Below, one piece after another: positions 1 to 64,000 of a DNA stretch of 64,000 nt; the first letter of the stretch is position 1; each line of letters begins with the position of its first letter. Location of the stretch: the IMG/VR virus record IMGVR_UViG_3300025012_000031, positions 62,001 through 126,000 of that record; one strand, written 5' to 3'. Under the pieces are notes generated by a model. The model worked only from the letters and a program-made list of their open reading frames with translations, did no database searches and was not told where the DNA came from. The DNA is from a virus. Position numbers and translations under genes: made by a program.

Positions 1-71
1 TTATCTTCGACCCCCAAACGGCCGTAAAACTTCAAATTTTAAAAGAACTGATTTGCTGATTGAAAGATGTT

Positions 72-100
72 ATTATAACAAAGATGAACCACAATGTCAA
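72..100 (-). promoter_or_regulatory. early sigma70-like promoter
   Basis: Minus-strand TTGACA (95-100) and TATAAT (72-77) with a 17-bp spacer and an extended -10 (TGT before TATAAT). Transcription would leave the window to the left. Confidence 0.8.
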
Positions 101-136
101 TAACTTTTTTCATCCTTGTGTATTTTGTTACTTCGT

Positions 137-251
137 GCCAGCGTAGGGAATCGAACCCTTGTCTCCGAGAAGTAGAATTATACCCGAGGGAATCGAACCC
201 TCATCAACCGTCCTGCGCGCATGGTGTTTGGACGTCCGCCAGATCTGGCAT
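137..251 (-). other. tRNA-derived region with two T arms
   Basis: Two T-arm signatures (GGTTCGATT flanked by GGG/CCC) lie about 45 nt apart on the minus strand, at about 143-160 and 186-204. The distal one is preceded by a TCTcggAGA hairpin like a class II variable arm. The outer bases TGCCAG (246-251) and CTGGCA (138-143) could pair. No normal D or anticodon arm is visible, so this looks like fused or decayed tRNA 3' halves. A TTG-started ORF of about 46 codons overlaps it without support. Confidence 0.45.
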
Positions 252-395
252 TTTTGAAATTAGAAATAACCGAGCAATGTTCCGACGAGCGGAATTAAAG
301 ATTGAACAGTGACCTCGAGTATTCAATCCATACTTCTTCAAATTTCTAGTCAATGATAACTTATTCGAGGTGTTCGGTTCCATTCATAAGGTCGA

Positions 396-424
396 ATTAT
401 AACAAAGATGACGAACTATGTCAA
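396..424 (-). promoter_or_regulatory. early sigma70-like promoter
   Basis: Minus-strand TTGACA (419-424), 17-bp spacer, TATAAT (396-401), with TGT just before the -10. It points toward the tRNA-like region at 137-251. Confidence 0.8.
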
Positions 425-454
425 CAAAAATCTTCTTCGCCAAACATATTTTTC

Positions 455-778
455 TTAATCTTTTGCTAAATCACTAACCGCGCTTGACCAAGTAGCATGA
501 CCATTGTCAACGAGTAATTTATTCAGATTGAGTGCATATCCACCATCTTGTAAAAATATGACACCATTTTGTCCATGATCAAATGTATGAAGTTTAAACA
601 TTCCTGGATATTGCTCGAAGCATTTCTCAAGAAAGACCTTTGAATCAGGACCGCATTCTTTTATAGATGCTAATTTAATTTGTTTATCATGTACCCAAAT
701 ATTAAATCCTAGATCAACGTCAACGACAATCTGATCTCCGCTAATAACACTTTTCAAATATGCATTAAACGAATACAT
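455..778 (-). CDS. SNase-like OB-fold protein (hypothetical)
   Basis: 107 aa. Residues 10-40 (SGDQIVVDVDLGF, then IKLASI) resemble the first strands of staphylococcal-nuclease-like domains, which usually read DGDT(I/V)...LG...RL.GI. The catalytic Arg/Glu pattern is not evident, so nuclease activity is doubtful. It follows the 788-1459 gene by 9 bp and a purine-rich stretch (AAGGATG) precedes the ATG, so it is probably translated from the same message. The family match is an inference from a weak pattern. Confidence 0.6.
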   Translation of the reverse strand: MYSFNAYLKSVISGDQIVVDVDLGFNIWVHDKQIKLASIKECGPDSKVFLEKCFEQYPGMFKLHTFDHGQNGVIFLQDGGYALNLNKLLVDNGHATWSSAVSDLAKD

Positions 779-787
779 AGAATTAGT

Positions 788-1459
788 TCATCCTTTTAAC
801 ATCCAAGATTTAAAATTGAATGATTTCTTTTCTTTTTCGATTTCTTTCAAGATATAGTCGTCATAGAAAGCGCGAGCATCTTGATTTGAATCGTTTGGTT
901 TATAACTGAAGTTCTTCCATGTACTCTCGGGAACTCGATGATAGACGGCGATCTTTCCTCCCGCGTATCTCCCGAGTGTTGGGTCCAATATCTTGTTGTC
1001 TTTTGTCAGGATGACGCCGTGTTCTAAGATATCAAACAAGAACGGTCTCGGACCTTCACCCGTCTTAGCCCAAGAAGCAGCATCACCTAACGAACCTTTA
1101 TTGATGATAATCACGTAAGCAAGATCACCGTACTTCGTGCCGTTCCTGTTAACGAAGTCAAGGGCATTATAATAACATCTCCCGACTTTACGACTACAAG
1201 CCTCAGCATCTTTCGGAAAGCTTTTAACACCAACAGAATCAACAAAATCGCCGGAGCGAATCTTATCAAAAATCCATGGTCCGGCGTTATGTGTTAATCG
1301 GAAGAATTCTTCCTTCATATAAGAAACATCATCAATCCCGGCTTCATCCGGAAAATCCCGCATCCATTTAGCGTGTAAAGCCTTTACATAATCTCTTGCA
1401 AGATCTTCAAGACCACCACCGCCAACAGACTCGGTTAGATATCGCTTAAATGATATCAC
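788..1459 (-). CDS. putative capsid-targeted internal head protein
   Basis: 223 aa with a GTG start that overlaps the upstream TGA (GTGA), so translation is probably coupled. The N-terminus MISFKRYLTE followed by SVGGGG fits a T4-type capsid-targeting sequence with a prohead-protease site (hydrophobic-x-Glu). Downstream, a Cys (GRCYYNAL, near residue 95), a His (EHGVIL, near 147) and an Asp (ILDPTLG, near 157) occur in the order Cys-His-Asp seen in papain/transglutaminase-type folds. A cysteine-hydrolase function is only a hypothesis. If packaged, the protein would enter the host with the DNA. Confidence 0.7.
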   Translation of the reverse strand: MISFKRYLTESVGGGGLEDLARDYVKALHAKWMRDFPDEAGIDDVSYMKEEFFRLTHNAGPWIFDKIRSGDFVDSVGVKSFPKDAEACSRKVGRCYYNALDFVNRNGTKYGDLAYVIIINKGSLGDAASWAKTGEGPRPFLFDILEHGVILTKDNKILDPTLGRYAGGKIAVYHRVPESTWKNFSYKPNDSNQDARAFYDDYILKEIEKEKKSFNFKSWMLKG

Positions 1460-1623
1460 CCCTGACCCCGACTGATCTTCTTCATACGACGAGCATTCTT
1501 ACTCTTAAAGCGAGTGTATTTGCTCGAACCCTGGGAGGTGACCTTATTCTTACGAACGATCCTCTTCAATGATCCAGTATCGCTCTTCGTCGGTTTAACC
1601 TTTGTTGTTGCTTTTGCGGCCAC
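1456..1623 (-). CDS. small basic protein
   Basis: 55 aa, GTG start at 1623 with GGAGA upstream. About 30 percent of residues are Lys or Arg, with dense basic patches (KRIVRKNK, KSKNARRMKK). No family is recognised; the composition suggests a nucleic-acid-binding or DNA-packaged protein. Its TGA overlaps the GTG of the capsid-targeted gene 788-1459, which links the two in one unit. Confidence 0.7.
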   Translation of the reverse strand: MAAKATTKVKPTKSDTGSLKRIVRKNKVTSQGSSKYTRFKSKNARRMKKISRGQG

Positions 1624-1679
1624 GGCTGTTCTCCAATCATAGATGTAATTGATTTACATTCGTTCCGCTATTTCATTCT

Positions 1680-1754
1680 TGGAGCGGGCGAAGGGATTCG
1701 AACCCTCGACTTTCACATTGGCAATGTGAATCTCTACCACTGAGTTACGCCTGC
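1680..1754 (-). tRNA. tRNA-Gly(GCC)
   Basis: Complete cloverleaf with anticodon GCC in a canonical loop (U33, A37). The acceptor pairs over 7 bp with one G-U, and the 3' CCA is encoded. Confidence 0.88.
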
Positions 1755-1755
1755 A

Positions 1756-1956
1756 TACGGTTTTTGTGCCTCGCTTATATACCAAGACGCACATAGACTA
1801 CCGAAACTACCTTCCCTTGGTCTCTCGTCAAGCGCACCGTGCTAACGTCCCCCAGCTAGCTACCCCGTGTCAGGCCATCCGTCCGATGATGTCACTAGGC
1901 CCAAACATCCAGGAGATGAAATTATTAGTCATCTCCTACGATACATCCGAGAAATT
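1756..1956. other. gene-free, structured intergenic stretch
   Basis: About 200 bp, richer in GC than its neighbours, with no ORF carrying a ribosome site. It holds an 8-bp hairpin (GGAGATGA/TCATCTCC, about 1911-1935) without a T-run. It could be the leader of the tRNA-Gly transcript or an uncharacterised RNA; nothing firmer can be said. Confidence 0.35.
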
Positions 1957-2757
1957 TTATTCGTCGTCATCATAACGATCTTCGGTTGGTTCTTCATACA
2001 TCTCAGAATATACATTTGCTTCTGGTATTTTCTTCTCAATGCCCTTGACTATTCCATCGGCGGTCGACTTATGATCGTCTTTATGATAACATACTTTAAT
2101 TTTTAACGGGTCTTCATTTACAACATCAACGAATATGACGCCCTTTTGCACTAGTGATTCTGCTGGGATAGCACCGGTCTTTGCGGCACCACGATCCATG
2201 CCATCCCAATCTTCAAAATGTGGATGTTTTTCGAGGTATTCATCAATCGAAAGAATGTCACCCCTCCAATAGAATCCCTCAATGCTCTTCAACAAATCTT
2301 TCAATCTAAGTGCAATTGGTAATGCCCCGACGGTAGATGATATTTTAATATGTGGATGTTTACCTAAGTACGATCGCAGTAAAGTCAAATCATGCCACGT
2401 CAAGTGTTTGCCGATGATTTCTATTGCAAGCAAGTACTTACTCAGTGGTTTAACGGCCTTTGTATAAATTCGTTCTTCTGCTTCATGATCTTTATGTTTA
2501 TATCCTGAAGTAGGAACAATTTTGTATTTATGAGAAAGTTTATCACCATCAATTACGAAACGAATATCAGAATTCTCATCTTTACCCGTTACTATCCAAA
2601 ATCTCTTATCGCGAGAAAATGAAATCTGTTGAGCATGCGTCTTTAATTCATCATCAATCAATATCCTTCCAACATTTTCAGCCGGTGTAATATGATATAG
2701 AAGTCCAACTTGTTTGCCTTCTTTAAGAAAATCTCTAAATCTAATTAAAGATGACAT
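1957..2757 (-). CDS. capsid-targeted ADP-ribosyltransferase-like protein
   Basis: 266 aa. The N-terminus MSSLIRFRDFLKE|GKQ is a T4-type capsid-targeting sequence with a prohead-protease-like x-Glu site at residue 13. Then come LYHITP (residues 20-25), a long segment with SFSRDKRF (about 46-53), FVIDGDKLSHKYK (about 67-79) and HEAEERI (about 91-97). The His / Ser-Phe-Ser / Glu order matches the H-Y/S-E layout of ART-fold enzymes, where the Glu is catalytic. T4 Alt is a packaged, processed and injected ART, so this may be a functional analogue. The C-terminus is acidic. The ART assignment rests on motif order only; the targeting motif is clearer. Confidence 0.6.
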   Translation of the reverse strand: MSSLIRFRDFLKEGKQVGLLYHITPAENVGRILIDDELKTHAQQISFSRDKRFWIVTGKDENSDIRFVIDGDKLSHKYKIVPTSGYKHKDHEAEERIYTKAVKPLSKYLLAIEIIGKHLTWHDLTLLRSYLGKHPHIKISSTVGALPIALRLKDLLKSIEGFYWRGDILSIDEYLEKHPHFEDWDGMDRGAAKTGAIPAESLVQKGVIFVDVVNEDPLKIKVCYHKDDHKSTADGIVKGIEKKIPEANVYSEMYEEPTEDRYDDDE

Positions 2758-2870
2758 TCGTATTCCTTTTGTTGTAATTTAAGTGGCCCACCCTCACCGC
2801 GTCCAATGAGTGATATCTGTTAATTCAGATCTGTAAGTGTGCATCGTTGAGAGGCCGGTAGGGCGATACT

Positions 2871-2949
2871 TGGAGCGGGCTGGGGGAATCGAACCCCTTA
2901 TTGCTGGTTTGGAAGACCAGTATTGCTACCTTACAACTTATCAGCCTGC
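2871..2949 (-). tRNA. tRNA-Gly(TCC)
   Basis: Complete cloverleaf, anticodon TCC (U33, A37), GGGGG T-stem, encoded CCA. Confidence 0.88.
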
Positions 2950-2955
2950 ATTAAA

Positions 2956-3105
2956 TTAATTGATCACCGGACAACCATCACAACGAAAAACATCCGAGTT
3001 GTGGCGCATCATCCATTCATCTTTCATCTCTAACCGTTCAGACTCAGTGATAACATCATTGCCAAGAGAAAGAAAATACTTTGCTTCATTGCATGCAGTT
3101 TCCAT
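2956..3105 (-). CDS. hypothetical small protein
   Basis: 49 aa from ATG 3105, with AAGGAG 7 nt upstream. Rich in Glu and Met, with a C-terminal C-x-x-x-x-C (FRCDGCPVIN). It lies between two tRNA genes and was probably co-transcribed with them. No family recognised. Confidence 0.6.
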   Translation of the reverse strand: METACNEAKYFLSLGNDVITESERLEMKDEWMMRHNSDVFRCDGCPVIN

Positions 3106-3126
3106 GTTTGTCTCCTTCGTTAGTTG

Positions 3127-3213
3127 TGGAAGAGAAGAGCGTACTTGAAACGCAGACCTTGCGGTCCGAACTGCTTAGCAGGCAGCCTCAGCAACCTTGC
3201 TGATTTCTTCTCC
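3127..3213 (-). tRNA. tRNA-Ser(GCT)
   Basis: 87 nt, class II with a GACC/GGTC variable arm. Anticodon GCT; encoded CCA. Confidence 0.85.
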
Positions 3214-3220
3214 ATGATCT

Positions 3221-3297
3221 TGGTAGCCCCGCAGGGAATCAAACCCTGTTAATCCGCTTTGTAAGAGCGGCACCTCGTTCAACCGAGTCCCGAAGCT
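3221..3297 (-). tRNA. tRNA-Val(TAC)
   Basis: Cloverleaf with canonical loop and anticodon TAC; CCA encoded; T loop is TTTGATT. Confidence 0.85.
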
Positions 3298-3313
3298 ATG
3301 ATGTATTTGCTAG

Positions 3314-3385
3314 TCCCTTCGGAAGAAATCGAATCTTCGTCTGCCGATTATCAGTCGGCGGCTACTACCATTGAGCTACGAAGGG
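3314..3385 (-). tRNA. tRNA-Ile(GAT)
   Basis: Cloverleaf with perfect acceptor and T stems and anticodon GAT. CCA is not encoded (CTA at that place), so 3'-end addition is needed; a CCA-adding enzyme is encoded at 62534-63793. Confidence 0.85.
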
Positions 3386-3528
3386 ATGAAATGTTTTGCC
3401 TGCAAGCATTTACCTATTTATGCTTGCATACCGTCCATAGAACGATACCCGTGGACATCTGGTTTGACGCACCAGGAATAGGATGGGTACGTCTACATGA
3501 GGGCTCCACGCAGTAAGCAAAATTTAAG

Positions 3529-3599
3529 TACGCCAAGAAAGATTCGAACTCTCATTATCCGGTAATCGGCCGGGTGTCCTACCATTGGACGATAGGCGC
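3529..3599 (-). tRNA. tRNA with non-canonical anticodon loop
   Basis: D stem GTCC/GGAC, anticodon stem and T arm are recognisable. The anticodon loop reads CCGATTA: position 33 is C instead of U and 37 is T. GAT falls at 34-36, but isotype assignment is unsafe. CCA is not encoded. Confidence 0.6.
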
Positions 3600-3612
3600 A
3601 TGTAGTACAAAA

Positions 3613-3687
3613 TGGTATTCCTGACTCGAGTTGAACGAGTGTAGCCCTCTTATAAGGAAGGTCCTCTAACCGTTGAGGTACAGGAAC
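3613..3687 (-). tRNA. tRNA-Ile(TAT)
   Basis: Complete cloverleaf, anticodon TAT, encoded CCA. It reads AUA directly, without the CAT-plus-lysidine route many bacteria use. Confidence 0.82.
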
Positions 3688-3698
3688 ATGTTTTTACT

Positions 3699-3772
3699 TG
3701 GTAGTCCCACCCGGAATCGGACCGGGGTATTCGGTACGTCAGACCGACACTCTACCATTGAGCTATGGGACC
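3699..3772 (-). tRNA. tRNA-Val(GAC)
   Basis: Complete cloverleaf, perfect TCGGT/ACCGA anticodon stem, anticodon GAC, encoded CCA. Confidence 0.86.
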
Positions 3773-3784
3773 ATGTTACACAAG

Positions 3785-3854
3785 AGACGATGTGGGGATT
3801 CGAACCCCAATCTTTAAGTTTTGCAGACTTAAGCCCCACCTTGAGGTCACCGTC
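3785..3854 (-). tRNA. tRNA-Cys(GCA)
   Basis: Complete cloverleaf, anticodon GCA, perfect TGGGG T-stem. CCA not encoded. Confidence 0.85.
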
Positions 3855-3866
3855 ACGTTTGACTAT

Positions 3867-4109
3867 TTACTTTCTTTTCCCAGCACGGAATTCGTCATCG
3901 ATGTCATCAAGACGTTGCCATTCTTTATTCAACTCTGGTACTTCGTGTTTAGTGTTGTCATATTTCTTACAAAAGCGAATCAGTTCCTTAATTCGCTGAA
4001 TCTTATCTTTTACTTCCTGATGCGTTTTCTCCGGCATATTTTTCCAAGCATCACCGGCACCCGAACCCTCTGACAGAACATCTTTAATCTTGTCAAAATT
4101 ATTCATCAT
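3867..4109 (-). CDS. putative capsid-targeted internal head protein
   Basis: 80 aa. The N-terminus (M)MNNFDKIKDVLSE|GSGAG carries the NNFDK tag shared by five genes in this window, ending in a hydrophobic-x-Glu site followed by a Gly-rich linker. The mature part would be a short, highly charged helix rich in Lys and Glu, much like T4 internal proteins I-III. It starts 2 bp after the stop of 4112-4486. Confidence 0.68.
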   Translation of the reverse strand: MMNNFDKIKDVLSEGSGAGDAWKNMPEKTHQEVKDKIQRIKELIRFCKKYDNTKHEVPELNKEWQRLDDIDDEFRAGKRK

Positions 4110-4111
4110 GA

Positions 4112-4486
4112 TTATTTCTTCTTGCTTGTAATCGTGACAAACTTCTTCGGGACATCAATTTCCCAAGACTTCATTCGAATGATGTAACAATCATCTTTTT
4201 CATCAACGATGCGAAGTTTACCATCGATATTGTTTGATGACTTAAGAACATCATTCAGGAGATCGGCGAGTTTACGATCTTTAAGAGTATTAAGTGCATA
4301 CTCCCAAAAATCAAAATCAACCTTTGCTTTCATCTTACCGAGTGCCGCCTCTTTTTCACGGGTAGCATCATCATGTTCAGATTGACGTTTCTTCTGTGCG
4401 TCTTGTCTTTGCTGGGCGCCTACACGGGCCTGTGCAGAATTCCGGCCGCCTAGACCTTCTAATACTAAATCAAAATTATTCATCAT
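4112..4486 (-). CDS. putative capsid-targeted internal head protein
   Basis: 124 aa. The N-terminus (M)MNNFDLVLE|GLGGRN has the NNFD tag and a short protease-type site. The body has a basic/acidic helical region (residues 25-55) and a C-terminal beta-rich segment ending in KKK. GGAGG lies 6 nt before the ATG. Immediately upstream are an 8-bp hairpin (CAACAGAA/TTCTGTTG) and a GATAAATA late-type motif at 4517-4524. Confidence 0.68.
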   Translation of the reverse strand: MMNNFDLVLEGLGGRNSAQARVGAQQRQDAQKKRQSEHDDATREKEAALGKMKAKVDFDFWEYALNTLKDRKLADLLNDVLKSSNNIDGKLRIVDEKDDCYIIRMKSWEIDVPKKFVTITSKKK

Positions 4487-4516
4487 ATTCCTCCAACAGA
4501 ATTTATGTTCTGTTGT

Positions 4517-4524
4517 TATTTATC
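4517..4524 (-). promoter_or_regulatory. late-type promoter motif GATAAATA
   Basis: Minus-strand GATAAATA directly upstream of a hairpin and the capsid-targeted pair 4112-4486 and 3867-4109. T4 late promoters read TATAAATA; the G variant also precedes the major capsid gene here. Confidence 0.45.
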
Positions 4525-5305
4525 TGGTATGATATTCCCATAATGCTTTGAAGATTGCATTGACATCACAATCATAAAATCCGGAGGAGTTGATGCAGTT
4601 AAACTCAATCACCTTCATCTCTGACTCATTAATCAACGCAAGGTCCATCACACAACAAGAATTAGGCAACCACTTATCGGCAAATTCTTGTGCTTCAAGA
4701 ATGACACCTTTATCAACCTGTCTCTGGGAAAATAATTGTCCGTTATTTCGGTACATACTCCCGGTGATGACTTTTCCACCAACAATGAACCAACGATATT
4801 CGGCATCAATGTTTTGCGGTTCTGAAAGAACGATCATCGTATCAGGCTGAAGCTGATATGACCCAGACGATGCACAAAGAACTCTGTCCCGAAGCCAAAG
4901 AACCAATTCACCAGCAGTATCAACCAACCCCGTGTATTCTTTCAAATCCTTCGAAGGTCGAGTGAACCACATTTCATCTGAAGGTCTTGTCTCGAGGAAC
5001 TTAATAGCTTCATCTAATCTGATCGGCGAAGTGTTCAACATATCATCGCGATTTGACACAAATGCATCATAGTTCGCTTTAGACAGATCAAAATGTAATC
5101 CTGCCCAACCCAATTCTAATCCAACTTCTGTAAGCGATGTTGAACCGTATGGAATGAATTCTTTACCAACGATTGGTTCATCTGACATCAACTCATGAGA
5201 AAACGGAAGTAAACCAATGAACTCATGTGGATACGGCGAAACCGCTTCCTTAATTGCCAAAAGATGCTTTGGATTAATTAAGTTATGTTGGATCAAAAAT
5301 TTCAT
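4520..5305 (-). CDS. ATP-grasp domain protein
   Basis: 261 aa. The layout resembles phage ATP-grasp/DUF4343-type proteins: an N-terminal pre-ATP-grasp part, then EYRWFIVGGKVITGSMYR (about residues 168-185), VMDLAL (about 218) and the metal-binding ending VIEFNCINSSGFYDCD (about 233-248), in which E-x-N is typical of ATP-grasp ligases. Such enzymes join a carboxylate to an amine using ATP; the substrate cannot be read from sequence. It stands alone between tRNA-Asn and the capsid-targeted genes. Confidence 0.72.
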   Translation of the reverse strand: MKFLIQHNLINPKHLLAIKEAVSPYPHEFIGLLPFSHELMSDEPIVGKEFIPYGSTSLTEVGLELGWAGLHFDLSKANYDAFVSNRDDMLNTSPIRLDEAIKFLETRPSDEMWFTRPSKDLKEYTGLVDTAGELVLWLRDRVLCASSGSYQLQPDTMIVLSEPQNIDAEYRWFIVGGKVITGSMYRNNGQLFSQRQVDKGVILEAQEFADKWLPNSCCVMDLALINESEMKVIEFNCINSSGFYDCDVNAIFKALWEYHTR

Positions 5306-5324
5306 TTCATCATTCTTTCATAAG

Positions 5325-5398
5325 CTCCGGAGCCGAGCTTCGATCTCGGAACGATACGGTTAACAGCCGTACTCCCCTACCCTCAGGGACCCACCGGA
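5325..5398 (-). tRNA. tRNA-Asn(GTT)
   Basis: Cloverleaf with TACGG/CCGTA anticodon stem and anticodon GTT; one mismatch in the acceptor. Confidence 0.82.
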
Positions 5399-5407
5399 AT
5401 AAAGTCT

Positions 5408-5572
5408 TTATTTCGTCATTCTAAGCAGCAGGGACCTCATATCCGTCGGTTCCTGTTTACTTAAAACTTTAACATCTTTACAGCCACACCAAGGACAGTC
5501 TACACCAACTGCGGGTGATTGCCATTCATGGTTGCATTGAATCTCTGTGTTCTTACAAAGTAGAATAAACAT
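5408..5572 (-). CDS. mini zinc-binding protein
   Basis: 54 aa from ATG 5572. Cys residues at C6, C13 with N-H-x-W, then CPWCGC form a likely zinc ribbon. One of many very small Cys-rich proteins in this window. The ribosome site is weak (GAAAG). Confidence 0.6.
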   Translation of the reverse strand: MFILLCKNTEIQCNHEWQSPAVGVDCPWCGCKDVKVLSKQEPTDMRSLLLRMTK

Positions 5573-5590
5573 CTTTCATTCTTTCTTAAG

Positions 5591-5665
5591 CTCCGCCTAC
5601 AGGACTCGAACCTGTCTCAGTCTCGGTTAACAGCCGAGTGTCGTCGCCCGGACGACTCAAGCGGA
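5591..5665 (-). tRNA. tRNA-Asn(GTT), second copy
   Basis: Complete cloverleaf, perfect CTCGG/CCGAG anticodon stem. The stop codon of the HEG 5657-6274 lies inside its 5' end (9-bp overlap). Confidence 0.85.
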
Positions 5666-6274
5666 ATGTATAAATGATATAGCCTTTGAAATTTCACCTT
5701 TGGTATTGCTCATCATATCTTTCCACTTAATACGATGAACGACCCAACCATGTTCATTTAAAAGTCTATCCTTTCTTATATCTCTTTCTTTAACATCTGT
5801 AAATCTTTCGTGTTGGTCTCCGTCGATTTCAATCGCCTTCTTTAAATGTGGCCAAGCAAAATCTATTGAGTAAATACCAACACAATGTTCTCTGTTGAAA
5901 TTTTTATCATCGAACTCATTTTCAATTACTCTCATGAAAAATTGTTCGGGCCAAGAAGGTTCATTATTCCATCTTGATTTACCGATGTTCCAGGCCTTTC
6001 CTGAAGAATGAGCCAGTTTCATTGATTCGCTAATTTTATTCTTTGTCTTAACGCTAAGAATCCTGCCTGTTCCTGCTATGCCTAACTTCCTACGAGTGTC
6101 TTCAGTAACAATAAACCGAAGACCATTATCTTTAGCCTTCATGAACTGATTAGTACCCTTCTTACCAGTCATACCGTTTTTGTAACGACGATTTGGATTA
6201 ACAGGACAACACCGCTCATGATTACGATGACTATTTTCGTTTTTACATTCCTTGGCACAGAATTGACAATACAC
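5657..6274 (-). CDS. EDxHD (Vsr-like) homing endonuclease
   Basis: 205 aa, GTG start. N-terminal zinc-finger-like C-x2-C...H-x4-C segment (residues 3-24), NUMOD3-like middle (KTKNKISESMKLAH), then a Vsr-fold nuclease: EQFF near 119, YSIDFAWPHLKKAIEIDGDQH (split over about 142-162) and VHRIKW near 182. Asp-Phe-Ala and the E-I-D-G-D-x-H core match the EDxHD homing family. A TATAAATA late motif (6305-6312) and a 10-bp hairpin that includes the start codon lie upstream. It ends inside tRNA-Asn, and a tRNA 5' fragment lies upstream, which indicates insertion in a tRNA locus. Confidence 0.82.
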   Translation of the reverse strand: MYCQFCAKECKNENSHRNHERCCPVNPNRRYKNGMTGKKGTNQFMKAKDNGLRFIVTEDTRRKLGIAGTGRILSVKTKNKISESMKLAHSSGKAWNIGKSRWNNEPSWPEQFFMRVIENEFDDKNFNREHCVGIYSIDFAWPHLKKAIEIDGDQHERFTDVKERDIRKDRLLNEHGWVVHRIKWKDMMSNTKGEISKAISFIHSA

Positions 6275-6312
6275 GATAAAGAACCTTTCTTGGTGTCTTT
6301 ATCGTATTTATA
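6273..6312 (-). promoter_or_regulatory. late promoter plus start-codon hairpin
   Basis: TATAAATA on the minus strand (6305-6312). Arms 6296-6305 and 6273-6282 (ACGATAAAGA/TCTTTATCGT) form a perfect 10-bp stem covering the GTG start. A late transcript would begin inside the left arm and leave the start free; read-through RNA would hide it. Confidence 0.7.
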
Positions 6313-6318
6313 AATTCT

Positions 6319-6357
6319 ATTTAAGTCAGCTGCTCTACCAATGAGCCACCTGGGAAT
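6319..6357 (-). pseudogene. tRNA 5' fragment
   Basis: The minus strand reads an acceptor-like TTCCCAGG, D stem GCTC/GAGC with ATTGGTA loop, and the anticodon 5' stem GCTGA followed by CTTAAAT, where it stops and runs into the HEG late promoter. No matching 3' half follows, so it is a truncated tRNA left beside the HEG. Confidence 0.65.
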
Positions 6358-6570
6358 GTAATTTTGAAAAGGTAGATTGGTACCTTTCCTTTTTCAATAG
6401 TTCATACCCAACCGTACTAGACCAAATCATTTATCAGTCAGAAATCTCGAGGTCATTGCTTCAACGGCTCAAGGCCTCCACTACTCGGCATCACAGAATC
6501 AAAATCGTCGCATATAAAATAGTGAGCATATTTTATCGCCTAGAGCAGAAGCTCCGATTAATGTATTTGT
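6358..6570. other. non-coding stretch
   Basis: No ORF with a ribosome site. Two hairpins: AAAGGTA/TACCTTT (about 6373-6393) and ATAAAATA/TATTTTAT (about 6514-6538). Possibly tRNA spacer or processing signals. Confidence 0.3.
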
Positions 6571-6571
6571 T

Positions 6572-6648
6572 TGGTCGAGGCGGCCGGAATCGAACCGACA
6601 TCTACCTGGTTAAAAGCCAGATGTAAAACCAATTTTTACTACGCCCCG
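6572..6648 (-). tRNA. tRNA-Lys(TTT)
   Basis: Complete cloverleaf, canonical loop, anticodon TTT, encoded CCA. Confidence 0.85.
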
Positions 6649-6658
6649 ATAAAGCAAG

Positions 6659-6741
6659 TCAGGGCGGGGGGATTCGAACCCACGATGCGGTTTCCCGCTC
6701 TCGATTAAAAGTCGAGTGTAGTACCTCTCTACGACGCCCTG
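6659..6741 (-). tRNA. tRNA with Lys anticodon TTT on a class II scaffold
   Basis: 83 nt. Perfect CTCGA/TCGAG anticodon stem with loop CTTTTAA gives TTT. A 16-nt variable region forms GCGG/CCGC, as in Leu, Ser or Tyr tRNAs. CCA is not encoded. Anticodon and scaffold disagree. Confidence 0.7.
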
Positions 6742-6747
6742 AAGGTA

Positions 6748-6823
6748 TGGTGCGCGCAGTGGGAATTGAACCTACAACCTTCCGGTTAAGAGCCGGGTAC
6801 TCTGCCAATTGAGTTATGCGCGC
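6748..6823 (-). tRNA. tRNA-Lys(CTT)
   Basis: Complete cloverleaf with 7-bp acceptor GCGCGCA/TGCGCGC and anticodon CTT; CCA encoded. Confidence 0.86.
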
Positions 6824-6826
6824 ATA

Positions 6827-6874
6827 TTAAATTCTGTCTCCTGGTTTAGACCCAGGTTTCTGTTTGTATTTCAT
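6827..6874 (-). CDS. micro-ORF
   Basis: 15 codons from ATG 6874 with a strong AAGGAG 8 nt upstream; Lys- and Pro-rich. It directly follows the early promoter 6904-6932 and ends next to tRNA-Lys(CTT). It may be a leader peptide. Confidence 0.4.
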   Translation of the reverse strand: MKYKQKPGSKPGDRI

Positions 6875-6903
6875 CTTGTGTACTCCTTGTTAATTATGAA
6901 GCT

Positions 6904-6932
6904 ATTATATAACATTGTAATGAATATGTAAA
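6904..6932 (-). promoter_or_regulatory. early sigma70-like promoter
   Basis: TTTACA (6927-6932), 17-bp spacer, TATAAT (6904-6909), minus strand. It would drive the Lys tRNA cluster. Confidence 0.72.
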
Positions 6933-6941
6933 TAGAAAAGT

Positions 6942-7352
6942 TTATTTGAAAACGTAAGGTGTTCTTTTTTCTTTAAGACCGACATTGTTCGCCGTTTTTA
7001 CAATTTCACCTTTTTTAATCTGGATGATGTTTTGGATTTCAACTTCATCGCCTTGTCCACGATAACCGTTTCCAGTATCGATGATGTATGTTTTCTTTTC
7101 GCCCACCTTACCGTATTCTCCACCCGAACCGATGATGAAAACCTCTTGCCACTTGACAGGATAACCAGAGCCGCGTAGACAAACCATGACCGTCTGATCG
7201 TATTCTTTATCCATCGCGAGAATTTCTTCAATGGTCGTTTTACTCTTCGGGAAATGATAACCCTTCATGATGTACCAATCAGCACGTCTGACTGGCTTAT
7301 ATCCACCGGGACCTTCAGAAATGATTCCTAAAACTTTATCGAAATTATTCAT
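6942..7352 (-). CDS. putative capsid-targeted internal head protein
   Basis: 136 aa. MNNFDKVLGIISE|GPGG is a clear copy of the NNFDK targeting tag with a hydrophobic-x-Glu site followed by a Gly/Pro linker. The rest is a compact beta-rich domain (KTYIIDTGNG, VEIQNIIQIKKGEIV) of no known family. GGGAGA lies before the ATG. It lies between tRNA genes, so it shares their transcription unit. Confidence 0.72.
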   Translation of the reverse strand: MNNFDKVLGIISEGPGGYKPVRRADWYIMKGYHFPKSKTTIEEILAMDKEYDQTVMVCLRGSGYPVKWQEVFIIGSGGEYGKVGEKKTYIIDTGNGYRGQGDEVEIQNIIQIKKGEIVKTANNVGLKEKRTPYVFK

Positions 7353-7373
7353 AAGTAAATCTCCCTTGTTTGT

Positions 7374-7449
7374 TGGTACCGACGGTAGGATTCGAACCTA
7401 CGACCTTGGAGGTAGAAGCTCCCTGCTCTGTCCACTGGGCTACGACGGC
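7374..7449 (-). tRNA. tRNA-Arg(TCT)
   Basis: Complete cloverleaf, anticodon TCT, encoded CCA. Confidence 0.84.
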
Positions 7450-7459
7450 ATATGTAACT

Positions 7460-7795
7460 TTAATTTAATCTTGAATTGATATGAGTGACTGTCCCTAGTG
7501 TAGGATGTGTATACTCCGTGGTCCTATGATTGATTCGAGCAATCTCTTTTGTTCCGCGTGTTCCCTCCTTGAATCCTATCGTTTTCATAATATACGGGAC
7601 TTTATTGTCATCGCCGCCGGTGAATGTTCCAACAGTACGATCAGACGTGTCCAAGTATACACCGTGTCCTAATTTGAACTTAACAGGATCAAAAGAATCG
7701 CGCTTCAAATCTAATCCAACAAGATAATCCGACAGAGCCTTTTGTGTTGGCGCTGCTTCATTCAAAACTCTAACGATCTTATCAAAGTTATTCAT
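7460..7795 (-). CDS. putative capsid-targeted internal head protein
   Basis: 111 aa. MNNFDKIVRVLNE|AAPTQ: NNFDK tag and protease-type site. The mature part shows no known fold; it has a HGVYLDTSDRTVGTFTGG stretch near residues 45-62. AAGGAGATC precedes the ATG. Flanked by tRNA-Arg genes on both sides. Confidence 0.72.
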   Translation of the reverse strand: MNNFDKIVRVLNEAAPTQKALSDYLVGLDLKRDSFDPVKFKLGHGVYLDTSDRTVGTFTGGDDNKVPYIMKTIGFKEGTRGTKEIARINHRTTEYTHPTLGTVTHINSRLN

Positions 7796-7818
7796 GTATG
7801 ATCTCCTTGTTAAATTGT

Positions 7819-7890
7819 TGGTGCCCCACGATTGAGTCGAACAATCTCTTCCTGGTTCGAAGCCAAGAGTCCGGTTCCGCCGGGTCGGGC
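7819..7890 (-). tRNA. tRNA-Arg(TCG)
   Basis: Complete cloverleaf, anticodon TCG, encoded CCA. Confidence 0.82.
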
Positions 7891-7911
7891 ATATGTTTTA
7901 TTTATCAGCGG

Positions 7912-7983
7912 TCCCCTCGGGAGGAGTCGAGCCTCTCACGACCAGCGTTCGTAGCACCGGCGCCGCAGTCCCACGGCGAGGGG
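7912..7983 (-). tRNA. tRNA-Arg(ACG)
   Basis: GC-rich cloverleaf with acceptor CCCCTCG/CGAGGGG, anticodon stem with two G-U pairs and anticodon ACG. Base composition differs from the neighbours, which may point to separate acquisition. CCA not encoded. Confidence 0.72.
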
Positions 7984-7990
7984 ATAATCA

Positions 7991-8173
7991 TTAATCAAAG
8001 AATGTGGTCTTTTTGTCTTTTCTTTGTCTGACCGTTGAGCCGCAGTGCGGACATTTACTTCCAACTTGAACGAGATCTAGGTCACAGTTCATACACCAAA
8101 ACTGAAATGCCTTTGAGGGGTTGCGAGCTTTTTCTCTGTTCGTTGGTCTGTAAGAAACATCTTCGACTTCCAT
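7991..8173 (-). CDS. mini zinc-ribbon protein
   Basis: 60 aa. C27-x2-C30 and CPHCG (about 41-45) form a zinc ribbon; the N-terminus is basic. It starts directly after the stop of 8174-8548. No specific function can be read. Confidence 0.65.
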   Translation of the reverse strand: MEVEDVSYRPTNREKARNPSKAFQFWCMNCDLDLVQVGSKCPHCGSTVRQRKDKKTTFFD

Positions 8174-8548
8174 TCATTTCCCTTTATAAAATGCAACCTT
8201 ACCAAAAACCTTAACAGCACGATAGTAATTACGAGCAATCTCTAACCGAGTCAGGCGTAAGAATTTCGGATTGAACCAGGGTTTCTTGTTGATGATGTTT
8301 TTCATATTCAAATAGAAGACAACATCAGCATACTTTTTATCTTTGTCAGTTATGCCTTCCCTATACATCCAATCATGGATTTTACAGGCATCTTTAACAC
8401 TAAGAAAAAGAATTCTATCGGGAACTATATCAACTTTCCAACCGTTGGGTCCGCAACCGGCACTAACGATCTTTCTTACTTCTTCGCTTGCATTCCAATA
8501 ATTATCTGAAGCAATAATACCGAGTTGTTTAAGTTTTGTATCTGTCAA
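8174..8548 (-). CDS. phage protein with PLA2-like C-x-x-HDW-Y motif
   Basis: 124 aa. GCGPNGWK (about residues 31-38) and ACKIHDWMY (about 54-62) recall the Cys-x2-His-Asp centre of phospholipase A2-type folds, and an Asp follows at about 74 (YADVVF). Phages often carry such uncharacterised proteins; lipase activity is unproven. It has an AAGGAG-like site and sits in a run of small genes. Confidence 0.62.
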   Translation of the reverse strand: MTDTKLKQLGIIASDNYWNASEEVRKIVSAGCGPNGWKVDIVPDRILFLSVKDACKIHDWMYREGITDKDKKYADVVFYLNMKNIINKKPWFNPKFLRLTRLEIARNYYRAVKVFGKVAFYKGK

Positions 8549-8562
8549 AGGAGATTCCTAAT

Positions 8563-8829
8563 TTACTTTTTATGAATCGGGTTGTCACAATCTCCACAAT
8601 GTACATAAACGAATTGGGCACTTGCATCAGAGAATTTTTTATCACAACTGGCTATGTATTTACATTTACCGATGGTGACGATTTCCCATGTTTTACCTTT
8701 TGATTTATCAACATACTTTTGGTAGTCTTTGATGTTGTTTGTGGCATTGTTCTTTGTATTATAAAGTTCTGATACCCAAACTATAACCAATGCCAACACT
8801 ATAAACCAAAATATGTTTTTCTTGCTCAT
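8563..8829 (-). CDS. small membrane-anchored Cys-rich protein
   Basis: 88 aa. One N-terminal membrane segment (residues 6-20), then a soluble domain with four Cys (C53, C60, C79, C82) that could form disulfides or a zinc site. Likely inner-membrane anchored with the domain outside; no family recognised. Confidence 0.62.
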   Translation of the reverse strand: MSKKNIFWFIVLALVIVWVSELYNTKNNATNNIKDYQKYVDKSKGKTWEIVTIGKCKYIASCDKKFSDASAQFVYVHCGDCDNPIHKK

Positions 8830-8849
8830 TGATTACCTCATTCATTAGT

Positions 8850-8928
8850 TGGTAGGCCAGGTGGGAGTCGAACCCACAAAAACATCTGCTTTTGAAACAG
8901 ACCGCAATACCAGTTAGCGTACTGACCC
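8850..8928 (-). tRNA. tRNA with Leu anticodon CAA on a short-variable-loop scaffold
   Basis: Loop TTCAAAA gives CAA. The variable loop is 7 nt, unlike the long arm of bacterial tRNA-Leu. CCA encoded. Isotype should be checked by covariance scoring. Confidence 0.68.
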
Positions 8929-9069
8929 ATGTTTAATTTTCACATAACGAACGTCTGGTTTAGTCTGTTTACATTTATCACAAGTTAATGTTCCGTCCCA
9001 ATTATCATAAAGGGACATTTCTTTAAAGGTTCCACCACAAGAACATTTCTCGTTTAATTTTACATTCAT
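8914..9069 (-). CDS. mini zinc-ribbon protein
   Basis: 51 aa from ATG 9069 with AAGGAG 8 nt upstream. CSCGG and C-x2-C (about residues 30-33) form a zinc ribbon. Its stop lies 15 bp inside the tRNA 8850-8928, so the mature tRNA and the full message cannot come from the same RNA molecule. Confidence 0.65.
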   Translation of the reverse strand: MNVKLNEKCSCGGTFKEMSLYDNWDGTLTCDKCKQTKPDVRYVKIKHGSVR

Positions 9070-9082
9070 TCGTTTTTCTCCT

Positions 9083-9130
9083 TGGTAGCCACAGAGGGAT
9101 TCGAACCCATCACTGTCTGGCTTCTTATGA
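9083..9130 (-). pseudogene. tRNA 3' fragment
   Basis: Minus-strand anticodon-loop remains (CATAAG), anticodon 3' strand, T arm and acceptor TGTGGCT with encoded CCA. Its acceptor can pair 7 bp with GGCCACA in the 5' fragment near 9770, on the other side of a tRNA and a HEG: a tRNA gene apparently split near the anticodon. Confidence 0.65.
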
Positions 9131-9131
9131 G

Positions 9132-9206
9132 TGCGCCACCCGGGGGTCGAACCCGGAAGCAGCTGATTCTAAGTCAGCTAGGTATGCCAATTCCCTTCAG
9201 CGGCGC
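9132..9206 (-). tRNA. tRNA with Leu anticodon TAG, short variable loop
   Basis: GCTGA/TCAGC anticodon stem, loop CTTAGAA, anticodon TAG. The variable loop is only 5 nt. The HNH HEG ends 33 bp inside it. Confidence 0.72.
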
Positions 9207-9698
9207 ATTTTTCTTTCTTCTAAACGTTGGTGTCTGTGAATGACAATTCGGACACAATATCCTCAAATTAAGTTTAGAATTGTCTTTGTTATTACCGTTT
9301 ATGTGATCTAATTCAAAAGATATCGGTTTTCCGTTCCAATCGCTAATACCACACCAAAGACAAGAATTATTCTGTTCTTCAAGAATAATTCGTCTTTTTA
9401 TTGCTTCTGAAAAATCTTCAAATTTACCAAAATTAATTTTTCGTTGTAAATTTTCTGATTTTTTATTTTTTGCTTTTTTACGATCTTCTATGGTAAAAAT
9501 TTTCCGCCTTTTATCAAAGCCTTTCTTAAAAGGACAACCACCGGAAGCAGATTGACGGCCCTTCAATTTTTCGCTGACGCGTTGATTAATTTCTTCTCTT
9601 TTGTTTTTAGTAGAAAATCCACGGGCACATATTGACGAACAGAATCTACCAGACCCATAAAGACCATCATGATCCTTATTACAGTTTTCACAAATCAT
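9174..9698 (-). CDS. HNH homing endonuclease
   Basis: 174 aa. N-terminal zinc finger C3-x2-C6...C20-x3-C24, basic middle, then an HNH core: CLWCG (about 113-117), FELDHINGNNKDN (about 128-140) and LRILCPNCHSQ (about 145-155), with catalytic His in LDHINGN. The last ten codons are read from tRNA-Leu(TAG). TATAAATA (9733-9740) and a long hairpin covering the ribosome site lie upstream. Confidence 0.82.
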   Translation of the reverse strand: MICENCNKDHDGLYGSGRFCSSICARGFSTKNKREEINQRVSEKLKGRQSASGGCPFKKGFDKRRKIFTIEDRKKAKNKKSENLQRKINFGKFEDFSEAIKRRIILEEQNNSCLWCGISDWNGKPISFELDHINGNNKDNSKLNLRILCPNCHSQTPTFRRKKNAPLKGIGIPS

Positions 9699-9702
9699 TT
9701 TT

Positions 9703-9752
9703 GAACTCCCAGAATATATTTTTATTTTATTTTATTTATATTCTGTGGGTTC
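9703..9752 (-). promoter_or_regulatory. late promoter plus RBS-covering hairpin
   Basis: TATAAATA on the minus strand (9733-9740). Arms 9703-9718 and 9737-9752 pair over about 13 of 16 positions and cover the GGGAG ribosome site of the HNH HEG. Confidence 0.65.
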
Positions 9753-9778
9753 AATCTGCCGTAGTTGGGCTATGTGGC
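9744..9778 (-). pseudogene. tRNA 5' fragment
   Basis: The minus strand reads acceptor GGCCACA, TA, then a GCCC-started D arm similar to tRNA-Leu(TAA) at 10127, and breaks near the anticodon stem at the HEG boundary. The acceptor matches the 3' fragment at 9083-9130. Confidence 0.6.
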
Positions 9779-9788
9779 CATACTTTTA

Positions 9789-10094
9789 CTATGTGATGCT
9801 ACAATTAGAGACTTCCCAATTGCAAAACGGATTCTCAATACAACGTCGAACCTTCTTCATGAGAATTCCAACCTTATCAACAGCATCTCCAAATCGAACG
9901 ATTGTGTCAGGACGATATAGTTGTCCGTTAACGAATAACGGAATCTTTTCAAATTCATCATTCGTCATTTCATCAAATGACGGTTCAATTTGAATGTGTT
10001 CGTTCTTTATCTCGGAAATGATTTCGCCTTCTGTTGCAATATGCTCAAAGTATCTGGCATTTGCTCTGTAGTAAAATCTTTCAAGTGATGTCAT
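9789..10094 (-). CDS. hypothetical protein
   Basis: 101 aa, mixed alpha/beta, acidic middle (EPSFDEMTNDEFEKI), C-terminus with two Cys. GGAG lies about 10 nt before the ATG. No family recognised. It lies between the broken tRNA and tRNA-Leu(TAA). Confidence 0.6.
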   Translation of the reverse strand: MTSLERFYYRANARYFEHIATEGEIISEIKNEHIQIEPSFDEMTNDEFEKIPLFVNGQLYRPDTIVRFGDAVDKVGILMKKVRRCIENPFCNWEVSNCSIT

Positions 10095-10126
10095 TTAATT
10101 TCACTCCATTTATAATTGTTTGTGAG

Positions 10127-10203
10127 TACCCGCAGGGAGATTCGAACTCACCACTTAGTAGGTCTTAAATCTACTGCCTCTGCCTTAGTTGGGCTATGCG
10201 GGC
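10127..10203 (-). tRNA. tRNA with Leu anticodon TAA, short variable loop
   Basis: Acceptor GCCCGCA/TGCGGGT, D arm GCCC...GGC, loop TTTAAGA gives TAA; variable loop of 6 nt. CCA not encoded. Confidence 0.72.
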
Positions 10204-10213
10204 AAAATATTTG

Positions 10214-10246
10214 TGGAGCTGGCCGGGGTCGAACCGGCACTCTTAC
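10214..10246 (-). pseudogene. tRNA 3' fragment
   Basis: T arm GCCGG/CCGGC with acceptor 3' strand and CCA-like end, preceded by GGTAAGAGT; the 5' half is missing. It abuts the stop of the HEG 10243-10911. Confidence 0.6.
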
Positions 10247-10911
10247 CAATTTTCTATTTTAATTTTTAGTTCTTCCAAAGACAAAGAACACTTCATATTC
10301 TTTTTCATATTATCAGTGTGTGGCATCAAGATACAATTTGCGGGATGCGCTATGATCTCTGGAGAAATATCATTATTCCAACCGAACTTTATTGAAATAG
10401 CATGATCTCTTGAAATACCGTTCGGATTATCACCGCGATTCTTTGCTTTATACCAACCATGAACACCGATTAGACCAAAATCAAATTTATCAGGAAAATC
10501 ATTTAAAGAAAACTTGAATTGACAATCACGGCGATAATTCTTATAATCATCGCCTAAACATTTCTTCGCTCTTCTTTTGCCCCTCATAATGTTTGATAAT
10601 TTTATAGCGCTACTTGCTATAGATGGGTGATCTTTTTTCTGTTTTCCTTTATTCCAGATCGGAACATTATTTGGATTCAGATTATGTTGATTCCCAATAT
10701 CGGTATGCGATCTCCAATAATGAAAACTAATACCCATCTTTGGTCTTAACTTATTACAAATGGGACACTTATAGAGATCGCCAATCTGTTCAAACATGCT
10801 TAATGAAATCTGGTGATCTTTTTTATTACCGCATGAAATATTGTGACGGGCGATATTATTACTAGTAAAGTTCTTTAAACATTTTTCACATGTGATTTTG
10901 GTTCGATTCAT
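10243..10911 (-). CDS. HNH-like homing endonuclease
   Basis: 222 aa. Two N-terminal zinc-finger-like units (C9-x2-C12...H23...C27 and CPICNK near 51), a middle with NxGKxxxDHPSI, then an HNH-type centre: GISRDHAISIKFGWNND (about 167-183) and HPANCILMPHTDNMKKN (about 190-206). This matches the SRDHxxS / HPANCxLM pattern of phage HEGs. TATAAATA (10930-10937) and an AAATAT/ATATTT stem around the ribosome site precede it. Confidence 0.75.
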   Translation of the reverse strand: MNRTKITCEKCLKNFTSNNIARHNISCGNKKDHQISLSMFEQIGDLYKCPICNKLRPKMGISFHYWRSHTDIGNQHNLNPNNVPIWNKGKQKKDHPSIASSAIKLSNIMRGKRRAKKCLGDDYKNYRRDCQFKFSLNDFPDKFDFGLIGVHGWYKAKNRGDNPNGISRDHAISIKFGWNNDISPEIIAHPANCILMPHTDNMKKNMKCSLSLEELKIKIENW

Positions 10912-10913
10912 AA

Positions 10914-10963
10914 AATATCCTTTTTAGAATATTTATAAATGCTCTACCAAAATCACTATAATT
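10914..10963 (-). promoter_or_regulatory. late promoter, hairpin and tRNA D-arm remnant
   Basis: TATAAATA on the minus strand (10930-10937), a 6-bp stem around AAAGGA, and TTGGTAGAGCA (about 10939-10949) fused to the promoter, which looks like the D arm of a lost tRNA. Confidence 0.55.
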
Positions 10964-10972
10964 TTGTTTTTG

Positions 10973-11046
10973 TGGACCGAGAGGGAATCGAACCCTTCAA
11001 GTCAGGAAGCGTGCAAGGCCACCCCGTAACCCCATTACTTCAGCCC
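10973..11046 (-). tRNA. tRNA-Ala(TGC)
   Basis: Acceptor GGGCTGA/TCGGTCC, D stem GTAA/TTAC, loop CTTGCAC gives TGC. The anticodon stem is weak (one T-T). Confidence 0.6.
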
Positions 11047-11117
11047 ATCTAAAAATATTATTTATTGTTTTGGGTTTGTTCAGCTTTCGACGGCATATCA
11101 GAATCAGAACGAATTCA

Positions 11118-11489
11118 TTAACTTAATAATCGATCCTGCTTCACCACTGAACGTGAGTCGCGATTTGGTGTAACATCAATTCTTGGCATTACGCTCAGGT
11201 CACAATAATCTCGATTCTCATAATTATGTTTGTCCCAGTCAAAAGCATAAGCTTTTCTACCATGTGGTTTCTGTTGTCCAACATCCCACCAAACTCTCCA
11301 ACGGACGGCACCCGAGGCCTCAAAAACAGCAAAAGCTAAATCATCCGATGAAGCAGCATCAGAAGTCCACGGCACTGCGATCAAATCATAGTCTCTTGAA
11401 AGACTTCCGTGTACACCGATTGCATATCCAAGCGCTCTTGCTGCTTCTCTAATCTTTGGAAGCAGTTCGAGGAAACCTTCTTTTGTCAT
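11118..11489 (-). CDS. nucleotidyltransferase-like phage protein
   Basis: 123 aa from ATG 11489 (AAGGA upstream); a longer frame lacks a ribosome site. GVHGSLSRDYDLIAVPWT (about residues 26-43) resembles the G-S...D-x-D signature of small nucleotidyltransferase-fold proteins found in phages. A later YAFDWDKHNY stretch is typical of the same phage family. Activity and substrate are unknown. Confidence 0.6.
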   Translation of the reverse strand: MTKEGFLELLPKIREAARALGYAIGVHGSLSRDYDLIAVPWTSDAASSDDLAFAVFEASGAVRWRVWWDVGQQKPHGRKAYAFDWDKHNYENRDYCDLSVMPRIDVTPNRDSRSVVKQDRLLS

Positions 11490-11648
11490 ATCATTCCTTA
11501 GCGGTGTTGGGCTTGATACCAACTCTCTTTCGTTCAAGAAAGACTACCTTCAGTTACTGAACCATCCAGCGGCATTATCCGGTTGAGGTCATTTCCAGAA
11601 GCTATCTCATGTGTCCATCCACATCGACCGCTTTTTTGTTATAGTGAG

Positions 11649-11720
11649 TCTCCAGGGCAGGAATCGAACCTGCATTTCCCGGGTAGGAGCCGAGCGCTCT
11701 GTCCATTGAGTTACAAGGAG
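11649..11720 (-). tRNA. tRNA-Arg(CCT)
   Basis: T arm perfect, anticodon CCT; two mismatches in the lower acceptor stem. Confidence 0.75.
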
Positions 11721-11727
11721 ATGTTTT

Positions 11728-11799
11728 TGGCCACCGCGCTGGGAGTCGAACCCAGTCAATCAGATTCAGAGTCTGATCAGAAGGCCACTTCACGCGGCA
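11728..11799 (-). tRNA. tRNA-Gln(CTG)
   Basis: Complete cloverleaf, TCAGA/TCTGA anticodon stem, anticodon CTG, encoded CCA. The gene 11777-11995 ends inside it. Confidence 0.85.
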
Positions 11800-11995
11800 A
11801 TGTTTTATGCATTTCATACCGACGAAACATCGAAATAATCATCTCTTCTGTCCAAAACACTGGAAATAGATAATCTTTCTTTGGTTGGATATTTGATCTT
11901 TTGACCTTGGGGCCGCTGTACTTGATGTAACCATAATCTTTAACAAATTCGTCCCACAACTTGAGCTGCATAATCTTTTCGAGTTCAGAAGTCAT
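11777..11995 (-). CDS. hypothetical protein
   Basis: 72 aa, aromatic-rich. The last seven codons are read from tRNA-Gln(CTG). The start overlaps the stop of 11995-12156 (TAATG), so the two are translationally coupled. No family recognised. Confidence 0.58.
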   Translation of the reverse strand: MTSELEKIMQLKLWDEFVKDYGYIKYSGPKVKRSNIQPKKDYLFPVFWTEEMIISMFRRYEMHKTLPREVAF

Positions 11996-12156
11996 TATTC
12001 ATCCCTCCGTTTTGCGCACCTGATATCAGAAGCAAGATTCATTATCTCATTGGTGATCGGTTCAGAAATATCTTTAAGATTCTTTGAAACAGCTTCTTCT
12101 AACTCTAATTTCGATGCTATAATTTGTAAACGGATTCTAAGTTCTCTGGTGTTCAT
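11995..12156 (-). CDS. hypothetical helical protein
   Basis: 53 aa from ATG 12156. Nearly all amphipathic helix (KLELEEAVSKNLKDI), basic end. Coupled to 11777-11995 by TAATG. Confidence 0.58.
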   Translation of the reverse strand: MNTRELRIRLQIIASKLELEEAVSKNLKDISEPITNEIMNLASDIRCAKRRDE

Positions 12157-12160
12157 TCAT

Positions 12161-12433
12161 TCACCGCCAAATCGGAAAGAGTGTAATGAATTCTGTTATT
12201 ACAATTTTAAGCTCTTCGAGAGCTTTTGGATTAGCGATGATATAAACGACATTCCCGAAAAAGCAACCAATGAAATAGAGAACACCGCCACCCAATGGAA
12301 TTAATGCTTCTATCTCTTCACTCCGACAAACCCAGCCAATGAATATTACAAGGGCAAAAACATGAGTCCAAAGGAAGGCGAAATATCCGAGAAAGGCTCC
12401 GAGGATAAAAAGTATCGTAAAGAAAATATGCAT
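12161..12433 (-). CDS. small integral membrane protein
   Basis: 90 aa with hydrophobic segments at about 2-18, 22-36 and 45-68, so two or three membrane spans. The start overlaps the upstream stop (TAATG). Possibly acts on the host inner membrane; no family recognised. Confidence 0.62.
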   Translation of the reverse strand: MHIFFTILFILGAFLGYFAFLWTHVFALVIFIGWVCRSEEIEALIPLGGGVLYFIGCFFGNVVYIIANPKALEELKIVITEFITLFPIWR

Positions 12434-12606
12434 TATTTCATTCCCATCGGGAACTGGGTTCTGAACCGCATCTCTGTTTCAAGTTCTTTATATTTTCTAC
12501 CGTCTCCCGGTTTTATTCCGCTGATTCGATAACCGTCCTGTGTTACGTAAGAAGCATCACCGTTGACATCAAACTGAACGTTTGGAACATCTCTTCCGTC
12601 TTCCAT
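12433..12606 (-). CDS. hypothetical small protein
   Basis: 57 aa from ATG 12606. Acidic N-terminus, Gly/Asp-rich turns (NGDASY, KPGDGRKYKEL). Coupled to the membrane protein gene by TAATG. Confidence 0.55.
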   Translation of the reverse strand: MEDGRDVPNVQFDVNGDASYVTQDGYRISGIKPGDGRKYKELETEMRFRTQFPMGMK

Positions 12607-12639
12607 GTTTGTTCCTCGCTTTCGTTAATTTAATTTTCG

Positions 12640-12724
12640 TCGCGATGGCGGGACTCGAACCCGCACGCCCTTTCGGACACCAGACTCTCATTCTGGCACG
12701 TTTCCCTAATTACATCACATCGCG
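12640..12724 (-). tRNA. tRNA-Leu(GAG)
   Basis: Class II cloverleaf: acceptor CGCGATG/CATCGCG perfect, GC-rich variable arm, CCAGA/TCTGG anticodon stem, anticodon GAG. Confidence 0.85.
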
Positions 12725-12781
12725 ATACATGACAAGACGCTCAGGGAATACCCCGATACCTTTAGTCCTGCCCTCATTATG

Positions 12782-13288
12782 TTACCAAACACCCAACCTC
12801 ACTAATTCCGCTTCAAGATTTGAAACATTACCCCTGAACACTGAAAGGAATGATGGCATTTTCGGTGTTGTACGAAGTTTCATTTTTGCTTGTGTTGGTG
12901 TTCTATTATCTTTCTTGTTGTTGCAACTAAAGCAGGCTAATACTGTGTTCTCCCATGTTGATTTACCACCTTGTGCTCGTGGGATAATATGGTCAACAGT
13001 AACGTCCTGTCCTTGTAAATCTGACTTGCCGCAGTACTGACATGTATGATCATCTCGTAATGCAACACCCCTTTTTGTCCAAGGAACCTTTGTTTTTGAT
13101 TTTCGGAAAGTTTTAATGATTGTAAGTAAACGAATAACTTTTGGTAAGAAGAAGTTCTTCGCAAGTTGTACATTCGTGTTGACTAGAACCTCGGCTTTGT
13201 CAAGGAAAACAAGACGAACCGCCTCTTTCCAATGAATCTCATTTAGCGGATTCATATCAGCATTTAATACGATGACTGGCTCAAACAT
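12782..13288 (-). CDS. HNH endonuclease
   Basis: 168 aa. The N-terminal region (VLNADMNPLNEIHWKEAVRL) is typical of the HNH family found next to phage packaging or DNA genes. The HNH core is CQYCGKSDLQGQDVTVDHI (C-x2-C ... DHI, about 87-105), then NTVLACFSCNNKK (about 118-130). The His in VDHI is the likely catalytic residue. Unlike the seven HEGs, it has no TATAAATA or covering hairpin, so it may be a resident nuclease. Confidence 0.78.
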   Translation of the reverse strand: MFEPVIVLNADMNPLNEIHWKEAVRLVFLDKAEVLVNTNVQLAKNFFLPKVIRLLTIIKTFRKSKTKVPWTKRGVALRDDHTCQYCGKSDLQGQDVTVDHIIPRAQGGKSTWENTVLACFSCNNKKDNRTPTQAKMKLRTTPKMPSFLSVFRGNVSNLEAELVRLGVW

Positions 13289-13349
13289 AATATCTTCCTT
13301 CCGTTGTTTACTCTATTTATTCATTTTAATTCCTCCTGATATTATTCAG

Positions 13350-13424
13350 AGATCGCGGTGGGAGTCGAACCCACTTTTCAAGCTTGAGAAGCAAGCGGCC
13401 TAACCATTCGTAGACGACGCGATC
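13350..13424 (-). tRNA. tRNA-Glu (CTC or TTC)
   Basis: Acceptor GATCGCG/CGCGATC perfect, T arm perfect. The anticodon hairpin GCTTG-CTTCT-CAAGC pairs with a 5-nt loop; a standard 5/7 register needs either two T-T mismatches (CTC) or loss of U33 (TTC). The GIY-YIG gene ends inside it. Confidence 0.62.
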
Positions 13425-14092
13425 ATTAATCTTACTCTACCCTTTCTAAAACCTTCGGGTATTTTGTTACTATTTTTAATCTTCGTATTTTCTATACCGT
13501 TCGTAATCCACATTGTCCCAAACTGTGAATTACCACTACCCATCTGATGTTTTGAGTTAGTAGCGCCGATCTTTGCTTTTGTAGCATCAGTATGACGTTT
13601 GTTCTTAAATCCAATCTTTCCAATTTCAGAACAATGTTTGATGATCTTTTCTTTAAAAGCAGGATCATTTTTAAATTTATCGGAAAATGCAACAGAACCG
13701 TTCATTGCTCTTGATTTAAAAAATTTTCTGAATTCTGGATCATTCTTTAGTTTTTCTTGAAAGCCTTTCCTTGCCGCCGAGCAATCAGAACCGCCGCCCG
13801 TACCACCAATTTTCAAATTAATACACAACGGCATCTTTAAAAGATCTTCATTGATAATATCTTTCTCTCTCGCTGCTAATGATTTTCTATCAGAAAGATA
13901 TTCAAGAATTTCAAATGAGCAAGCTTCTTTACCGTACTTATTGATGATGTATCTGATTCGTTTTCCTGAACCCATATAACCATCATTGAGATTGTCTGTC
14001 GAATGCATACCAATATAAAATTTACCAGATGCAATATGGGTTGTCTTGTAGATGACGTGGAACTTTCTTCTGTCTGCTCTGTCAGTTTTCAT
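13400..14092 (-). CDS. GIY-YIG homing endonuclease
   Basis: 230 aa from ATG 14092 (GGAGG upstream); the longer frame has no ribosome site. Module: VIYKTTH (about 12-18), KFYIGMHS (about 22-29), YMGSGKRIRYIINKYG (about 36-51), then the catalytic-region REKDIINEDLL and NLKIGGTGGG. C-terminal NUMOD3-like repeats (KIGFKNKRHTDATKAKIG) bind DNA in related HEGs. The last eight codons lie in tRNA-Glu. Confidence 0.84.
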   Translation of the reverse strand: MKTDRADRRKFHVIYKTTHIASGKFYIGMHSTDNLNDGYMGSGKRIRYIINKYGKEACSFEILEYLSDRKSLAAREKDIINEDLLKMPLCINLKIGGTGGGSDCSAARKGFQEKLKNDPEFRKFFKSRAMNGSVAFSDKFKNDPAFKEKIIKHCSEIGKIGFKNKRHTDATKAKIGATNSKHQMGSGNSQFGTMWITNGIENTKIKNSNKIPEGFRKGRVRLMIASSTNG

Positions 14093-14119
14093 AAATACCT
14101 CCGTATAGAAGTATTTATA
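14093..14119 (-). promoter_or_regulatory. late promoter plus RBS-covering hairpin
   Basis: TATAAATA on the minus strand (14112-14119). Stem AAATAC/GTATTT (14093-14098 with 14111-14116) closes over GGAGG of the GIY-YIG gene. Confidence 0.65.
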
Positions 14120-14143
14120 AAAGTATGTCAGAAATGTTAGCGG

Positions 14144-14223
14144 CAAGCGCAGGAAGACTCGAACTCCTAGGTACCGGTTTTGGAGGCCGGCTTGTGTCCC
14201 TTCACAAATTAACCACTGCGCCT
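14144..14223 (-). tRNA. tRNA-Trp(CCA)
   Basis: Cloverleaf with CCGG/CCGG anticodon stem and anticodon CCA; T stem has one mismatch and one G-U. Confidence 0.78.
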
Positions 14224-14238
14224 ATGTTTTAAACTTTG

Positions 14239-14310
14239 TGCAACCGACGGGAGTCGGACCCGCATTGTCTAGGTTGAAAGCCTAGGTTCCTACCGTTAGA
14301 AGACGATTGC
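14239..14310 (-). tRNA. tRNA-Glu(TTC)
   Basis: Cloverleaf, CTAGG/CCTAG anticodon stem, canonical loop, anticodon TTC. Confidence 0.84.
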
Positions 14311-14484
14311 ATGTTATTTGTTGACTCACGTGGAACGATCAAATAATCTTCCTTACACCAATCCACTTCCACATGGATGAGACGGCACAAATTCTCAACT
14401 CCCCGCATCTGGGCGCTGTTTTTCGGTGGAAGACGAGTGCCTAAATTATCTGATAATTCCGCGTCAATCAACAAATGAAGGTGT
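14311..14484. other. tRNA-cluster leader, no convincing gene
   Basis: Lies between the early promoter at 14485 and tRNA-Glu. A minus-strand ORF crosses it, but it continues through the whole tRNA-Glu gene and lacks a ribosome site, so it was not called. Confidence 0.4.
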
Positions 14485-14513
14485 ATTTTAACAAAGAACG
14501 ATGTTAATGTCAA
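14485..14513 (-). promoter_or_regulatory. early sigma70-like promoter
   Basis: TTGACA (14508-14513), 17-bp spacer, TAAAAT (14485-14490); drives the tRNA-Glu/Trp cluster leftward. Confidence 0.72.
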
Positions 14514-14532
14514 TCATTATTTTACTACAAAC

Positions 14533-14562
14533 TAAAAAGGTTCTAGCAAAAGCTAGAACCTT
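14533..14562 (-). terminator. rho-independent terminator
   Basis: 11-bp stem AAGGTTCTAGC/GCTAGAACCTT with a TTTT loop, followed on the minus strand by TTTTTAG. Ends the unit of 14589-14696. Confidence 0.8.
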
Positions 14563-14588
14563 GGATGAGGATTCACTTCTTGCTGTAA

Positions 14589-14696
14589 TTATGCGCCTTT
14601 GTCATTCTCCCATGCTTTACCCACGAGTGCGCGTTCTTCAAGACCTGTGGCTAAAAGAATATTGCAATTGAGTTGTGGGGAAATTCGCTGTGACAT
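14589..14696 (-). CDS. hypothetical micro-protein
   Basis: 35 aa from ATG 14696 with AGGA upstream. It lies between a late promoter (14771-14778) and a strong terminator, so it is a stand-alone late unit. No family recognised. Confidence 0.5.
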   Translation of the reverse strand: MSQRISPQLNCNILLATGLEERALVGKAWENDKGA

Positions 14697-14770
14697 GAGT
14701 AATCCTGGCTATCGCCGATGAACGGTGATGTAACTGTTTCTACACTTGGTAGATCAGATGTTTAAAATTT

Positions 14771-14778
14771 TATTTATA
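14771..14778 (-). promoter_or_regulatory. late promoter TATAAATA
   Basis: Exact T4 late motif on the minus strand, 75 bp before the 35-aa gene. Confidence 0.65.
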
Positions 14779-14791
14779 ACAGATGTAGATT

Positions 14792-14959
14792 TTACTTTGA
14801 TTTTCTTCCGCCAACAACTGCACCAAGAAGAACCGATGCATGTAAAAGGTCGGCGGGTGGTTGTTTCTTTTCTTTGAACCACGGCCCGAATTTGATGAGA
14901 GCCGCGACGATCAACAAGCAAGTAATGTAGATGAATAAATTCTGGTCAATCGTTTCCAT
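14792..14959 (-). CDS. small single-span membrane protein
   Basis: 55 aa from ATG 14959 (GGGAG 8 nt upstream). One hydrophobic segment (about residues 8-24), then KEKKQPP and a Gly-rich end. Driven by the early promoter 14996-15024. Confidence 0.6.
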   Translation of the reverse strand: METIDQNLFIYITCLLIVAALIKFGPWFKEKKQPPADLLHASVLLGAVVGGRKSK

Positions 14960-14995
14960 TTTTATTTCTCCCATGTTGTAATTGATTATGGGTCA

Positions 14996-15024
14996 ATTAT
15001 AACAAAGGATGAACCGAATGTCAA
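14996..15024 (-). promoter_or_regulatory. early sigma70-like promoter
   Basis: TTGACA (15019-15024), 17-bp spacer, TATAAT (14996-15001), extended -10 TGT. It overlaps the end of 15021-15302. Confidence 0.82.
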
Positions 15025-15302
15025 CAACTTTTTTCTTTGTTTCTTGCTTCTATTTCATAGGGGTTTTTATCATACCCATATCGAATATTATACCAAAGAT
15101 ACTTTATTGAAAACTTAACGATTCCATCTCGCTTCCACTGTACCTTATGACAATCTTCATGGCGGCGCAATTCATCAGTAACACCATCTTTGTTTGAAGA
15201 GTACCATGTACATTGCCCAAGCGTGAATCCGAAAATAGTGGACCCCTCTTTAGCAACCGACTTAGCAAAAATCAAGGGTATTTTTGAATTATAGATGTCC
15301 AT
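15021..15302 (-). CDS. zincin-like protein with HExxH motif
   Basis: 93 aa. RRHEDCHKVQW (about residues 46-56) is an HExxH zinc motif; PYEIEAR about 30 residues later could give the third ligand Glu. The layout matches small uncharacterised phage gluzincin-like proteins. Peptidase activity is inferred only. It follows the capsid-targeted gene 15311-15571 by 8 bp. Confidence 0.68.
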   Translation of the reverse strand: MDIYNSKIPLIFAKSVAKEGSTIFGFTLGQCTWYSSNKDGVTDELRRHEDCHKVQWKRDGIVKFSIKYLWYNIRYGYDKNPYEIEARNKEKSC

Positions 15303-15310
15303 CGAACCTC

Positions 15311-15571
15311 TTATTCTTCCACGCTGTTAATCAATTCTTCAACATCTTTCATCCACACATCTTCACTTTGTTGTCCGAATGAGTTGACCGGAATCATCGT
15401 TGTTTTCATCAAGTCAACCATGTGCTTGACGTTCTCTGATGCTGTCTCTTTTGCATATAGATAGAAATATCCCTTTCCCTTTGTGAGAGCTAACCCAGGA
15501 TGTTTCTTTTCTAACTTCTTGTTGAATGAAATGAGTGATTCGGTTATGATAAATGTTTTGAATTTCTGCAA
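15311..15571 (-). CDS. putative capsid-targeted internal head protein
   Basis: 86 aa. MQKFKTFIITE|SLIS is a T4-type capsid-targeting sequence. The remainder is a small alpha/beta protein (KKHPGLALTKGKGYFYLYAKE is split over about 23-43). Part of the run of such genes from 15.3 to 18.4 kb. Confidence 0.65.
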   Translation of the reverse strand: MQKFKTFIITESLISFNKKLEKKHPGLALTKGKGYFYLYAKETASENVKHMVDLMKTTMIPVNSFGQQSEDVWMKDVEELINSVEE

Positions 15572-15583
15572 AGTATTTTCCTA

Positions 15584-15612
15584 TTGACAGGTCAATGAAT
15601 TCGTGTTATAAT
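15584..15612 (+). promoter_or_regulatory. rightward sigma70-like promoter
   Basis: Plus-strand TTGACA (15584-15589), 17-bp spacer, TATAAT (15607-15612), with TGT before the -10. It faces into minus-strand genes and would make RNA antisense to 15655-16032. No plausible plus-strand gene follows. Confidence 0.65.
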
Positions 15613-15654
15613 AGAACCATGTTCGCCGGAAAAAAGATAATATAGATGAGTCAA

Positions 15655-16032
15655 TTAGTCGAAGAAATTCGGCTTTTCTTTTTTGAGGTCGGCTGTAATT
15701 TTTGAAATGATTTCTGATCTTTCTTTATTCCAGCGAGCCGCGGCCCAGACATAGTGTATGAGACCTTTCTTAACGATCTCTAGAGTACCACCATTGATCT
15801 TCTTATCACCAGCATAGCCAACCCATCGTTTGACCGTCTTATCCTTGATCGGATTGAGATCAGCATCGACACCTTCGGCCTTCAGCTTCGTGCCACGAAA
15901 ATCAGCTACCCAGCAATTTCCATCTTTGATGAATTTGATCTTCTCAATTTCTCGCTTGAACATATTGTGAGCCATGTCACGATAGCGAGAGTCATTGTTG
16001 TCTTCAGCAAAATATTTCTTGAATCCTAGCAT
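15655..16032 (-). CDS. putative capsid-targeted internal head protein
   Basis: 125 aa. MLGFKKYFAE|DNNDS has the targeting tag, closest in form to T4 MKTYQEFIAE. The mature part is basic with a C-terminal helical region rich in Trp, Lys and Glu. It starts 2 bp after the stop reached by the shifted frame of the next gene. Confidence 0.68.
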   Translation of the reverse strand: MLGFKKYFAEDNNDSRYRDMAHNMFKREIEKIKFIKDGNCWVADFRGTKLKAEGVDADLNPIKDKTVKRWVGYAGDKKINGGTLEIVKKGLIHYVWAAARWNKERSEIISKITADLKKEKPNFFD

Positions 16033-16034
16033 AA

Positions 16035-16366
16035 TTAGACCACCTTAATCTCGATGACATAGAATTGCTTTTTCTGATTCTTGTCATCATGATATTTTCT
16101 TGATGTTGTCAAGTTGACACCGAAACGCTCAAAAAATATTTATTATAAACCCCGCCCTTAATCCAGTCATCAGCCAAATTTTCAAGTCGTTTTTTCTCGA
16201 AGAATGAGCAGGGGTACATAAGTTTTATCGTATCACCGCCAACAAGTTTCGCAAAACCATTGCCGCCACTCTCTGACATACCGAAGTCATCGCCCTGAAG
16301 TATTTTGAGTGCATCTTTAATACCGAAATTTTTATCTTCAGTAATCAATTCATAATGTCTTTTCAT
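16035..16366 (-). CDS. putative capsid-targeted protein, frameshift needed
   Basis: MKRHYELITE|DKNFG is a targeting tag. In the zero frame the protein is 85 aa and ends at 16109 (FLSVSVST). Around a T6 run (T TTT TTG, about 16132-16140) a -1 shift leads into another 33 codons (ERFGVNLTTSR...YVIEIKVV) ending at 16035, 2 bp before the next start. That extension looks like a natural C-terminus. Either programmed -1 frameshifting or a point indel would explain it. Confidence 0.6.
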
Positions 16367-16650
16367 AAATCATACTTTCTTCTACCGTTCTGTGGATGAA
16401 CAGTAGGGTCTGGTTTAATAGCTGACAGCGGTATAGTCTTCTTCCGTTCTTCGACATCAAAAACATCGCCGAATTTTCCACCAGCGGCTTTGGCCAACTC
16501 AATTACTTTTGCTTTTGCTGAACTACGAGAATTCGCCTCAATAGTACCATGTTGCTTTACCTTTTCGCCGTCAACATACCAATAGCTAAAAGTCTTTTCA
16601 GCTTTGCCTTCAGCAAGAACTGTTATAACCTTATCGAAGTTATTCAGCAC
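16363..16650 (-). CDS. putative capsid-targeted internal head protein
   Basis: 95 aa from GTG 16650 with GAGGAG 7 nt upstream. The N-terminus V/MLNNFDKVITVLAE|GKAE carries the NNFDK tag, which fixes this start over the longer frame. The mature part contains KQHGTIEANSRSSAKAKVIEL. Overlaps both neighbours by a few bases, as in a coupled operon. Confidence 0.7.
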   Translation of the reverse strand: MLNNFDKVITVLAEGKAEKTFSYWYVDGEKVKQHGTIEANSRSSAKAKVIELAKAAGGKFGDVFDVEERKKTIPLSAIKPDPTVHPQNGRRKYDL

Positions 16651-16921
16651 GCTCGATCTCCTCAAGGAAAGCGTCATAAGCAGCAATAGCAGTCTTCAGT
16701 TTCCCGACGGTTCTAACGCTATAGTTCTCGTCTGTGATTTTTGCCCAACCCATGAGCGGCTTTGACTTCAGTAGGTGACCGATGCCATACATGAAGTCGG
16801 TTGCCGTAGCGCTATCATCAAACTCTTTCACCTTTGCGACTTTCTCAATGTTCCATTCTTCGTTGATCGGTGCGGGTTTAGTTCCTTCGGACTCCTTTAT
16901 CAATTCATCATGTCTTTTCAT
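16640..16921 (-). CDS. putative capsid-targeted internal head protein
   Basis: 93 aa from ATG 16921 with AAGGAG 9 nt upstream. MKRHDELIKE|SEGTKP is nearly the same tag as in the gene at 16366 (MKRHYELITE). The body is helical and acidic. Overlaps the next gene by 11 bp. Confidence 0.68.
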   Translation of the reverse strand: MKRHDELIKESEGTKPAPINEEWNIEKVAKVKEFDDSATATDFMYGIGHLLKSKPLMGWAKITDENYSVRTVGKLKTAIAAYDAFLEEIERAE

Positions 16922-16934
16922 ATTCATATTCTCC

Positions 16935-18401
16935 TTAAGCGTAACGGTGGACGAGGTCTTGCCAACGAGCAACACCAGATTTTCTGATGCCGAGAGCGCC
17001 GAGGAATGTTCTCATATTGATCTGTTTATTATTGCCGCTTCCCTCTTTTTTGAGAAACTCAAGGACCTCAAGTTTCATCGCATGCTCAACATCTGGTTCG
17101 ATGTGGTCGAGAAGAGTCTCAATACGCTTGAAAATATCCTTGGCCGACAATGTAATGTCAATGGTGAAAGAACGGGAGAGGAGCGCCGGCTCCATCTTCG
17201 ACTGCGGAAGGTTCGAAATGAAGATAACCTGGCCGGAGAAGTCCACATAATTCGGGAGCTTTCCTTTCTTCGCCAAATCCAATTTTTCGTCCTCATCGAC
17301 ACCGTCAGGATCGTATGTATTCGCGTTGATCCAGGAGATACGGCGAATGGCCTTCGTGTCAAGAGCGGCCTTCAGAATGTTTCTTGCATCTGCATCCTTA
17401 AAGACGGAGTCACAGTCGTCGAATAGGATTAACTTGTTCGGACTCTTGACGAACCTAGCATACATACCGTATGCCGTAACGGAACCCGAGATGCTGAACC
17501 AATCCTCGTTTTCAACAAGACCGCTTTCTTTGATAACTTGTTCGATAACATATGTCTTACCGACACCCGCCATACCAGTGACGACCAGCGAGTTACGAAA
17601 CTTGCCAGTGACGAGCGTGGTGAGGTCTTCGAGGTCCTTGAATACAATATCTGGGTCGGCGGTTGGGGTTGCATCGAGTCTCTTCTGAGCAATATCGCCG
17701 ATATGAGAAACCTCGGGCTTACCGTGCTCACCGATAACCACAACGCCCCACTTTGCAAGGCTGATAGAATTATCAGTGGTGCGGTCAATAAGACCCTTCA
17801 GCGCCGGGTCTTTCGTTTTCATGTGCCGCCAACGGTTCGGAAGACCTTGCTTATAAACAGACTTGGTCGCAACTTTACCATTCACCGTCAATGTATATTC
17901 ACCGCTGCCGTCGGGGGCAAGGTCGATGTAACCGGTGTCTGGAAGTTCTGCTGCCGTTTCTTCAATAGGATCAACGAGATGCATCTTCAAAGATTCCTTT
18001 AGTTTGACGGGCCCGACCTTCGGGTCCTTAATTAGTTCAACAATCGCCCCAAGAACCTGGACAATGTTCTTATCTTTGAGGTCAACATGGATCGTCGGTT
18101 TGTCCCATTTTGCATTGACGTCCCAGATGTCAACGGAGTCAATTTGGTCCGACGTATTACCACGAAGCCAGTTGATTCTAAACTGCTTCTTTGCATCGTC
18201 CCCGACAAAATAACGGAGACCGTACTTCCTCTTTCCTTCGACAGAGAACTCATCAACAACACCGAATTGGTAAAGTGTTTTGTGAAGCTGCTTTTCGAGA
18301 ACTCTCTTAATGAGTTTAACGGCTCTCTCAAGTTTATCTCCAGAAAATTGGGCTTCGTTGATAATTTGCAAATAATTACTAAAGGAAAGAACTTGTCTCA
18401 T
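16935..18401 (-). CDS. capsid-targeted AAA-type ATPase
   Basis: 488 aa. The N-terminus MRQVLSFSNYLQIINE|AQFSG ends in a capsid-targeting-type site. Residues 20-250 are of unknown fold. The ATPase core follows: Walker A GMAGVGKTY (about 276-284), Walker B KLILFDDCDS (about 317-326), a sensor-type VIFISN (about 389-394) and a possible Arg finger in ALLSRSF (about 403-409). If packaged, this would be a large injected motor or remodelling protein. A TATAAATA motif within a hairpin precedes it. Confidence 0.75.
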   Translation of the reverse strand: MRQVLSFSNYLQIINEAQFSGDKLERAVKLIKRVLEKQLHKTLYQFGVVDEFSVEGKRKYGLRYFVGDDAKKQFRINWLRGNTSDQIDSVDIWDVNAKWDKPTIHVDLKDKNIVQVLGAIVELIKDPKVGPVKLKESLKMHLVDPIEETAAELPDTGYIDLAPDGSGEYTLTVNGKVATKSVYKQGLPNRWRHMKTKDPALKGLIDRTTDNSISLAKWGVVVIGEHGKPEVSHIGDIAQKRLDATPTADPDIVFKDLEDLTTLVTGKFRNSLVVTGMAGVGKTYVIEQVIKESGLVENEDWFSISGSVTAYGMYARFVKSPNKLILFDDCDSVFKDADARNILKAALDTKAIRRISWINANTYDPDGVDEDEKLDLAKKGKLPNYVDFSGQVIFISNLPQSKMEPALLSRSFTIDITLSAKDIFKRIETLLDHIEPDVEHAMKLEVLEFLKKEGSGNNKQINMRTFLGALGIRKSGVARWQDLVHRYA

Positions 18402-18410
18402 ATATGACCT

Positions 18411-18455
18411 CTCTGGTGCAGGAATTTTTAATTATTTATATTTCCTGATTCCAGA
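18411..18455 (-). promoter_or_regulatory. late promoter inside a hairpin
   Basis: TATAAATA on the minus strand (18433-18440), flanked by CTCTGG/CCAGAG and CAGGAA/TTCCTG arms, directly upstream of the AAA gene. Confidence 0.65.
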
Positions 18456-18510
18456 GATTTTTTAAAGTAAAATAATTAAATATCAGGTTTCTTGATCGAA
18501 GTCAAACACT

Positions 18511-18551
18511 AAAAGGCCCAACAGTTCAATCAAGAATCCGTTGGGCCTTTT
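18511..18551 (-). terminator. rho-independent terminator
   Basis: 12-bp stem AAAAGGCCCAAC/GTTGGGCCTTTT just after the stop of 18560-18949. Confidence 0.82.
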
Positions 18552-18559
18552 AGTTTAGT

Positions 18560-18949
18560 TTAAGCAACCGGAATGAAAGTTGCCATGTCGGAATAATTGC
18601 CTTTATACTTGACGGTGTAGAACTCTCCATCGAGCATTACGAGTTCACCGTCGGTCAGCTCCTGAGCGTTGGCCCACTTGAGTGCTTCCCGCTCATAATA
18701 ACTTTTATCAGAACAGATACAAGCGGAGCATTGATTGATCCATGCAACTTCTGTTTTCCTTGGAACCGACTTGTCAATTTCGATTGACTGCTCAATCTTT
18801 GCCTTAATTTCAGCAGCAACCTCAGAAGGCGTTTTATCACCGCGGGTAAATTTGTTTGTATAGTCAGCAGCAAAGAAACCCTTGATAGTAGCAACCGAAC
18901 CTTTTTTCCCATTGAGGATTACGTTTTCGTTGTGCTTAAGGAATTTCAT
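18560..18949 (-). CDS. hypothetical early protein
   Basis: 129 aa. Residues 77-82 hold C-x2-C-x-C (CSACIC); the C-terminus is beta-rich. It has its own early promoter (18990-19018) and terminator, so it forms a single-gene early unit. No family recognised. Confidence 0.65.
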   Translation of the reverse strand: MKFLKHNENVILNGKKGSVATIKGFFAADYTNKFTRGDKTPSEVAAEIKAKIEQSIEIDKSVPRKTEVAWINQCSACICSDKSYYEREALKWANAQELTDGELVMLDGEFYTVKYKGNYSDMATFIPVA

Positions 18950-18989
18950 TTTTCATCTCCTGTTGGTTGTTTGATTGTTTGTTGGATAA

Positions 18990-19018
18990 ACAATAACAAA
19001 GAAGATGATTGGTGTCAA
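18990..19018 (-). promoter_or_regulatory. early sigma70-like promoter
   Basis: TTGACA (19013-19018), 17-bp spacer, TATTGT (18990-18995) with TGT before it. Confidence 0.75.
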
Positions 19019-19053
19019 TAGAAAAAATGCACTTTTTTCATATAGATGAATTT

Positions 19054-19260
19054 TTATTCTCCGTCGTCCTTTTCACCGAGTTGGATGTCATAGACGATCG
19101 TTAGAACATATGGGCGCTTTGGCTGGAGTGGATCAATGACGAGGTTGGTTGACTTGATGTCGACAACAGACCCCTTCTTTGCTCGACGCTCTAACCATCG
19201 CTTGATGTTCTTCTGCATACCGTTGAGATCGGTGCATCGGAAGAATCGTATGGTCGTCAT
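19054..19260 (-). CDS. hypothetical protein
   Basis: 68 aa, basic N-terminal half (KRWLERRAKKG) and acidic end. First of three short genes behind the promoter 19747-19775. Confidence 0.58.
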   Translation of the reverse strand: MTTIRFFRCTDLNGMQKNIKRWLERRAKKGSVVDIKSTNLVIDPLQPKRPYVLTIVYDIQLGEKDDGE

Positions 19261-19269
19261 GGTGGTTTC

Positions 19270-19437
19270 TTACTCAGCTGGTCGCTTGAACTTCTCAATG
19301 AGAGCATCTGCTTCCGCCTCATCTGCTACCGGAAGGCACATGTTGTGGCCGACTACGTACTGCTGTTCTTTGATCGTGATCTTTCGCATCGGCCCGGATG
19401 TATCGACCTCGACGCCGTCTTGCATCTTGACTGTCAT
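19270..19437 (-). CDS. hypothetical protein
   Basis: 55 aa from ATG 19437 with GGAGGT 5 nt upstream; a longer frame overlaps the secreted-protein gene. Small beta-rich N-terminus and helical end (ADEAEADALIEKF). Confidence 0.6.
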   Translation of the reverse strand: MTVKMQDGVEVDTSGPMRKITIKEQQYVVGHNMCLPVADEAEADALIEKFKRPAE

Positions 19438-19447
19438 GGCTACCTCC

Positions 19448-19705
19448 TTATCTACAACGAACGGGTTGGGGTATATACCCGGTGCCCGCAACTGATCCAA
19501 ATACTTGAACAATGGAGATGCCGATTCCCTCCTGGTCAGTTTCGCCGCGAATTGTTGCAATCGCAAACAAAAATCCGTTAAGACACTGGGTCTCAATAGC
19601 ACCGGTTGTACGATCGGGGATATAAATTTTCTTCTCTTCAGCACGTGCATATCCTGATGCCAGGACTAATGCAACCATAACTGCGAACATAACATTTGTT
19701 TTCAC
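19448..19705 (-). CDS. small secreted (periplasmic) protein
   Basis: 85 aa with a classical signal peptide (positive MK, hydrophobic core 5-17, ASGYARA cleavage region). The mature part has two Cys (about 40 and 84), so a disulfide is possible. Early-expressed periplasmic phage proteins often affect the host envelope; no family recognised. Confidence 0.62.
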   Translation of the reverse strand: MKTNVMFAVMVALVLASGYARAEEKKIYIPDRTTGAIETQCLNGFLFAIATIRGETDQEGIGISIVQVFGSVAGTGYIPQPVRCR

Positions 19706-19746
19706 TAGTGGCCTCCATTAGTTAAGAGTTCTTACCTTGCGGATAT

Positions 19747-19775
19747 AGAATATCAAACTTTTGTGTGGATGTCAA
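19747..19775 (-). promoter_or_regulatory. early sigma70-like promoter
   Basis: TTGACA (19770-19775), 17-bp spacer, TATTCT (19747-19752), TGA before the -10. Confidence 0.75.
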
Positions 19776-19781
19776 TAAAAA

Positions 19782-20282
19782 TTATGCTGCCCGCTTAATT
19801 TTTTTAACAGCAGCAGAATGATACACACAACTCTTATGAAGCCATTTTGATATCTCAAGCATATTTTCGAGATCGTCAACTAGGAAAATGTTGTTATTAT
19901 TTGCTATTTCTTGCAGTTTGCTTTTAACAAGTTTCCTGGAGCGATTTGATTCGACAATCTGGGCCACACTTGCACTCGGATCGTTACACAGATCATCAAT
20001 CATAAAAATGAAATAGCGATGCTTGTTTGCTCGTAAAGCCGAGGCAATAGAAAATCCAATCTCCGCCAACGAACCTTGTCCAGTCGTCTCAGACGTGACG
20101 GGAAATAGAATTATATCATCTTCTATCAGATGTTTGTTTTCATCTGCAACCATGCCCGGGGACCACGTACCTTCAGCGACCTGTGGGTTAAAGAAATCAA
20201 TACCATTTTTCTCATATTCATTTATAAACGGTTCGCGCCACTTGCTTGAACCACATGTACCAAAAAGACCAATCGTTATCAT
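19782..20282 (-). CDS. nucleoside 2-deoxyribosyltransferase-like protein
   Basis: 166 aa. GLFGTCGSSKWREPF (residues 5-19) and GQGSLAEIGFSI (about 69-80) match the Rossmann-like NDT family, in which the Glu of the second motif is the nucleophile. These enzymes exchange or remove bases from deoxynucleosides; in phages they may serve salvage or modified-base metabolism. A role against nucleotide-based immunity cannot be excluded. Confidence 0.68.
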   Translation of the reverse strand: MITIGLFGTCGSSKWREPFINEYEKNGIDFFNPQVAEGTWSPGMVADENKHLIEDDIILFPVTSETTGQGSLAEIGFSIASALRANKHRYFIFMIDDLCNDPSASVAQIVESNRSRKLVKSKLQEIANNNNIFLVDDLENMLEISKWLHKSCVYHSAAVKKIKRAA

Positions 20283-20298
20283 TTAGTTTCTCCTTTAA

Positions 20299-20454
20299 TC
20301 ATTCTTCAACGATTACATCAGGATTTAAGCGAAATTGTTCCACATCTTCGGCAACTAAAAGATCATCTGCAATTGCACTGTGTGTTACTTTCCTCCCATC
20401 AAATCTTCTATAGCGTTTACGAGCCGGTTCAATTACTACTAAGGGTGTTGACAT
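20299..20454 (-). CDS. hypothetical small protein
   Basis: 51 aa from ATG 20454 (AAGGAGA upstream). Basic middle (RKRYRRFDGRK), acidic end. Immediately upstream of the NDT-like gene. Confidence 0.58.
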   Translation of the reverse strand: MSTPLVVIEPARKRYRRFDGRKVTHSAIADDLLVAEDVEQFRLNPDVIVEE

Positions 20455-20487
20455 AAGTTCTCCTTGTTAATTGTTTAATTAGATACT

Positions 20488-20534
20488 ATGAAGGGTCTGT
20501 TAGTTTAATGATAAACAATTAACAGACCCTTCAT
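20488..20534 (-). terminator. strong hairpin, likely terminator
   Basis: 15-bp perfect inverted repeat (ATGAAGGGTCTGTTA and its complement) between the tRNA 20545 and the gene 20299-20454. It lacks a T-run, so it may instead be a processing site. Confidence 0.55.
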
Positions 20535-20544
20535 AAATGGTTGA

Positions 20545-20615
20545 CGATGAAGTCCAGAATCGAACTGGAACCTGCTGCCGTCAGGGCAGCCGTGCGTCCA
20601 TACACTACATTCATC
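20545..20615 (-). tRNA. tRNA with non-canonical anticodon loop
   Basis: Acceptor GATGAAT/CTTCATC and T arm good. Anticodon hairpin GCTGC-CCTGACG-GCAGC (a sixth C-G pair is possible) puts TGA at 34-36 but C at 33 and C at 37. Isotype unsafe. Confidence 0.6.
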
Positions 20616-20693
20616 TAATAGACAAGCTGCCCGCGAAGCAGAACACCCAAACAGACTATAATGTCACTCCCTGGGTTAGGAGTCTCGAGATGT

Positions 20694-21968
20694 TTAAACC
20701 GCGAAGTTATTTACACCATCTCCGTGGTCAATTGAAAAAATTCTAAAGAAGTCACTATCACCGATATCAGTACCAGTATCTTGTGGATGACGGGTCATGA
20801 AGTAACGCGAAATCAACATAAAGTGTTCCTGGAATGTATCTGGATCAACCGCTGTTGCAATAAGATTAGAATAAGGCGAATAAATCAAACCACAATCGCC
20901 CGTGCAATCTTTCTCCCCCATATATCCAATTAGCACATAATGATCTGTGCTATAAAAATCGCACATTAGTGGCAACGTACCAACTTTACCGACATAATAG
21001 GGATTCTCTTCGTCTGGCTTTGTTTTTGTGTGGAGTGGGTTTGTGAGTAGCAGAGCGCATGTTGACGAATCGGCTAAAACAAACATCTTTCTTGGCTTGC
21101 GGATTGCTCTTACGATTTGTTCCGCAGCATTGTAAATGTTGGTATAGATATCACTAGCAACGGCCATGATGTCGCCCTGAATACCATATGAATTGAGTAG
21201 AACAACATCATTCATTGGTGTGGCAATATCACGAAGATAAGCAATCGTCTCAATATCAATTTCTTGCTTGATTTCGGTTGAAAGTGTTTTGCCTGCTAGT
21301 TCGGTTCCCTCTACACCAAAGTAAGCCATATAATCTTGAAGCTTTTCTTTAGTGAATTTACTTTTGATTTTGCGGGACTTAACTTCTTTCAAGATTGTGC
21401 GAACTTCAAATTCAACATTCTTAACGAGTGAATTGTCGTCAAGGAACGGACCAGAATAATTCTTAAACACCTTCTTGATCGATGTTCTGTTAACAGATGA
21501 ATAGGTAACAGTACGAACATCCGGGACTTCTACTGTTCCGATGTCGGTTGTGTTGGTGACCAAAATTTTCGGAACGGCATTATCAACGATATCGATTCTT
21601 ACAAGAAGGAATGTACCTTCTTTAAAGATGACCTCGGCAACAGCACCAGCCGCTGAAAATGTCAATGAATCGCCAACGGCAATACCAGTCGTATCATCGA
21701 GAGCAATGATTCTACTCGTCTCAAGATGAATACCATCTGATAAAGATTTATCACCGGTGTAAATTGAGTACAGCGCCGCAATTTTTGCAGACGGAGACTT
21801 TGTTGGCTGCACATCAGCGATCTGGGTGATGAGCATTTCATTATAAAGATGATTGAGGAGCGGATAGATAAGTGGTTCCCAAGGAGCCATCGCAGTAGAA
21901 CCGCTTGATTCTTTGAGAGAATTATCTTTAAGAGTCTCAACTATTAATTTGTGATTCTGATTTTCCAT
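20694..21968 (-). CDS. major capsid protein, T4 gp23-like
   Basis: 424 aa, close to the length of gp23-type HK97-fold capsid proteins. The N-terminus has a delta-like leader with x-Glu sites (KLIVE, NSLKE), expected to be removed by the prohead protease, followed by AMAPWEPLIYPLLNHLYNEM, here as residues 26-45. Middle QEIDIETIAYLRDIATPMND and late LMCDFYSTDHYVLIGYMG segments fit gp23 relatives. A GATAAATA late motif within a 9-bp hairpin lies upstream. Confidence 0.85.
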   Translation of the reverse strand: MENQNHKLIVETLKDNSLKESSGSTAMAPWEPLIYPLLNHLYNEMLITQIADVQPTKSPSAKIAALYSIYTGDKSLSDGIHLETSRIIALDDTTGIAVGDSLTFSAAGAVAEVIFKEGTFLLVRIDIVDNAVPKILVTNTTDIGTVEVPDVRTVTYSSVNRTSIKKVFKNYSGPFLDDNSLVKNVEFEVRTILKEVKSRKIKSKFTKEKLQDYMAYFGVEGTELAGKTLSTEIKQEIDIETIAYLRDIATPMNDVVLLNSYGIQGDIMAVASDIYTNIYNAAEQIVRAIRKPRKMFVLADSSTCALLLTNPLHTKTKPDEENPYYVGKVGTLPLMCDFYSTDHYVLIGYMGEKDCTGDCGLIYSPYSNLIATAVDPDTFQEHFMLISRYFMTRHPQDTGTDIGDSDFFRIFSIDHGDGVNNFAV

Positions 21969-21977
21969 GAATGTACC

Positions 21978-22011
21978 CCTTGTTGAAGTTTAAATTTATT
22001 TATCAACAAGG
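21978..22011 (-). promoter_or_regulatory. late promoter inside a hairpin
   Basis: GATAAATA on the minus strand (21997-22004) with arms CCTTGTTGA/TCAACAAGG (21978-21986, 22003-22011), before the capsid gene. Confidence 0.65.
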
Positions 22012-22037
22012 GAACTTCAGTATATGTGTTTTACTTT

Positions 22038-22301
22038 TTAAAATTCTTTCGTCATAAAGATTTCAATTATCATCGCATCAATCGCGCCGCGACTAACAAT
22101 ATTGAGTGAAAACGAATCACCATGACACGTGACAGCGCCACCATCGCCGAAAGATACGAATCCTGCGCTCAGTGGTTTATAGTGCGGAAATTTTTTCGTG
22201 AATGTTTCTGCAATGTCAGAGTGCTGTAATATCGAAGGAAAAAGAATCGGCACCTCGGCGTCAATCTTTGAATCAAACACAATATACTTCGTCTTAAGCA
22301 T
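22038..22301 (-). CDS. hypothetical phage protein
   Basis: 87 aa from ATG 22301 (AAAGGA 9 nt upstream). MLKTKYIVFDSK start and a Gly-rich centre (GFVSFGDGGAV). It resembles small single-domain proteins common in T4-type phages; function unknown. Confidence 0.6.
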   Translation of the reverse strand: MLKTKYIVFDSKIDAEVPILFPSILQHSDIAETFTKKFPHYKPLSAGFVSFGDGGAVTCHGDSFSLNIVSRGAIDAMIIEIFMTKEF

Positions 22302-22316
22302 CAGTGACAATCCTTT

Positions 22317-22478
22317 CTAAAGCATGTCTTTCAATTTTGCCTTGTTTTCATTTTTAACCTTTTGCATGCACTCCGCACACCCGTTTTCAAACACGGTTAT
22401 CTTCTTATCAGGGCTCATACATCGGCACTGACTAATGATTTTACCACAGGAACACTTATTTGTATAATGTTCGCCCAA
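22317..22478 (-). CDS. mini zinc-binding protein
   Basis: 53 aa from TTG 22478 with AAGGAG 8 nt upstream. CSCG, CRC and CAEC give six Cys in pairs. The TTG start suggests low expression. Confidence 0.6.
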   Translation of the reverse strand: MGEHYTNKCSCGKIISQCRCMSPDKKITVFENGCAECMQKVKNENKAKLKDML

Positions 22479-22489
22479 GATGATTCTCC

Positions 22490-23395
22490 TTAATCCATGT
22501 CGTCAAGCAAATCGCTGCAACCGTAGAGTTTATTATCGAAGATGTATTCTGTCACTGCTGGGTAAAGTCTTTCATCAAAGAATCCTTGGTGAAATCCCCC
22601 CTTAAATCCAGCCCGGATTTCTGTTGAGGACAGTTCCATAATGTTTTCGCCGGCAAGAAAGACATGAGGCGCGGAAAGATACCAAGGGTTACGTGATACA
22701 TCAACCGTCTCCCCTTTTCTTGGGGCCACAACGAAACGAACTCGTTTCTCCAATTCTTCCCACTGAAACCAATCTTCAGCATGGTTCGCATTATCCATAC
22801 CCATGATGAATGCGAACCGATATGTATCTTTATACAGCGGGTCTTCATTCAGTGTATTCATGAAGTGAAGCGTTGTCCCACCGAACTTATTGGCTATTTC
22901 ATAATCGAACACTTTGATTCGTGGATCATCAATGGCGAGTTCACACATCCGAAGACGATGTTCAGCATTTTCCATCTTTTTACCGTACACAGATTTGTAG
23001 CAGGGGCACAACCAAACTTCATCAAATTCCTTGGCGGCCTTAAGAACTGTTTTTGCCACTTGAATATGGCCAAGATGAATCGGGTCAAAAGCACCACCCA
23101 TTAATGCGACGTTGATTTTCCTCCCCATTGATTTGTATTGGACGCGACGATTCTTTATCTTTTCCCAGTTCTCTTGAAGCAGAACTTCAACAGAGACACC
23201 CAACTCTTCAGCTGCAACAAAACACGAGGCAATGATATCACCCAGTTCTTCCCTGAAGTTTTTGATGTCGGTGAAGCGACTAAGTTCAATCGCTTCACCG
23301 AGGATATCATTGACTCTGGTTTTTATTGATGATCGGCCGAATGCTTCTTTGAAAACCTCAGCAGTGTGAGCTGATAAATGATCAACATTCTTCAT
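22490..23395 (-). CDS. MazG-like / NMN adenylyltransferase fusion
   Basis: 301 aa from ATG 23395 (AAGGA upstream); ATG 23422 is an alternative. The N-terminal 90 residues resemble all-alpha NTP pyrophosphatases (GEAIELSRF...FREELGDIIAS, with Glu/Asp metal ligands). The rest is a NadD/NMNAT domain: GGAFDPIHLGH (dinucleotide-binding start), PCYKSVYGK, FIMGMDNANH and the ISSTxxR-type ending LSSTEIR. NMNAT joins NMN (or NaMN) and ATP into NAD+ (or NaAD). It would supply the last step of the NadV pathway; the fused NTPase may act on nucleotides or byproducts. Confidence 0.8.
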   Translation of the reverse strand: MKNVDHLSAHTAEVFKEAFGRSSIKTRVNDILGEAIELSRFTDIKNFREELGDIIASCFVAAEELGVSVEVLLQENWEKIKNRRVQYKSMGRKINVALMGGAFDPIHLGHIQVAKTVLKAAKEFDEVWLCPCYKSVYGKKMENAEHRLRMCELAIDDPRIKVFDYEIANKFGGTTLHFMNTLNEDPLYKDTYRFAFIMGMDNANHAEDWFQWEELEKRVRFVVAPRKGETVDVSRNPWYLSAPHVFLAGENIMELSSTEIRAGFKGGFHQGFFDERLYPAVTEYIFDNKLYGCSDLLDDMD

Positions 23396-23723
23396 TGATT
23401 TCTTGTCCTTGATTTTTATCATGTCCGGCCAACTGATCTTCTAATTTTGCAATCAAGAAGGCCACGAGTTCTAGTCGGCGCCGGCCGTATTCACCCGACC
23501 ACATATCGTTGGCGCCCATTGTCGGTCGAGGAACAGGATACGAAACACTGCCACTATGTTTACCCCACCCGCATGCATAAATTCCAACGAATGGATATGC
23601 ATATTTACCGCTGATGTCGGAAAGATTAGAGCAAATCCCTGTAAATTTGTGCACTATCCTACCATCACGAATCTCTTTCAAACCGTCCAGGAAATTTTGC
23701 TTCTGATCATCTGTGAAAATCAT
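23382..23723 (-). CDS. hypothetical protein
   Basis: 113 aa. N-terminal helix, central GKYAYPFVGIYACGWGKHSG, C-terminal helix (RRRLELVAFLIAKLEDQL). It overlaps the MazG/NMNAT start by 14 bp, so the two are coupled. Unknown function, possibly a partner of the NMNAT fusion. Confidence 0.6.
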   Translation of the reverse strand: MIFTDDQKQNFLDGLKEIRDGRIVHKFTGICSNLSDISGKYAYPFVGIYACGWGKHSGSVSYPVPRPTMGANDMWSGEYGRRRLELVAFLIAKLEDQLAGHDKNQGQEINEEC

Positions 23724-23760
23724 AAATACTCCGATTTGGTTAGTTAGATCATTTCAAAAT

Positions 23761-23804
23761 GAAAATGCGGCTGAACACAATGAAAAATGTTCAGCCGCAT
23801 TTTC
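23761..23804 (-). terminator. rho-independent terminator
   Basis: 17-bp stem (GAAAATGCGGCTGAACA and its complement) followed by an AT-rich tail, after 23812-24102. Confidence 0.8.
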
Positions 23805-23811
23805 ATTTGGA

Positions 23812-24102
23812 TTAAACGCCGGTAGAAACCTGGGGGTTGAGAAGATTGGCCAAGGAGAGTTTCATGTTACGACCCTCGGCGATGGTGTTGGCGAGGTCGA
23901 AGTTTTCGCCTTCGATTTTTGCGGCGAATTTCTCGAATTCAATCCGGGCGGCGGCGAGAGCTTTGTTGTTTTCTTCGATCAGCGTCTCGGTTTCTTTGAT
24001 GCCGAGGTCAAGTTCACGGAGCTTGAGTTTGAAGTCGGCGAGGACATCAGCGATACGAGCTTTACCGGTTTTCTGTTTGACCAAAAAGGATGTAAATTTC
24101 AT
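23812..24102 (-). CDS. coiled-coil hypothetical protein
   Basis: 96 aa. Residues 10-80 are one long helix with heptad-like hydrophobics (ADVLADFKLKLRELDLGI...EENNKALAAARIEFEKF). MKFTSFLVKQ at the N-terminus loosely resembles the capsid tags but lacks the x-Glu end. Single-gene unit with its own terminator. Confidence 0.62.
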   Translation of the reverse strand: MKFTSFLVKQKTGKARIADVLADFKLKLRELDLGIKETETLIEENNKALAAARIEFEKFAAKIEGENFDLANTIAEGRNMKLSLANLLNPQVSTGV

Positions 24103-24166
24103 GATTTGTTGCCTTTCGTTTGTTGGTTGATTGGATTATGTAACCCCTTATTAGGTTACATTAAAG

Positions 24167-24239
24167 TGGATGAGTGAGTTAGAATCAAACTAACGACCTC
24201 CGCCCGAATGGCGGTACTCTATCACTGAGCTATCACCCA
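24167..24239 (-). tRNA. tRNA with non-canonical anticodon hairpin
   Basis: Acceptor, D arm (GCTC-AGTGATA-GAGT) and T arm are good and CCA is encoded. The anticodon hairpin is CCGCC-ATTCG-GGCGG with a 5-nt loop; in a 4/7 register TTC is at 34-36 with A33. Isotype unsafe. Confidence 0.58.
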
Positions 24240-24247
24240 ATAAAATT

Positions 24248-24320
24248 TGGTGCGGTGGACAGGAGTCGAACCTGCATCTTCCGCTCTTATGCGGCTGATC
24301 TACCAATTTATCTACACCGC
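24248..24320 (-). tRNA. tRNA with non-canonical anticodon hairpin
   Basis: Acceptor and T arm good, CCA encoded. The anticodon hairpin is CCGC-ATAAGA-GCGG with a 6-nt loop, so no standard anticodon can be assigned. Confidence 0.55.
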
Positions 24321-24400
24321 GAGACGATGCCGCCGACGTACTTCCATAAAGGGGCGGACCTCGATAGAAATATCATCCATCGTCTTTTTCAAAAACTTTG

Positions 24401-24520
24401 CGTGTCATAAAGGATTCGAGCCTTTGTTTCTCCATGCGGAATTACGGCAACCGTTAAATGTGGGAATCGAACCCAGCGCCAACCCAGGTGGATTGTCCTT
24501 TCCTATAGACGAATGACACG
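24401..24520 (-). other. tRNA-like element with two T arms
   Basis: 120-nt minus-strand element. Its ends pair over 8 bp (GTGTCAT plus one / ATGACAC plus one). It contains a D arm (GTCT...GGAC), an anticodon arm with loop CCTGGGT (TGG, C33), a first T arm (24460-24476), about 35 extra nt with an ACGG/CCGT hairpin, and a second T arm AAAGG/CCTTT (24409-24425) next to the acceptor. Either a tRNA with a very large variable insertion or a fusion of two tRNA genes. Confidence 0.55.
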
Positions 24521-24625
24521 TTATAAACAAACTTCTAGTAGAGCGAGTTTAAATCGGAAGGGCGTCGGCCGTTCGCGAATCAAACTCAAACCCCACCTTA
24601 AGATCAATTCCGTATTGTGAAAGCC

Positions 24626-24654
24626 ATTATAATTCATCCTTATGAAGATGTAAA
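24626..24654 (-). promoter_or_regulatory. early sigma70-like promoter
   Basis: TTTACA (24649-24654), 17-bp spacer, TATAAT (24626-24631). Drives the tRNA group 24520-24167. The 100 bp between promoter and tRNA-like element hold no gene. Confidence 0.75.
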
Positions 24655-24662
24655 TGGTTAAT

Positions 24663-24830
24663 TTACATTGGAAGCAATTTAAATTTCTTGATTTCCAAAT
24701 TTACACCGTAAGAACCTGCTGCTTTCACTGCGGCACCGGGACTCTTGTCCCATACTCTTCGGTTAGTGCCGCTTTGGAACCAAGATTTACATTTATGATC
24801 CCAGATCTTATAAACGAACTCTTCATTCAT
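24663..24830 (-). CDS. hypothetical small protein
   Basis: 55 aa from ATG 24830 with GGAGG 10 nt upstream. Basic, aromatic (KCKSWFQSGTNRRVW). Directly downstream of the 2H-phosphoesterase-like gene. Confidence 0.58.
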   Translation of the reverse strand: MNEEFVYKIWDHKCKSWFQSGTNRRVWDKSPGAAVKAAGSYGVNLEIKKFKLLPM

Positions 24831-24831
24831 T

Positions 24832-25239
24832 TTAATAAGTCCTCCCAATTGTTAAATGGAATTTCCAATCACTCGGTCGCCCTGCTTCATCTCGCATCAT
24901 CTTGAGAAACGGTGCATCAACTTCAACGAACCAGTAATGATCCGGGCGATCCCAACCTGTAGTATCTCCGCTACGACGCACATCATGCTTATATCGAAAG
25001 TCAACGATTTCTCCATCATACTTTTTCCAGAACTCACCAACATTCTCTCCGCGGAAAATCGAAACATGCGCATCCCAAGAAGGCTGGTACAAATCAATAC
25101 CCATCATCCGTTTAACCCACCAACGATAGTAGCGGGTGATTTCTTTGTCTACATTAAGGACACACCAATGCTCCGTCTTCTTTTTCATTTCTCCACGAAA
25201 TGGATCATAGATGATTTTTCCTGTGCCCGGATGCCACAT
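24832..25239 (-). CDS. 2H-phosphoesterase-like protein
   Basis: 135 aa. Two H-x-[S/T] motifs, AHVSIFRG (about residues 58-65) and FHLTIGR (about 127-133), are the hallmark of LigT/2H phosphoesterases, which open 2',3'-cyclic phosphates or cleave 2',5' bonds. Spacing of about 70 residues fits the fold. In a phage carrying several RNA ligases a role in tRNA end healing is plausible; cleavage of 2'-5' or cyclic signalling nucleotides is another option. The family call is by motif only. Confidence 0.65.
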   Translation of the reverse strand: MWHPGTGKIIYDPFRGEMKKKTEHWCVLNVDKEITRYYRWWVKRMMGIDLYQPSWDAHVSIFRGENVGEFWKKYDGEIVDFRYKHDVRRSGDTTGWDRPDHYWFVEVDAPFLKMMRDEAGRPSDWKFHLTIGRTY

Positions 25240-25274
25240 TTTCTAAACTCTCTTTGTTCAATTTGTATCAGAGT

Positions 25275-25303
25275 ATTAAATCAAATTTCATCATTAATGT
25301 CAA
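25275..25303 (-). promoter_or_regulatory. early sigma70-like promoter
   Basis: TTGACA (25298-25303), 17-bp spacer, TTTAAT (25275-25280), TGA before the -10; drives the 2H gene. Confidence 0.7.
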
Positions 25304-25451
25304 CAACATTTTTCTTTACAGTGCATTTCTTAGTGACATCATGCTTAATTACAGCATTGCACAATTCCCTAGAATTACATACACCTAGAAGTTCACAATC
25401 AAGACAACAGTCTGTCTTGTTATTTTCACATCTTGAACCATGACACTTCAT
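25281..25451 (-). CDS. mini Cys-rich protein
   Basis: 56 aa from ATG 25451. Eight Cys including C-C-L-D-C and two C-x4/5-C pairs; likely metal-binding or a knotted fold. Its end overlaps the promoter of the 2H gene. Confidence 0.55.
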   Translation of the reverse strand: MKCHGSRCENNKTDCCLDCELLGVCNSRELCNAVIKHDVTKKCTVKKNVVDINDEI

Positions 25452-25454
25452 ATG

Positions 25455-26162
25455 TTATTTCTTTTTCGATTGTTTATCATAATCTATTCGAGTATGATAG
25501 ATACCGTCAAGTTCTCTGACGAGTTTCAATTGGACCTGCCGCAAGATACCGACCCGCATTTGGTCAAGTTGTTTGTCATCTCTCAATCGCTCAATGGTCT
25601 CCCTGACAACGTCGGTCCTGGCAATGGGCTCTAACATTCTATCAGCCCGGCCGCATGAAGTTGCCTCTACGGCATCGGTAATCATGAGGATGCTGGAGTA
25701 TTCACAATCGGGTTTGGGGCACTTATAGCGGAATTTGTCAATTGCCTTAGATTCTGTTTTGTTGCAGATGGCCATGAGCGGAGAGTCGCCGTGATGTTTA
25801 GCGATGACTTGGAGAACTTCCCTTGGCATATCTGTTTGTGTTAAAAGAATCATAACACTGTCAGATACGTGCCTTGTTAGTATTTGATAGGAGATGTGTG
25901 GTTCGAGGTTATCGTGGGGATTTTCTTCTTCTTGATTTTCGGTGAAATAATGTGGGTTGATGATTTTACCGATGTCATGATACATTGCACAGACCTTCAT
26001 AAATGTCTGGTCAAGACCAAGGTCAGCGGCAATAGCTTCAGCAAGAGTCGAGACATTCTGACAATGCCTGAATGTACCCGGGGCAGCAGCTTTGAATCTT
26101 CCTAGTAAAGGATAATCAGATTCGAGATATTGCTTTAAATTTTCACTGTTGAATTCATTCAT
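25455..26162 (-). CDS. HD-domain phosphohydrolase (PgpH-like)
   Basis: 235 aa from ATG 26162 (AAGGTG upstream). HD signature: FRHCQNVSTLAEAIA (about 24-38), MYHDIGKI (about 53-60), then NPHYFTENQ, KHHGDS (about 125-130) and a late ITDAVEA (about 160-166). The order matches HD domains of the 7TMR-HD/PgpH type that degrade nucleotides such as c-di-AMP. A cyclic-nucleotide-degrading, anti-signalling role is a fair hypothesis, not shown. Confidence 0.72.
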   Translation of the reverse strand: MNEFNSENLKQYLESDYPLLGRFKAAAPGTFRHCQNVSTLAEAIAADLGLDQTFMKVCAMYHDIGKIINPHYFTENQEEENPHDNLEPHISYQILTRHVSDSVMILLTQTDMPREVLQVIAKHHGDSPLMAICNKTESKAIDKFRYKCPKPDCEYSSILMITDAVEATSCGRADRMLEPIARTDVVRETIERLRDDKQLDQMRVGILRQVQLKLVRELDGIYHTRIDYDKQSKKK

Positions 26163-26234
26163 TATTTGTTTCACCTTCGTTTGTTTTTGTATCAACGATG
26201 TACCGTTTTATGCATCTTTGTAATCAAAACCCGG

Positions 26235-26322
26235 CGGCGAGGAAGGGAATCGAACCCTTAAACCGATTCATCATCGGCTGGCTGCTTTCCAAGCAGCTGA
26301 CCTACCGTTAGTCAACCACGCC
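26235..26322 (-). tRNA. tRNA-Ser(GGA)
   Basis: Class II with CCGAT/ATCGG variable arm, GCTGC/GCAGC anticodon stem, anticodon GGA. Confidence 0.85.
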
Positions 26323-26413
26323 AAATCTTTTTATTATAGTCTTTAGCTATTACTTGATGTATCTGGTCTTGCTTGTGGTCACATCTGATAGTATGGAATG
26401 ATATAACAATCAT
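26312..26413 (-). CDS. possible micro-protein
   Basis: 33 codons from ATG 26413, ending 11 bp inside tRNA-Ser(GGA). Ribosome site is weak. Listed because other small genes here also end inside tRNAs. Confidence 0.35.
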   Translation of the reverse strand: MIVISFHTIRCDHKQDQIHQVIAKDYNKKIWRG

Positions 26414-26421
26414 GCCGCATT

Positions 26422-26679
26422 CTATGATGGGTTCTGCATCATTTCTTTTATTTTGGTTTTTGCTTTCGTAAGTACGATCATCAACTCATCAAGCTCCCAG
26501 GGACTTAATGAAACCATGCTTGGGTCTTCCTTGTCAAGACCTTGACATATCTGAACCATTAATGCGGACGGACTGTTAACCGGCCTCATTTTTCGCTCTA
26601 TTCGGTTTAGTTCAACCCAGGTCATATCGTCATGACCTATTTTTTCTGTTAGATGATTTGTTATATTTGGATGTGTCAT
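26422..26679 (-). CDS. hypothetical protein
   Basis: 85 aa from ATG 26679 (AAAGGA 9 nt upstream). Helical, Met-rich C-terminus (ELDELMIVLTKAKTKIKEMM). Own early promoter at 26775. Confidence 0.58.
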   Translation of the reverse strand: MTHPNITNHLTEKIGHDDMTWVELNRIERKMRPVNSPSALMVQICQGLDKEDPSMVSLSPWELDELMIVLTKAKTKIKEMMQNPS

Positions 26680-26774
26680 ATCTGTTCCTTTCATCAGGCT
26701 CATGGGTTGGTTTCGAGGCCAACATCTCCCTTTTATGAAAGGGTATCCTATTGTTAAACGACCATGAGGAGCAA

Positions 26775-26803
26775 ATTATATCATTATTCGGCACTCGTGT
26801 CAA
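26775..26803 (-). promoter_or_regulatory. early sigma70-like promoter
   Basis: TTGACA (26798-26803), 17-bp spacer, TATAAT (26775-26780), TGA before it. Overlaps the end of 26784-26930. Confidence 0.82.
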
Positions 26804-26930
26804 TCTTTAATTTCTTTAAATCGGAAATAAGATCGGCCTTTGAATAAGCTTTCCCGACCCAGATCAGATCTGCATAGGTAGCATTTGCTTCGAGCTTTTT
26901 AAGAATTTCATTCAACAGTTCTTCGTTCAT
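26784..26930 (-). CDS. hypothetical small protein
   Basis: 48 aa from ATG 26930 (GGAGA upstream). Leu/Lys-rich helices, acidic N-terminus; possibly a small regulator. No family recognised. Confidence 0.55.
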   Translation of the reverse strand: MNEELLNEILKKLEANATYADLIWVGKAYSKADLISDLKKLKIDTSAE

Positions 26931-26960
26931 AATTTTCTCCACGTGTTGATTGTATAATAA

Positions 26961-26989
26961 AAGTTGCATCAAGATTATCAATGCAACTT
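26961..26989 (-). terminator. rho-independent terminator
   Basis: AAGTTGCAT/ATGCAACTT stem followed on the minus strand by TTTTATTATA; after 27010-27165. Confidence 0.7.
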
Positions 26990-27009
26990 CTAAGAATCAT
27001 TTTATGTAT

Positions 27010-27165
27010 TTACTCTATTGGAACTCTTCCGCTTCCACCGCATACACGACACGTTCCGATGAAGGATTCGAATGGCGGAGTATATTCGTTCTGCTGTGTC
27101 TTACCGGCACCGTTACAATTCGGACAAGTTTTAACTTTGATTTTAATCGTCATTGTTTCGGCCAT
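27010..27165 (-). CDS. DnaJ-type zinc-finger mini-protein
   Basis: 51 aa from ATG 27165 (GGGAG 6 nt upstream). CPNCNGAGK and CRVCGGSGR are two C-x2-C-x-G-x-G repeats, as in the DnaJ cysteine-rich domain. Probably binds one zinc. Role unknown. Confidence 0.68.
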   Translation of the reverse strand: MAETMTIKIKVKTCPNCNGAGKTQQNEYTPPFESFIGTCRVCGGSGRVPIE

Positions 27166-27277
27166 GATAATCTCCCGGGCTGTATAAATGGTCAAGAGGA
27201 AGATGAAGTAATCGAAACCTCGTGTTTTACCACGGCATAGCGTTCGAAGCTAATTTGCCACCTTGGCGCCACCTTCC

Positions 27278-27520
27278 TTATTTCAATTCTTCAAGAAAAT
27301 CTAAATCAACTTCACCTCTATCTAAGACAAGATCAATGTCATCCCAGTTATGAGTCCATATTAATTTAGGATGCAACCAATCAGCGACACTGATTGTCTT
27401 TTCTTTGTGATTCACCGTGACATGCGGCAATGGCATCCATGTTACATGATCAAGAAAACTTACAAGAATCGCTTTTGGTGTTCTTTGTATAATTTTGTCA
27501 TACGAAACTTTTACTGGCAT
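27278..27520 (-). CDS. hypothetical protein
   Basis: 80 aa; beta-rich (ISVADWLHPKLIWTHNWDDID), acidic C-terminus. Starts 2 bp after the stop of 27523-27900 and so shares its late promoter. Confidence 0.58.
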   Translation of the reverse strand: MPVKVSYDKIIQRTPKAILVSFLDHVTWMPLPHVTVNHKEKTISVADWLHPKLIWTHNWDDIDLVLDRGEVDLDFLEELK

Positions 27521-27522
27521 CT

Positions 27523-27900
27523 TTAATCTTTACGACTGCCCGGCGGATAAACCTTTTTCGGATCAGCCGTCTTCATTTCCATTTTAATGTCTTTGTCTGC
27601 ATCAATGAAAGAAAGTAATTCTTTCTCCGTCTTAAAGTAAACTCGATTGGAGAAGTATGAAATTCCGTATGGCCCGCCCGGAGCATTACTAACGCTCACG
27701 TTGAATTGCTTTTTATCTTTTGTGTAGTAAAGAGCACCACCATGATTCTCGGCTGTACCCCACTTGTCTTTATCTTTATGCGAACCTCTGAAGCCGTACT
27801 TTGTTTTAGTAAGGAGTTTTGTTAACATTTCGCTAAAATCATCAGCGGTGAATTTACCAGCGGATTCTTTTATAAACTCGCTAAATTTTTTGATTGTCAT
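27523..27900 (-). CDS. putative capsid-targeted internal head protein
   Basis: 125 aa. MTIKKFSEFIKE|SAGKF is a T4-like capsid-targeting sequence. The mature part is basic and Lys/Tyr-rich. AAGGAG lies before the ATG; a TATAAATA motif between 8-bp arms lies 50 bp upstream, matching late expression. Confidence 0.7.
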   Translation of the reverse strand: MTIKKFSEFIKESAGKFTADDFSEMLTKLLTKTKYGFRGSHKDKDKWGTAENHGGALYYTKDKKQFNVSVSNAPGGPYGISYFSNRVYFKTEKELLSFIDADKDIKMEMKTADPKKVYPPGSRKD

Positions 27901-27924
27901 CTGTATAACTCCTTATGTGAATAC

Positions 27925-27960
27925 CATCTTTAAAGTGCATATACGGTATTTATAAAGATG
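27925..27960 (-). promoter_or_regulatory. late promoter beside a hairpin
   Basis: TATAAATA (27947-27954) with arms CATCTTTA/TAAAGATG (27925-27932, 27953-27960). Confidence 0.65.
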
Positions 27961-27968
27961 ACATGTCT

Positions 27969-28053
27969 TGGAGGAAAGTAGAGGAATCAAACCCCGATGC
28001 TATTAACACCCCCTGGTGTTCAAAACCAGTTTGCCGTCTTGGCGGTACCTTCC
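27969..28053 (-). tRNA. tRNA-Ser(TGA)
   Basis: Class II, CTGGT/ACCAG anticodon stem, anticodon TGA, encoded CCA. Confidence 0.84.
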
Positions 28054-28060
28054 ATATGTT

Positions 28061-28243
28061 TTACGAGTTCATGCCCTTCTGCTGACCGATGTCCCATGCA
28101 TAGTGCTGGGTGTATTGGTTCCAGAAGTCATAAGGGTTTTTTGTTATTCCTTGTTTCCCGGCAGTAACACCCTCATCATATTCGGGTGATAGATGTAATG
28201 CCATCGCTGTTCCCTTTGGAACTAGGGCACTTCTTCTACTCAT
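28061..28243 (-). CDS. hypothetical protein
   Basis: 60 aa. MSRRSALVPKGTAMALH start, then DEGVTAGKQGITKNPYDFW, which resembles short phage proteins containing a single helix-hairpin repeat (A-x2-G...NPY). Function unknown. Confidence 0.58.
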   Translation of the reverse strand: MSRRSALVPKGTAMALHLSPEYDEGVTAGKQGITKNPYDFWNQYTQHYAWDIGQQKGMNS

Positions 28244-28258
28244 TGTTTATTTCTTTCT

Positions 28259-28453
28259 TTAACATGCCAACGGATTATTGAAGATGTCCCAAATTTTAAG
28301 AGCATCATCTTTTATCATATTAGATGCATGTCTTTCACATTTGGTACATTTGATTTTCCATTCATAACCGCCAGGCGAATTTTGAAATTTGATGCGAGCT
28401 TCTGATCCACACCCACACCTCAATTGTTTAATTTCCTTTGACCATAGCTTCAT
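28259..28453 (-). CDS. Lar-like zinc-ribbon protein
   Basis: 64 aa. C13-G-C15-G and C36-x2-C39 zinc ribbon with a W (about 55) at the end, similar in layout to the restriction-alleviation (Lar) family of phages and prophages. Anti-restriction role is possible but unproven. Confidence 0.58.
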   Translation of the reverse strand: MKLWSKEIKQLRCGCGSEARIKFQNSPGGYEWKIKCTKCERHASNMIKDDALKIWDIFNNPLAC

Positions 28454-28898
28454 TAAATTCTTTCCATTCTTTTGTTAGAAACAAGTCAATATAATAAAGA
28501 CCCGGTTCATAGCTTGCATATGAAACGTAATTAACCTGCTTATAGATTTTCTCTTCGCGGCCAGTTGGTACATAATGTTCGTACTTCATCAACGAACTCA
28601 TATTATTGATTCGCCAACGTTGATCATATGGAACTGACAATTCGCATCTTATCGATGATTCGCCGAATTCAACATAAGGACCGTGTGCGCCAACAACAAG
28701 ACGAACATAATCACCCGTAAGTAATGTTCCGTCTATTAGATGAAATTTTCTATTTTGTGACGGCAACCAATTGACGAAATCATGTAAGAGAATTTGCATT
28801 CTTCGGATACGATCTCGACCTAATGTTTTTGGGATATGCCATCCTCTGTCTTCTAACTGTTGACGATAAGCAGTAATCTCTTTTTCTATTTCATTCAT
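28428..28898 (-). CDS. hypothetical protein
   Basis: 156 aa from ATG 28898; earlier in-frame Met codons lie inside tRNA-Met and are unlikely. N-terminal helix, central beta region (TGDYVRLVVGAHGPYVEFGE), C-terminal EWKEFNEAMVKGN. It overlaps 28259-28453 by 26 bp. No family recognised. Confidence 0.6.
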   Translation of the reverse strand: MNEIEKEITAYRQQLEDRGWHIPKTLGRDRIRRMQILLHDFVNWLPSQNRKFHLIDGTLLTGDYVRLVVGAHGPYVEFGESSIRCELSVPYDQRWRINNMSSLMKYEHYVPTGREEKIYKQVNYVSYASYEPGLYYIDLFLTKEWKEFNEAMVKGN

Positions 28899-28910
28899 TG
28901 TTAACCCGAG

Positions 28911-28979
28911 TGGCGATAGGCAGAATCGAACTGCCCCCGCGGACTTATGAAATCCATGGTCATAACCATACATACCGCC
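28911..28979 (-). tRNA. tRNA-Met(CAT)
   Basis: Cloverleaf with GGCAG/CTGCC T arm, loop TTCATAA, anticodon CAT. Elongator Met or lysidine-modified Ile cannot be told apart by eye. Confidence 0.76.
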
Positions 28980-28982
28980 AAA

Positions 28983-29132
28983 TTACCAACGACATCCTTT
29001 CGGACATACCGGACGATTTACTTTTGTTCTCCAAACTCGCTCAAAACATTTAGGACAGAATCCAAATGATGTGATGATTAGATTCTTGTAATATTTGAGC
29101 TGCGATTTAAATCTTGGATATTTAAAATTCAT
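28983..29132 (-). CDS. mini zinc-ribbon protein
   Basis: 49 aa from ATG 29132 (AAAGGTAAAC upstream). CPKC and CPKGC separated by 15 residues; basic. Flanked by tRNA-Met and tRNA-His. Confidence 0.62.
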   Translation of the reverse strand: MNFKYPRFKSQLKYYKNLIITSFGFCPKCFERVWRTKVNRPVCPKGCRW

Positions 29133-29151
29133 TAGTTTACCTTTCTTTGTG

Positions 29152-29225
29152 TGGAGGGAAGTATGGGGTTCGAACCCATGCTCGCCGGGTCACGGCCGAC
29201 GCGACTACCATTATCTTAACGACCC
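29152..29225 (-). tRNA. tRNA-His(GTG) with C33
   Basis: Perfect GTCGG/CCGGC anticodon stem (one G-U), loop CCGTGAC: anticodon GTG, A37, but position 33 is C. CCA encoded. Confidence 0.72.
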
Positions 29226-29230
29226 ATTAA

Positions 29231-29446
29231 TCAAGATTCTTTTAATACTTCAAGATGCTTACGAATATACCGCATGAACAACATCGCCTTTTCTTCAGCG
29301 GGGAATGTTGCCTCACCGCAATCTTCAATCGGTACAGGGAACTCGAAGTTCTTATCAATGACTTCATAGTAAAGATTACCAGCCCGATAGCGAACAAAAC
29401 GAACGACTGTCCCTTTAACTAAATCTTTAATATTCAATTCACTCAT
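29231..29446 (-). CDS. hypothetical protein
   Basis: 71 aa. Beta-rich start (GTVVRFVRYRAGNLYYEVI), helical end. Overlaps the upstream gene by 8 bp. Confidence 0.6.
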   Translation of the reverse strand: MSELNIKDLVKGTVVRFVRYRAGNLYYEVIDKNFEFPVPIEDCGEATFPAEEKAMLFMRYIRKHLEVLKES

Positions 29447-29606
29447 CTTTGAAATATCCTTCCGTGTCGCTCATTGCATCGCTATAGCCGCTCCAATTGT
29501 CAACACCATATACTTCAAGACGATCAAGGGTATCAGCACTCTTCAGTAGGCTGTTATATTCTTTCTCAGTGATGGTTACCATTTTTTCTTCTGTTGGTTG
29601 AGACAT
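29439..29606 (-). CDS. hypothetical small protein
   Basis: 55 aa from ATG 29606 (GGAGAC upstream). Acidic, single predicted helix (KEYNSLLKSADTLDRLEVYG) like short phage regulatory or coiled-coil proteins. Confidence 0.55.
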   Translation of the reverse strand: MSQPTEEKMVTITEKEYNSLLKSADTLDRLEVYGVDNWSGYSDAMSDTEGYFKDE

Positions 29607-29626
29607 TGAAGTCTCCTTTCATTACG

Positions 29627-29718
29627 TGGTGGTTCTAGGACGGAATTGAACCTCTTGCCCATACGGGGAATGTTCTACAGACATCCGGCAGCACCAGCTA
29701 CCCTTACTTGCAAGAACC
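29627..29718 (-). tRNA. tRNA-Tyr(GTA)
   Basis: Class II, acceptor GGTTCTT/..GAACC, loop CTGTAGA gives GTA, CCA encoded. The T stem is poorly paired, so this copy may be decaying; a better copy lies at 30058. Confidence 0.65.
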
Positions 29719-29728
29719 ATAAGTTATA

Positions 29729-29878
29729 TTACTTCCAACCGTAAAGATCTTTTCCCTGGTACATCCAACGGTGTACCTTCTTTTCGTCGTGTAGTCGACG
29801 TGATCTTTCCTGTGCAGCTCCGAAGTGATGATAGAAAATTCGTTCTTCGTCAAACTCAATTATTGATATCTCCGGCAT
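29729..29878 (-). CDS. hypothetical small protein
   Basis: 49 aa from ATG 29878 (AAAGGAAAG upstream). Charged, with FYHHFG and a WMYQGKDLYGW end. Confidence 0.55.
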   Translation of the reverse strand: MPEISIIEFDEERIFYHHFGAAQERSRRLHDEKKVHRWMYQGKDLYGWK

Positions 29879-29900
29879 CATTCTTTCCTTTACTTAATAT

Positions 29901-29977
29901 GGTGGCCCGCGTTGGAATCGAACCAACATTCCCGGAGACAGTGTCCTCAGAGTCGCGACTAAGAGTTATGATATACC
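29901..29977 (-). pseudogene. decayed tRNA-Leu(GAG)-like gene
   Basis: T arm GTTGG/CCAAC, class II-like variable region, loop CTGAGGA (GAG) and CCA-like end are present, but the 5' end cannot pair with the acceptor 3' strand and the anticodon stem is broken. Confidence 0.5.
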
Positions 29978-30057
29978 GACATACGTTTCGACATACCACA
30001 AGAAACACCATCCACATGGTCTTAACCGATTAGATGAGCAGGCCGTGCTTTAATTTT

Positions 30058-30143
30058 TGGTGTACGTAACAGGAGTCGAACCTGTTCAGCATTAAGCAAC
30101 TGGGTTACAGCCAGTCCCGGCTCTCCAACTCCGGCGTACGCAC
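30058..30143 (-). tRNA. tRNA-Tyr(GTA), second copy
   Basis: Class II, acceptor GTGCGTA/TACGTAC, ACTGG/CCAGT anticodon stem, anticodon GTA, CCA encoded. Confidence 0.86.
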
Positions 30144-30152
30144 ATATAATTT

Positions 30153-30269
30153 TTATCCGTTGGTCGTTGGTCCATAACAAATCGGACAAATGACAGTCTT
30201 GTTATGATGACCGACTTTAAGCCGAAATGAACCGTGTACTTTACAAATTCGTTTGACTTCTATCTTCAT
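30153..30269 (-). CDS. mini zinc-ribbon protein
   Basis: 38 aa from ATG 30269 (GGAGA upstream). C9...H12 and CPIC (about 27-30). Among the smallest zinc-ribbon genes here. Confidence 0.5.
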   Translation of the reverse strand: MKIEVKRICKVHGSFRLKVGHHNKTVICPICYGPTTNG

Positions 30270-30285
30270 TATTCATTCTCCTAAT

Positions 30286-30361
30286 TGGTCGAGTCTCGGG
30301 GTTTCGATCCCCGCTCTACTGCTTTTCAGACAGTTGCTTTCACCAGATTAGCTTAGACCCG
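30286..30361 (-). tRNA. tRNA-Phe(GAA)
   Basis: Complete cloverleaf, perfect CGGGG T stem, anticodon GAA, CCA encoded. Confidence 0.87.
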
Positions 30362-30374
30362 ATTGTGTTGTGCT

Positions 30375-30464
30375 TTATCCAACTATTGATTTGAATGCCC
30401 ATGCAAATGTTAAAACACCCACGAGAATAATGATAAATTGAACTGCTCTATATTGATGTTTCAT
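30375..30464 (-). CDS. membrane micro-protein
   Basis: 29 aa from ATG 30464, nearly one membrane span (residues 8-24). Overlaps the upstream stop (TAATG), so translation is coupled. Confidence 0.5.
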   Translation of the reverse strand: MKHQYRAVQFIIILVGVLTFAWAFKSIVG

Positions 30465-30673
30465 TACTTCTTATCCGTTGCATCGAGTTTTCTCTTTTGA
30501 TATTTCCCGCAACATTTACATGTGCGATCCTCATATACAGATGTACGAATAATCGTTTCCCACCCAAAATGAAGTGGTACTGTTGTAGAAAACTTTGACC
30601 ACTTCTCCCAGTCATGGAAGAGGCGCCCTTCAAGACAACGGGCAAAGACTTTAAATATTCCTCTGAGTTTCAT
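30464..30673 (-). CDS. hypothetical basic protein with CKCC
   Basis: 69 aa. EDRTCKCCGKYQKRK (about residues 48-62) gives a partial zinc-ribbon half; only three Cys cluster there. Basic throughout. Confidence 0.58.
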   Translation of the reverse strand: MKLRGIFKVFARCLEGRLFHDWEKWSKFSTTVPLHFGWETIIRTSVYEDRTCKCCGKYQKRKLDATDKK

Positions 30674-30697
30674 TCGTTTATTCCTTTTCTTTATGAG

Positions 30698-30770
30698 CGA
30701 GAATGACGGGATTCGAACCCGCGCTACAGGAGTGACAATCCTGCGTGCTAACCGCTAACACTACATCCCC
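30698..30770 (-). tRNA. tRNA-Asp(GTC)
   Basis: CAGGA/TCCTG anticodon stem, canonical loop, anticodon GTC; acceptor with two G-U pairs. Confidence 0.84.
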
Positions 30771-30779
30771 GTGTAAATT

Positions 30780-30920
30780 TTAATCTGCCTCTTTAAGAAA
30801 GACCACAACTATTTCTGCGGCCAATCCTGTAGCAAATGATCCCGATTCTTCATGACGAATCTCAAACGGTGATTCGCATTCGATGATCCAACCATGTCTT
30901 GCTAAAAGTTCTTCGGTCAT
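30780..30920 (-). CDS. hypothetical small protein
   Basis: 46 aa from ATG 30920 (AGGTAAAC upstream). ELLARHGWIIECESPFEIRHEE start, hydrophobic beta end (AAEIVVVFL). No family recognised. Confidence 0.55.
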   Translation of the reverse strand: MTEELLARHGWIIECESPFEIRHEESGSFATGLAAEIVVVFLKEAD

Positions 30921-30942
30921 TTGTTTACCTCATTTGAAAAAT

Positions 30943-31019
30943 TGGTCTATGTGGAGAGATTTGAACTCCCGTCCTCCTGCGTCCAAGGCAGGCCGTCTAC
31001 CAGGCTGACTTACACATAG
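30943..31019 (-). tRNA. tRNA-Pro(TGG)
   Basis: Perfect acceptor and CCTGC/GCAGG anticodon stem, anticodon TGG, CCA encoded. Confidence 0.86.
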
Positions 31020-31033
31020 ATGATGAACATTAG

Positions 31034-31106
31034 CGAGCGCGACGGGATTCGAACCCGCAACAGTCTGATAGACAGTCAGACATCATTACCATTTGAAACC
31101 GTGCCC
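31034..31106 (-). tRNA. tRNA-Asp(GTC)-like, second copy
   Basis: Anticodon hairpin GTCTGA/TCAGAC with loop CTGTCTA: GTC at 34-36 but T at 37. D arm weak. CCA not encoded. Possibly a diverging copy. Confidence 0.6.
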
Positions 31107-31140
31107 GTACTTTTTTCTTCCGTTCAATCAATGGTGAAGT

Positions 31141-31169
31141 ATTATACAAAATCTTCCTCACTTTGTCAA
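31141..31169 (-). promoter_or_regulatory. early sigma70-like promoter
   Basis: TTGACA (31164-31169), 17-bp spacer, TATAAT (31141-31146); start of the leftward tRNA operon 31106 to about 28.9 kb. Confidence 0.8.
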
Positions 31170-31209
31170 ACAAAATCTTCACAGTACATCATTTTTATTT
31201 CAAAGAACT

Positions 31210-31284
31210 TGGTCGGGATGACAGGATTCGAACCTGCATGGCCTCCGCCCCAAACGGAGTGACTGACCGTTAGCCTACATCCCG
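31210..31284 (-). tRNA. tRNA-Pro(TGG), second copy
   Basis: Perfect acceptor CGGGATG/CATCCCG and CTCCG/CGGAG anticodon stem, anticodon TGG, CCA encoded. Confidence 0.86.
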
Positions 31285-31303
31285 ATATTTTAAAACTAAA
31301 AAA

Positions 31304-31328
31304 GGAGCCTACCGATAAGATAGGCTCC
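31304..31328 (-). terminator. rho-independent terminator
   Basis: GGAGCCTA/TAGGCTCC stem followed on the minus strand by TTTTTTTAG; after the 30-aa gene. Confidence 0.8.
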
Positions 31329-31360
31329 CTTGAAATGGGGAAGGACTCTATACTTAAAGG

Positions 31361-31453
31361 TTAATCGGTGCTTACACCATAATCCACAGGCGACATCGGA
31401 TAATCAGAGTCGCTAAAAGCAAAATCAAAATGTGGGGATGAATGTGTAAACAT
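31361..31453 (-). CDS. micro-protein under a late promoter
   Basis: 30 aa from ATG 31453 (AGAGGT upstream), acidic and aromatic. Promoter TATAAATA (31488-31495) and a terminator on either side make it a stand-alone late gene. Confidence 0.5.
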   Translation of the reverse strand: MFTHSSPHFDFAFSDSDYPMSPVDYGVSTD

Positions 31454-31487
31454 GATAAGACCTCTTGTAGTTTTTGTCCGTTTAAGT

Positions 31488-31495
31488 TATTTATA
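31488..31495 (-). promoter_or_regulatory. late promoter TATAAATA
   Basis: Exact T4 late motif, minus strand, before the 30-aa gene 31361-31453. Confidence 0.6.
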
Positions 31496-31510
31496 AAAGC
31501 ACTCTGGTTT

Positions 31511-31621
31511 TTAGCCAATTTCGTTGTAGGCAATGCCCTGTTCATCGAGGAAATCTTCGATAGCTTGCTTCTGTTCATCGTTCTCATCATCCAATTCGAT
31601 CTCGTAAATTACAATTCCCAT
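31511..31621 (-). CDS. acidic micro-protein
   Basis: 36 aa from ATG 31621 with GGAGG 10 nt upstream. MGIVIYEIELDDEND then AIEDFLDEQGIAY: a small beta-alpha unit. Follows the PRTase gene. Confidence 0.52.
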   Translation of the reverse strand: MGIVIYEIELDDENDEQKQAIEDFLDEQGIAYNEIG

Positions 31622-31647
31622 ATAGTATGTCCTCCTTTCGTTTATTT

Positions 31648-32100
31648 TTATTCCTGTAAAAGTCTGCGGTGAAGAATCTTGAATTCTTCGTCTTTGTTTA
31701 ATCCTTCGAGTGCCGCCAACACTCTTTCTTCTAAACCATAACCACTTCTTGTATAAAATATGACAGCGGCTAAGGTGTTAACTTCTTTACTATTCTTGAT
31801 GATGTTGGTGGTGATATTCTTTATCGTTTCACCACTACAACAGAAATCATCGATGATGATGTACCGCCCCCGGAGTCGACCAACATCACCCCCCGAATGA
31901 CTTGATTTTTTGTCTTCATCTTTACGAATGACATAGATGTTTTTATCCAAGAGGTGTGCCAAAACAAATCCTAATGCCATACCAGAAACACCCCGACACA
32001 CAATAGTGTCAAATTTAATTCCGCTGAGTAATTTCTCACAATCTATAATAGTCTTCTTCCGTTGACTTGGATCAATTGCCTCTTTGAAATAACTTGCCAT
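31648..32100 (-). CDS. phosphoribosyltransferase-like protein
   Basis: 150 aa. The PRPP-binding signature IIIDDFCCSGET (about residues 80-91, two acidic residues after four hydrophobics) and an upstream CRGVSGMALG are typical of type I PRTases. These transfer a phosphoribosyl group from PRPP to a base or similar acceptor. The small size leaves little hood domain; the acceptor is unknown. Own early promoter at 32136. Confidence 0.75.
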   Translation of the reverse strand: MASYFKEAIDPSQRKKTIIDCEKLLSGIKFDTIVCRGVSGMALGFVLAHLLDKNIYVIRKDEDKKSSHSGGDVGRLRGRYIIIDDFCCSGETIKNITTNIIKNSKEVNTLAAVIFYTRSGYGLEERVLAALEGLNKDEEFKILHRRLLQE

Positions 32101-32135
32101 GGTTTGTCTCCTCGGTGTTTTTATTCAATGAGGAG

Positions 32136-32164
32136 ATTTTAATACAAAGCGATGATCAAGTCAA
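32136..32164 (-). promoter_or_regulatory. early sigma70-like promoter
   Basis: TTGACT (32159-32164), 17-bp spacer, TAAAAT (32136-32141); drives the PRTase unit. Confidence 0.68.
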
Positions 32165-32189
32165 TATTAAAATTCATCGCCTTACATTT

Positions 32190-32324
32190 TTATATTCTTC
32201 CTTTATAACGAACCTTACATCTTTTACATGTAGCCGACTGGGTTGATTCACGCCCAACATAAGCAAGTTCGCTTAACCGCCAGGACCAACGATGCCATCC
32301 GATGAAACAAAGAAATTTTCCCAT
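32190..32324 (-). CDS. mini zinc-binding protein
   Basis: 44 aa from ATG 32324 (GGAG 5 nt upstream). GWHRWSWR, then C-x2-C (about 32-35) in a basic tail. Its ATG follows the 32325-32630 stop closely. Confidence 0.52.
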   Translation of the reverse strand: MGKFLCFIGWHRWSWRLSELAYVGRESTQSATCKRCKVRYKGRI

Positions 32325-32630
32325 TCATTCTCCTCTTGATTTCTGAAGTATTGCATATGCTTTGTTCCGAAGGTCCGCCTTAATAGCGTTGATCCTTTTT
32401 CTTTCGGCGCGTTCAGCGATAAGAATTTGCTTTTCATCACCTATCCCATCAACAATCTTTTCACAACGTAGACATATCTTAGTGGTGTAAACAAAACGAG
32501 ACTTGCCACTACCCCTACAGAGTTTCACCCAGTTTCCAGTCTCGTCATGTATGATGTCTTCCAGTATTTTAAAACCGTGTCTCTGTTTAACAACAACGTA
32601 TTTATGAATTCCGAATTTACACCAATTCAT
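32325..32630 (-). CDS. hypothetical Cys-containing protein
   Basis: 101 aa from ATG 32630 (GGAGA upstream). C4...H8 start and ICLRCE (about 53-58), then a Lys/Arg-rich helix. Shares the MN(W/K)C-H start with 32190-32324, so the two may be related. Confidence 0.58.
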   Translation of the reverse strand: MNWCKFGIHKYVVVKQRHGFKILEDIIHDETGNWVKLCRGSGKSRFVYTTKICLRCEKIVDGIGDEKQILIAERAERKRINAIKADLRNKAYAILQKSRGE

Positions 32631-32651
32631 GATTATCTCCTTCAAGAAAGT

Positions 32652-33731
32652 TTATGCGTCAGAATCCTTTATCAGATAGCGATTAGATATCGCCTTGAAG
32701 CTTAATATCTTACCATAATAATTATTGAATGATTTATGAAAACCGCGGATAACGATACCCTCCCGCTCGTTTGTCGTTCCTTCATATTTCGATTCGGCCA
32801 ATTTAAGAAGGTCATCCATACTATATTCGAATGAATCACCGATTTTAAACAGCGGTACGCGCTTCAAATTGAGGGCATTACAGACAACACCCATATCGTG
32901 GTAATCGTAATACCGCTTCTGGGTTTTATCAAAGACATTGAAGACAAACATATCGATGGCTTTCAACCCAAGACGATTTTTCTGTATGCCCGGGCCGCAG
33001 ATTTCCCCCTGGATGACAAGATGACTAAATTCTTTATCTAACATGATTTCATCAAGACGATATTTTTTAGCAATATTCCAATAAACATTACCGCCTTCTT
33101 TAATCATCAAATTCCTGGAACAAGCAAAGAACCCATCTTCATCAATACCATAGGTTCCTGACGTACCATCACACTTGACGGTAATCTCATACGGCTTCCC
33201 GGTGATTCGTTCAATAAGACTTGGGTCAGATTGAACTCGTGTCTCGTCGGTCCTTGGGAGAATATGATCGGGGAATGATCCCTTGGCGTCACCGTTCTCA
33301 AATGTGATCGGTGGTTCATACTTATTTATCCCGAGAGCATCGGTGAAGTCAATTCCTTCCATGAGGTTGAGATACTCGCATGTGCCATCATTCTCGGACC
33401 TGGCCATACAGAAATGTCCGTTGTCATTCTCCATCAACCATCCATTGTCTTCAAGGATTTCTCGCACAACCGGAAATGGGATGACATAACCCTGGGAGAT
33501 CTGCCCGCGGAGTTTCATTGTGCGGATGCGACCCTTACAATTTTCAAGCTCAGGAAACCGATCAAGTGGAAGTACAGAGTCAATCTCGCAATAGATGACT
33601 AGATCACCTTCCCGATGATATCCCTTTCCAACAACACAATCCCAACCAAGAACCTTTGCAACCTCTATACGATCGGCGTTAGGAATTGGGCGTAAACTTT
33701 CAATCCTTTGAAGCGAGGCTAACTTTCTCAT
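32652..33731 (-). CDS. RNA ligase, DraRnl-like family
   Basis: 359 aa from ATG 33731 (AAAGGAG 6 nt upstream). An N-terminal OB-type domain (ASLQRIESLRPIPNADRIEV) precedes the nucleotidyltransferase domain, as in Deinococcus DraRnl relatives. Motif I is VKCDGTSGTYG (Lys nucleophile near residue 187), followed by FACSRN (motif Ia/III area), LVIQGEICGPG (motif IIIa/IV area) and EGIVIRG. It seals 3'-OH/5'-phosphate RNA breaks; with Pnk and Rnl1 it would form an RNA repair set. Confidence 0.82.
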   Translation of the reverse strand: MRKLASLQRIESLRPIPNADRIEVAKVLGWDCVVGKGYHREGDLVIYCEIDSVLPLDRFPELENCKGRIRTMKLRGQISQGYVIPFPVVREILEDNGWLMENDNGHFCMARSENDGTCEYLNLMEGIDFTDALGINKYEPPITFENGDAKGSFPDHILPRTDETRVQSDPSLIERITGKPYEITVKCDGTSGTYGIDEDGFFACSRNLMIKEGGNVYWNIAKKYRLDEIMLDKEFSHLVIQGEICGPGIQKNRLGLKAIDMFVFNVFDKTQKRYYDYHDMGVVCNALNLKRVPLFKIGDSFEYSMDDLLKLAESKYEGTTNEREGIVIRGFHKSFNNYYGKILSFKAISNRYLIKDSDA

Positions 33732-33945
33732 TCGTTTCTCCTTTTCTGTATTCAAACAAGTCATCATGTTTGCCCTGTAATGAAAACAGCGCATCATCTC
33801 GTTGTTCTATCGTTTTATAACTTTTCCACTTTTTCCATTCACCCCATGATTTAAACACCGGGCGAGTCATCTTCCACTCGATTGTGAATGGTTTCTTTAT
33901 CTTTGCCCGACTTTTACGGTGTTTTGGAATCTCTTCATCATTCAT
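33700..33945 (-). CDS. hypothetical basic protein
   Basis: 81 aa, strongly basic (KHRKSRAKIKK) with EWKKWKSYKTIEQRDDAL, a pattern of short helical phage proteins. Overlaps the RNA ligase start by 32 bp. Confidence 0.58.
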   Translation of the reverse strand: MNDEEIPKHRKSRAKIKKPFTIEWKMTRPVFKSWGEWKKWKSYKTIEQRDDALFSLQGKHDDLFEYRKGETNEKVSLASKD

Positions 33946-33954
33946 CACGGTACC

Positions 33955-34194
33955 TCACTCAAACGGATATTCTTGCCCCTGACTTCCGTCAGGAAAGATT
34001 CGCCAATAACAACTTCGCCAATATGCACCATTATTCCCGCCGTTATCAACCTCGTGATTTGGACACCAAAATTGATATTCTTGGTGTTTATGTCCTCTTG
34101 GTAGACGATCGTAATAGGCACCGCACCCCCTACATCGATGTAATCTAAATTTGAAAGTCGGTATCTTAAACCAACTCTTGAGAAATCCGAACAT
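33955..34194 (-). CDS. hypothetical zinc-ribbon-like protein
   Basis: 79 aa. CRGCGAYYDRLPRGHKH and a later FWCPNHE give C-x2-C...H...C-x2-H, a probable zinc site. Ends in an acidic tail. Confidence 0.58.
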   Translation of the reverse strand: MFGFLKSWFKIPTFKFRLHRCRGCGAYYDRLPRGHKHQEYQFWCPNHEVDNGGNNGAYWRSCYWRIFPDGSQGQEYPFE

Positions 34195-34541
34195 CATTTC
34201 ACCGGCTCCTTGTTATACTTTTTAAGAAATCCGTATAGTGCACAAGCAAATCTCTCGGGGTGGATGAACCAATTAATTTTGTTGTCTATGGATGAGCAAC
34301 AATCATATAGGATTTCATATTCAAAGTCAACCCACCATTCTTGTTCCTGTGCCCACACCCAAAGTTTCCCGAAGCCGGGCCATGTATCATAATACTTTTT
34401 ATTTGCCAAACTTGGATTAACCGTGCTCGCTCCACATTTTAAACATTTCGTCGGTTCAATGAGGAGCTTATTGGGATAGTACTCGTGCCAACATTCGCCC
34501 ATCATCTCTGTTAGGAATCTGTTAATCCCGTCGAATTCCAT
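34194..34541 (-). CDS. WHEY-family phage protein
   Basis: 115 aa from ATG 34541 (GGCGG upstream). NRFLTEMMGECWHEY, then CLKCG, then YDTWPGFGKLWVWAQEQEWW and C-terminal FACALYGFLK. The same order (CWHEY, C-x-C, late aromatic block) recurs in 59649-60158 and partly in 58805-59146. Such proteins are common in tailed phages; function unknown. Confidence 0.65.
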   Translation of the reverse strand: MEFDGINRFLTEMMGECWHEYYPNKLLIEPTKCLKCGASTVNPSLANKKYYDTWPGFGKLWVWAQEQEWWVDFEYEILYDCCSSIDNKINWFIHPERFACALYGFLKKYNKEPVK

Positions 34542-34542
34542 G

Positions 34543-34941
34543 TTATACCGCCATGACATAGTAAGATACGACCGCGAGCAAGAAGTTGACAATCATATGA
34601 AGCCACTGATCAATCTTAATCTGCATCCACCACAGAGAATCCATTTCTCGATCGCCAATCATCTTGACTTTCTTCATGAGCCACTTAACAGCTTTGCGAT
34701 CATCAATCATAAAGTGAGTTCCGAACAGCGTCAACCAAATACAGAGACCCCACCACGTGCAGTAACCGAACAAGCTGATTAGAACATATGTCAGCGCCGA
34801 ATACTTGAATGCATGTCGTGCACGAATCCTCCAGTTATCAAATTTGCCTAGGCCTTCTTCAGCGGTTTGGTAAATCCAGTCAAATGCCATAGACATGTAA
34901 AGCAGGATGAATAGTGTCGTGTCAATATGAAGACTTGTCAT
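34543..34941 (-). CDS. multi-span membrane protein
   Basis: 132 aa with hydrophobic segments at about 9-22, 46-75 and 112-130. FGTHFMIDDRKAVKWLMKKVK...WWMQIKIDQWLHM resembles DUF3307-type phage membrane proteins. Ends 2 bp before the next start. Confidence 0.65.
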   Translation of the reverse strand: MTSLHIDTTLFILLYMSMAFDWIYQTAEEGLGKFDNWRIRARHAFKYSALTYVLISLFGYCTWWGLCIWLTLFGTHFMIDDRKAVKWLMKKVKMIGDREMDSLWWMQIKIDQWLHMIVNFLLAVVSYYVMAV

Positions 34942-35064
34942 TTAACCCTTCTTTCTGAAGTTGTTGCAGTATTTCCCATACTGCTCGTAATACCAATAGC
35001 GGCCATAGCGAATGTTTGATTCTTTCAACATATGCGATTTCCACTCATGAAATGGCAACATCAT
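34942..35064 (-). CDS. hypothetical small protein
   Basis: 40 aa from ATG 35064, Tyr-rich (YGRYWYYEQYGKY). ATG overlaps the stop of the split HNH gene (ATGA). Confidence 0.5.
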   Translation of the reverse strand: MMLPFHEWKSHMLKESNIRYGRYWYYEQYGKYCNNFRKKG

Positions 35065-35234
35065 TGTCTCTTCCTCTTCCGCTTTCTTTCAATTGAATCT
35101 TTTGATGATATGTAGAAATCAGGAGCTTTATGTTCAACCCACTCGATGAATTTTTGAATGTCAGGGTGTTCTTTGATTCTTTCCCATGTATGATAGTAGT
35201 TATGGAGTTCTCTCCCAATCTCGTTCCCAAATAC
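35061..35234 (-). pseudogene. 3' part of an HNH gene split by a HEG
   Basis: The minus-strand frame reads VFGNEIGRELHNYYHTW, then ERIKEHPDIQKFIEWVEHK and a Lys/Arg-rich end. It matches the C-terminal half of the small phage HNH family whose first half lies at 36197-36337. There is no start codon with a ribosome site. The HEG between them ends 35 bp inside this part. Confidence 0.68.
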
Positions 35235-36108
35235 TCACTACATTAAAGCCCTCCTGTTTAAAGGAGTTTTCATATTCTATTGTTTCTTTATAAAGTATCC
35301 CAGCCGTCTTACCAACACGCATATTGAGGAAGTCTGATTCATAAACTTCTGGGTTACCATGCCAATAATCACCATGAAAAAGATAAATCGTATTCGTGTT
35401 CGGATCAAAACCATCGACGATCCTAACCCTATCATTTATTGTAAATTTTACTTGTCTATGACCTTTATCAAATGGTATGCCGATCTCGGACAACCAAATA
35501 TCTTCTTTTTTCTGTTCACATATAAAACACCCAACCCGCAAATGATCCTTTGGTGTTATTTCTATTATTCCATGTTGTTCGCATATCAACTGAATCGATG
35601 TATTGCAGTCTTTATATTCAACCAACTCATATGAAAATTTAGTCAAAAATTTCTTTCTTGACGCCTTAATGAAATTAGTTAATCTAAAATTTTTATTTTC
35701 TTCAACCGAGCATTTTTTACATCCACCACTATCAAATTGAAGATGGTGTTGCGCCTTATTTAATTTAAATTTTCCATGTTTTTTACAAACTAAAATTATT
35801 GGTTTAGTGATCCCCTCGTAATTTTCTATTTGTGTATAATCAAAAGATGAAAACTTCAGTTTCCCCCTATTGATAAATTCTTGTTTATCTAAAGCGCGAT
35901 TCTTTGATTGTTTAAGTTGTCCGCAGTGCGGACAATCCCAACGTCTTTCTATATGATGTCTTGCTATCTGTTTGAAATCACCGTGTTCTTTACACCCAAT
36001 CGAAACGTGTCCACACCAACTATAATAATTATCTTTGTTATACGAATACTTGTCACCGTGAACTTCAATTGCCCGTTTTTTAAAAGTTTCAAATGTAATC
36101 TTTTCCAT
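35200..36108 (-). CDS. EDxHD (Vsr-like) homing endonuclease with zinc repeats
   Basis: 302 aa from ATG 36108 with GGAGGT 4-10 nt upstream. N-terminal DNA-binding repeats of the form IEVHGDKYSY...CKEHGDFKQ...CPHCG (three copies, about 10-70, 80-130, 140-190), then a Vsr-fold nuclease (VDGFDPNTNTIYLFHGDYWHG, here about 228-248, and VVSIWERDW at the end). It is inserted in an HNH gene; both halves of the target remain. TATAAATA (36137-36144) lies upstream between GTCAT/ATGAC arms. Confidence 0.82.
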   Translation of the reverse strand: MEKITFETFKKRAIEVHGDKYSYNKDNYYSWCGHVSIGCKEHGDFKQIARHHIERRWDCPHCGQLKQSKNRALDKQEFINRGKLKFSSFDYTQIENYEGITKPIILVCKKHGKFKLNKAQHHLQFDSGGCKKCSVEENKNFRLTNFIKASRKKFLTKFSYELVEYKDCNTSIQLICEQHGIIEITPKDHLRVGCFICEQKKEDIWLSEIGIPFDKGHRQVKFTINDRVRIVDGFDPNTNTIYLFHGDYWHGNPEVYESDFLNMRVGKTAGILYKETIEYENSFKQEGFNVVSIWERDWERTP

Positions 36109-36122
36109 ACATACCTCCATTT

Positions 36123-36152
36123 GTCATCTATAAAATTATTTATAAAATGACA
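36123..36152 (-). promoter_or_regulatory. late promoter beside a hairpin
   Basis: TATAAATA on the minus strand (36137-36144) within GTCAT/ATGAC arms, before the EDxHD gene. Confidence 0.6.
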
Positions 36153-36196
36153 TACAGAAGTATGATAAATCTTATGGTATCAAGTGTTTTGGAAAT

Positions 36197-36337
36197 TTAA
36201 TTTACATGTATCTTTCGGTGACAGATCTTATGGAGGGGGCTCTTAATCTTTCCTCCAAACGTCTTCGGTAGCAGGTGATGACGGTCAATCAATCTACCAA
36301 GGGTTCGGGCGCATATAGGACATTTTTCTTCATTCAT
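36197..36337 (-). pseudogene. 5' part of an HNH gene split by a HEG
   Basis: 46 codons from ATG 36337: CPICARTLG, DRHHLLPKTFGGK, LHKICHRKIHV, then an early stop. This is the conserved N-terminal half of a small phage HNH nuclease (C-x2-C, HH, C-H). The rest lies at 35061-35234 beyond the HEG. GTA repeats at both junctions. Confidence 0.7.
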
Positions 36338-36355
36338 GATCAATAGACCTTAAAG

Positions 36356-36393
36356 AAAAAATCAGGGTGGCAACCTACACCACCCTGATTTTT
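36356..36393 (-). terminator. rho-independent terminator
   Basis: 14-bp stem AAAAATCAGGGTGG/CCACCCTGATTTTT with a T-run, after the lemA-like gene. Confidence 0.82.
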
Positions 36394-36415
36394 GTTTGCG
36401 ACGTGATGTTGATTT

Positions 36416-36979
36416 TTACTTTCGGAGCTTCATACCGTTTTCAACACCGGTCTTCTGGGCTTCGACGGCCATGCCCGACTTGATGACTTTCATGTCATCC
36501 ATGTTGATCTTCGGAAAACCGAACAGACCTTTGAGGACGAAGTTGTTGGGAAACGTATCAAGCATCGTTTCGTATTGAGCTTTCATATCAAGCAACTTCT
36601 TCTGTTCGTTTTCAAAGGCATTACGGCCGGCGACGATCTCTGTTTGAATATTTGCATAGAGAGAAGAATCGAAATCGATGTTGCGTTCTTTGAGCCACAA
36701 CATTGCCTGCTCGGAACCATTCGGGCCGTACGTTCCGCTGATTGCCCCCTTCAGAACATCGCCGTAGTCAGCTTTGTACATTTCGGGAATTTGCGCCATC
36801 TCGACGATCTTGTTGCTGTACTGCGAGAGGTTGTTCAGCTTCTGTTCGTTCTGTGCAAAGAGGCGTTTCTCGGTTCCGGTGGCGGTGTTGTAGGCGCCGA
36901 TGAGTTTGCCGGCCATAAGTACGCCGACACAGGTAAGAGCTCCAACAATGCACAGGGCGATGATAGTACCTTTTTTCAT
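36416..36979 (-). CDS. LemA family protein
   Basis: 187 aa. N-terminal membrane anchor (residues 6-27), then the LemA-type helical bundle: LIGAYNTATGTEKRLFAQNEQKLNNL split over about 27-52, VEMAQIP, and the late LDTFPNNFV (about 146-154). Bacterial LemA is a membrane-anchored protein of unclear role, often paired with TPM-domain proteins. Here it precedes a membrane protein with a similar gene order. Function in phage unknown. Confidence 0.78.
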   Translation of the reverse strand: MKKGTIIALCIVGALTCVGVLMAGKLIGAYNTATGTEKRLFAQNEQKLNNLSQYSNKIVEMAQIPEMYKADYGDVLKGAISGTYGPNGSEQAMLWLKERNIDFDSSLYANIQTEIVAGRNAFENEQKKLLDMKAQYETMLDTFPNNFVLKGLFGFPKINMDDMKVIKSGMAVEAQKTGVENGMKLRK

Positions 36980-37013
36980 TTGTGTTCCTTTCGTTCTCTG
37001 TTTGGGGTTGATG

Positions 37014-38135
37014 TTACCAGCGACGTTTCATATCGCCAGAAGTCTTGTTCCATGTTTTTCGTTCAGTGCCGAAAACATCATTTTTGTAGAAGAAGAATGT
37101 TAATCCAATACTACCTCCGATCGAAACGATTGCTGCCAAAATAAGGACCCATGTTGGTGGTTCAATGTTATCTTTTAGATATTCATAATCCTCCATGTTC
37201 ATTTTTTTGTAGTGCTTTTCGATGTTCGCTTTCATTACGGCTGGTGCTAATTGAACGGTATCTTCATTCAGCTCTTTGAACTTTTCGAGATTGGCTCGGA
37301 GATTTGCCTTAAGATGTTCATTATCCCATGACATAATCCTAACCCAGTCGATCTTCGGATAATTTGGAACACCGAAAACAACAACCACATCATTCTTCTT
37401 GCCGCCCACCCATTCTTTTTCGAGTGCGTGGATGTACGCTGAATTGTTTGACTTGACGAAAATCGTTGACAGATTGACCTTTTTCTTCGGACCTAACTTC
37501 TTGTTGATGTCGTTGATTGCAGAGTTCCATTCTTTAAAATCTTTTAGTGGAACACCCATCGAAACAACACTGTCTTTTCGATAATAGTCATAAATTTTAT
37601 CAGGATATGGCGGGATCAGCCCAGCAAATTCTTCGGTACTAAACTCTGAATCATTAAACAGTGAACCGGATGATGCCCTGATGTAATTTGTATATGTTCG
37701 AGACGAGGAGAACGGATCACCAATCCTTGCAGCCGTCCATCGGGGTGGTTCTTTTACTCCTCTTTCATCAATTCGGTTAATCCTTACACCGATTCCGGTT
37801 GATGCGTACACATTCCAATCGAAGTCATTGTCATGATCATAACAGGTTTGGCAGGTTGTAATTGAACCGCCTTTCGAGTCGGTCGGTATCGTGACACAGT
37901 TACATTGGTATGAATGTTCACATGAAACCGTTTCTCGCGTTTTCTCGACAACCTCATCATTCCAAACTTCCGTATCAGTCATCGCCGAGGAACGACCCAT
38001 GGCAACAATGCCGACACAAACAACAGTGATGATGACGAGCTGTAGGCCGAGTTCTTTCCAACAAATCTTGTGGGGCCAAATCATTTTTGTAATCCAGGCC
38101 CAGATGATTGGAAACAAGAGGATCAGATAAATCAT
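37014..38135 (-). CDS. membrane protein paired with LemA
   Basis: 373 aa. Two N-terminal membrane spans (about 1-14, 29-47), a long outside domain with a C-x3/4-C-x-C cluster (CEHSYQCNCV) and C-x2-C (TCQTC), KKNDVVVVFGV (about 245-255) and a C-terminal span (about 327-350). Gene order and topology recall LemA partner proteins, but no TPM motif is clear. Confidence 0.65.
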   Translation of the reverse strand: MIYLILLFPIIWAWITKMIWPHKICWKELGLQLVIITVVCVGIVAMGRSSAMTDTEVWNDEVVEKTRETVSCEHSYQCNCVTIPTDSKGGSITTCQTCYDHDNDFDWNVYASTGIGVRINRIDERGVKEPPRWTAARIGDPFSSSRTYTNYIRASSGSLFNDSEFSTEEFAGLIPPYPDKIYDYYRKDSVVSMGVPLKDFKEWNSAINDINKKLGPKKKVNLSTIFVKSNNSAYIHALEKEWVGGKKNDVVVVFGVPNYPKIDWVRIMSWDNEHLKANLRANLEKFKELNEDTVQLAPAVMKANIEKHYKKMNMEDYEYLKDNIEPPTWVLILAAIVSIGGSIGLTFFFYKNDVFGTERKTWNKTSGDMKRRW

Positions 38136-38181
38136 TGATGTTTTCTCCTAACTTGATTTATGTTCCGTTAATTGTCAGAGT

Positions 38182-38210
38182 AAAATATCAAAGAATGCGG
38201 TGAATGTAAA
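38182..38210 (-). promoter_or_regulatory. early sigma70-like promoter
   Basis: TTTACA (38205-38210), 17-bp spacer, TATTTT (38182-38187), TGA before the -10; drives the LemA pair. Confidence 0.68.
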
Positions 38211-38239
38211 TAGAAAAATGCACCATGATGTAATTTATG

Positions 38240-38398
38240 TTATCGAAGATAAATGGAGCTATCATCTTGATATCCGCACGTCGGACACGCCATGATACAC
38301 ACCCTCCCAATATAAATTTCGGTGTCACCGTTTGAACAATAAGGGTCTTTGCATGTAGAGAATTCTTCAAGTTCAATGTTGCAGTTTGGGCACGTCAT
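38240..38398 (-). CDS. mini zinc-ribbon protein
   Basis: 52 aa from ATG 38398 (AAAGGAAA upstream). CPNC, C-x5-C and ACPTCG: eight Cys in all, room for two zincs. Confidence 0.62.
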   Translation of the reverse strand: MTCPNCNIELEEFSTCKDPYCSNGDTEIYIGRVCIMACPTCGYQDDSSIYLR

Positions 38399-38440
38399 TT
38401 CTTTTCCTTTATAATGTTGGGCTTGCTCGGAAATGTTGTC

Positions 38441-38728
38441 TTAATTGACCTTTAATTGGGGGATGGCATCCCCCAATTGTTTGCGGGCCGCATTTACAAA
38501 ATCGTAGCTGGCACCCTTGCCCGCTAGAACGGCTTTACACAATGTATTGATGTTATTACGAATCATATCTTGTGTAGCAATAACAAGATACTGTTTGTGG
38601 TCTTCTTTCTCCTGGAGAGCTCTGTTATACTCAATCTCGTTCATTCGCTTTTGGTGCTGAAGTTGTTCTTCACGTTCAGCAATCTCAAGACGGCGACACT
38701 CTTTTTCATAATTTTCTACTTCCATCAT
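38441..38728 (-). CDS. coiled-coil hypothetical protein
   Basis: 95 aa. Residues 1-50 are a charged coiled coil (ECRRLEIAEREEQLQHQKR), then a smaller helical domain. Membrane or scaffold role cannot be told. Confidence 0.6.
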   Translation of the reverse strand: MMEVENYEKECRRLEIAEREEQLQHQKRMNEIEYNRALQEKEDHKQYLVIATQDMIRNNINTLCKAVLAGKGASYDFVNAARKQLGDAIPQLKVN

Positions 38729-38765
38729 TATAACCTTTCGTTTGAGCGAGCAAGCCCATTACATC

Positions 38766-39257
38766 TTACAGTTGACCGAAGGCAGCAGCAATTGCCCAAC
38801 AATCATTTTCTTTATCAAGCAGGTCCCTGAGTTTATGTAGGCGACCACAAAATTCTGAAGTCGTGAGAACTGTTTCGTTCGTCTTCCTCTTCCCCATTGA
38901 GTGACAAAAGACGGCGTTCCCTGAAGCGCGTAGTGCATTACGGAATCCTTCGTTCTGAAGAAACATGGAAAGATATGCGCTGTCGAGGAGACGTTGATAC
39001 CCATCGCTATCACGGTGATATTTGACACCGTCCCAATAGAGAGTTTGTGTTCTGTACCAATTCTTTTTCTTCCCACGAAACTTCGCAGCCTTTCCGACGA
39101 GCTTACAGACTTCCTTTTGGATTTCCGGATTCTCAAACTTAAAACTTTGTAACAGCCCCTCCATCCCCGCGCATTCAACGCCACGAAAGACAAACGGATG
39201 AACCGCGAAGTTACTCAACTTATTTGATGGGAACGAACCACCCGATGATATGTCCAT
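38766..39257 (-). CDS. NADAR (YbiA-like) domain protein
   Basis: 163 aa. FPSNKLSNFAVHPFVF (about 9-24), ECAGMEGLLQSFKF (about 28-41), AKFRGKKKNWYRTQTLYWDG (split, about 57-77), YLSMFLQNEGFRNAL (about 96-110) and a Gly-rich end follow the order of the NADAR superfamily, where conserved Glu and Trp/Asn residues bind ADP-ribose. NADAR proteins are N-glycosidases that act on ADP-ribose adducts, including antitoxins of ART toxins. In this genome it could reverse or protect from ADP-ribosylation. Confidence 0.7.
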   Translation of the reverse strand: MDISSGGSFPSNKLSNFAVHPFVFRGVECAGMEGLLQSFKFENPEIQKEVCKLVGKAAKFRGKKKNWYRTQTLYWDGVKYHRDSDGYQRLLDSAYLSMFLQNEGFRNALRASGNAVFCHSMGKRKTNETVLTTSEFCGRLHKLRDLLDKENDCWAIAAAFGQL

Positions 39258-39279
39258 TATTTATCCTTCATCTTTCTGT

Positions 39280-39687
39280 CTACCAAGACGCGGTGATTTC
39301 GGCTATCCATACTTCCATGCCGTCCCACGGATCATCTATTCCAGAGGAGTGGTGTGTATAATTATCAAGTCTTGTGTTAATAGTAAAACCATCGCTTTGT
39401 AGTTTTGAAAAGAATGATTTTAAGTCGCCGTTTTTTATTGCCGAATAGACCGTGCTCTCCATGAATTCATGTTTATTGCAGTCCATCACAAATTTATTTT
39501 TACCAGCTGCAATTGCCTTCTTCACATTCTCATCAAAAGACTTGGTTTGATATCCAATGTAGTCAATGAGAAACTTTTCATAATATGACTTTGAAATAGC
39601 AAGTTGTTTTTTTCGCTTTTCTTGCTCTTCTTTTTGTTTTTTATTAATTTCTTCATCTAATAATTGTCTTGCATCCGATGCTTTCAT
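39280..39687 (-). CDS. hypothetical protein
   Basis: 135 aa. Charged N-terminal helix (NKKQKEEQEKRKKQL), C-terminal acidic/aromatic part (DPWDGMEVWIAEITASW). No family recognised. Confidence 0.6.
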   Translation of the reverse strand: MKASDARQLLDEEINKKQKEEQEKRKKQLAISKSYYEKFLIDYIGYQTKSFDENVKKAIAAGKNKFVMDCNKHEFMESTVYSAIKNGDLKSFFSKLQSDGFTINTRLDNYTHHSSGIDDPWDGMEVWIAEITASW

Positions 39688-39697
39688 GATCTACTCC

Positions 39698-39916
39698 TTA
39701 TTTTCTTTGAGCAAGGATATTAACTAAACGTTCGAACTGTAAGATGATACTCACCAGATGTTGGGCGGAGTCGTCACCTTCATATGCCAACTTTTCTAAG
39801 TTAAGCATTGCTGTTTTAACCTTAACAAGTTCAACCCCGCCGTCGGTACACGCAAACACATCGATAATTCTAACGATAGAATTTTGTATCGGAGATTCTT
39901 TAATGAATGTCGACAT
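39698..39916 (-). CDS. hypothetical helical protein
   Basis: 72 aa. MSTFIKESPIQNSI resembles the capsid tags only weakly (FIKE at residues 4-7). All-helical. No family recognised. Confidence 0.55.
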   Translation of the reverse strand: MSTFIKESPIQNSIVRIIDVFACTDGGVELVKVKTAMLNLEKLAYEGDDSAQHLVSIILQFERLVNILAQRK

Positions 39917-39918
39917 TT

Positions 39919-40218
39919 TTAATGATCCTCGATTGGATTTTCCTTCTCGTATTTCTTGTATAGGTCGGCTACATAATTTGGGTTCTCACAATGATTGTAT
40001 GCATACCCAAATCCAAAACCAAAGAACCTGATGACGCCCGCACAGATATAATCCCAACTTTTTCTGTTAGAGTAAACGATCGCGGTCTGAAAGAAGATCG
40101 CCTTTTGAATTTTACTCCGAACAATAAGTGGCCAATATATTTCAACCGAATGCAGCTTGCAGAAAATTTGTACTCTATCAGAGCAGATGTAACAGTGTTT
40201 AAACCTTTTGAGTATCAT
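39919..40218 (-). CDS. hypothetical protein
   Basis: 99 aa. N-terminal C-x2-C (CYICSD) and C19, a hydrophobic middle (GVIRFFGFGFGYAY) and acidic end. The DLYKKYEKENP tail is shared by small phage proteins. Function unknown. Confidence 0.55.
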   Translation of the reverse strand: MILKRFKHCYICSDRVQIFCKLHSVEIYWPLIVRSKIQKAIFFQTAIVYSNRKSWDYICAGVIRFFGFGFGYAYNHCENPNYVADLYKKYEKENPIEDH

Positions 40219-40229
40219 GTTAGTTCCTT

Positions 40230-40487
40230 TCAGATTGGTTTAGAGACATCTTTATATTGATAAAACCCCTGCTTGTATCTTTGGTAGTACATTGTATTGT
40301 CACCAAGTAGGTCCATATCAATTCCTCTACGAATCTCATCAAAGAACGAGTATCCGCATACACATGTGTATTTGTTTTTATGAACTAAAATCAATCCATC
40401 CTTTGTCTTTCTTACATAGGGATAAGGATGTTCCACCAAAGGAACATGATCTTCTTTTCCACAGTATGGGCAAATTGGTTTGTTCAT
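40230..40487 (-). CDS. zinc-ribbon protein
   Basis: 85 aa from ATG 40487, which overlaps the upstream TAA (TAATG). CPYCGKEDH and CVCGY (about 39-43) form a zinc ribbon around a beta hairpin. Confidence 0.62.
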   Translation of the reverse strand: MNKPICPYCGKEDHVPLVEHPYPYVRKTKDGLILVHKNKYTCVCGYSFFDEIRRGIDMDLLGDNTMYYQRYKQGFYQYKDVSKPI

Positions 40488-40738
40488 TATATAGTCCACG
40501 TGATGCAGTCAACATTATTTTTCTTATAGAAAGAGATGATAACTTCCTTGGCAATGGGGTGCATTTTGTAGGCGGTCCCTTCTATTTCGCTAAGGTCCCA
40601 ACAAATTGTTCCATCACCATCACTCGGTAAGAAATCACTTTCGTTAGCGATAAATTCATGAAGCTCGTTCCAGTCATGACCCAATTCTTGACCGTGCTCT
40701 AAGAGTTCGCTCCAATCAGCAAGGTTAACTGTTTTCAT
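40487..40738 (-). CDS. hypothetical acidic protein
   Basis: 83 aa, aromatic and acidic (HDWNELHEFIANESDFLPSD). Coupled to the zinc-ribbon gene by TAATG. Confidence 0.58.
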   Translation of the reverse strand: MKTVNLADWSELLEHGQELGHDWNELHEFIANESDFLPSDGDGTICWDLSEIEGTAYKMHPIAKEVIISFYKKNNVDCITWTI

Positions 40739-40742
40739 TTAT

Positions 40743-41042
40743 CTATGTCTCCTTATTTAAGTAAGCCGCATACCTAGCGAGGATTTCTCCATGACATGGT
40801 AGGGGAGCACAAAAGCAGACAAGAATCTTACCATGAAGGTCCTTGACTGCCTTTGCAAATTCAACATCTTTTGTGATTTTATCTTTAAGATAAGTTTCGT
40901 ATTTGCGGAGGGTTGATCCGCGAGCAGATTCTTTTGGGAGATGATATGGATTACCGAATATGCTTGGTCTGGCGATGTAGACGTACCGCGGGTCATTCTT
41001 CCAACCACGCGGTGCATCTACAATATTAATTACATGCGTCAA
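40743..41042 (-). CDS. DUF4326 family protein
   Basis: 99 aa, TTG start overlapping the radical SAM stop by 17 bp. YIARPSIFGNPYHLP (about 22-36), then LKDKI...LHGKILVCFCAPLPCHGEILA (split, about 69-91): the GNP and C-x-C-x4-CHG pattern is typical of DUF4326, a small domain of unknown function frequent in phages. Confidence 0.75.
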   Translation of the reverse strand: MTHVINIVDAPRGWKNDPRYVYIARPSIFGNPYHLPKESARGSTLRKYETYLKDKITKDVEFAKAVKDLHGKILVCFCAPLPCHGEILARYAAYLNKET

Positions 41043-42105
41043 TTTTGTATGTCTCGTCAGGCAAACTATTCAGCACGGATTTATTGAATGTAACCAACTT
41101 CTTGTTACACCCATAAAGACATTTAGCCGACATCACCTTATGAACGCTGAATTTCTTTGCTCGGCGAAACACCGATTCTAACGGCCAATCAGCGATGTTA
41201 TCACCGGTGTGAGATGTTCCGTCGCGATACAAGTGCGAGCAGTTAGCAACATCACCGTATTCATTCACGACGAGTTCTGACAACTGAAGATAACACGGAA
41301 CATGGCGATTGTCTTCAAAGCGAACACCAGCCGTGAATGTAGTCTTGTCGTGAGAAGCATTAAACAAAAACTTTGATTCCCCATCTTCGTGTGCCTCGAA
41401 TAGAAAATCAAGTTCTGGCTTGATGTCATTAAACAAATGATCGATGCTTTCTTCTGTGAATACGAATCGCTCGTTCGTTCCTTTGTATGCCGAAAAGAAT
41501 GCTGCATACAGATTCGGTAGCTCGTTATAATACATCTTAAGGAACGGAACAATGTGATCCAGATTCTCCCTGGTCATCGTATATGTAATAGAGGTGATCG
41601 GACGAATATCTTCCGGTAATTTATTGATACGACGAAGATTTGTCAGGACACTATAGAATGATCCTTGTATACCCACCAACGAATCAAAGTAACCGGCATC
41701 ATGAGAATCAAGAGAAACTTTCAATCTCTTAATATAACGGAGTGTTTCCATCGGGATGAATGTGACAAGATTTGTGTTAAGATGAAACTGCACCGAGGGA
41801 AACATCCTTCCCAACCGAGCAATGTCACTATATAGCCAAGGAACACAGGAAGGTTCCCCACCGGTGATATGAAGAATACCCCCACCCATTTCATGATATT
41901 CACGAACGAGTTCACTGAACAGACGCCGATCAAGACTCTTCGGGGAACGCTCTTCATTGCAGTAGCTGCACTTGAGATTACAAGCAGAAGTTATATGTAA
42001 AGATAATCTTCTAAGATTTGGAAGTTCGTTCTTCAATAGACTATCAATTGTCTCCCCTATTCGCATTTCAAATAAATCCCAATATTTCGCTCCCGGATTG
42101 CTCAT
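41026..42105 (-). CDS. radical SAM protein
   Basis: 359 aa. CNLKCSYCNEE (about residues 43-53) is the C-x3-C-x2-C [4Fe-4S] site; GGGILHITGGEP (about 73-84) is the SAM-binding GGE-type motif. A C-terminal SPASM-like set (CYLQ, CSHLYR, CLYGCNK) may bind a second cluster. Such enzymes often modify peptides or nucleic acids. A HEG lies directly upstream, and a broken 5' end of a related gene lies beyond it. Confidence 0.78.
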   Translation of the reverse strand: MSNPGAKYWDLFEMRIGETIDSLLKNELPNLRRLSLHITSACNLKCSYCNEERSPKSLDRRLFSELVREYHEMGGGILHITGGEPSCVPWLYSDIARLGRMFPSVQFHLNTNLVTFIPMETLRYIKRLKVSLDSHDAGYFDSLVGIQGSFYSVLTNLRRINKLPEDIRPITSITYTMTRENLDHIVPFLKMYYNELPNLYAAFFSAYKGTNERFVFTEESIDHLFNDIKPELDFLFEAHEDGESKFLFNASHDKTTFTAGVRFEDNRHVPCYLQLSELVVNEYGDVANCSHLYRDGTSHTGDNIADWPLESVFRRAKKFSVHKVMSAKCLYGCNKKLVTFNKSVLNSLPDETYKIDACN

Positions 42106-42922
42106 TTTCTAATTCCTTCCTTATTTTATTATTTCGTTTTGTCTCTGCTATTTTTCTTTTTGTTTCTTCTGTATGTTTTCTCCTAGGCCTATTTTTTAAT
42201 TTCATTCTTGTTTCTTCAGAAATTCCTGGCCTATTTTTTGCTGATTCTGATTGTTTTCTTTTTGTTTCTGGTGAAAATGTTTTTCCTATATTACTAATTC
42301 CAATTTTCTTTCGATGTTCCTCCGTTAAACAAATACCCTTTGTAGACTTCCCCACCTTTTTCCCAACTTCCTTAAATTTTTCTTTCATAACATCAGTCAT
42401 GAATCTACCCAACACCCACCCGTTTTTTATTAGATCATCGATTTCTGTTAAATGCGCCGGGCGAGATATGACTCCATTATTCAACCAAGATGTTCCTTTA
42501 TTCCCACCCGGATATGTATTTCTATCTCTATTTTTGTGAGACAGTTTTATTTTTTCTATATGATCATTTTTTAATTTGTCTGTACCATTTTTTTCTCTCG
42601 TTAATCTTTTCCTATTTTTACATTCGTCACTCTTTTGATATGTATTATATTGTTTTTTTAACCATTCATAATTTCTACTATTATATTTTTTGAAATTACT
42701 CATCATCACGGCTGCACAACATAAACTAGAATTTTTATATATCTTTGCTAATAATAAATGACACACGAAATGTTCTCTTAATGTTAAATATGCAAAATTA
42801 TCTTCTATATCTGAACCACCGATACATCGTGGTAAAATATGATGTCTTTCGTATTTTACTTCGGATTTTATTCTATTAACACTATTTGAAATTATCAGCT
42901 CGTAAATTTTTGTGTAATTCAT
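42068..42922 (-). CDS. HNH homing endonuclease with NUMOD3 repeats
   Basis: 284 aa from ATG 42922 (AGGAG 6 nt upstream). Core KYERHHILPRCIGGSD (about 24-39), then NFAYLTLREHFVCHLLLAKI (about 42-61): the HH...N...H pattern of the HNH family with AP2-less NUMOD3 tails (EEHRKKIGISNIGKTFSPET, TEETKRKIAETKR). TATAAATA (42946-42953) lies within a CTGTTTTA/TAAAACAG hairpin next to the ribosome site. Its end overlaps the radical SAM start by 38 bp. Confidence 0.82.
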   Translation of the reverse strand: MNYTKIYELIISNSVNRIKSEVKYERHHILPRCIGGSDIEDNFAYLTLREHFVCHLLLAKIYKNSSLCCAAVMMSNFKKYNSRNYEWLKKQYNTYQKSDECKNRKRLTREKNGTDKLKNDHIEKIKLSHKNRDRNTYPGGNKGTSWLNNGVISRPAHLTEIDDLIKNGWVLGRFMTDVMKEKFKEVGKKVGKSTKGICLTEEHRKKIGISNIGKTFSPETKRKQSESAKNRPGISEETRMKLKNRPRRKHTEETKRKIAETKRNNKIRKELENEQSGSEILGFI

Positions 42923-42933
42923 ATAATAGGCTC

Positions 42934-42959
42934 CTGTTTTATTTTTATTTATAAAACAG
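42934..42959 (-). promoter_or_regulatory. late promoter plus RBS-covering hairpin
   Basis: TATAAATA (42946-42953); arms 42934-42941 and 42952-42959 pair over 8 bp and touch the AGGAG of the HNH HEG. Confidence 0.65.
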
Positions 42960-42975
42960 TTAACCAATTAGTGCA

Positions 42976-43027
42976 TTATGCAAAGCTGCACTTAAGATTG
43001 CATTTATTTATGATATGTCAAATTCAT
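42976..43027 (-). pseudogene. broken 5' end of a radical SAM gene
   Basis: From ATG 43027 the minus strand reads MNLTY and, after a one-base slip, HIINKCNLKCSFA and a stop, matching the CNLKCSYC start of the intact gene 41026-42105. It still has an early promoter (43036-43064) just upstream. Confidence 0.62.
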
Positions 43028-43035
43028 AGAGGCGA

Positions 43036-43064
43036 ATTATATCACACTTTGGGTGTGGTGTCAA
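43036..43064 (-). promoter_or_regulatory. early sigma70-like promoter
   Basis: TTGACA (43059-43064), 17-bp spacer, TATAAT (43036-43041), TGA before it. Now reads first into a broken radical SAM start and the HEG. Confidence 0.82.
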
Positions 43065-43091
43065 CAACTAAAAAGGCCACCAGAAGGCAGC

Positions 43092-43128
43092 CTAAAGTTT
43101 AATAAGGAAATTTTTAATTAAACTTTAT
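43092..43128 (-). terminator. AT-rich hairpin, possible terminator
   Basis: TAAAGTTTAAT and its near complement with an AT-rich loop at the end of the unit started by the promoter 43273. Confidence 0.45.
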
Positions 43129-43250
43129 TCATAAAATAAACACCCAGACGGCAATCAGAATCTTCCGCTTCAATTTGGCCGAAATCATGACAAGGAAGAT
43201 CTTTGTAGTAAGGTCTGTCATGTAAAGCACAAAGGTATTCTCCGTATGTT
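43118..43250 (-). CDS. possible small gene, start unclear
   Basis: A minus-strand frame ending at 43118 reads YGEYLCALHDRPYYKDLPCH, then DFGQIEAEDSDCRLGVYF, which looks protein-like, but no ATG/GTG/TTG with a ribosome site fits. A competing frame (hydrophobic, from GTG about 43230) has GGAG upstream. The true gene cannot be decided. Confidence 0.3.
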
Positions 43251-43272
43251 GTTGTTTGTTGTTCGTGATTAA

Positions 43273-43301
43273 ACAATAACAAAATACGAAGATGGTGTCA
43301 A
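43273..43301 (-). promoter_or_regulatory. early sigma70-like promoter
   Basis: TTGACA (43296-43301), 17-bp spacer, TATTGT (43273-43278), TGT before it. Confidence 0.72.
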
Positions 43302-43337
43302 TAGATTTTTTCATATAGATGATTTTTATTTTGAAAT

Positions 43338-43379
43338 GAAAAAGGACTTCAAGGAAATTAATCCAAGAAGTCCTTTTTT
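43338..43379 (-). terminator. rho-independent terminator
   Basis: AAAAAGGACTTC/GAAGTCCTTTTT stem at the stop of 43379-43699. Confidence 0.82.
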
Positions 43380-43699
43380 CATTTGCCCTTCATTGTTCTG
43401 TACCAATGGCGATAAAGCGCCTTCCAATCGGGTTCATCCCTTTTATCGGTAAGACTACGGGGATTGAAGGCGTGACCGAATTTCTTCATGTCACGATTGA
43501 CGCCCTCTACCTCTTGTTGCCATGTTCTTGACCAGCCCCAATCACGAATGTCATATTGACAGTAGGCCTTTTTGTAATTTGATCCGTCGGCAAATGTCTT
43601 GCCGCCACGCATCATTGCTCTGACTTTCCCATTAGCCAACCGTTTCCCAACAGTTGGGCAATCTCCACAGAACGGATGTTTCTTGAAACTTCTGCTCAT
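43379..43699 (-). CDS. hypothetical basic protein
   Basis: 106 aa, very basic and aromatic. KKHPFCGDCPTV (C-x2-C), DIRDWGWSRTWQQEVEG, and a KALYRHWYRTMKGK end. Might bind nucleic acid. GGAGG lies before the ATG; short leader ORFs lie between it and 43792. Confidence 0.62.
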   Translation of the reverse strand: MSRSFKKHPFCGDCPTVGKRLANGKVRAMMRGGKTFADGSNYKKAYCQYDIRDWGWSRTWQQEVEGVNRDMKKFGHAFNPRSLTDKRDEPDWKALYRHWYRTMKGK

Positions 43700-43791
43700 A
43701 AAAGTACCTCCTCGGATTGTATTAGTGTAACTACAAACCGTGAGTGCATTTTCCTTTTACAAGATAGTGACGCATATTTGCGCTCCGTTGT

Positions 43792-44151
43792 TTAAGGGCG
43801 GTTATATTTCACGAAGGTCTTTTTGACCTCATCCCGGAATTCGCCGAGAGTCAATTGCCTGAAATAATACGAGCAGCTGACGGTAAAGTTATTTATGGCG
43901 GCCCGGAGAATGTAATGGCGGTCACAGTCTTTGTTCGGGTTGATGTAGATCACGGGCTTTCCAGTAAGGGCGTTTTGAATGGCGATCTCCCGGCCGGTTT
44001 CTTTCACGAACGTGTCGCCGTGATTGATGAGCGCCAAACCGAATTTGATTTTCCCATCGTCATCAATGACGGCTGCGAGTGTACCGATGCCTTTGCCGTC
44101 ATAATTGCGGATGTGGGCGATCTTCATTTGTCTTTTACCTTTGGTTTCCAT
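43792..44151 (-). CDS. hypothetical protein
   Basis: 119 aa from ATG 44151 (AAGGGA upstream); ATG 44127 is also possible. Beta-rich: IGTLAAVIDDDGKIKFGLALINHGD (split, about 22-46), VIYINPNKDCDRHYILRAAI. Resembles small phage proteins of unknown fold. Confidence 0.6.
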   Translation of the reverse strand: METKGKRQMKIAHIRNYDGKGIGTLAAVIDDDGKIKFGLALINHGDTFVKETGREIAIQNALTGKPVIYINPNKDCDRHYILRAAINNFTVSCSYYFRQLTLGEFRDEVKKTFVKYNRP

Positions 44152-44243
44152 CTGTTTATTTCCCTTCGTTAGTTTGGCCAACAGACACTTGAAAATCATC
44201 ATGTATGAGGGCGGTTGTTTATTGGGGTCGAATGAAAACATGA

Positions 44244-44561
44244 TTACACCCGAGCCATGACAAAGTTTTCGTACTGTGGTCCGAGAAAATATTTCTTTGC
44301 ACTTCGGCAGAATGTCACCAGCCCCGCATGTTTAAGAACACGGAATGTCGTTGAGTGGCACCCGTTCATCACCATGCCCTGCGTATTGTAACCAAGCCGA
44401 ACGAGGATTTCGTTCTTTGACATCGGTCCGTGTTTCTCGATGCTTTCCATCATCCGCAAGTAAACAGACTTCTTTCCGTCGGCGGTAACAGGCCGATTGA
44501 GATTGAATTCTTTGCATCCCGGTACGTCCGGTGATTGGAATCTGTTTTCACTTCTTGTCAT
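44244..44561 (-). CDS. winged-helix-like protein
   Basis: 105 aa. Residues 30-80 (LRMMESIEKHGPMSKNEILVRLG, split, then STTFRVLKHAGLVTF) fit a winged helix in which the recognition helix is STTFRVLKHAG. Possible transcription regulator. Strong own promoter at 44601. Confidence 0.65.
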   Translation of the reverse strand: MTRSENRFQSPDVPGCKEFNLNRPVTADGKKSVYLRMMESIEKHGPMSKNEILVRLGYNTQGMVMNGCHSTTFRVLKHAGLVTFCRSAKKYFLGPQYENFVMARV

Positions 44562-44600
44562 GATTTTGTTGATCTCCTTCGTTCGTTGATTGATTAAAGC

Positions 44601-44629
44601 AATTTATCAAAATTTGCTTGCGATGTCAA
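44601..44629 (-). promoter_or_regulatory. early sigma70-like promoter
   Basis: TTGACA (44624-44629), 17-bp spacer, TAAATT (44601-44606), TGA before it. Confidence 0.7.
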
Positions 44630-45234
44630 CCACTTTTTGCTATGATATAGACATCTTTATTTTTGAGTTGTCTTTCATATTCAAGAACATCATCGGCATA
44701 TCTTGCACATACCTTCCATCGTAGGCCGGCGTGCCCGCCATTATAGAAACGTAGGGCATCTCGCTTATTTGGATACTCGCTCATCAGTGTATTCATGATG
44801 AAGTCACAGGCTGCGAGATTTTGCTCAATCTTATAATAATCATCCATTCCACGTATGATGCCCGCCTTCTTTAATGCCTTATGCCAGTATCGTGGAATGA
44901 TGCCCGTTAAACCTTTTGCTCCCTTATGACTAATTGCACTCTTGTTGAAAGAAGATTCTCGTAAAGTAATAGCGATGATTAATTCCGGTTGAGATGTTTT
45001 CATCGCGGCGATTACGATACGATCAATGTATTCTTCGCTGAGGGTCGGATCAAAGTCATATATGAAATCTGCTATTCGTTCTTTTCTTACGAAGAACTGG
45101 TTGCTGATGTCGCCCGCAACCAGTTCTTCGGCGGATTTCATACTTGGTATATTTTGTCTTTTCATCACCGTATTGATACCTAGAATAGTAAAGATACCTA
45201 TCAGGCACAAGATGATAAAATTACGATTTTTCAT
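44626..45234 (-). CDS. membrane-anchored lytic transglycosylase-like protein
   Basis: 202 aa. N-terminal membrane anchor (residues 6-23). SLT-type domain: IAITLRESSFNKSAISHKGAKG (split, about 91-112) with the catalytic Glu in RESSF, GLTGIIP, NLAACDFIMNTLM (about 140-152) and LRFYNGG (about 162-168). Cleaves peptidoglycan with anhydro-sugar formation; could serve lysis, infection or envelope entry of host. Its ATG overlaps the NadE stop. Confidence 0.78.
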   Translation of the reverse strand: MKNRNFIILCLIGIFTILGINTVMKRQNIPSMKSAEELVAGDISNQFFVRKERIADFIYDFDPTLSEEYIDRIVIAAMKTSQPELIIAITLRESSFNKSAISHKGAKGLTGIIPRYWHKALKKAGIIRGMDDYYKIEQNLAACDFIMNTLMSEYPNKRDALRFYNGGHAGLRWKVCARYADDVLEYERQLKNKDVYIIAKSG

Positions 45235-46109
45235 TATCCTGATACTCCGTGAACGATGACCTCCCGCGGGATGTTAAACGGATTGTCTCGTTTGAATTTT
45301 GTTGCGTTATGGCGCTTGATGACAGGGCAGCCGGGAATCACGTCATTCTTGTTGATGCAGAATGCAAGGAGTCGACAATCGACCTCTGCATACGAATCGA
45401 CCCCAAGTTGGTCAAGATCAGAATTTGTGATACCAAGACCGTCGGTCGGCGTCGCATCAATGCAGGCATAAAGAGCTTCAGCAGGACGAAGTGCAATTAG
45501 ATCGCCGCTAAGACCAGCTTCTCTGCGGTATTCATCGGCCATGAATTTCGCGAGACCATAAACTTCAGTCTTCCAAAGCTGTTGAATCATGCCGTAGTCG
45601 CCGACGTCACCGTGTAGTGTCCAGAATCCGAGTGCGAGTTCGGTGAGATTGTCTGTCGAAAGGACAAGACCTTTATACATCGATGCGATATGGTAGAGCT
45701 GAATCATCCGCACTCGAGCTTTGACGTTGCCGCGCCGAATCTTGATGCCGAACTCGATTTCATCTTCGGTCGCATCGTCCGAAATATAAAAAGCGGCTTC
45801 TTCATAATTTTCCATCGGGTCATAAAGACCACGGAACGACCTCGTCATATCAATTGTCGCAAAATCTTGGCAGAAGTGCAAACCGATAGCCGTGCCCCTG
45901 GCGGTTTCTTCCTTTGAGTTCGTTTCAATCGGTAGGCATCGACCGATGACGGGAACACCGCATTCTGAAGCAAGGGCCGCCACGAGTGCCGAGTCAATTC
46001 CTCCAGATAATCCGATAACGAGGGCCTGGATGTTATTTGCTGCAATGTACTCTTTGGTCTCGCGAAGGATGTTCTCCTTCATCTTTGCATAGTCTGTTCT
46101 GAATTTCAT
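45234..46109 (-). CDS. nadE: NAD+ synthetase, ammonia-dependent
   Basis: 291 aa, the usual length of NH3-dependent NadE without a glutaminase domain. P-loop LSGGIDSALVAAL (about 34-46), YEEAAF..., LSTDNLTELALGFWTLHGD (about 150-168, the STDNLTE.A.G...HGD signature). Amidates nicotinate adenine dinucleotide to NAD+. With NadV, NMNAT and nicotinamidase it gives the phage several NAD+ entry points. Confidence 0.86.
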   Translation of the reverse strand: MKFRTDYAKMKENILRETKEYIAANNIQALVIGLSGGIDSALVAALASECGVPVIGRCLPIETNSKEETARGTAIGLHFCQDFATIDMTRSFRGLYDPMENYEEAAFYISDDATEDEIEFGIKIRRGNVKARVRMIQLYHIASMYKGLVLSTDNLTELALGFWTLHGDVGDYGMIQQLWKTEVYGLAKFMADEYRREAGLSGDLIALRPAEALYACIDATPTDGLGITNSDLDQLGVDSYAEVDCRLLAFCINKNDVIPGCPVIKRHNATKFKRDNPFNIPREVIVHGVSG

Positions 46110-46120
46110 TCTTTTCTCCT

Positions 46121-46624
46121 TTACAGATTTAGTTTACGAGCGATTTCATCTGTTCTCACGCTGAGAACATCTGTTCTCAAATTGAGAACATAGGCCAGTT
46201 CATAAGGTGTCGGTGCTGTCCAACTTTTCGCCATATTACTTAGTATTTCTTTAGGAACCTGTCTTTCACGCAAATTTTGGAGTTTCATTGCCGCATCAAT
46301 ATCTGGTGCAAACAACACAAACTTGAACTTGGCGCCGAACTCTCTACCAACAACCAACCAATCTTTTCTTGCCTTCGGTGAAGTATGAGTGTTGGTTATT
46401 CCAATATGAGTGATGTTCGGATCAGTAAGCGCCTGTGTGTACAAGGCACGACAACGATCGGTTACTTGTCTTTCATGTGTAAAGCAATCTTCTCTACCAG
46501 TCAATATCTTTCGCATGTCATCCCTATTGATAATAACATGCGGTGTATCTTTAAGCATTTCCGCAACGAACGTTGACTTACCACATGATGGTATGCCGAT
46601 CGTTATGATAACTGTTTTTTCCAT
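46121..46624 (-). CDS. polynucleotide kinase-like protein
   Basis: 167 aa from ATG 46624 (GGAGAT 8 nt upstream). Walker A GIPSCGKST (about 8-16), NRDDMRKIL (about 34-42), GITNTHTSPKARKDW (about 75-89) and FLRDRQVPKE-type LRERQVPKEI match the kinase domain of T4 Pnk. The 3'-phosphatase half of T4 Pnk is missing. It would rephosphorylate 5'-OH RNA ends for the ligases. Confidence 0.78.
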   Translation of the reverse strand: MEKTVIITIGIPSCGKSTFVAEMLKDTPHVIINRDDMRKILTGREDCFTHERQVTDRCRALYTQALTDPNITHIGITNTHTSPKARKDWLVVGREFGAKFKFVLFAPDIDAAMKLQNLRERQVPKEILSNMAKSWTAPTPYELAYVLNLRTDVLSVRTDEIARKLNL

Positions 46625-46636
46625 ATTCATATCTCC

Positions 46637-46665
46637 ATATTAATTCAATGAATTCGTTATGTCAA
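46637..46665 (-). promoter_or_regulatory. early sigma70-like promoter
   Basis: TTGACA (46660-46665), 17-bp spacer, TAATAT (46637-46642); drives pnk and nadE. Confidence 0.72.
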
Positions 46666-46670
46666 CAACT

Positions 46671-46763
46671 TTATTTTAAAATTTCATAAACGTGCCGATG
46701 TTCAATTTGGGCCGATATCTTCCTAAGTTTCCACCGCTCGTATAACTGTTGCCGACTAGCCAT
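46671..46763 (-). CDS. possible basic micro-protein
   Basis: 30 codons from ATG 46763, overlapping the stop of 46756-47175. Basic (ERWKLRKISAQIEHRH). Overlaps no other gene. Confidence 0.42.
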   Translation of the reverse strand: MASRQQLYERWKLRKISAQIEHRHVYEILK

Positions 46764-47175
46764 TCCCTGAAACCCCGTCGACCTTAGTCGTGTCGGCATC
46801 GTCAAGATCGCATAAACGACTTATATCATCAACAGAAAGTTTCTTGGCATATGTTTTGAAGTAATCAATGAAAATGCCGATCCCCGCCCTATGATCATAT
46901 TGGTTTTCTTCCTTCTCGTATAAAGAAACAATCACATTACGAAATTTTAGCAGCGTATCAATACTAAAAATTTCTTTGGGTAACTTCACTGCTATATTGT
47001 TGTACCGATCAATGTACAGGTCTTTAAGGATGACCCCGTCAATCTCAACCGAGTCGTCGGTTCTTTTAATATAGCCAACATTCAGAACATTGGCTACCTC
47101 GATATTAATCCGCCGATTCATCACTTCTAACGCTTCACGTTCAATCGTCTTTATGCTTTCACGTAGTCCGTTCAT
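46756..47175 (-). CDS. hypothetical protein
   Basis: 139 aa. Helical start, central beta segment (DGVILKDLYIDRYNNIAVKL), acidic end. AAAGGAGAA lies before the ATG. No family recognised; it follows the nucleotidyltransferase gene by 12 bp. Confidence 0.62.
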   Translation of the reverse strand: MNGLRESIKTIEREALEVMNRRINIEVANVLNVGYIKRTDDSVEIDGVILKDLYIDRYNNIAVKLPKEIFSIDTLLKFRNVIVSLYEKEENQYDHRAGIGIFIDYFKTYAKKLSVDDISRLCDLDDADTTKVDGVSGNG

Positions 47176-47187
47176 TCGTTTTCTCCT

Positions 47188-48183
47188 TTACATACGAAGT
47201 TTATCTTTGAGATATGTGATCGGAATCATCTTCACTGCTTTATCTTTTTCTTCGTCATCACGGTATAATTGCTGGGCATTAGTTCCGATACATCTGTTGA
47301 CAAATTCATCATAGATTTTTTTCTGTTCATCTCTTGGAAATCTATATTTGATAACTTCACATAGATCAATGAAACTCCACATCCGATCTTTTGTTGTATG
47401 CGTGGTAAATAATATATCTGAAATTTCTGATAGATCAGTTGTATATGATGATTCCGCTACAGACAGTTCACCCAATAGACGGCCGTTTAGTGCCGGTGAA
47501 TTCTCCATGATAACTTTGTATTTTTTCCGAAGGCCATGTGTCACCGAAAATGCATGTGGGTGGACTTCTATGTAAGTCGGTATACCCTTTTTACACTTAG
47601 CAACATATTCATATTGACTGTTGGCGAAATCAATGGAACCCAACAGATACTTATGGAAGACACCCTTGATTCCTTTAGTGATATCATTCCAATCGCTATA
47701 GTGCGAGAATATCGCCCACTCTGTTGGAATACACGCAGCATCACAGTCAACAGGAACGAAGTCAAATTGAATGTTGCCAATTGGAGTTTTGAATAATGCC
47801 GAAATTTGAGAGATGGACGTTTGACTAATACCAAAGCATTCAAACGAACCGATCTGTTTATTGTCCCTTAGAAATTGTCTTAGAGAATGATAGTCACGTT
47901 TGTCAATGAAAACATCAACATCACCGAACTGCGGTTTAAACTCGGCAAGTTCGATATTGGCTATTGCATAATCAAAAAGAAATCGCGATGAACCGGCGAA
48001 ACGATACTTACTTGGTATTACTATGTTCGGCCAAAGTGGAACAGCATCAATCCACTTTTGCTCGAACTCGGCATTTAGTACACCCAATAGTTCATTGATG
48101 ACCGTTGTGACTTGGTGCCTTGGATAAACTAAAAGGTCGACACAATCTGCGCCGACCCCATTGACTTGAATGTTTCCGCCCAT
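47188..48183 (-). CDS. nucleotidyltransferase-fold protein
   Basis: 331 aa from ATG 48183 (AAAGGAG 9 nt upstream). FAGSSRFLFD (about 59-68) and FGDVDVFID (about 84-92) give the G-S...D-x-D signature of pol-beta-type nucleotidyltransferases. Longer than most; the C-terminal third may be a helical binding part. Substrate unknown: RNA 3' ends, proteins or small molecules are all possible. Confidence 0.65.
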   Translation of the reverse strand: MGGNIQVNGVGADCVDLLVYPRHQVTTVINELLGVLNAEFEQKWIDAVPLWPNIVIPSKYRFAGSSRFLFDYAIANIELAEFKPQFGDVDVFIDKRDYHSLRQFLRDNKQIGSFECFGISQTSISQISALFKTPIGNIQFDFVPVDCDAACIPTEWAIFSHYSDWNDITKGIKGVFHKYLLGSIDFANSQYEYVAKCKKGIPTYIEVHPHAFSVTHGLRKKYKVIMENSPALNGRLLGELSVAESSYTTDLSEISDILFTTHTTKDRMWSFIDLCEVIKYRFPRDEQKKIYDEFVNRCIGTNAQQLYRDDEEKDKAVKMIPITYLKDKLRM

Positions 48184-48252
48184 GTGATCGTCTCCTTTAG
48201 GATTCGTAATGAACGGCCATTTTATCAATTTTTTAGAAGAATGTCAATAACT

Positions 48253-48540
48253 TTATACTCCACGCCTACGAGATTTGAGATCACGCATCAACCGATCGAA
48301 TTGGTCCTCGGCAATCCAAACAACAACAGTCTTCCCCGTGCCAGGGTCCTTCTGGTGAATTGCCACACCGACCGCGGATGTTCCACCGACAAAGAGTGTT
48401 GGGACTGATGTATTAGAGATGATCTTTGTGAACTCATCGCCGAATGAAGTTGTGGGGAGCACTTCGGCTTCTGTGACCGGTTTGGCACCGAGAACCTCAG
48501 CTGCTTTAAGATGTCGTGAGAATTTATCTTTTGTGATCAT
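48253..48540 (-). CDS. hypothetical protein
   Basis: 95 aa. KTVVVWIAEDQFDRLMRDLKS end; middle PTLFVGGTSAVGVAIH. No family recognised. Its start overlaps the stop of the next gene. Confidence 0.6.
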   Translation of the reverse strand: MITKDKFSRHLKAAEVLGAKPVTEAEVLPTTSFGDEFTKIISNTSVPTLFVGGTSAVGVAIHQKDPGTGKTVVVWIAEDQFDRLMRDLKSRRRGV

Positions 48541-48971
48541 TATTCTATCTCCACTATTGTCAATTTTTTAAACTCTATGATAGTACCGTTCATATCTTCA
48601 ACGACAACCTTTTCTGTTCCTGGTTTTGGAAATGATCGACCCGGTGGAAGAAACGTAATTAAGCTAAGATTGCCATTGGCATCGACCCCAGAAACAAATC
48701 CCTGATTAAGAGACTTGGAGAAGAAAAGAATCTCATCTCCAGCTTTTGCGGTCATCGTCTTAAACTGTTCTATTGCATTAATGAATAGTGTTTTGATATC
48801 ATCCGTGGTTAATGTTGTCCTTTGAATGATTCTATCAAGACCGTGCTTTGTATTGAGGAGCCAGAGATTCTTCCAAAAGAAAAGAAACTTACTACCAAGA
48901 TTAAGCACGCCATCAAGCAAGCCTTCATCTATTTCTGTTTGTCTTTGTTTGAAAGATTTTATCATCTTCAT
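48540..48971 (-). CDS. possible capsid-targeted protein
   Basis: 143 aa (ATG 48971; ATG 48965 also possible). MIKSFKQRQTEIDE|GLLDG loosely fits the tag (x-Glu after 15 residues, then Gly). The body reads NLGSKFLFFWKNLWLLNTKHGLDRIIQRTT (about 22-51) and a beta-rich end. It follows the clear tag gene 48983-49639. Confidence 0.58.
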   Translation of the reverse strand: MKMIKSFKQRQTEIDEGLLDGVLNLGSKFLFFWKNLWLLNTKHGLDRIIQRTTLTTDDIKTLFINAIEQFKTMTAKAGDEILFFSKSLNQGFVSGVDANGNLSLITFLPPGRSFPKPGTEKVVVEDMNGTIIEFKKLTIVEIE

Positions 48972-48982
48972 CAATACCGATC

Positions 48983-49639
48983 TTATGCAAACAATACACC
49001 CAGCTCTGCTTGTTTACCACCCTTGCTAACACGAACTTCATAGCGAAGGTTCGGAGAAAATTGACGATTGATCTTGTCCTTATAAGCGACAAATGCTTTG
49101 ATGTTGTCAACATCCGTGTCATCAAACTTACGCTTGTCTCGGCGAGAGATGATGCTTGGCATTGTACCAAACGTATCATAGTCCTTTTCGGCCATTTCAT
49201 CTGGATCACAGTCAGCAACTTTATAAACATCATCTTCTTTTATGACATAGAACTCTTCAAAATCGTTGAGATCATATTCACTGAACTTCCCACCCATTGT
49301 AAATGCAGGAGCGAAGAGTTTGTCACGAGCCGCATCTTTGAGAGATTCGAAGCTACGAGGATTATATTCATCATATTCCTTGTTACGAAACTTCTTTTTC
49401 AATTGTTTACGACGCGATTGGCCCTTCTCAAGAGCGACCTCTCCACCGCCGCTATTAGGATCATTTCCTATGACGACGTCTTCTGCCGCGGTATCATCAA
49501 GATCAAGTTTATTATACCACTTGAAAAATTCATCCCATGTAGTAAATCCGAACATCCCTTCAAATTCCTTAAGCGGTGGGACTGACACTTTCTTACCACG
49601 ACCTTCGGTGAGATAGACTTTAAAGCCCTTTATCTTCAT
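48983..49639 (-). CDS. putative capsid-targeted internal head protein
   Basis: 218 aa from ATG 49639 (AAGG upstream). MKIKGFKVYLTE|GRGKK is a strong targeting tag. The body holds FEGMFGFTTWDEFFKWYNKL (about 20-39), a Lys/Arg-rich block (KGQSRRKQLKKKFRNK) and acidic repeats, like other DNA-associated core proteins. It sits 4 bp after the ligase-like gene. Confidence 0.7.
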   Translation of the reverse strand: MKIKGFKVYLTEGRGKKVSVPPLKEFEGMFGFTTWDEFFKWYNKLDLDDTAAEDVVIGNDPNSGGGEVALEKGQSRRKQLKKKFRNKEYDEYNPRSFESLKDAARDKLFAPAFTMGGKFSEYDLNDFEEFYVIKEDDVYKVADCDPDEMAEKDYDTFGTMPSIISRRDKRKFDDTDVDNIKAFVAYKDKINRQFSPNLRYEVRVSKGGKQAELGVLFA

Positions 49640-49643
49640 ATTA

Positions 49644-50552
49644 TTACCTTCCTCTGAATGTATCACTTATCACTTTAAATTTGAAAGTATCAGCAACGGT
49701 GCAGACGATTCCTTCGACTTCATCCCCGAACTTATAATCATTCACACTATCAAAGATGTCTTTAGCAAACGAGTTGCCGTACTCAAGCATCAGATCATAT
49801 AGCTCTTGTTTTACTTCCTTATGTCGATGTTTTCGACTTTGGAGAATAAAGGACGGCATATCATCTAATTTTATTTTATTTATACTTTCAATGAATTCAG
49901 AAAATGGCTTTGTGATCTTGATCGGTTTCTGTCTGATAAATGGGTCGCTATAAATCGCTCGTTCATTATTTAATCTCTTGATCGAATTAATCAGAAACAT
50001 TTGAACATTTGGCTGTATGGCGCCATCAAACCCACCAAAATCATTGTTCCCAATAACAGCATGATTGACTATAGTCATCATGTGGCCAAGTTTTCCCATG
50101 TCATAATCTGTCTTAATGAAACGGATAGACCCATTCGGTTGAATCGTACCCAATGGATTATAAAGACATTCAGCGACAAATTTAATACCACGATGACTAC
50201 GAAATGCATATTTGTTCAAACTCAAGAATTTCTGTAGCCTCGCATCATTCAACATCATATCAAAGATGTGATCATACGCATCGGCGATTTCATTTGACTG
50301 CCCATATTTTTGTATGGCATATTCAGAGAAGGACCCGTGTTTATGTTGGGGACCAGACCTAGATGATTCGATAAAAAATCTATCATGTTCATCTAACCCA
50401 TACCGAAGACCAAAGCCATCGATCTTGAGTTGAATGTGCGGTGTAAAGCCGGGTAGATTACCGAAAGAATTCATCGAAAATAACATACGAAGTAAATCAT
50501 TCTTTTGCATCGTTTCGATATGCGGTATGCCTTTTCTTGGTGTCGGTTCCAT
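49644..50552 (-). CDS. nucleic-acid ligase-like protein
   Basis: 302 aa. HIQLKIDGFGLRYGLD (about 41-56) has the K-x-D-G motif I of covalent nucleotidyltransferases, followed by FFIESSRSG (about 60-68, motif III-like) and FRSHRGIKFVAECLYNPLG (about 112-130, with the E of motif IV/III region). C-terminal VEGIVCTVADTFKFKV gives a motif V-like EGIV...K-x-K. The order fits an RNA or DNA ligase catalytic domain, but it is diverged. Confidence 0.68.
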   Translation of the reverse strand: MEPTPRKGIPHIETMQKNDLLRMLFSMNSFGNLPGFTPHIQLKIDGFGLRYGLDEHDRFFIESSRSGPQHKHGSFSEYAIQKYGQSNEIADAYDHIFDMMLNDARLQKFLSLNKYAFRSHRGIKFVAECLYNPLGTIQPNGSIRFIKTDYDMGKLGHMMTIVNHAVIGNNDFGGFDGAIQPNVQMFLINSIKRLNNERAIYSDPFIRQKPIKITKPFSEFIESINKIKLDDMPSFILQSRKHRHKEVKQELYDLMLEYGNSFAKDIFDSVNDYKFGDEVEGIVCTVADTFKFKVISDTFRGR

Positions 50553-50571
50553 GTGTTCACCTCAAATGAAA

Positions 50572-50595
50572 ATGGCCACCTTTTCAGATGGCCAT
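50572..50595 (-). terminator. rho-independent terminator
   Basis: ATGGCCA/TGGCCAT stem followed by TTTCATTTG on the minus strand; after 50618-50845. Confidence 0.65.
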
Positions 50596-50617
50596 GATTG
50601 AATTAATCAGTTAATGA

Positions 50618-50845
50618 TTATTGCAAATTGGCGCGGATGTATCTTTTCACCGCCGCCGAATCAACCTTGAAGTTCGGTTTGTTAAGTTCTGCGGCAATGT
50701 TAACTGAACCCGCTTCGGGACCAAAAAGTACAGGCAAACCGCGGATCGCAATTTCACCATTCGGTCCATTCATCGTGATTGACTTGCGTTCTTTGTTGAC
50801 TGTGTACTGCCATTCTTGATCACCAACTTTTACGGATGAAATCAT
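50618..50845 (-). CDS. hypothetical protein
   Basis: 75 aa. Beta-rich start (GDQEWQYTVNKERKSITM), helical end (DSAAVKRYIRANLQ). Single-gene early unit between promoter 50886 and terminator. Confidence 0.6.
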   Translation of the reverse strand: MISSVKVGDQEWQYTVNKERKSITMNGPNGEIAIRGLPVLFGPEAGSVNIAAELNKPNFKVDSAAVKRYIRANLQ

Positions 50846-50885
50846 GTGAATCTCCTTTGATGCTATGTGGGTTGATGATAGTGAG

Positions 50886-50914
50886 ATATTAATACAAACG
50901 ATGAATCAAGTCAA
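50886..50914 (-). promoter_or_regulatory. early sigma70-like promoter
   Basis: TTGACT (50909-50914), 17-bp spacer, TAATAT (50886-50891). Confidence 0.65.
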
Positions 50915-50916
50915 TA

Positions 50917-51315
50917 TTAAACTGACCTCATGTTGCTTTTCAAAATGCGGATGAATTTTATCCATTCCGTCAGCAAAGAAATCCGGGCGGGAACGGTAGA
51001 AACCGGGTCGTCACAAAAGGCATCGTGTATAGAGTAAAATTTTCTGGGAAGGCTCCGGGCCCACAAATTACACACGGCGTCATTGCCGCTTTCCTGCCAT
51101 AATTGGTGCTCAAGAATACCCCACACACAATTAAGTCGACATTTCTCTACTTCAATTCCTCTGTCTTGAACCCTTTCACATAATGGACAATCACCGCCGA
51201 CTGCGCTAAAATCATTCTTCTTATATGCCCGACGCATCTTTATCAGCGTCGGTAAAAACAGCACCAGCCGATTAATGTCTTCCTTTGATAATTCTCTATC
51301 GGTATAATCTGACAT
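50917..51315 (-). CDS. hypothetical Cys-containing protein
   Basis: 132 aa. CPLCERVQDRGIEVEKCRLNC is spread over about 43-63 (C-x2-C...C-x3-C), a likely zinc site. Helical flanks. No family recognised. Confidence 0.62.
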   Translation of the reverse strand: MSDYTDRELSKEDINRLVLFLPTLIKMRRAYKKNDFSAVGGDCPLCERVQDRGIEVEKCRLNCVWGILEHQLWQESGNDAVCNLWARSLPRKFYSIHDAFCDDPVSTVPARISLLTEWIKFIRILKSNMRSV

Positions 51316-51326
51316 ATTTGTCTCTC

Positions 51327-52028
51327 CTAACCCCGACCGTTGATGATGTGTTTGAATGAATTTTTCGCCTTGATGTAATCAATTAATTCATCTTCATTTG
51401 TGATAGGTGTCTTTGACTCCATGTAACACACCTCTAACAATTTGGAATGATGCGCATCAGAACTACATAACTGAACTTTTCTTTTCATTCCCCAAGGAAT
51501 CATCCGCCATCTCCAAAACGGAATGTGGCTTGGATGGAAATGATCAGTGCCACCGTTGACGCGTTCGAAGCCATCAATGATATCAGCAGCCCCTCTTTTA
51601 ACCCATCGCTTTGGTTGATTTGGGTGCGCCATGATAACGGCACATTTGTATTTGTTGCGAATCATTCTGATATCGTCGACAGTCATTAACCCTGTAATTA
51701 AATCAAAGCCCGTTATTAAACGTGCATCTCGTAAATGAAGAATCTCTTTGATTGCCTCCTCTCCGAAGATAAGACATTCTTCCATGCGACCGACGCTAAT
51801 CTCGATGCCGCAGATGATAGGAATACCAACTACCCGCGACGCCGAGGCCACAACATCAATTTGGTCAATATACTTGTTAAGATTCAGACTACATGTATCT
51901 TTTGAATACACATGATCCGTCAAAACACATGCAGTGAATCCGAGGCGTTTACATTCCATGGCCATCTCTGTGACAGTGTTTTTACCGTCGGAGTAAACAC
52001 TATGGGCGTGCATATTAATGTAATTCAT
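51327..52028 (-). CDS. PHP-domain phosphoesterase-like protein
   Basis: 233 aa from ATG 52028. Metal motifs in PHP order: MHAHSVYSDG (residues 6-15, H-x-H), LTDHVY, CGIEIS (about 73-78), MAHPNQ (about 133-138), CSSDAHH (about 190-196). PHP proteins hydrolyse phosphoesters such as histidinol phosphate, polymerase 3' ends or nucleotide phosphates. Overlaps the CYTH gene end. Confidence 0.78.
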   Translation of the reverse strand: MNYINMHAHSVYSDGKNTVTEMAMECKRLGFTACVLTDHVYSKDTCSLNLNKYIDQIDVVASASRVVGIPIICGIEISVGRMEECLIFGEEAIKEILHLRDARLITGFDLITGLMTVDDIRMIRNKYKCAVIMAHPNQPKRWVKRGAADIIDGFERVNGGTDHFHPSHIPFWRWRMIPWGMKRKVQLCSSDAHHSKLLEVCYMESKTPITNEDELIDYIKAKNSFKHIINGRG

Positions 52029-52030
52029 AT

Positions 52031-52699
52031 TCACCACCGCTCAAACGGCAAGACCGCCATCGCCGAATTCGTATACTTCATATCATGAGTGATCTCATCA
52101 CCGATCCATAGCGCATGACAAAACGGCGACGGCCTTTCTTTACCAAACTCCATCTCGGCCACAATGAGGCCTCTATTCTCGTCTAGAAACTCGTCGACCT
52201 CGTAATAGAGGTTATTCGTATACGGAATAATATTGCGGACCTTACGGACCCTTCCAGCATCCAGAACCGCCACAATATCATATGCCAGGTCAAGATCGGC
52301 GGGAAAATTAAATTCGTCTCTCTCGTAACCACAACCACCTTTGAAAGTTAGTTCTGCTTTCTTTCCTTCGGTGATGCGAATCCTGATCGCCGTTTCGTTG
52401 GTATCAATCGCCCACACCCTAATGTTAGCCCCGGTCTCACTTATTCTCTTGGGTCGGAGAACACTTATCATCTCCATTGCATCACTGGGTTTAACGACAA
52501 AGCTGAAACTAATCTCGGCACCATCACGTTCGTCGGCGAACGTGATCTCGGCAGCGCCTATTATAAGATTGCCGATCATACCTACTGTTATCTTTGTGTT
52601 TTCGTTGAAGTACCATTGCTCGATGATCTTTGCTTCTTTGATATGATTTCGCCACTCCGGGGAGCAGACGAGAAATTTCTGTTCACGTTCTTTTGCCAT
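52031..52699 (-). CDS. CYTH-domain protein
   Basis: 222 aa. EREQKFLV (residues 4-11) is the E-x-E-x-K-type start; YLVEMEFG-type VAEMEFGKE and paired basic/acidic strands (AIRIRITEGKKAELTFKGG, here about 117-135) fit a triphosphate-tunnel fold. The family includes thiamine triphosphatase and class IV adenylyl cyclase. Substrate unknown; could act on nucleotide signals or triphosphorylated RNA. Confidence 0.7.
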   Translation of the reverse strand: MAKEREQKFLVCSPEWRNHIKEAKIIEQWYFNENTKITVGMIGNLIIGAAEITFADERDGAEISFSFVVKPSDAMEMISVLRPKRISETGANIRVWAIDTNETAIRIRITEGKKAELTFKGGCGYERDEFNFPADLDLAYDIVAVLDAGRVRKVRNIIPYTNNLYYEVDEFLDENRGLIVAEMEFGKERPSPFCHALWIGDEITHDMKYTNSAMAVLPFERW

Positions 52700-52721
52700 T
52701 CATTTTTTCTCCAAAAGGTTA

Positions 52722-53912
52722 TTATGCAGATAGTGCCAATTGAAAAGTGTCTCTCAGCATCACCATGTAATTACGATCCTCGCACATGCTTTTCCCGGGG
52801 GAGTCAGAAAGTTTGGCCACGGGTTTTCCATCGCAGTTGACCATCTTCATTACGATAGATAGAGCTTTGCTTGAATCGAAGTCATTGGTCAGATTGGTGC
52901 CGATTCCGAAGACGATGGTTGGAAAGGCCAGACCGAGATGTTGATTATATTCGCCACAGCTAAACATAATCGACGATGCCGTCTCAACATCAAGTCCATC
53001 ACTGAAAATGAATGTCTTTGTGGAGGGATCAACACCAAGTTCAGCAAGACGATTAATCAGTGTCATATACCAAATCATGGTGTTTCCAGAATCATGGCGG
53101 AAGCCGCGGTATCGCTTGGCGTTTTCAACAGAGAGATCGCGACAAAATGCATCAATACCAACGATGTCTGTTAGAGCAACGGCGAGCTTATCGCCATACT
53201 CATCGTACCAAACATTGAGGGCATTCTTCTGAAAGTCGATGAGTTTGGGAGAAAGAGCCTGATATGCCTGGAACCACTCGTGGGCTTGGGTACCTTTACA
53301 GGGAATGCCGAGTTTCCAGGCGAGGTAGACGTTAGAGGTGCCACCAAAATTTTTCAGATTGTCTTTGAGATACGAAACGACCTCGTACTGCCAACGACGT
53401 GAGCGGCGACGGCGGGTTCCCATCTCAATGATCGGCATACCAACCTCATTAGCATCGTTGATCTTTTCACGGAGGTTAAACATTGCACTGGTGTAATCGG
53501 GGTGGGGGTCCTCATTGCGGAAGTAAACCTCGTTAACGATGGCAAGAACCGGGACCTCAAAGAGGATCGTATTGACCCAATGACCTCGGATGCGGATAAC
53601 GATGTCATTCCAATCCCAGGAGATGAAAACCGTCTTCGGATCAAGCTGGAAGTCTTTGAGATAGTCAAGAAAGTCTTCAGCGAAGATATCCAAAGATCGA
53701 AGGTACTCAATTTCTTCGGACTTGAATTTCAATGCACAATACCATCTGATCTGATTCTCGATCAGCTCGATATATTTCGTCAGATTTACTCCTTCCGACC
53801 GGCACTTAAATGCATAATCAACAATCGGATTTTCTGTCTGATGAAATGCTGCTTGCATCTGTGTGAGTTTGTATAAGTCATTATCTAACAACGAAGGTTC
53901 TAACATAAACAT
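52722..53912 (-). CDS. nadV: nicotinamide phosphoribosyltransferase
   Basis: 396 aa, in the range of NAPRTase/NadV enzymes. SLLDNDLYKLTQMQAAF (about 7-23) is the conserved start, and GTRRRRSRRWQYEVVSYL, GTSNVYLA, GTQAHEWFQAYQ (about 206-217), FSDGLDVETA (about 309-318) and FGIGTNLTNDF (about 335-345) follow the family order. Converts nicotinamide (or nicotinate) and PRPP to the mononucleotide. A HEG sits directly upstream, and a second broken nadV start lies beyond it. Confidence 0.82.
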   Translation of the reverse strand: MFMLEPSLLDNDLYKLTQMQAAFHQTENPIVDYAFKCRSEGVNLTKYIELIENQIRWYCALKFKSEEIEYLRSLDIFAEDFLDYLKDFQLDPKTVFISWDWNDIVIRIRGHWVNTILFEVPVLAIVNEVYFRNEDPHPDYTSAMFNLREKINDANEVGMPIIEMGTRRRRSRRWQYEVVSYLKDNLKNFGGTSNVYLAWKLGIPCKGTQAHEWFQAYQALSPKLIDFQKNALNVWYDEYGDKLAVALTDIVGIDAFCRDLSVENAKRYRGFRHDSGNTMIWYMTLINRLAELGVDPSTKTFIFSDGLDVETASSIMFSCGEYNQHLGLAFPTIVFGIGTNLTNDFDSSKALSIVMKMVNCDGKPVAKLSDSPGKSMCEDRNYMVMLRDTFQLALSA

Positions 53913-54541
53913 TTAATGATTCTCCATCCCTTATGTTTCTTATTGTTTGTTAACGTGCGTTGCATATGGGCACGATGAAGGTTATGTTCTCTACAAAATG
54001 CATTCATTCCAGATGTTGTATTATACAAATTTCCGTCTTGATCTTCAACTAAATAATTCTTTATATTAATTTTTCCGGTTGATGTTGCACTACATTTTTT
54101 TCTTGTTTCATCTGTTGTTATTCTTGCCTTTCTAGCTATCGAAAGATTTGATTTATGTTCCTCTGAAAAGAGGACACCCATCTTCCCTTTACTTATATTT
54201 TCGCGATGTTCTTTAGAAAACTTTCGACCGATTCTTTTCTCGGCCATCTTTCTTTGCATCTCTTCAGTGAATCCCGAAAAGCCGTCGCCGCCAATAGATA
54301 AATTATATCCAACGTCTGCATTCCGAGAATTTAATTTCTCTATCCAAAATATCTCTCTTTGGTTTAATTCTTCAAAAGAAAAACATTCTTCGAGAATTTC
54401 TTTAGAAAAACTTTCTTTACCGTATTTCTTTATTGCATGTGATAACACAATACCAGAACCAAGATAATCTTTTCTCTTTGATGATTGTTTCCCAACATAA
54501 ATTTTCCCATTGATATTATTCGTCGTCTTATAAATGAACAT
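53900..54541 (-). CDS. GIY-YIG homing endonuclease
   Basis: 213 aa. MFIYKTTNNINGKIYVGKQS (1-20) is the GIY-YIG start, YLGSG (about 26-30), IKKYGKESFSKEILEEC, REIFWIEKLNS with catalytic Glu, NLSIGGDG. C-terminal NUMOD3 repeats (KEHRENISKGKMGVLFSEEH split) and an IENR1-like SGMNAFCREHNLHRAHMQRT. Overlaps nadV by 13 bp. A late promoter and a 10-bp hairpin covering the ATG lie upstream. Confidence 0.85.
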   Translation of the reverse strand: MFIYKTTNNINGKIYVGKQSSKRKDYLGSGIVLSHAIKKYGKESFSKEILEECFSFEELNQREIFWIEKLNSRNADVGYNLSIGGDGFSGFTEEMQRKMAEKRIGRKFSKEHRENISKGKMGVLFSEEHKSNLSIARKARITTDETRKKCSATSTGKINIKNYLVEDQDGNLYNTTSGMNAFCREHNLHRAHMQRTLTNNKKHKGWRIIKCLC

Positions 54542-54574
54542 ACAAACCGCCTTTCTGGTTTGTATGTATTTATA
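54539..54574 (-). promoter_or_regulatory. late promoter plus start-codon hairpin
   Basis: TATAAATA (54567-54574). Stem CATACAAACC/GGTTTGTATG (54539-54548, 54557-54566) contains the ATG and places the ribosome site in the loop. Confidence 0.7.
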
Positions 54575-54584
54575 AAAGTCTTTA

Positions 54585-54650
54585 TCAAATTAAGAGTTTA
54601 TATAAGTCATTGTCGAGAAGACTGTGTTCAAGTATCATTTCTTTCTCCAT
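54585..54650 (-). pseudogene. broken 5' end of a nadV gene
   Basis: 21 codons from ATG 54650 read MEKEMILEHSLLDNDLYKL then LI and stop; the intact gene starts MFMLEPSLLDNDLYKLTQ. The two DNA stretches differ at many positions, so this is not a recent copy. It lies on the far side of the GIY-YIG gene. Confidence 0.75.
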
Positions 54651-54660
54651 TTCAAAAGAT

Positions 54661-54700
54661 TATGGGCCTTCCTAAAAACAATATATCAGGAAGGCCCATA
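54661..54700 (-). terminator. hairpin, likely terminator
   Basis: 13-bp stem TATGGGCCTTCCT/AGGAAGGCCCATA just after 54712-55161. Confidence 0.72.
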
Positions 54701-54711
54701 GATGTAAATGG

Positions 54712-55161
54712 TTAAATTGCGTCGGGGAAAAGTTTATCCCATTCATCGGCGAGCTTGTGCATGGCCTTTTCATCGTTGTCCCAGAAACCGATTTTCTTCG
54801 CCGCGGCATAAAGTCTGTTGCCTTCGGTGAACATTGGTTCTGGTGCAATGACAACTTTACACGGGTCAGAACAACAAGAGCTTCCTTCAAAGAGAAGTTC
54901 GCAATCCGGGAAGTGTACTTTCAATATCTCAATTGCCCGCTGTCTGACATCATCTTCAGTGTCAAACCGCTCTGTCAAATCGCCGACTTTATACGAATCC
55001 CAGTTGTCTTTTTTGTTGAGGGTGTCAACTTCTTCCCGTGACATCGGTTTTGAAACTTCAACTTTAGAGTGCGGGGAATTGCATGTCAGCGATCCGTAAA
55101 AATGTTCGGCACCTATTGATACACCGGCCCAGGAAGTGATTCTTAGATACACGGCTTTCAT
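54712..55161 (-). CDS. hypothetical protein
   Basis: 149 aa. Central GSSCCSDPCK (about 94-103) with four Cys; helical C-terminus rich in acid residues. Unknown; its position between nadV and pncA suggests shared early expression. Confidence 0.62.
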   Translation of the reverse strand: MKAVYLRITSWAGVSIGAEHFYGSLTCNSPHSKVEVSKPMSREEVDTLNKKDNWDSYKVGDLTERFDTEDDVRQRAIEILKVHFPDCELLFEGSSCCSDPCKVVIAPEPMFTEGNRLYAAAKKIGFWDNDEKAMHKLADEWDKLFPDAI

Positions 55162-55163
55162 GA

Positions 55164-55712
55164 TTAAACCTTTGGCCTTTCCTTGACCTCGAGAAGATCA
55201 TATTTATAGTCGTTACCACCACGACGATCAAACTTGATGTCGACGAAGCGGAAACCCTCAAGAGTGTTGAACATGCTGATGTCTTTCGGAGCAACCTTCA
55301 ATTTATCAGGCAAATGATTCTGCACTTCATCACAGAGAGCAAAGTAAGTGGATGATATCTTCCGCAGACCGTCAGATCGCCAACAGGAGTCATGGTTAGA
55401 TGTGTTCTCCCATTCCTCCATCGGCAAGATGTTCCCAAAGAATAGTTTACCTATTGTGTGGCCACACCACACATGGACATTGCCATGGAAGATGAAGTTC
55501 AGATTGGCATATGCCGACTTTGCATCGTAGCCGCTAAGGGTGTTCCCGTCCTCAAGATACCCCCAATAGTTGGCGCGGAGTTCAACAGAGACAAGCAGCG
55601 CGGTTTGGTATTCGCCGTCTCGTCTTGATTTGAAGTTATGATCAATCTCTTTACGAAAAAAATCGACAATCGTTGCAACGGTGTGTTCGGCATCAAGCCC
55701 ACATACGCCCAT
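55164..55712 (-). CDS. hypothetical protein
   Basis: 182 aa. Mixed alpha/beta, with YGYLEDGNTLSGYDAKSAYANL-like central segment (about 51-71) and FRFVDIKFDRRGG (about 154-166). No family recognised. Starts 3 bp after the nicotinamidase stop. Confidence 0.6.
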   Translation of the reverse strand: MGVCGLDAEHTVATIVDFFRKEIDHNFKSRRDGEYQTALLVSVELRANYWGYLEDGNTLSGYDAKSAYANLNFIFHGNVHVWCGHTIGKLFFGNILPMEEWENTSNHDSCWRSDGLRKISSTYFALCDEVQNHLPDKLKVAPKDISMFNTLEGFRFVDIKFDRRGGNDYKYDLLEVKERPKV

Positions 55713-55715
55713 GAT

Positions 55716-56363
55716 TTAGTTCCTCAGTTCGTCGGATGATGCAATGATCAGAACACCAGCCACCCGCATTTCTTCTAATGCTGTTGCGGCGGTCTCCTCG
55801 GAAACTGCCCGGCAGGCTGCGAGATTTACGATGACCCGGAAACCCGCGGCGACCAATTGGATAGCCGTTGTCTTGACGCAGTAGTCAAGGGCGAGGCCTC
55901 CAACGACGACGGTATCAACGGCGGAATCTTGTAGATATTCGATGACACCGGTTGAGATGTCTTCTCGGAGATCATGGAAGCAGGCGCCGTATGGGTGCAT
56001 GTCTCGTTCAATGCCCTTATAGACAAAGAAATCATACATCGAAACTTTAGGGAGACCGTCAATCAGTTCGAATCCCTCAGTGCCGACGATGCAGTGTGCA
56101 TTCCAGGCAAGATCGATGTCAGGACCAAAGAAACCACGAAGATCAGAAAACTGGGGGAGTCCGGCATTGGCAATCCAGAATGCATTGGGTGGGTGCGCAT
56201 CTTTACTTCCGACCCTGTATGCAGCAAATCGCGCCTGTGCCTCGAGTTCACCGACGATGTTGTGTCCATCGGGTACCGGGAGTTCGTTGGGACAAAGAGG
56301 AGTGAAACCCTTTTGGGCATCAACATCAAAAGTTGCGGTGTTCATCAGGCTGAGTGTTATCAT
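55716..56363 (-). CDS. pncA: nicotinamidase-like isochorismatase-fold hydrolase
   Basis: 215 aa. Triad in family order: Asp in TFDVDAQKGF (about residue 13), Lys in FFVYKG (about 116), Cys in ALDYCVKTTA (about 161). DAHPPNAFW matches the metal-site D-x-H. Converts nicotinamide to nicotinate. The nicotinate could feed NadV-type PRTase, NMNAT and NadE. GAGGATAAG precedes the ATG. Confidence 0.82.
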   Translation of the reverse strand: MITLSLMNTATFDVDAQKGFTPLCPNELPVPDGHNIVGELEAQARFAAYRVGSKDAHPPNAFWIANAGLPQFSDLRGFFGPDIDLAWNAHCIVGTEGFELIDGLPKVSMYDFFVYKGIERDMHPYGACFHDLREDISTGVIEYLQDSAVDTVVVGGLALDYCVKTTAIQLVAAGFRVIVNLAACRAVSEETAATALEEMRVAGVLIIASSDELRN

Positions 56364-56364
56364 C

Positions 56365-56535
56365 TTATCCTCCGACCTTCACAAGATACCCGAGTGCATT
56401 CAGAAAATTGAAACCGCTCCATAATGTCATTGTGAAGAAAGTAAACTTGATTGAAAAATTGGACCAACCTTTTGTTGACCAAATAATGGCCAACAACATG
56501 AAAATAATTGTAGCAACACCCGTGTAAAATATCAT
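56365..56535 (-). CDS. small membrane protein
   Basis: 56 aa from ATG 56535 (GGAGGAAAC upstream). Two hydrophobic segments (about 2-18 and 29-50). Its end overlaps the ribosome site of pncA. Confidence 0.58.
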   Translation of the reverse strand: MIFYTGVATIIFMLLAIIWSTKGWSNFSIKFTFFTMTLWSGFNFLNALGYLVKVGG

Positions 56536-56562
56536 TCTCGTTTCCTCCGTTTATTTTGTCAA

Positions 56563-56591
56563 ATTGTATTCTATATCAGTGAAGATGTCAA
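56563..56591 (-). promoter_or_regulatory. early sigma70-like promoter
   Basis: TTGACA (56586-56591), 17-bp spacer, TACAAT (56563-56568); drives pncA and neighbours. Confidence 0.75.
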
Positions 56592-56595
56592 CAAC

Positions 56596-56880
56596 TTATT
56601 TCTCGTTAATAAGATAAACATTGATGGGCAAACAAGAACACCCGACATTATCAGTGTCACTCAATTTGACGGTTTCTAACCCGGCAGCGATGCAAGATTT
56701 CTTGTTTGGCCAAGCGGTGTACACTATCTGATGCACACGTTCTTTATTGTTACCGGTATAAATCACCGTGATGAGATTATGTGGTGTGTCGCCTACTTCT
56801 ACCGATGTACGAAACTGCTTCGCTTGGGCAATATTTGCAATCATGACAAACATAACTAAAAGGACGATGATATTTTTCAT
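56596..56880 (-). CDS. small secreted (periplasmic) protein
   Basis: 94 aa. Signal peptide (residues 1-20, ending AQA), then a compact domain with Cys at about 65, 81 and 83. Second exported phage protein in the window beside 19448-19705. Role unknown. Confidence 0.65.
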   Translation of the reverse strand: MKNIIVLLVMFVMIANIAQAKQFRTSVEVGDTPHNLITVIYTGNNKERVHQIVYTAWPNKKSCIAAGLETVKLSDTDNVGCSCLPINVYLINEK

Positions 56881-56904
56881 GTGGTTCCTCCGTTAAAGAT
56901 AAAT

Positions 56905-57207
56905 TTAAAAATATGATATCTTGATCGACCTTGCACTCAATATTTGTCCGTCACTTTCATGTTCCTCATAAAAGAATTCGTGGTTGCAGTTATAGCAGAT
57001 CATATCAACAATCGTTCGTCTTTCGCAGATCGGACATTTTTCCTTTTCATCCGATTCTTCCCGTGATTTACCATTAAGCAACCAATCAATGAGGAGGGCG
57101 AGGAGAACGCCCGATGCAACACCGAGGCAGATACCGAATGATAACGTGATAAAGTTGATCGATGGTGCCAGTAAAGTATCAATGGATACGTCATATAAGT
57201 TTGTCAT
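56905..57207 (-). CDS. membrane protein with zinc ribbon
   Basis: 100 aa. One or two spans (about 17-46), then CPICERR...CYNCNHEFF (about 58-78), a zinc ribbon facing one side of the membrane. Confidence 0.62.
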   Translation of the reverse strand: MTNLYDVSIDTLLAPSINFITLSFGICLGVASGVLLALLIDWLLNGKSREESDEKEKCPICERRTIVDMICYNCNHEFFYEEHESDGQILSARSIKISYF

Positions 57208-57215
57208 CGTATCTC

Positions 57216-57503
57216 CTAAAACCCGCGCTGTTCTTTTTCAGTCGGAACATACCCGTCTTCAACTTCTTTGAAACCGGCAAAGGCAACCATGAACCGCTTG
57301 TCTTCGATGTGGATGATGTCGCCGCAAGAAACGGAACGAATCGGAAGAGGCTGAAAATCATTCTGACCGTACTTGTAAATCTCATCAAGAAGATTATCAG
57401 GTTTGTCTTTGTTCTTCTCGACGATTGCATCGGTCAGTTCAACTTCGCGAATTGCCCCATTAGAACCGAATGCCCAGAGTTGAACTTTGAATTTCTTTCC
57501 CAT
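57216..57503 (-). CDS. hypothetical protein
   Basis: 95 aa, beta-rich (FKVQLWAFGSNGAIREVEL, SCGDIIHIEDKRFMVAFAGF). Short spacing to 56905-57207. No family recognised. Confidence 0.6.
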   Translation of the reverse strand: MGKKFKVQLWAFGSNGAIREVELTDAIVEKNKDKPDNLLDEIYKYGQNDFQPLPIRSVSCGDIIHIEDKRFMVAFAGFKEVEDGYVPTEKEQRGF

Positions 57504-57514
57504 GACCCGTCCTC

Positions 57515-57970
57515 CTAGCAGTTAAGTGAATAGTTATAAAGTTTTGCTTCAAGATCGGCAAGATCATCGGAAAGCCAATCCTCATTACAAAGCAACAAAT
57601 AATATTTGCCTTTCGATGGGTCTTTCTCGATTTCGATGTAATAACCATCTTCATAAACAAGAACCGTTGCCGCTTCGGAGAAAACGTCTTCATCGGAGCC
57701 GATCAAATTGGCAAAGTCAACAACCGACATTTCCCGTTTTGTTGCGACGAATTCGTCAAATGAAAGTTTTTTCGAAGGATCGTAAACAATTTCGATCGGT
57801 GTACGAAGCGAATGCTCTTTGCTGTAATGATAAGCAAACAGATCAGCACTACTTTGAGCGGAAATGCCTTTGAACTCTGCCTCCATGACGGTTTGATCGG
57901 CGGCGGTGAGTGTCACGGTTGTTTTCTCGGCACTGATAGTTTTTATTGTCAAGATCTGTTTTTCATTCAT
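57515..57970 (-). CDS. hypothetical acidic protein
   Basis: 151 aa from ATG 57970 (AAAGGAG 7 nt upstream). Acidic, Ser/Asp-rich, central SFDEFVATKREMSVVDFANL. Own promoter at 58001. Could be a host-takeover or DNA-mimic-type protein; no family recognised. Confidence 0.6.
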   Translation of the reverse strand: MNEKQILTIKTISAEKTTVTLTAADQTVMEAEFKGISAQSSADLFAYHYSKEHSLRTPIEIVYDPSKKLSFDEFVATKREMSVVDFANLIGSDEDVFSEAATVLVYEDGYYIEIEKDPSKGKYYLLLCNEDWLSDDLADLEAKLYNYSLNC

Positions 57971-58000
57971 TGTTTTGCTCCTTTGTTGTTTGTTGGATAT

Positions 58001-58029
58001 ACAATAACAAAAGAGCACAATGATGTCAA
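58001..58029 (-). promoter_or_regulatory. early sigma70-like promoter
   Basis: TTGACA (58024-58029), 17-bp spacer, TATTGT (58001-58006), TGT before it. Confidence 0.75.
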
Positions 58030-58063
58030 CAAAAATAATGATTATTTTCTTTAGATGATGTTT

Positions 58064-58354
58064 TTATTTTTCAAAGAACGTACCAGCCAACGGACGTATG
58101 CACCCACCACCTTTTTTGTGTGTTTGGAAGTACAGTGAAACCGAAAGAACATCGAGACCTTGAAGACGGCCCCTGACTGTATTTTCAAAATTCACAACCG
58201 AATCGAGAGTCTTCACGAACTCGATTTGCCGCTGAAGAAATATTGGATCGGTGTCAATACTGAACTTAAAGCGAATCTCTGTAGGAGTGATGGTGATCTT
58301 TGATTTATATGCCGGCCATTCACTTTTTCCTTGAAGAACAATTTCACGGTTCAT
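58064..58354 (-). CDS. hypothetical protein
   Basis: 96 aa from ATG 58354 (GGGGAG 7 nt upstream). Beta-rich start (SKITITPTEIRFKFSIDTD), Gly/Cys end. Overlaps no coding part of 58356-58802 (1-bp gap). Confidence 0.6.
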   Translation of the reverse strand: MNREIVLQGKSEWPAYKSKITITPTEIRFKFSIDTDPIFLQRQIEFVKTLDSVVNFENTVRGRLQGLDVLSVSLYFQTHKKGGGCIRPLAGTFFEK

Positions 58355-58355
58355 C

Positions 58356-58802
58356 TCACTCTCCCCTGAATAATCTGATGTTTGGGCCACTGTGAATGCA
58401 TTCAATCACTCTCAGCGAGCCGCATATGATCGTGCCCGGGGGTGTGTCCACAAATCTTACACCGAGGTTATCTAAGACCACCCTGATCTCGTCTATAGCG
58501 GCGTCTTCACCTTTTGATATGGCATCCCAGTACAAAGACACCACCTCGTTATCATATAGTGATCCGACGGCGAGAATAAATGGTGGTGTTGATTTGATAT
58601 CATACGCCTCACACCTGCATAGCGCATCACCAACACCATATTTTTGTGCAGAAGCCACCGAATCAAAAACGAACAAACCGCCGACGGTTGGTAAGATTGT
58701 ATCGCCGACATTATATTGTATTGTCATTTCAGCAGCACCATTAATTGATACCATGTAACCGTCATACTCCACACAGAGAGCCTTATAAACAATATTGCTC
58801 AT
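58356..58802 (-). CDS. hypothetical protein
   Basis: 148 aa, beta-rich with FVFDSVASAQKYG and C-terminal VIECIHSGPN. Reminiscent of small phage proteins binding nucleotides, but no motif is firm. Confidence 0.6.
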   Translation of the reverse strand: MSNIVYKALCVEYDGYMVSINGAAEMTIQYNVGDTILPTVGGLFVFDSVASAQKYGVGDALCRCEAYDIKSTPPFILAVGSLYDNEVVSLYWDAISKGEDAAIDEIRVVLDNLGVRFVDTPPGTIICGSLRVIECIHSGPNIRLFRGE

Positions 58803-58804
58803 CG

Positions 58805-59146
58805 TTATCTTCCTTTCAAGTATTCACTGATTGACTTACAGACGGCATTTCTTATTGATGAACACCCATAACCAAGACCATCATGAATTCTAAGTTCATG
58901 AACATTATGTCCTGCCATTTTATAACTCAGCAGCTTATATTCAATGTTCTTCTCCGTCAGTTTATCAAGGAGTTGAAGAATGACGGTTGGATTATCAAAC
59001 TTCGGATTTTTGTAACGAATGCAACGAACAACATTCGTTACGCCACATATACACATACTATGTACACCCGTAGGTTCGTGCCATGCCACACCAAGGAATT
59101 CGGCAAGAGCTCTCTTATCATCGTTTGTTAGAAATTCATTTACCAT
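58805..59146 (-). CDS. WHE(P/Y)-family phage protein
   Basis: 113 aa. FLGVAWHEPTGVHSMCICG (about 18-36) matches the WHE-x...C-x-C start of 34194-34541 and 59649-60158; the rest diverges. C-terminal part KMAGHNVHELRIHDG...CKSISEYLK. Confidence 0.62.
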   Translation of the reverse strand: MVNEFLTNDDKRALAEFLGVAWHEPTGVHSMCICGVTNVVRCIRYKNPKFDNPTVILQLLDKLTEKNIEYKLLSYKMAGHNVHELRIHDGLGYGCSSIRNAVCKSISEYLKGR

Positions 59147-59366
59147 TTTTGTTTATCCTGTTTGAGAAAGAATCTTTGTATTGTTTACAGACACTAGTAA
59201 TAGTAAAATAAAATGGAATCATTAAATCTTTCCAAAAAATACTCTTGATATCATATTGGTCAAAAATAAATCGTAAGAGAACGAATATTCTTTCGGCAAC
59301 ACAAAATGCCATCAGAAAGAAGATATAAAAATTTGGGTCTGTCAACGGGTTAAAGTTTACTGTCAT
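59136..59366 (-). CDS. small membrane protein
   Basis: 76 aa; hydrophobic segments about 12-35 and 45-58. Overlaps the next gene by 11 bp. Confidence 0.58.
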   Translation of the reverse strand: MTVNFNPLTDPNFYIFFLMAFCVAERIFVLLRFIFDQYDIKSIFWKDLMIPFYFTITSVCKQYKDSFSNRINKNGK

Positions 59367-59377
59367 ATAAAGCTCCT

Positions 59378-59662
59378 TTAGAAAGACGAAGTTGTATCAG
59401 TTGCATGACCTTCTGCAACGTCATGAATATAATCATATAATGCAATATAAGCAAGGTAAATACCAAGACCACCATAAACGGTCATCCATACGAAATCATT
59501 CTGTTGGTGACCGATGACGTTACAAAACTTCTCGATGGCAAAACTGAAGTTAAGGAAGCAAGCGACTATCAAGACTTTCATATTTCGTTTTGCATCGCTT
59601 GAAAGACGATCAGCTTTGATAAGGTGTATGAAATACTTATATGGGTTTCTATTCTTTTTCAT
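59378..59662 (-). CDS. small membrane protein
   Basis: 94 aa from ATG 59662 (AAGGTG upstream). Basic N-terminus, spans at about 28-43 and 56-75, acidic Thr/Ser end. Confidence 0.58.
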   Translation of the reverse strand: MKKNRNPYKYFIHLIKADRLSSDAKRNMKVLIVACFLNFSFAIEKFCNVIGHQQNDFVWMTVYGGLGIYLAYIALYDYIHDVAEGHATDTTSSF

Positions 59663-60158
59663 CATCACCTTCGCGCCAACCAAGATATCTTGCAACCAAT
59701 AATGGGAACGTGTTGAAATCTATGTTTATCAGAATATCATTTTGGCTCATTAATTTTCTACCAAAGCAATATTCGATAAAGTTCTGATGCCAACCTTCCC
59801 CGACAATCTTGTTCTTCAAAAGAAAGAAGCCTTTTTCTGTGAAGAAGTTTTTGTTATTTCTGTAGGGGCGGGGGGGATTTAATGACATCATTCGTTTGAG
59901 TGCCTTTTCTGCATCCTCTTTACACAGAAAACTTCCCTCTACGACATCGTCGCCGCACCGACATTTTAAGACAATGTCACAACCTTTAAAAGAGACATTA
60001 CTTGAATCAGAATACTCTTCCCCAACCACTGGCGTATATTCATGCCAACACCGATTGTAGAGAGTCACCGTAAGAAAACGATTGACAGATTCTTCCATTT
60101 TTAATCTTGCTTGATATTTTGGATCGGCCGTGTCGGGTATAACTATGCAGTCTCCCAT
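59649..60158 (-). CDS. WHEY-family phage protein
   Basis: 169 aa. NRFLTVTLYNRCWHEYTPVV (about 27-46), CRCGDD (about 66-71), then NPPRPYRNNKNFFTEKGFFLLKNKI (about 93-117). Same layout as 34194-34541 (NRFLTEMMGECWHEY), so the two are distant paralogues. Its ATG overlaps the RNA ligase stop. Confidence 0.65.
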   Translation of the reverse strand: MGDCIVIPDTADPKYQARLKMEESVNRFLTVTLYNRCWHEYTPVVGEEYSDSSNVSFKGCDIVLKCRCGDDVVEGSFLCKEDAEKALKRMMSLNPPRPYRNNKNFFTEKGFFLLKNKIVGEGWHQNFIEYCFGRKLMSQNDILINIDFNTFPLLVARYLGWREGDDEKE

Positions 60159-61258
60159 TATAGCAACACCTTCTCAATGTATGATTCTGATTTACGCCAC
60201 AGGTGATCTAACTGTTCATCCGTAACCTCCGTTCCGTACTGCTTCCTTAGATCAAACAGAAGGCCGCTGAACGGAGTTGGATTCTTCTTGGTGATGTGAA
60301 TCGCAAAAGCCTTCTGTTCAACGATCTCCCGTGACTCATAGAAGACCTGCATCAATTGTGCATATGCAGCATCAACTTTGACTTTGAGTTTTTCGTAGTA
60401 CGGTTTAACTTCGGGGAAATATGCAAAGAGCTCATCTTCTTCACCTTTAAGTAGCCAGGGAAGAATATTTTTAGGGTTAAAGATGTTTCCGTTGTCTTTG
60501 AGATGATGAAGACTCATATACATTTTACTTTTGATCTTGAGTCGCATTCCATACTGGTCCATAACGACAACACCTTCAAAAGTCGGATCATTTACTTCCT
60601 GGTACTCAATGAACTTCTCGATTTCCTTTAGAGAATTGAATGTGTGCTTGGTCGGTCTACGAATGCCATAATCCTCTGCATAGATATCAACCGACATGGG
60701 GTAAACTTCTTCCATGGTTTGATTATTGAATATCGCAAGAAGAATGAGTTGGGTTTCAGCATAGTGACGGACAACTTTGTTATGAACCGAACAGAATTCA
60801 AAAACATACGTGTAGTTTTTATTTAAAGAAGACAAATTGAAATCTATTACTTCAAATGCCAACTGCTTCCAGGTCTTCCCTGAGAAACCGGGGTCACCGT
60901 CTGCAAAGGAACCACGGGTGTTGACATGCCACTCGCCGTTCCAATAATACATTGGCATCAATGATCCGTCTTCCTTTGTGTAAACAGTAAGCGGACCGTT
61001 CCAATCAAACTTATCGGTGAGGTCAAGCATTTCACCGAAGTTGAAAAAACGATCGAAAGATTTTGAAACAACATCCCAACCATCTTGATGAAGCGTCAGA
61101 CCACGACATTCACGAACAATCGGATGGGCCTTTGGTGAATTAATTTGACAGTAATTCAAGATCACACGACCATCTTCATGTTTGACATTCTTGATGCCGA
61201 ACTGTTCGTTTAGTGTGTCAAGCGTACCGCCGTTCCGCAGGAACTTCTGAACTTCCAT
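60158..61258 (-). CDS. rnlA: RNA ligase 1 (T4 RnlA-like)
   Basis: 366 aa, close to T4 Rnl1 (374). FDRFFNFGE (about 70-78), motif I YTKEDGSLMPMYYW (about 93-106, Lys nucleophile), motif Ia/III TRGSFADG, FEFCSVHNKVV (about 152-162), motif IV EGVVVMD (about 228-234) and motif V LKIKSKMY (about 240-247). In T4 it repairs tRNA cut in the anticodon loop by PrrC. Fits the many tRNAs, Pnk and CCA-adding enzyme here. Confidence 0.86.
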   Translation of the reverse strand: MEVQKFLRNGGTLDTLNEQFGIKNVKHEDGRVILNYCQINSPKAHPIVRECRGLTLHQDGWDVVSKSFDRFFNFGEMLDLTDKFDWNGPLTVYTKEDGSLMPMYYWNGEWHVNTRGSFADGDPGFSGKTWKQLAFEVIDFNLSSLNKNYTYVFEFCSVHNKVVRHYAETQLILLAIFNNQTMEEVYPMSVDIYAEDYGIRRPTKHTFNSLKEIEKFIEYQEVNDPTFEGVVVMDQYGMRLKIKSKMYMSLHHLKDNGNIFNPKNILPWLLKGEEDELFAYFPEVKPYYEKLKVKVDAAYAQLMQVFYESREIVEQKAFAIHITKKNPTPFSGLLFDLRKQYGTEVTDEQLDHLWRKSESYIEKVLL

Positions 61259-61276
61259 CATATCTAATTCTCCTAG

Positions 61277-61534
61277 TTATTTCTCTGTAAAATTAATTGA
61301 TGCATTATAACGATCGAATGTCAACGAAAAGGAACGCAATTTTCCATATGTGAAGATGTTTATTATCATCCAATCCGAATATAAGTTTATGATTTTGAAA
61401 TCAGAAATTTTTGATTTATTCAAAGCATTTCTTAATACATCAACTAATTCGGCTTGTAGGGAATGCACCATCATATCGGTGTAATTTCTACCTCTATATG
61501 AGTTGAGTAATTCTATGATATCATCAACTATCAC
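61277..61534 (-). CDS. hypothetical protein
   Basis: 85 aa from GTG 61534, which overlaps the HD gene stop (GTGA); a longer frame would run 100 bp into that gene. Helical start, beta-rich end (FKIINLYSDWMIINIFTYGK). Confidence 0.58.
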   Translation of the reverse strand: MIVDDIIELLNSYRGRNYTDMMVHSLQAELVDVLRNALNKSKISDFKIINLYSDWMIINIFTYGKLRSFSLTFDRYNASINFTEK

Positions 61535-62193
61535 TTCTTTACTGCTTCGGCGAATTCGTGGGCGTATTCGAGGAGGGCGATTTGCCGCTCGAGCGAATGC
61601 TGAATGTTGATGAAGATCATGTAATATTGGGGCCATTTTTCTCGGGCCGCTCGAAGCATCGGATAGAAGTAACTCTTGACTTCTTCAATGTAGTACTTCT
61701 GTTTGACGATACCGAATGCACGAGCCATTGACTGAATGTTGTGCATTCGGTCGCCGCCCTTAACCATCACTGAGAATGCATCTTCGAGAATTGCCATGTA
61801 GTAGGCATGTTTATGTTCGGTATCTCTTTTGTTGAAATTGGCCGGCTTGGAAACTCGTTTGATGATTCCGTGAACGGCCTCTCCGAAATTTTCAAGAACT
61901 TCTTCGAGGGAATACTTATCAGGATAATCTTCAACTAGATCATGTAGGAAGGCGGCGGCGATGATGATGTCGAGTTCGTCATTGGGAATCTTGTTCTCGA
62001 GTACTTGAATAAGATACCCAGCAATTTCGATTTGGTGCGATACTTCTTCCCGGCCATCAGATCGTTTGCCGATGTGGAACTTGAGAGCCAACTCGAGAGC
62101 ACGAATTGATTTGAGCATGTTACGACCGACAAAATAACCTTTGAAGAAGATGATTTGTTTCTTAAGTCTGTCTTTTGATTTCTCGATCGTCAT
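61531..62193 (-). CDS. SpoT/MESH-like HD hydrolase
   Basis: 220 aa. RSDGREEVSHQIEIAGYLI (about 43-61), AAFLHDLVEDYPDKY (about 80-94, HD-x2-ED), VKGGDRMHNIQSM (about 144-156, K-x2-D-R-x-H-N). This is the order of the (p)ppGpp hydrolase domain of SpoT and MESH1. Would lower alarmone levels to keep translation and replication active, or remove alarmone toxins. The synthetase half is absent. Confidence 0.8.
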   Translation of the reverse strand: MTIEKSKDRLKKQIIFFKGYFVGRNMLKSIRALELALKFHIGKRSDGREEVSHQIEIAGYLIQVLENKIPNDELDIIIAAAFLHDLVEDYPDKYSLEEVLENFGEAVHGIIKRVSKPANFNKRDTEHKHAYYMAILEDAFSVMVKGGDRMHNIQSMARAFGIVKQKYYIEEVKSYFYPMLRAAREKWPQYYMIFINIQHSLERQIALLEYAHEFAEAVKK

Positions 62194-62224
62194 TTCATCA
62201 CCTCGTTTATTTGTTTAGATAAGC

Positions 62225-62253
62225 ATTGTATACCAATCCGTCATACAAGTCAA
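62225..62253 (-). promoter_or_regulatory. early sigma70-like promoter
   Basis: TTGACT (62248-62253), 17-bp spacer, TACAAT (62225-62230); drives the HD gene. Confidence 0.68.
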
Positions 62254-62265
62254 TAATAAAACAAA

Positions 62266-62296
62266 AGAGCAGACGATTATTTTTATCGTCTGCTCC
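62266..62296 (-). terminator. rho-independent terminator
   Basis: GAGCAGACGAT/ATCGTCTGCTC stem followed by TTTTGTTTTATT on the minus strand; ends the CCA-enzyme unit. Confidence 0.82.
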
Positions 62297-62330
62297 TTTG
62301 TTTGGGTGTTATATATTTTTAGTTATCGGA

Positions 62331-62510
62331 TTATTCATCCTCCTCGAAAGTAGTACCCGCGATACTTTTCAGTCGGTGCGACATATTGCCGGGACGACTA
62401 TAACGCTCCCGATCAAATTCATGCCGATGAGGACGAGACTTCGGTCCGCCGCTGTTTTTGAAAAATTTGTTCCGTCCCTTTTCGTTGCTGAGGTCAACAC
62501 AGCCGTCCAT
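62331..62510 (-). CDS. hypothetical small basic protein
   Basis: 59 aa from ATG 62510 (AGGAG 9 nt upstream). Arg-rich middle (RPHRHEFDRERYSRPG), acidic end (FEEDE). Last gene of the CCA-enzyme unit. Confidence 0.58.
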   Translation of the reverse strand: MDGCVDLSNEKGRNKFFKNSGGPKSRPHRHEFDRERYSRPGNMSHRLKSIAGTTFEEDE

Positions 62511-62533
62511 GATCTTTTTCTCCTGTTAGTTGT

Positions 62534-63793
62534 TTACGAAATGACCGCTACAAGGCGGCTCTTGAAATCCTTCTCTGCGTGTGCAAAGGCCTGGACATAT
62601 TGATTGAATGCCGCTTCTCGTGGATTCTTTGCATTGGTGACATCGATCACTGCATGTTTTGCTACCGCGGTTGCCATCCTCCACCGATGATCTTGCTCGG
62701 AGGTTAACGGATGATCACACATACAACATGCATGATATTCTGGCCATTGCTCGGAGCGGATTGCTTTAACGAGGGCCATTACTTTCCGACCTTTCATCTC
62801 TGCAATGTAATGCATCTGCATATGATATCTTGCAACCGTGAGAACGAGTTTATTTGTGTGGCGATCAAATGTCTGATCCTTCAACCACTCTTCGGCGATG
62901 TCTTTACTCCTGAGCTCATGACCATAATGATGTGGGAGAATTTCGGGTTTGGTTGTTGCTTTCCCAAAGTCATGACACATGCAGGCGATGAAGCAAGAGA
63001 AGCTGTACTCATTTTCCTGGCATCGGTCAATCACTTCCATCGTATGTTCAAATGCCGTGTTACCGTGATGCCACTGAATCGGACCAGCGGTGACATAACG
63101 AAGATCATCGAGCGGTTTGATGATGTACTTAAGAGCATCAATTTCCGCAAGTACTTTGAAGAAAGAAGATGCCGGGAACTTATTCTGGGCTTTCCACAAT
63201 TTCTCGAGCTCCAGAACAATTCTTTCCTTTGTAACAAATTGCAGCTTATGAGCGGCCGCCTTCATCAGAGACAATGTGTTGTCGTCAAAGGTGAATCCTA
63301 AACGTGCATGCAATCTTGCACCACGAAGGATGCGGACGGGGTCTTCAAGAAATGCCTTTTCAAAAACGGTCCTTAAGATGCCGGCCTTACAATCGGGAAT
63401 ACCACCGAAGGGATCAACGAATGTTTCTGTTTGCATGTGCCAAGCAATCGAGTTGACTGTGAAGTCACGACGGCCGAGGTCTTCAATCAGAGGAACACCG
63501 ACGCGATCAACAACGAAGTCTCCATATCCATCACCGGTGGAACGCTCGGTGCGGGTCAGCGCAATCTCTGACTTGAAGTCGGACATAAACACCGGGAAAT
63601 CTTTACCAACCCTGGGCCATGCCGGAAACGCTTCCCTGAGTTGCTCTTCCGTTGCTTCAACTACGATGTCCATGTCATTGGGCATCAGGCCGATATGCTT
63701 GTCTCGGCAAAATCCACCAACGATGTATGTCATTGGATGAAGAGCGCCGAGCAAATGTTTTCTTCCATATATTTCTTCGGTCGTTACGTGCAT
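62534..63793 (-). CDS. cca: CCA-adding tRNA nucleotidyltransferase
   Basis: 419 aa from ATG 63793 (AAAGGA 8 nt upstream). Class II head: YIVGGFCRDKHIGLMPNDMDIV (about 23-44; GG-x-R...D-x-D), RDFTVNSIAWH (about 108-118), DPFGGIPDC, RILRGARLHARLGF (about 152-165). An HD domain follows (CHDFGKAT, about 273-280; VARYH). It adds or repairs CCA on tRNA 3' ends; several phage tRNAs here lack encoded CCA. The HD part may give 2',3'-phosphatase/phosphodiesterase activity. Confidence 0.84.
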   Translation of the reverse strand: MHVTTEEIYGRKHLLGALHPMTYIVGGFCRDKHIGLMPNDMDIVVEATEEQLREAFPAWPRVGKDFPVFMSDFKSEIALTRTERSTGDGYGDFVVDRVGVPLIEDLGRRDFTVNSIAWHMQTETFVDPFGGIPDCKAGILRTVFEKAFLEDPVRILRGARLHARLGFTFDDNTLSLMKAAAHKLQFVTKERIVLELEKLWKAQNKFPASSFFKVLAEIDALKYIIKPLDDLRYVTAGPIQWHHGNTAFEHTMEVIDRCQENEYSFSCFIACMCHDFGKATTKPEILPHHYGHELRSKDIAEEWLKDQTFDRHTNKLVLTVARYHMQMHYIAEMKGRKVMALVKAIRSEQWPEYHACCMCDHPLTSEQDHRWRMATAVAKHAVIDVTNAKNPREAAFNQYVQAFAHAEKDFKSRLVAVIS

Positions 63794-63818
63794 TGTGTTT
63801 CCTTTCATTGTTGGGTAA

Positions 63819-63847
63819 ATTATATATCATTACTTTTCATATGTAAA
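63819..63847 (-). promoter_or_regulatory. early sigma70-like promoter
   Basis: TTTACA (63842-63847), 17-bp spacer, TATAAT (63819-63824), minus strand; start of the leftward CCA-enzyme unit. Confidence 0.75.
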
Positions 63848-63879
63848 TAGAAAAATACATCACTCCTATTATTTTCTTT

Positions 63880-63890
63880 TGATAAATAAT
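63880..63890 (+). promoter_or_regulatory. rightward late-type promoter GATAAATA
   Basis: Plus-strand TGATAAATAAT 34 bp before the ATG at 63924; same motif as before the major capsid gene. Marks the switch to rightward late genes. Confidence 0.55.
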
Positions 63891-63923
63891 CTAAATTTCT
63901 AATCACATTGGGAGTATACATAA

Positions 63924-64000
63924 ATGAAGAAACATCTTAACAATTATCTTATCGAGAATTCGATGTTCACCGATGCTGCAGGCAGAGCAAAGCTTGTACC
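63924..64000 (+). CDS. partial gene with capsid-targeting-type N-terminus
   Basis: The only clear plus-strand gene; 25 codons then the window ends. GGGAG lies 10 nt before the ATG. MKKHLNNYLIE|NSMF fits the capsid tag (hydrophobic-x-Glu). Likely a structural or core protein; identity cannot be read. Confidence 0.7.
   Translation, partial: MKKHLNNYLIENSMFTDAAGRAKLV

Follow-up and report, generated by a model that had tools for sequence, protein, structure and literature searches.

Gene organisation

The window, a stretch of 64,000 nucleotides of DNA from a T4-like phage, carries on its minus strand a complete gene for a 488-residue protein, putatively a head-targeted AAA+ ATPase proprotein. 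This gene and the other features discussed are listed in Table 1. The protein begins with a tag-like sequence (MRQVLSFSNYLQIINEA) that ends in a gp21-type site, INE/A, at residues 14–17, with the predicted cut at 16/17 (a slash marks the predicted cut throughout). A good ribosome-binding site lies 6 nt 5′ of the ATG at 18401. The next in-frame methionine is residue 140 and there is no ATG between the tag and that position, which makes initiation immediately behind the tag unlikely; judged from the sequence, the tag belongs to the protein, barring a non-ATG start that escaped notice. A preliminary description of this locus had proposed a packaged AAA-type ATPase with a capsid tag, to be doubted should translation start downstream of the tag. 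The open reading frame and the ribosome-binding site show that the gene is real and speak against the downstream start.

Table 1. Coordinates of features in the window and of related loci in Campylobacter phages
Feature	Position	Strand	Basis
Complete gene, 488-residue head-targeted AAA+ ATPase proprotein (putative)	16935..18401	-	ORF; phrog_1250; long-form relatives
RBS-like AGAGAGG upstream of ATG	18408..18414	-	sequence
Tag, residues 1–16 (MRQVLSFSNYLQIINE, then A), putative capsid targeting sequence ending in gp21-type site INE/A	18354..18401	-	motif statistics, position
N-domain, residues about 19–130 (to 135 in model), folded alpha-beta-alpha	18012..18347	-	AlphaFold2 pLDDT about 90; N-domain profile E = 3e-42
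Linker, residues 131–157; 137–156 predicted disordered	17931..18011	-	pLDDT < 50 at 137–156
Predicted second protease site LKE/S, residues 134–137 (cut 136/137)	17991..18002	-	second-site zone enrichment in long forms
Weaker alternative second site IEE/T, residues 146–149 (cut 148/149)	17955..17966	-	sequence; long-form alignment
Middle region, residues 158–249, variable among long forms	17655..17930	-	pLDDT about 58
NrdC.10-type AAA+ ATPase domain, residues 250–488	16938..17654	-	pLDDT about 97; phrog_1250; fold matches
Walker A GMAGVGKT (276–283)	17553..17576	-	G276, G279, K282 invariant
Walker B LILFDDCD (324–331)	17409..17432	-	D328, D329, D331 invariant
Sensor 1 strand VIFISN (392–397)	17211..17228	-	N397 invariant
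Putative arginine finger LLSRS (407–411)	17169..17183	-	R410 at least 90% conserved
Putative sensor 2 NMRT (462–465)	17007..17018	-	R464 invariant
gp23-type major capsid protein	20694..21968	-	Pfam Gp23 E = 1.6e-37; phrog_138
Tagged gene (MISFKRYLTES)	788..1459	-	tag motif
Tagged gene (MSSLIRFRDFLKEG)	1957..2757	-	tag motif
Tagged gene (MNNFDKVLGIISEG)	6942..7352	-	tag motif
Tagged gene (MNNFDKIVRVLNEA)	7460..7795	-	tag motif
Tagged gene (MQKFKTFIITES)	15311..15571	-	tag motif
Tagged gene (MLNNFDKVITVLAEG)	16363..16650	-	tag motif
Tagged gene directly downstream of ATPase gene (MNMKRHDELIKES)	16640..16927	-	tag motif
Tagged gene (MTIKKFSEFIKES)	27523..27900	-	tag motif
Tagged gene (MKIKGFKVYLTEG)	48983..49639	-	tag motif
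1427-residue protein, looser tag-like start (MKKHLNNYLIEN), PARP-type ADP-ribosyltransferase domain, runs past window	63924..64000	+	Pfam PARP E = 2.3e-8; PARP1 chains E about 1e-3
Campylobacter phage N-domain loci, annotated hypothetical, beside gp13	L175:3968-4570, L176:3992-4591, L177:3992-4591		tag + N-domain

The strict motif used here for tags and prohead protease sites, [LI]xE[AGS], follows the cleavage logic of T4. Strict tag-like starts occur in 20 of the 249 genes of this phage, against 7.8 expected. A gp23-type capsid gene is placed 2.3 kb upstream of the ATPase gene on the same strand, and the single strict site of its product is LKES at residues 18–21, shortly ahead of the Gp23 domain, whose Pfam match starts at residue 28. 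No S77 (gp21-type) protease was detected in the 155-kb fragment that makes up the record.

Small tagged genes stand in a row directly downstream of the ATPase gene (15311–16927, minus strand) and likely encode further head-targeted proteins. The 1427-residue protein with the PARP domain, also located as L010:924-5207, is possibly an ejected enzyme by analogy with T4 Alt, an ADP-ribosyltransferase ejected by T4 (PMC9026906). In the tagged 266-residue product of 1957–2757 the stretch YHITPAENVGRIL recalls motifs of ADP-ribosyltransferase type; this protein has no match in Pfam or NCBIfam. It also has a second strict site near its C-terminus (IPEA, 244 of 266), as does the tagged protein G000 42152-42907 (IAES, 227 of 251), and these sites parallel the reported C-terminal processing of T4 Alt.

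The ATPase domain and the NrdC.10 family

The phrog_1250 profile matches residues 254–484 with E = 6.7e-34 (profile positions 89–321 of 327). Walker A, Walker B, sensor 1, arginine finger and sensor 2 are all intact and, scored over 54 relatives, their key residues are invariant or nearly so. The clear Walker A/B core of the preliminary description is therefore upheld. Among solved folds the MoxR-type proteins NorQ and CbbQ rank first, closely followed by RuvB, the RFC clamp loaders and others. NorQ, CbbQ and RuvB match in the PDB with E of about 4e-6 to 1e-4, but the aligned identity is only 11–15% and numerous further AAA+ groups come close in score. A PDB sequence search with the profile returned P-loop noise only, e.g. 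kinesin and myosin, and the defence and NCBIfam libraries likewise gave P-loop matches only.

Relatives in phrog_1250, among them the T4-type nrdC.10, occur in 1228 phage records. NrdC.10 of T4 is a protein of 325 residues that carries no tag and whose gene is found among the early nrdC-region genes. A weak AAA match of NrdC.10 was noted in three T4-like phages in 2006 with no function given (PMC1524935). The window protein shares the AAA+ domain with this family, its Walker A, Walker B, sensor and arginine residues falling at corresponding positions. Unlike T4 NrdC.10 and the other short forms, which lack the tag, N-domain and linker site, it has about 150 extra N-terminal residues, and on sequence grounds it is a variant form of the NrdC.10/phrog_1250 family and not the T4-like short form.

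Long and short forms

A scan of viral contigs with the single sequence found no relatives. The family was opened by a two-row alignment with the 642-kb phage LR756502, which carries a long form, and alignment-based scans then gave 110 non-redundant complete relatives. With a long form defined as having at least 185 residues before Walker A, these divide into 36 long and 74 short, T4-like forms; a first part bearing the N-domain is common to the former and absent from the latter. Two sources, a 336-kb genome (L047) and a 63-kb contig (L015), each encode a long copy with the tag and, separately, a short one without it (328 and 321 residues, respectively); judged by length, a third genome does so too. 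The second copy in a 342-kb genome (L103) has 374 residues and a longer, untagged start, without the N-domain.

A tree of the AAA domains contains four changes of the long/short label, three of them forced by starred branches. A short clade of 12 rows is nested among long forms, pointing to a loss of the prodomain; eight of its 12 members have the strict motif in the AAA domain. On the tree the contrast in motifs between the two forms, described below, suggests a direction and is not proof; with three independent contrasts only, a pairwise test cannot reach significance.

Comparison of the gene neighbourhoods of 34 long-form and 30 short-form loci did not clearly separate the two: some long forms lie near tail tube and sheath genes, but some short forms too have capsid and sheath genes nearby. 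Neighbourhood was therefore dropped as evidence. A Peptidase_S77 (gp21-type) prohead protease scores above the cut-off in six of 12 long-form phage records and weakly in a seventh, LR756502. Some long-form relatives carry an intein in the Walker A loop. In L073-L075 it is contiguous; in L070:3602-6642 and L160:1796-6642 it seems to be divided between two ORFs that flank a homing-endonuclease-like ORF.

Domain architecture

AlphaFold2, supplied with an alignment of 54 sequences from the window and viral contigs, predicts two folded parts joined by a disordered linker and a middle region of uncertain structure (Table 1). The second site would thus lie at a protease-accessible place. A structure prediction for residues 20–250 had been proposed in the preliminary description, which took the first 250 residues to be unique to this protein. 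The prediction supports a folded domain as far as residue 130–135 and leaves the middle uncertain; uniqueness does not hold, for the N-domain, linker and variable middle constitute a layout shared by the 36 long forms. We consider this first part to be a conserved and probably removable prodomain.

A fold search of the PDB with the N-domain gave no match with E < 0.05 (best E = 0.05). Searched against viral structure models, it hits a further phage ATPase as well as a 199-residue protein of Campylobacter phage F379. The alignment of long forms displays the pattern RxNW...SIDxW...P in this domain, for which only Glu16 and Arg75 are counted as at least 90% conserved. Residues 166–196 of the middle region bear a weak resemblance to the β-hairpin start of short forms. 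The idea that the part following the second site represents a complete short form was set aside; the profile of short-form N-termini ranked the protein best of about 310, with an E of 0.08 that is not significant. Helix-turn-helix matches in some long forms, assigned by alignment to the middle region, hint at DNA.

Distribution of predicted protease sites

A tag was counted when the strict motif fell within the first 22 residues, and shuffled sequences of the 110 relatives served as the null. At 16 residues the N-terminal tag of the window protein lies within the 10–20 expected of a T4-type capsid-targeted protein, and a tag ending in a gp21-type site is conserved in the long forms. The strict motif is present in 22 of 36, where shuffles give 2.0, as opposed to three of 74 short forms, where shuffles give 1.4 (Fisher p = 7e-11), a contrast that supports the capsid tag assigned earlier; a looser motif raises the counts to 31/36 and 9/74. 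The N-domains of long forms (residues 31–110) are free of the strict motif, with 4.2 expected. The zone of the second site (residues 113–160) contains 26 motifs in 22 of the 36 proteins, against 5.7 expected, and the linker beyond it three, against 6.7. We note that LKES in the linker of the window protein is the same tetrapeptide as the sole strict site in the major capsid protein of this phage.

In the AAA domains of long forms the motif occurs four times against 19.9 expected, a five-fold depletion, and none of 300 shuffles was as low. Short forms, with 38 motifs against 34 expected, show no depletion in this domain (bootstrap P(long ≥ short) = 0). Control motifs related to the strict one gave a smaller long/short contrast or none. 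The window protein itself retains one strict site inside its AAA domain, IKE/S at residues 290–293 (292/293), which counts against the scheme proposed below. The remaining tagged proteins of this phage contain six motifs against 5.7 expected; as a group they show no avoidance, which was therefore rejected as a general mark of tagged genes here. The sequences themselves thus show the domain layout, the intact ATPase motifs, a tag and second site conserved in long forms only, the avoidance within the long-form ATPase domain and a prohead protease in several of the long-form phages.

N-domains in Campylobacter phages

The Campylobacter phages CP220, CPt10, F379 and IBB_35 each encode a protein of about 200 residues related to the N-domain. 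Those of CP220 (CPT_0117) and F379 (F379_022) were read; they start MRFLEYxRLKEAEEFS and carry the N-domain with a profile E of about 1e-8. They resemble the window protein in having a tag, here ending LKE/A, and the same N-domain, and differ in being stand-alone proteins without the ATPase. In CP220, F379 and IBB_35 (vB_CcoM-IBB_35, protein AEI88262.1) it is immediately followed by the gp13 neck gene or the equivalent of that gene. CPT_0117 is not named among 11 gel bands of CP220. The NrdC.10-type ATPase is absent from CP220 and F379, both scanned over the whole genome; the N-domain thus leads a life of its own in cultivated T4-like phages, and the ATPase form is a fusion. A tagged N-domain that exists apart from the ATPase may also be more than a disposable propeptide.

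Proposed role and alternatives

From these patterns we infer packaging, cleavage, ejection, ring formation and a cellular target for the ATPase. The proprotein would have four parts: a capsid targeting sequence of 16 residues that ends in a gp21-type site, a folded N-domain (about 115 residues), a disordered linker containing another such site and the NrdC.10-type AAA+ ATPase. The tag would bring the protein into the prohead core during assembly. Cuts by the prohead protease, one behind INE16 and one behind LKE136 (or IEE148), would then strip off the tag and the N-domain and leave in the DNA-filled head an ATPase of about 340–350 residues, close in size to free T4 NrdC.10. Ejected with the DNA, it may form a ring and remodel DNA–protein or host complexes as soon as infection starts. 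The packaged enzyme could act at once, the untagged NrdC.10 only after new synthesis. That an NrdC.10-type ATPase proprotein is packaged in the prohead seems to us probable; the complete scheme of packaging, two cuts, ejection and action on DNA–protein or host complexes as infection begins we favour with rather less assurance.

Does the enzyme work in the infected cell, or in the head that carries it? A protein processed in the prohead might act in head assembly, be it core or scaffold handling, maturation or DNA packaging, and not be needed after infection. The evidence of tag and sites applies equally to such a role, which also draws support from the tail sheath and tail tube genes beside the gene in some long-form phages and from the neck gene that follows the stand-alone N-domain gene in Campylobacter phages. 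We nevertheless judge it rather unlikely. The untagged short form is widespread and in T4 sits among early genes, two genomes retain both forms, and an ATPase trapped in a full head would presumably soon be short of ATP. The N-domain, on the other hand, could be the working component, in head or neck, with the ATPase a passenger freed by the second cut into the producing cell or the head. CP220, F379 and IBB_35, which encode the N-domain alone next to gp13, fit such an arrangement. In the other loci scanned, however, the N-domain is never without the ATPase except where inteins split the gene, and with two residues highly conserved it is as divergent as a propeptide, so that we regard this as very unlikely.

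It may also be asked whether the tag is a packaging signal at all. The long form could be a cytoplasmic ATPase that uses an N-terminal helix and the N-domain for localisation or oligomerisation, the LxE motifs being incidental; the lack of site avoidance in the tagged proteins as a group and the mixed gene neighbourhoods are compatible with this. Yet tag, N-domain and linker site occur together, the motif is missing inside the N-domain and is depleted only in long-form AAA domains, and the short forms of this ATPase, including those that share a genome with a long form, have neither tag nor N-domain, which makes a cytoplasmic protein unlikely.

Returning to the packaged and ejected ATPase, it would probably reach the bacterium along with the viral DNA and not have to be synthesised there first, and this for a member of a widespread T4-like gene family, NrdC.10, without known role. 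A substrate would then probably be present at time zero, narrowing the search to incoming DNA, the host nucleoid, RNA polymerase and first-response defences. Counter-defence is a fair guess by analogy, because T4 internal proteins and products of neighbouring nrdC genes, namely IPI, IPIII and NrdC.5, act against host defences (PMC9391042). More tentatively, and with some doubt on our part, tag and N-domain might together form a transferable module dedicated to head delivery, a folded prodomain flanked by two protease sites, which turned a phage AAA+ ATPase that is normally newly made into a first-strike injected enzyme, some phages keeping this enzyme in two copies, one packaged and one newly made. 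The combination of tag, second site and cargo avoidance suggests a cheap predictor of packaged proteins in uncultured phages, although avoidance failed for the other tagged genes of this phage.

Comparison with known systems

What stands of the earlier interpretation is the capsid-type tag, the AAA+ core and several independent signs in the sequences that the long form is exposed to a prohead protease; an ATPase of this type is not new in T4-like phages, given the NrdC.10 that T4 makes untagged. The combination of tag, folded prodomain, second site and NrdC.10-type ATPase was not found reported in the literature. Its elements have precedents. Of the internal head proteins of T4, those that carry a capsid targeting sequence (IPI–III and Alt) likewise begin with a short tag that ends at a glutamate where the prohead protease cuts, in a phage with the same type of capsid protein. 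The window protein differs from them in that its putative cargo is an AAA+ ATPase and in having a folded domain and a second site between tag and cargo. A similar layout is seen in the giant-phage head proteins gp50, gp53 and gp54 of SPN3US, which have propeptides of 124–130 residues with several sites (PMC5694885). As in the window protein, the propeptide is N-terminal, some 125–150 residues long over both systems, with sites close to its beginning and at its end, though the protease motif differs in detail. DarB of P1 carries an N-terminal head signal, and an AAA-family ATPase has been reported among the virion proteins of Staphylococcus jumbo phage DC4 (PMC10638138). Together the T4 capsid targeting sequences, the SPN3US propeptides, the P1 DarB signal and the DC4 virion ATPase make each step of the proposed scheme plausible.
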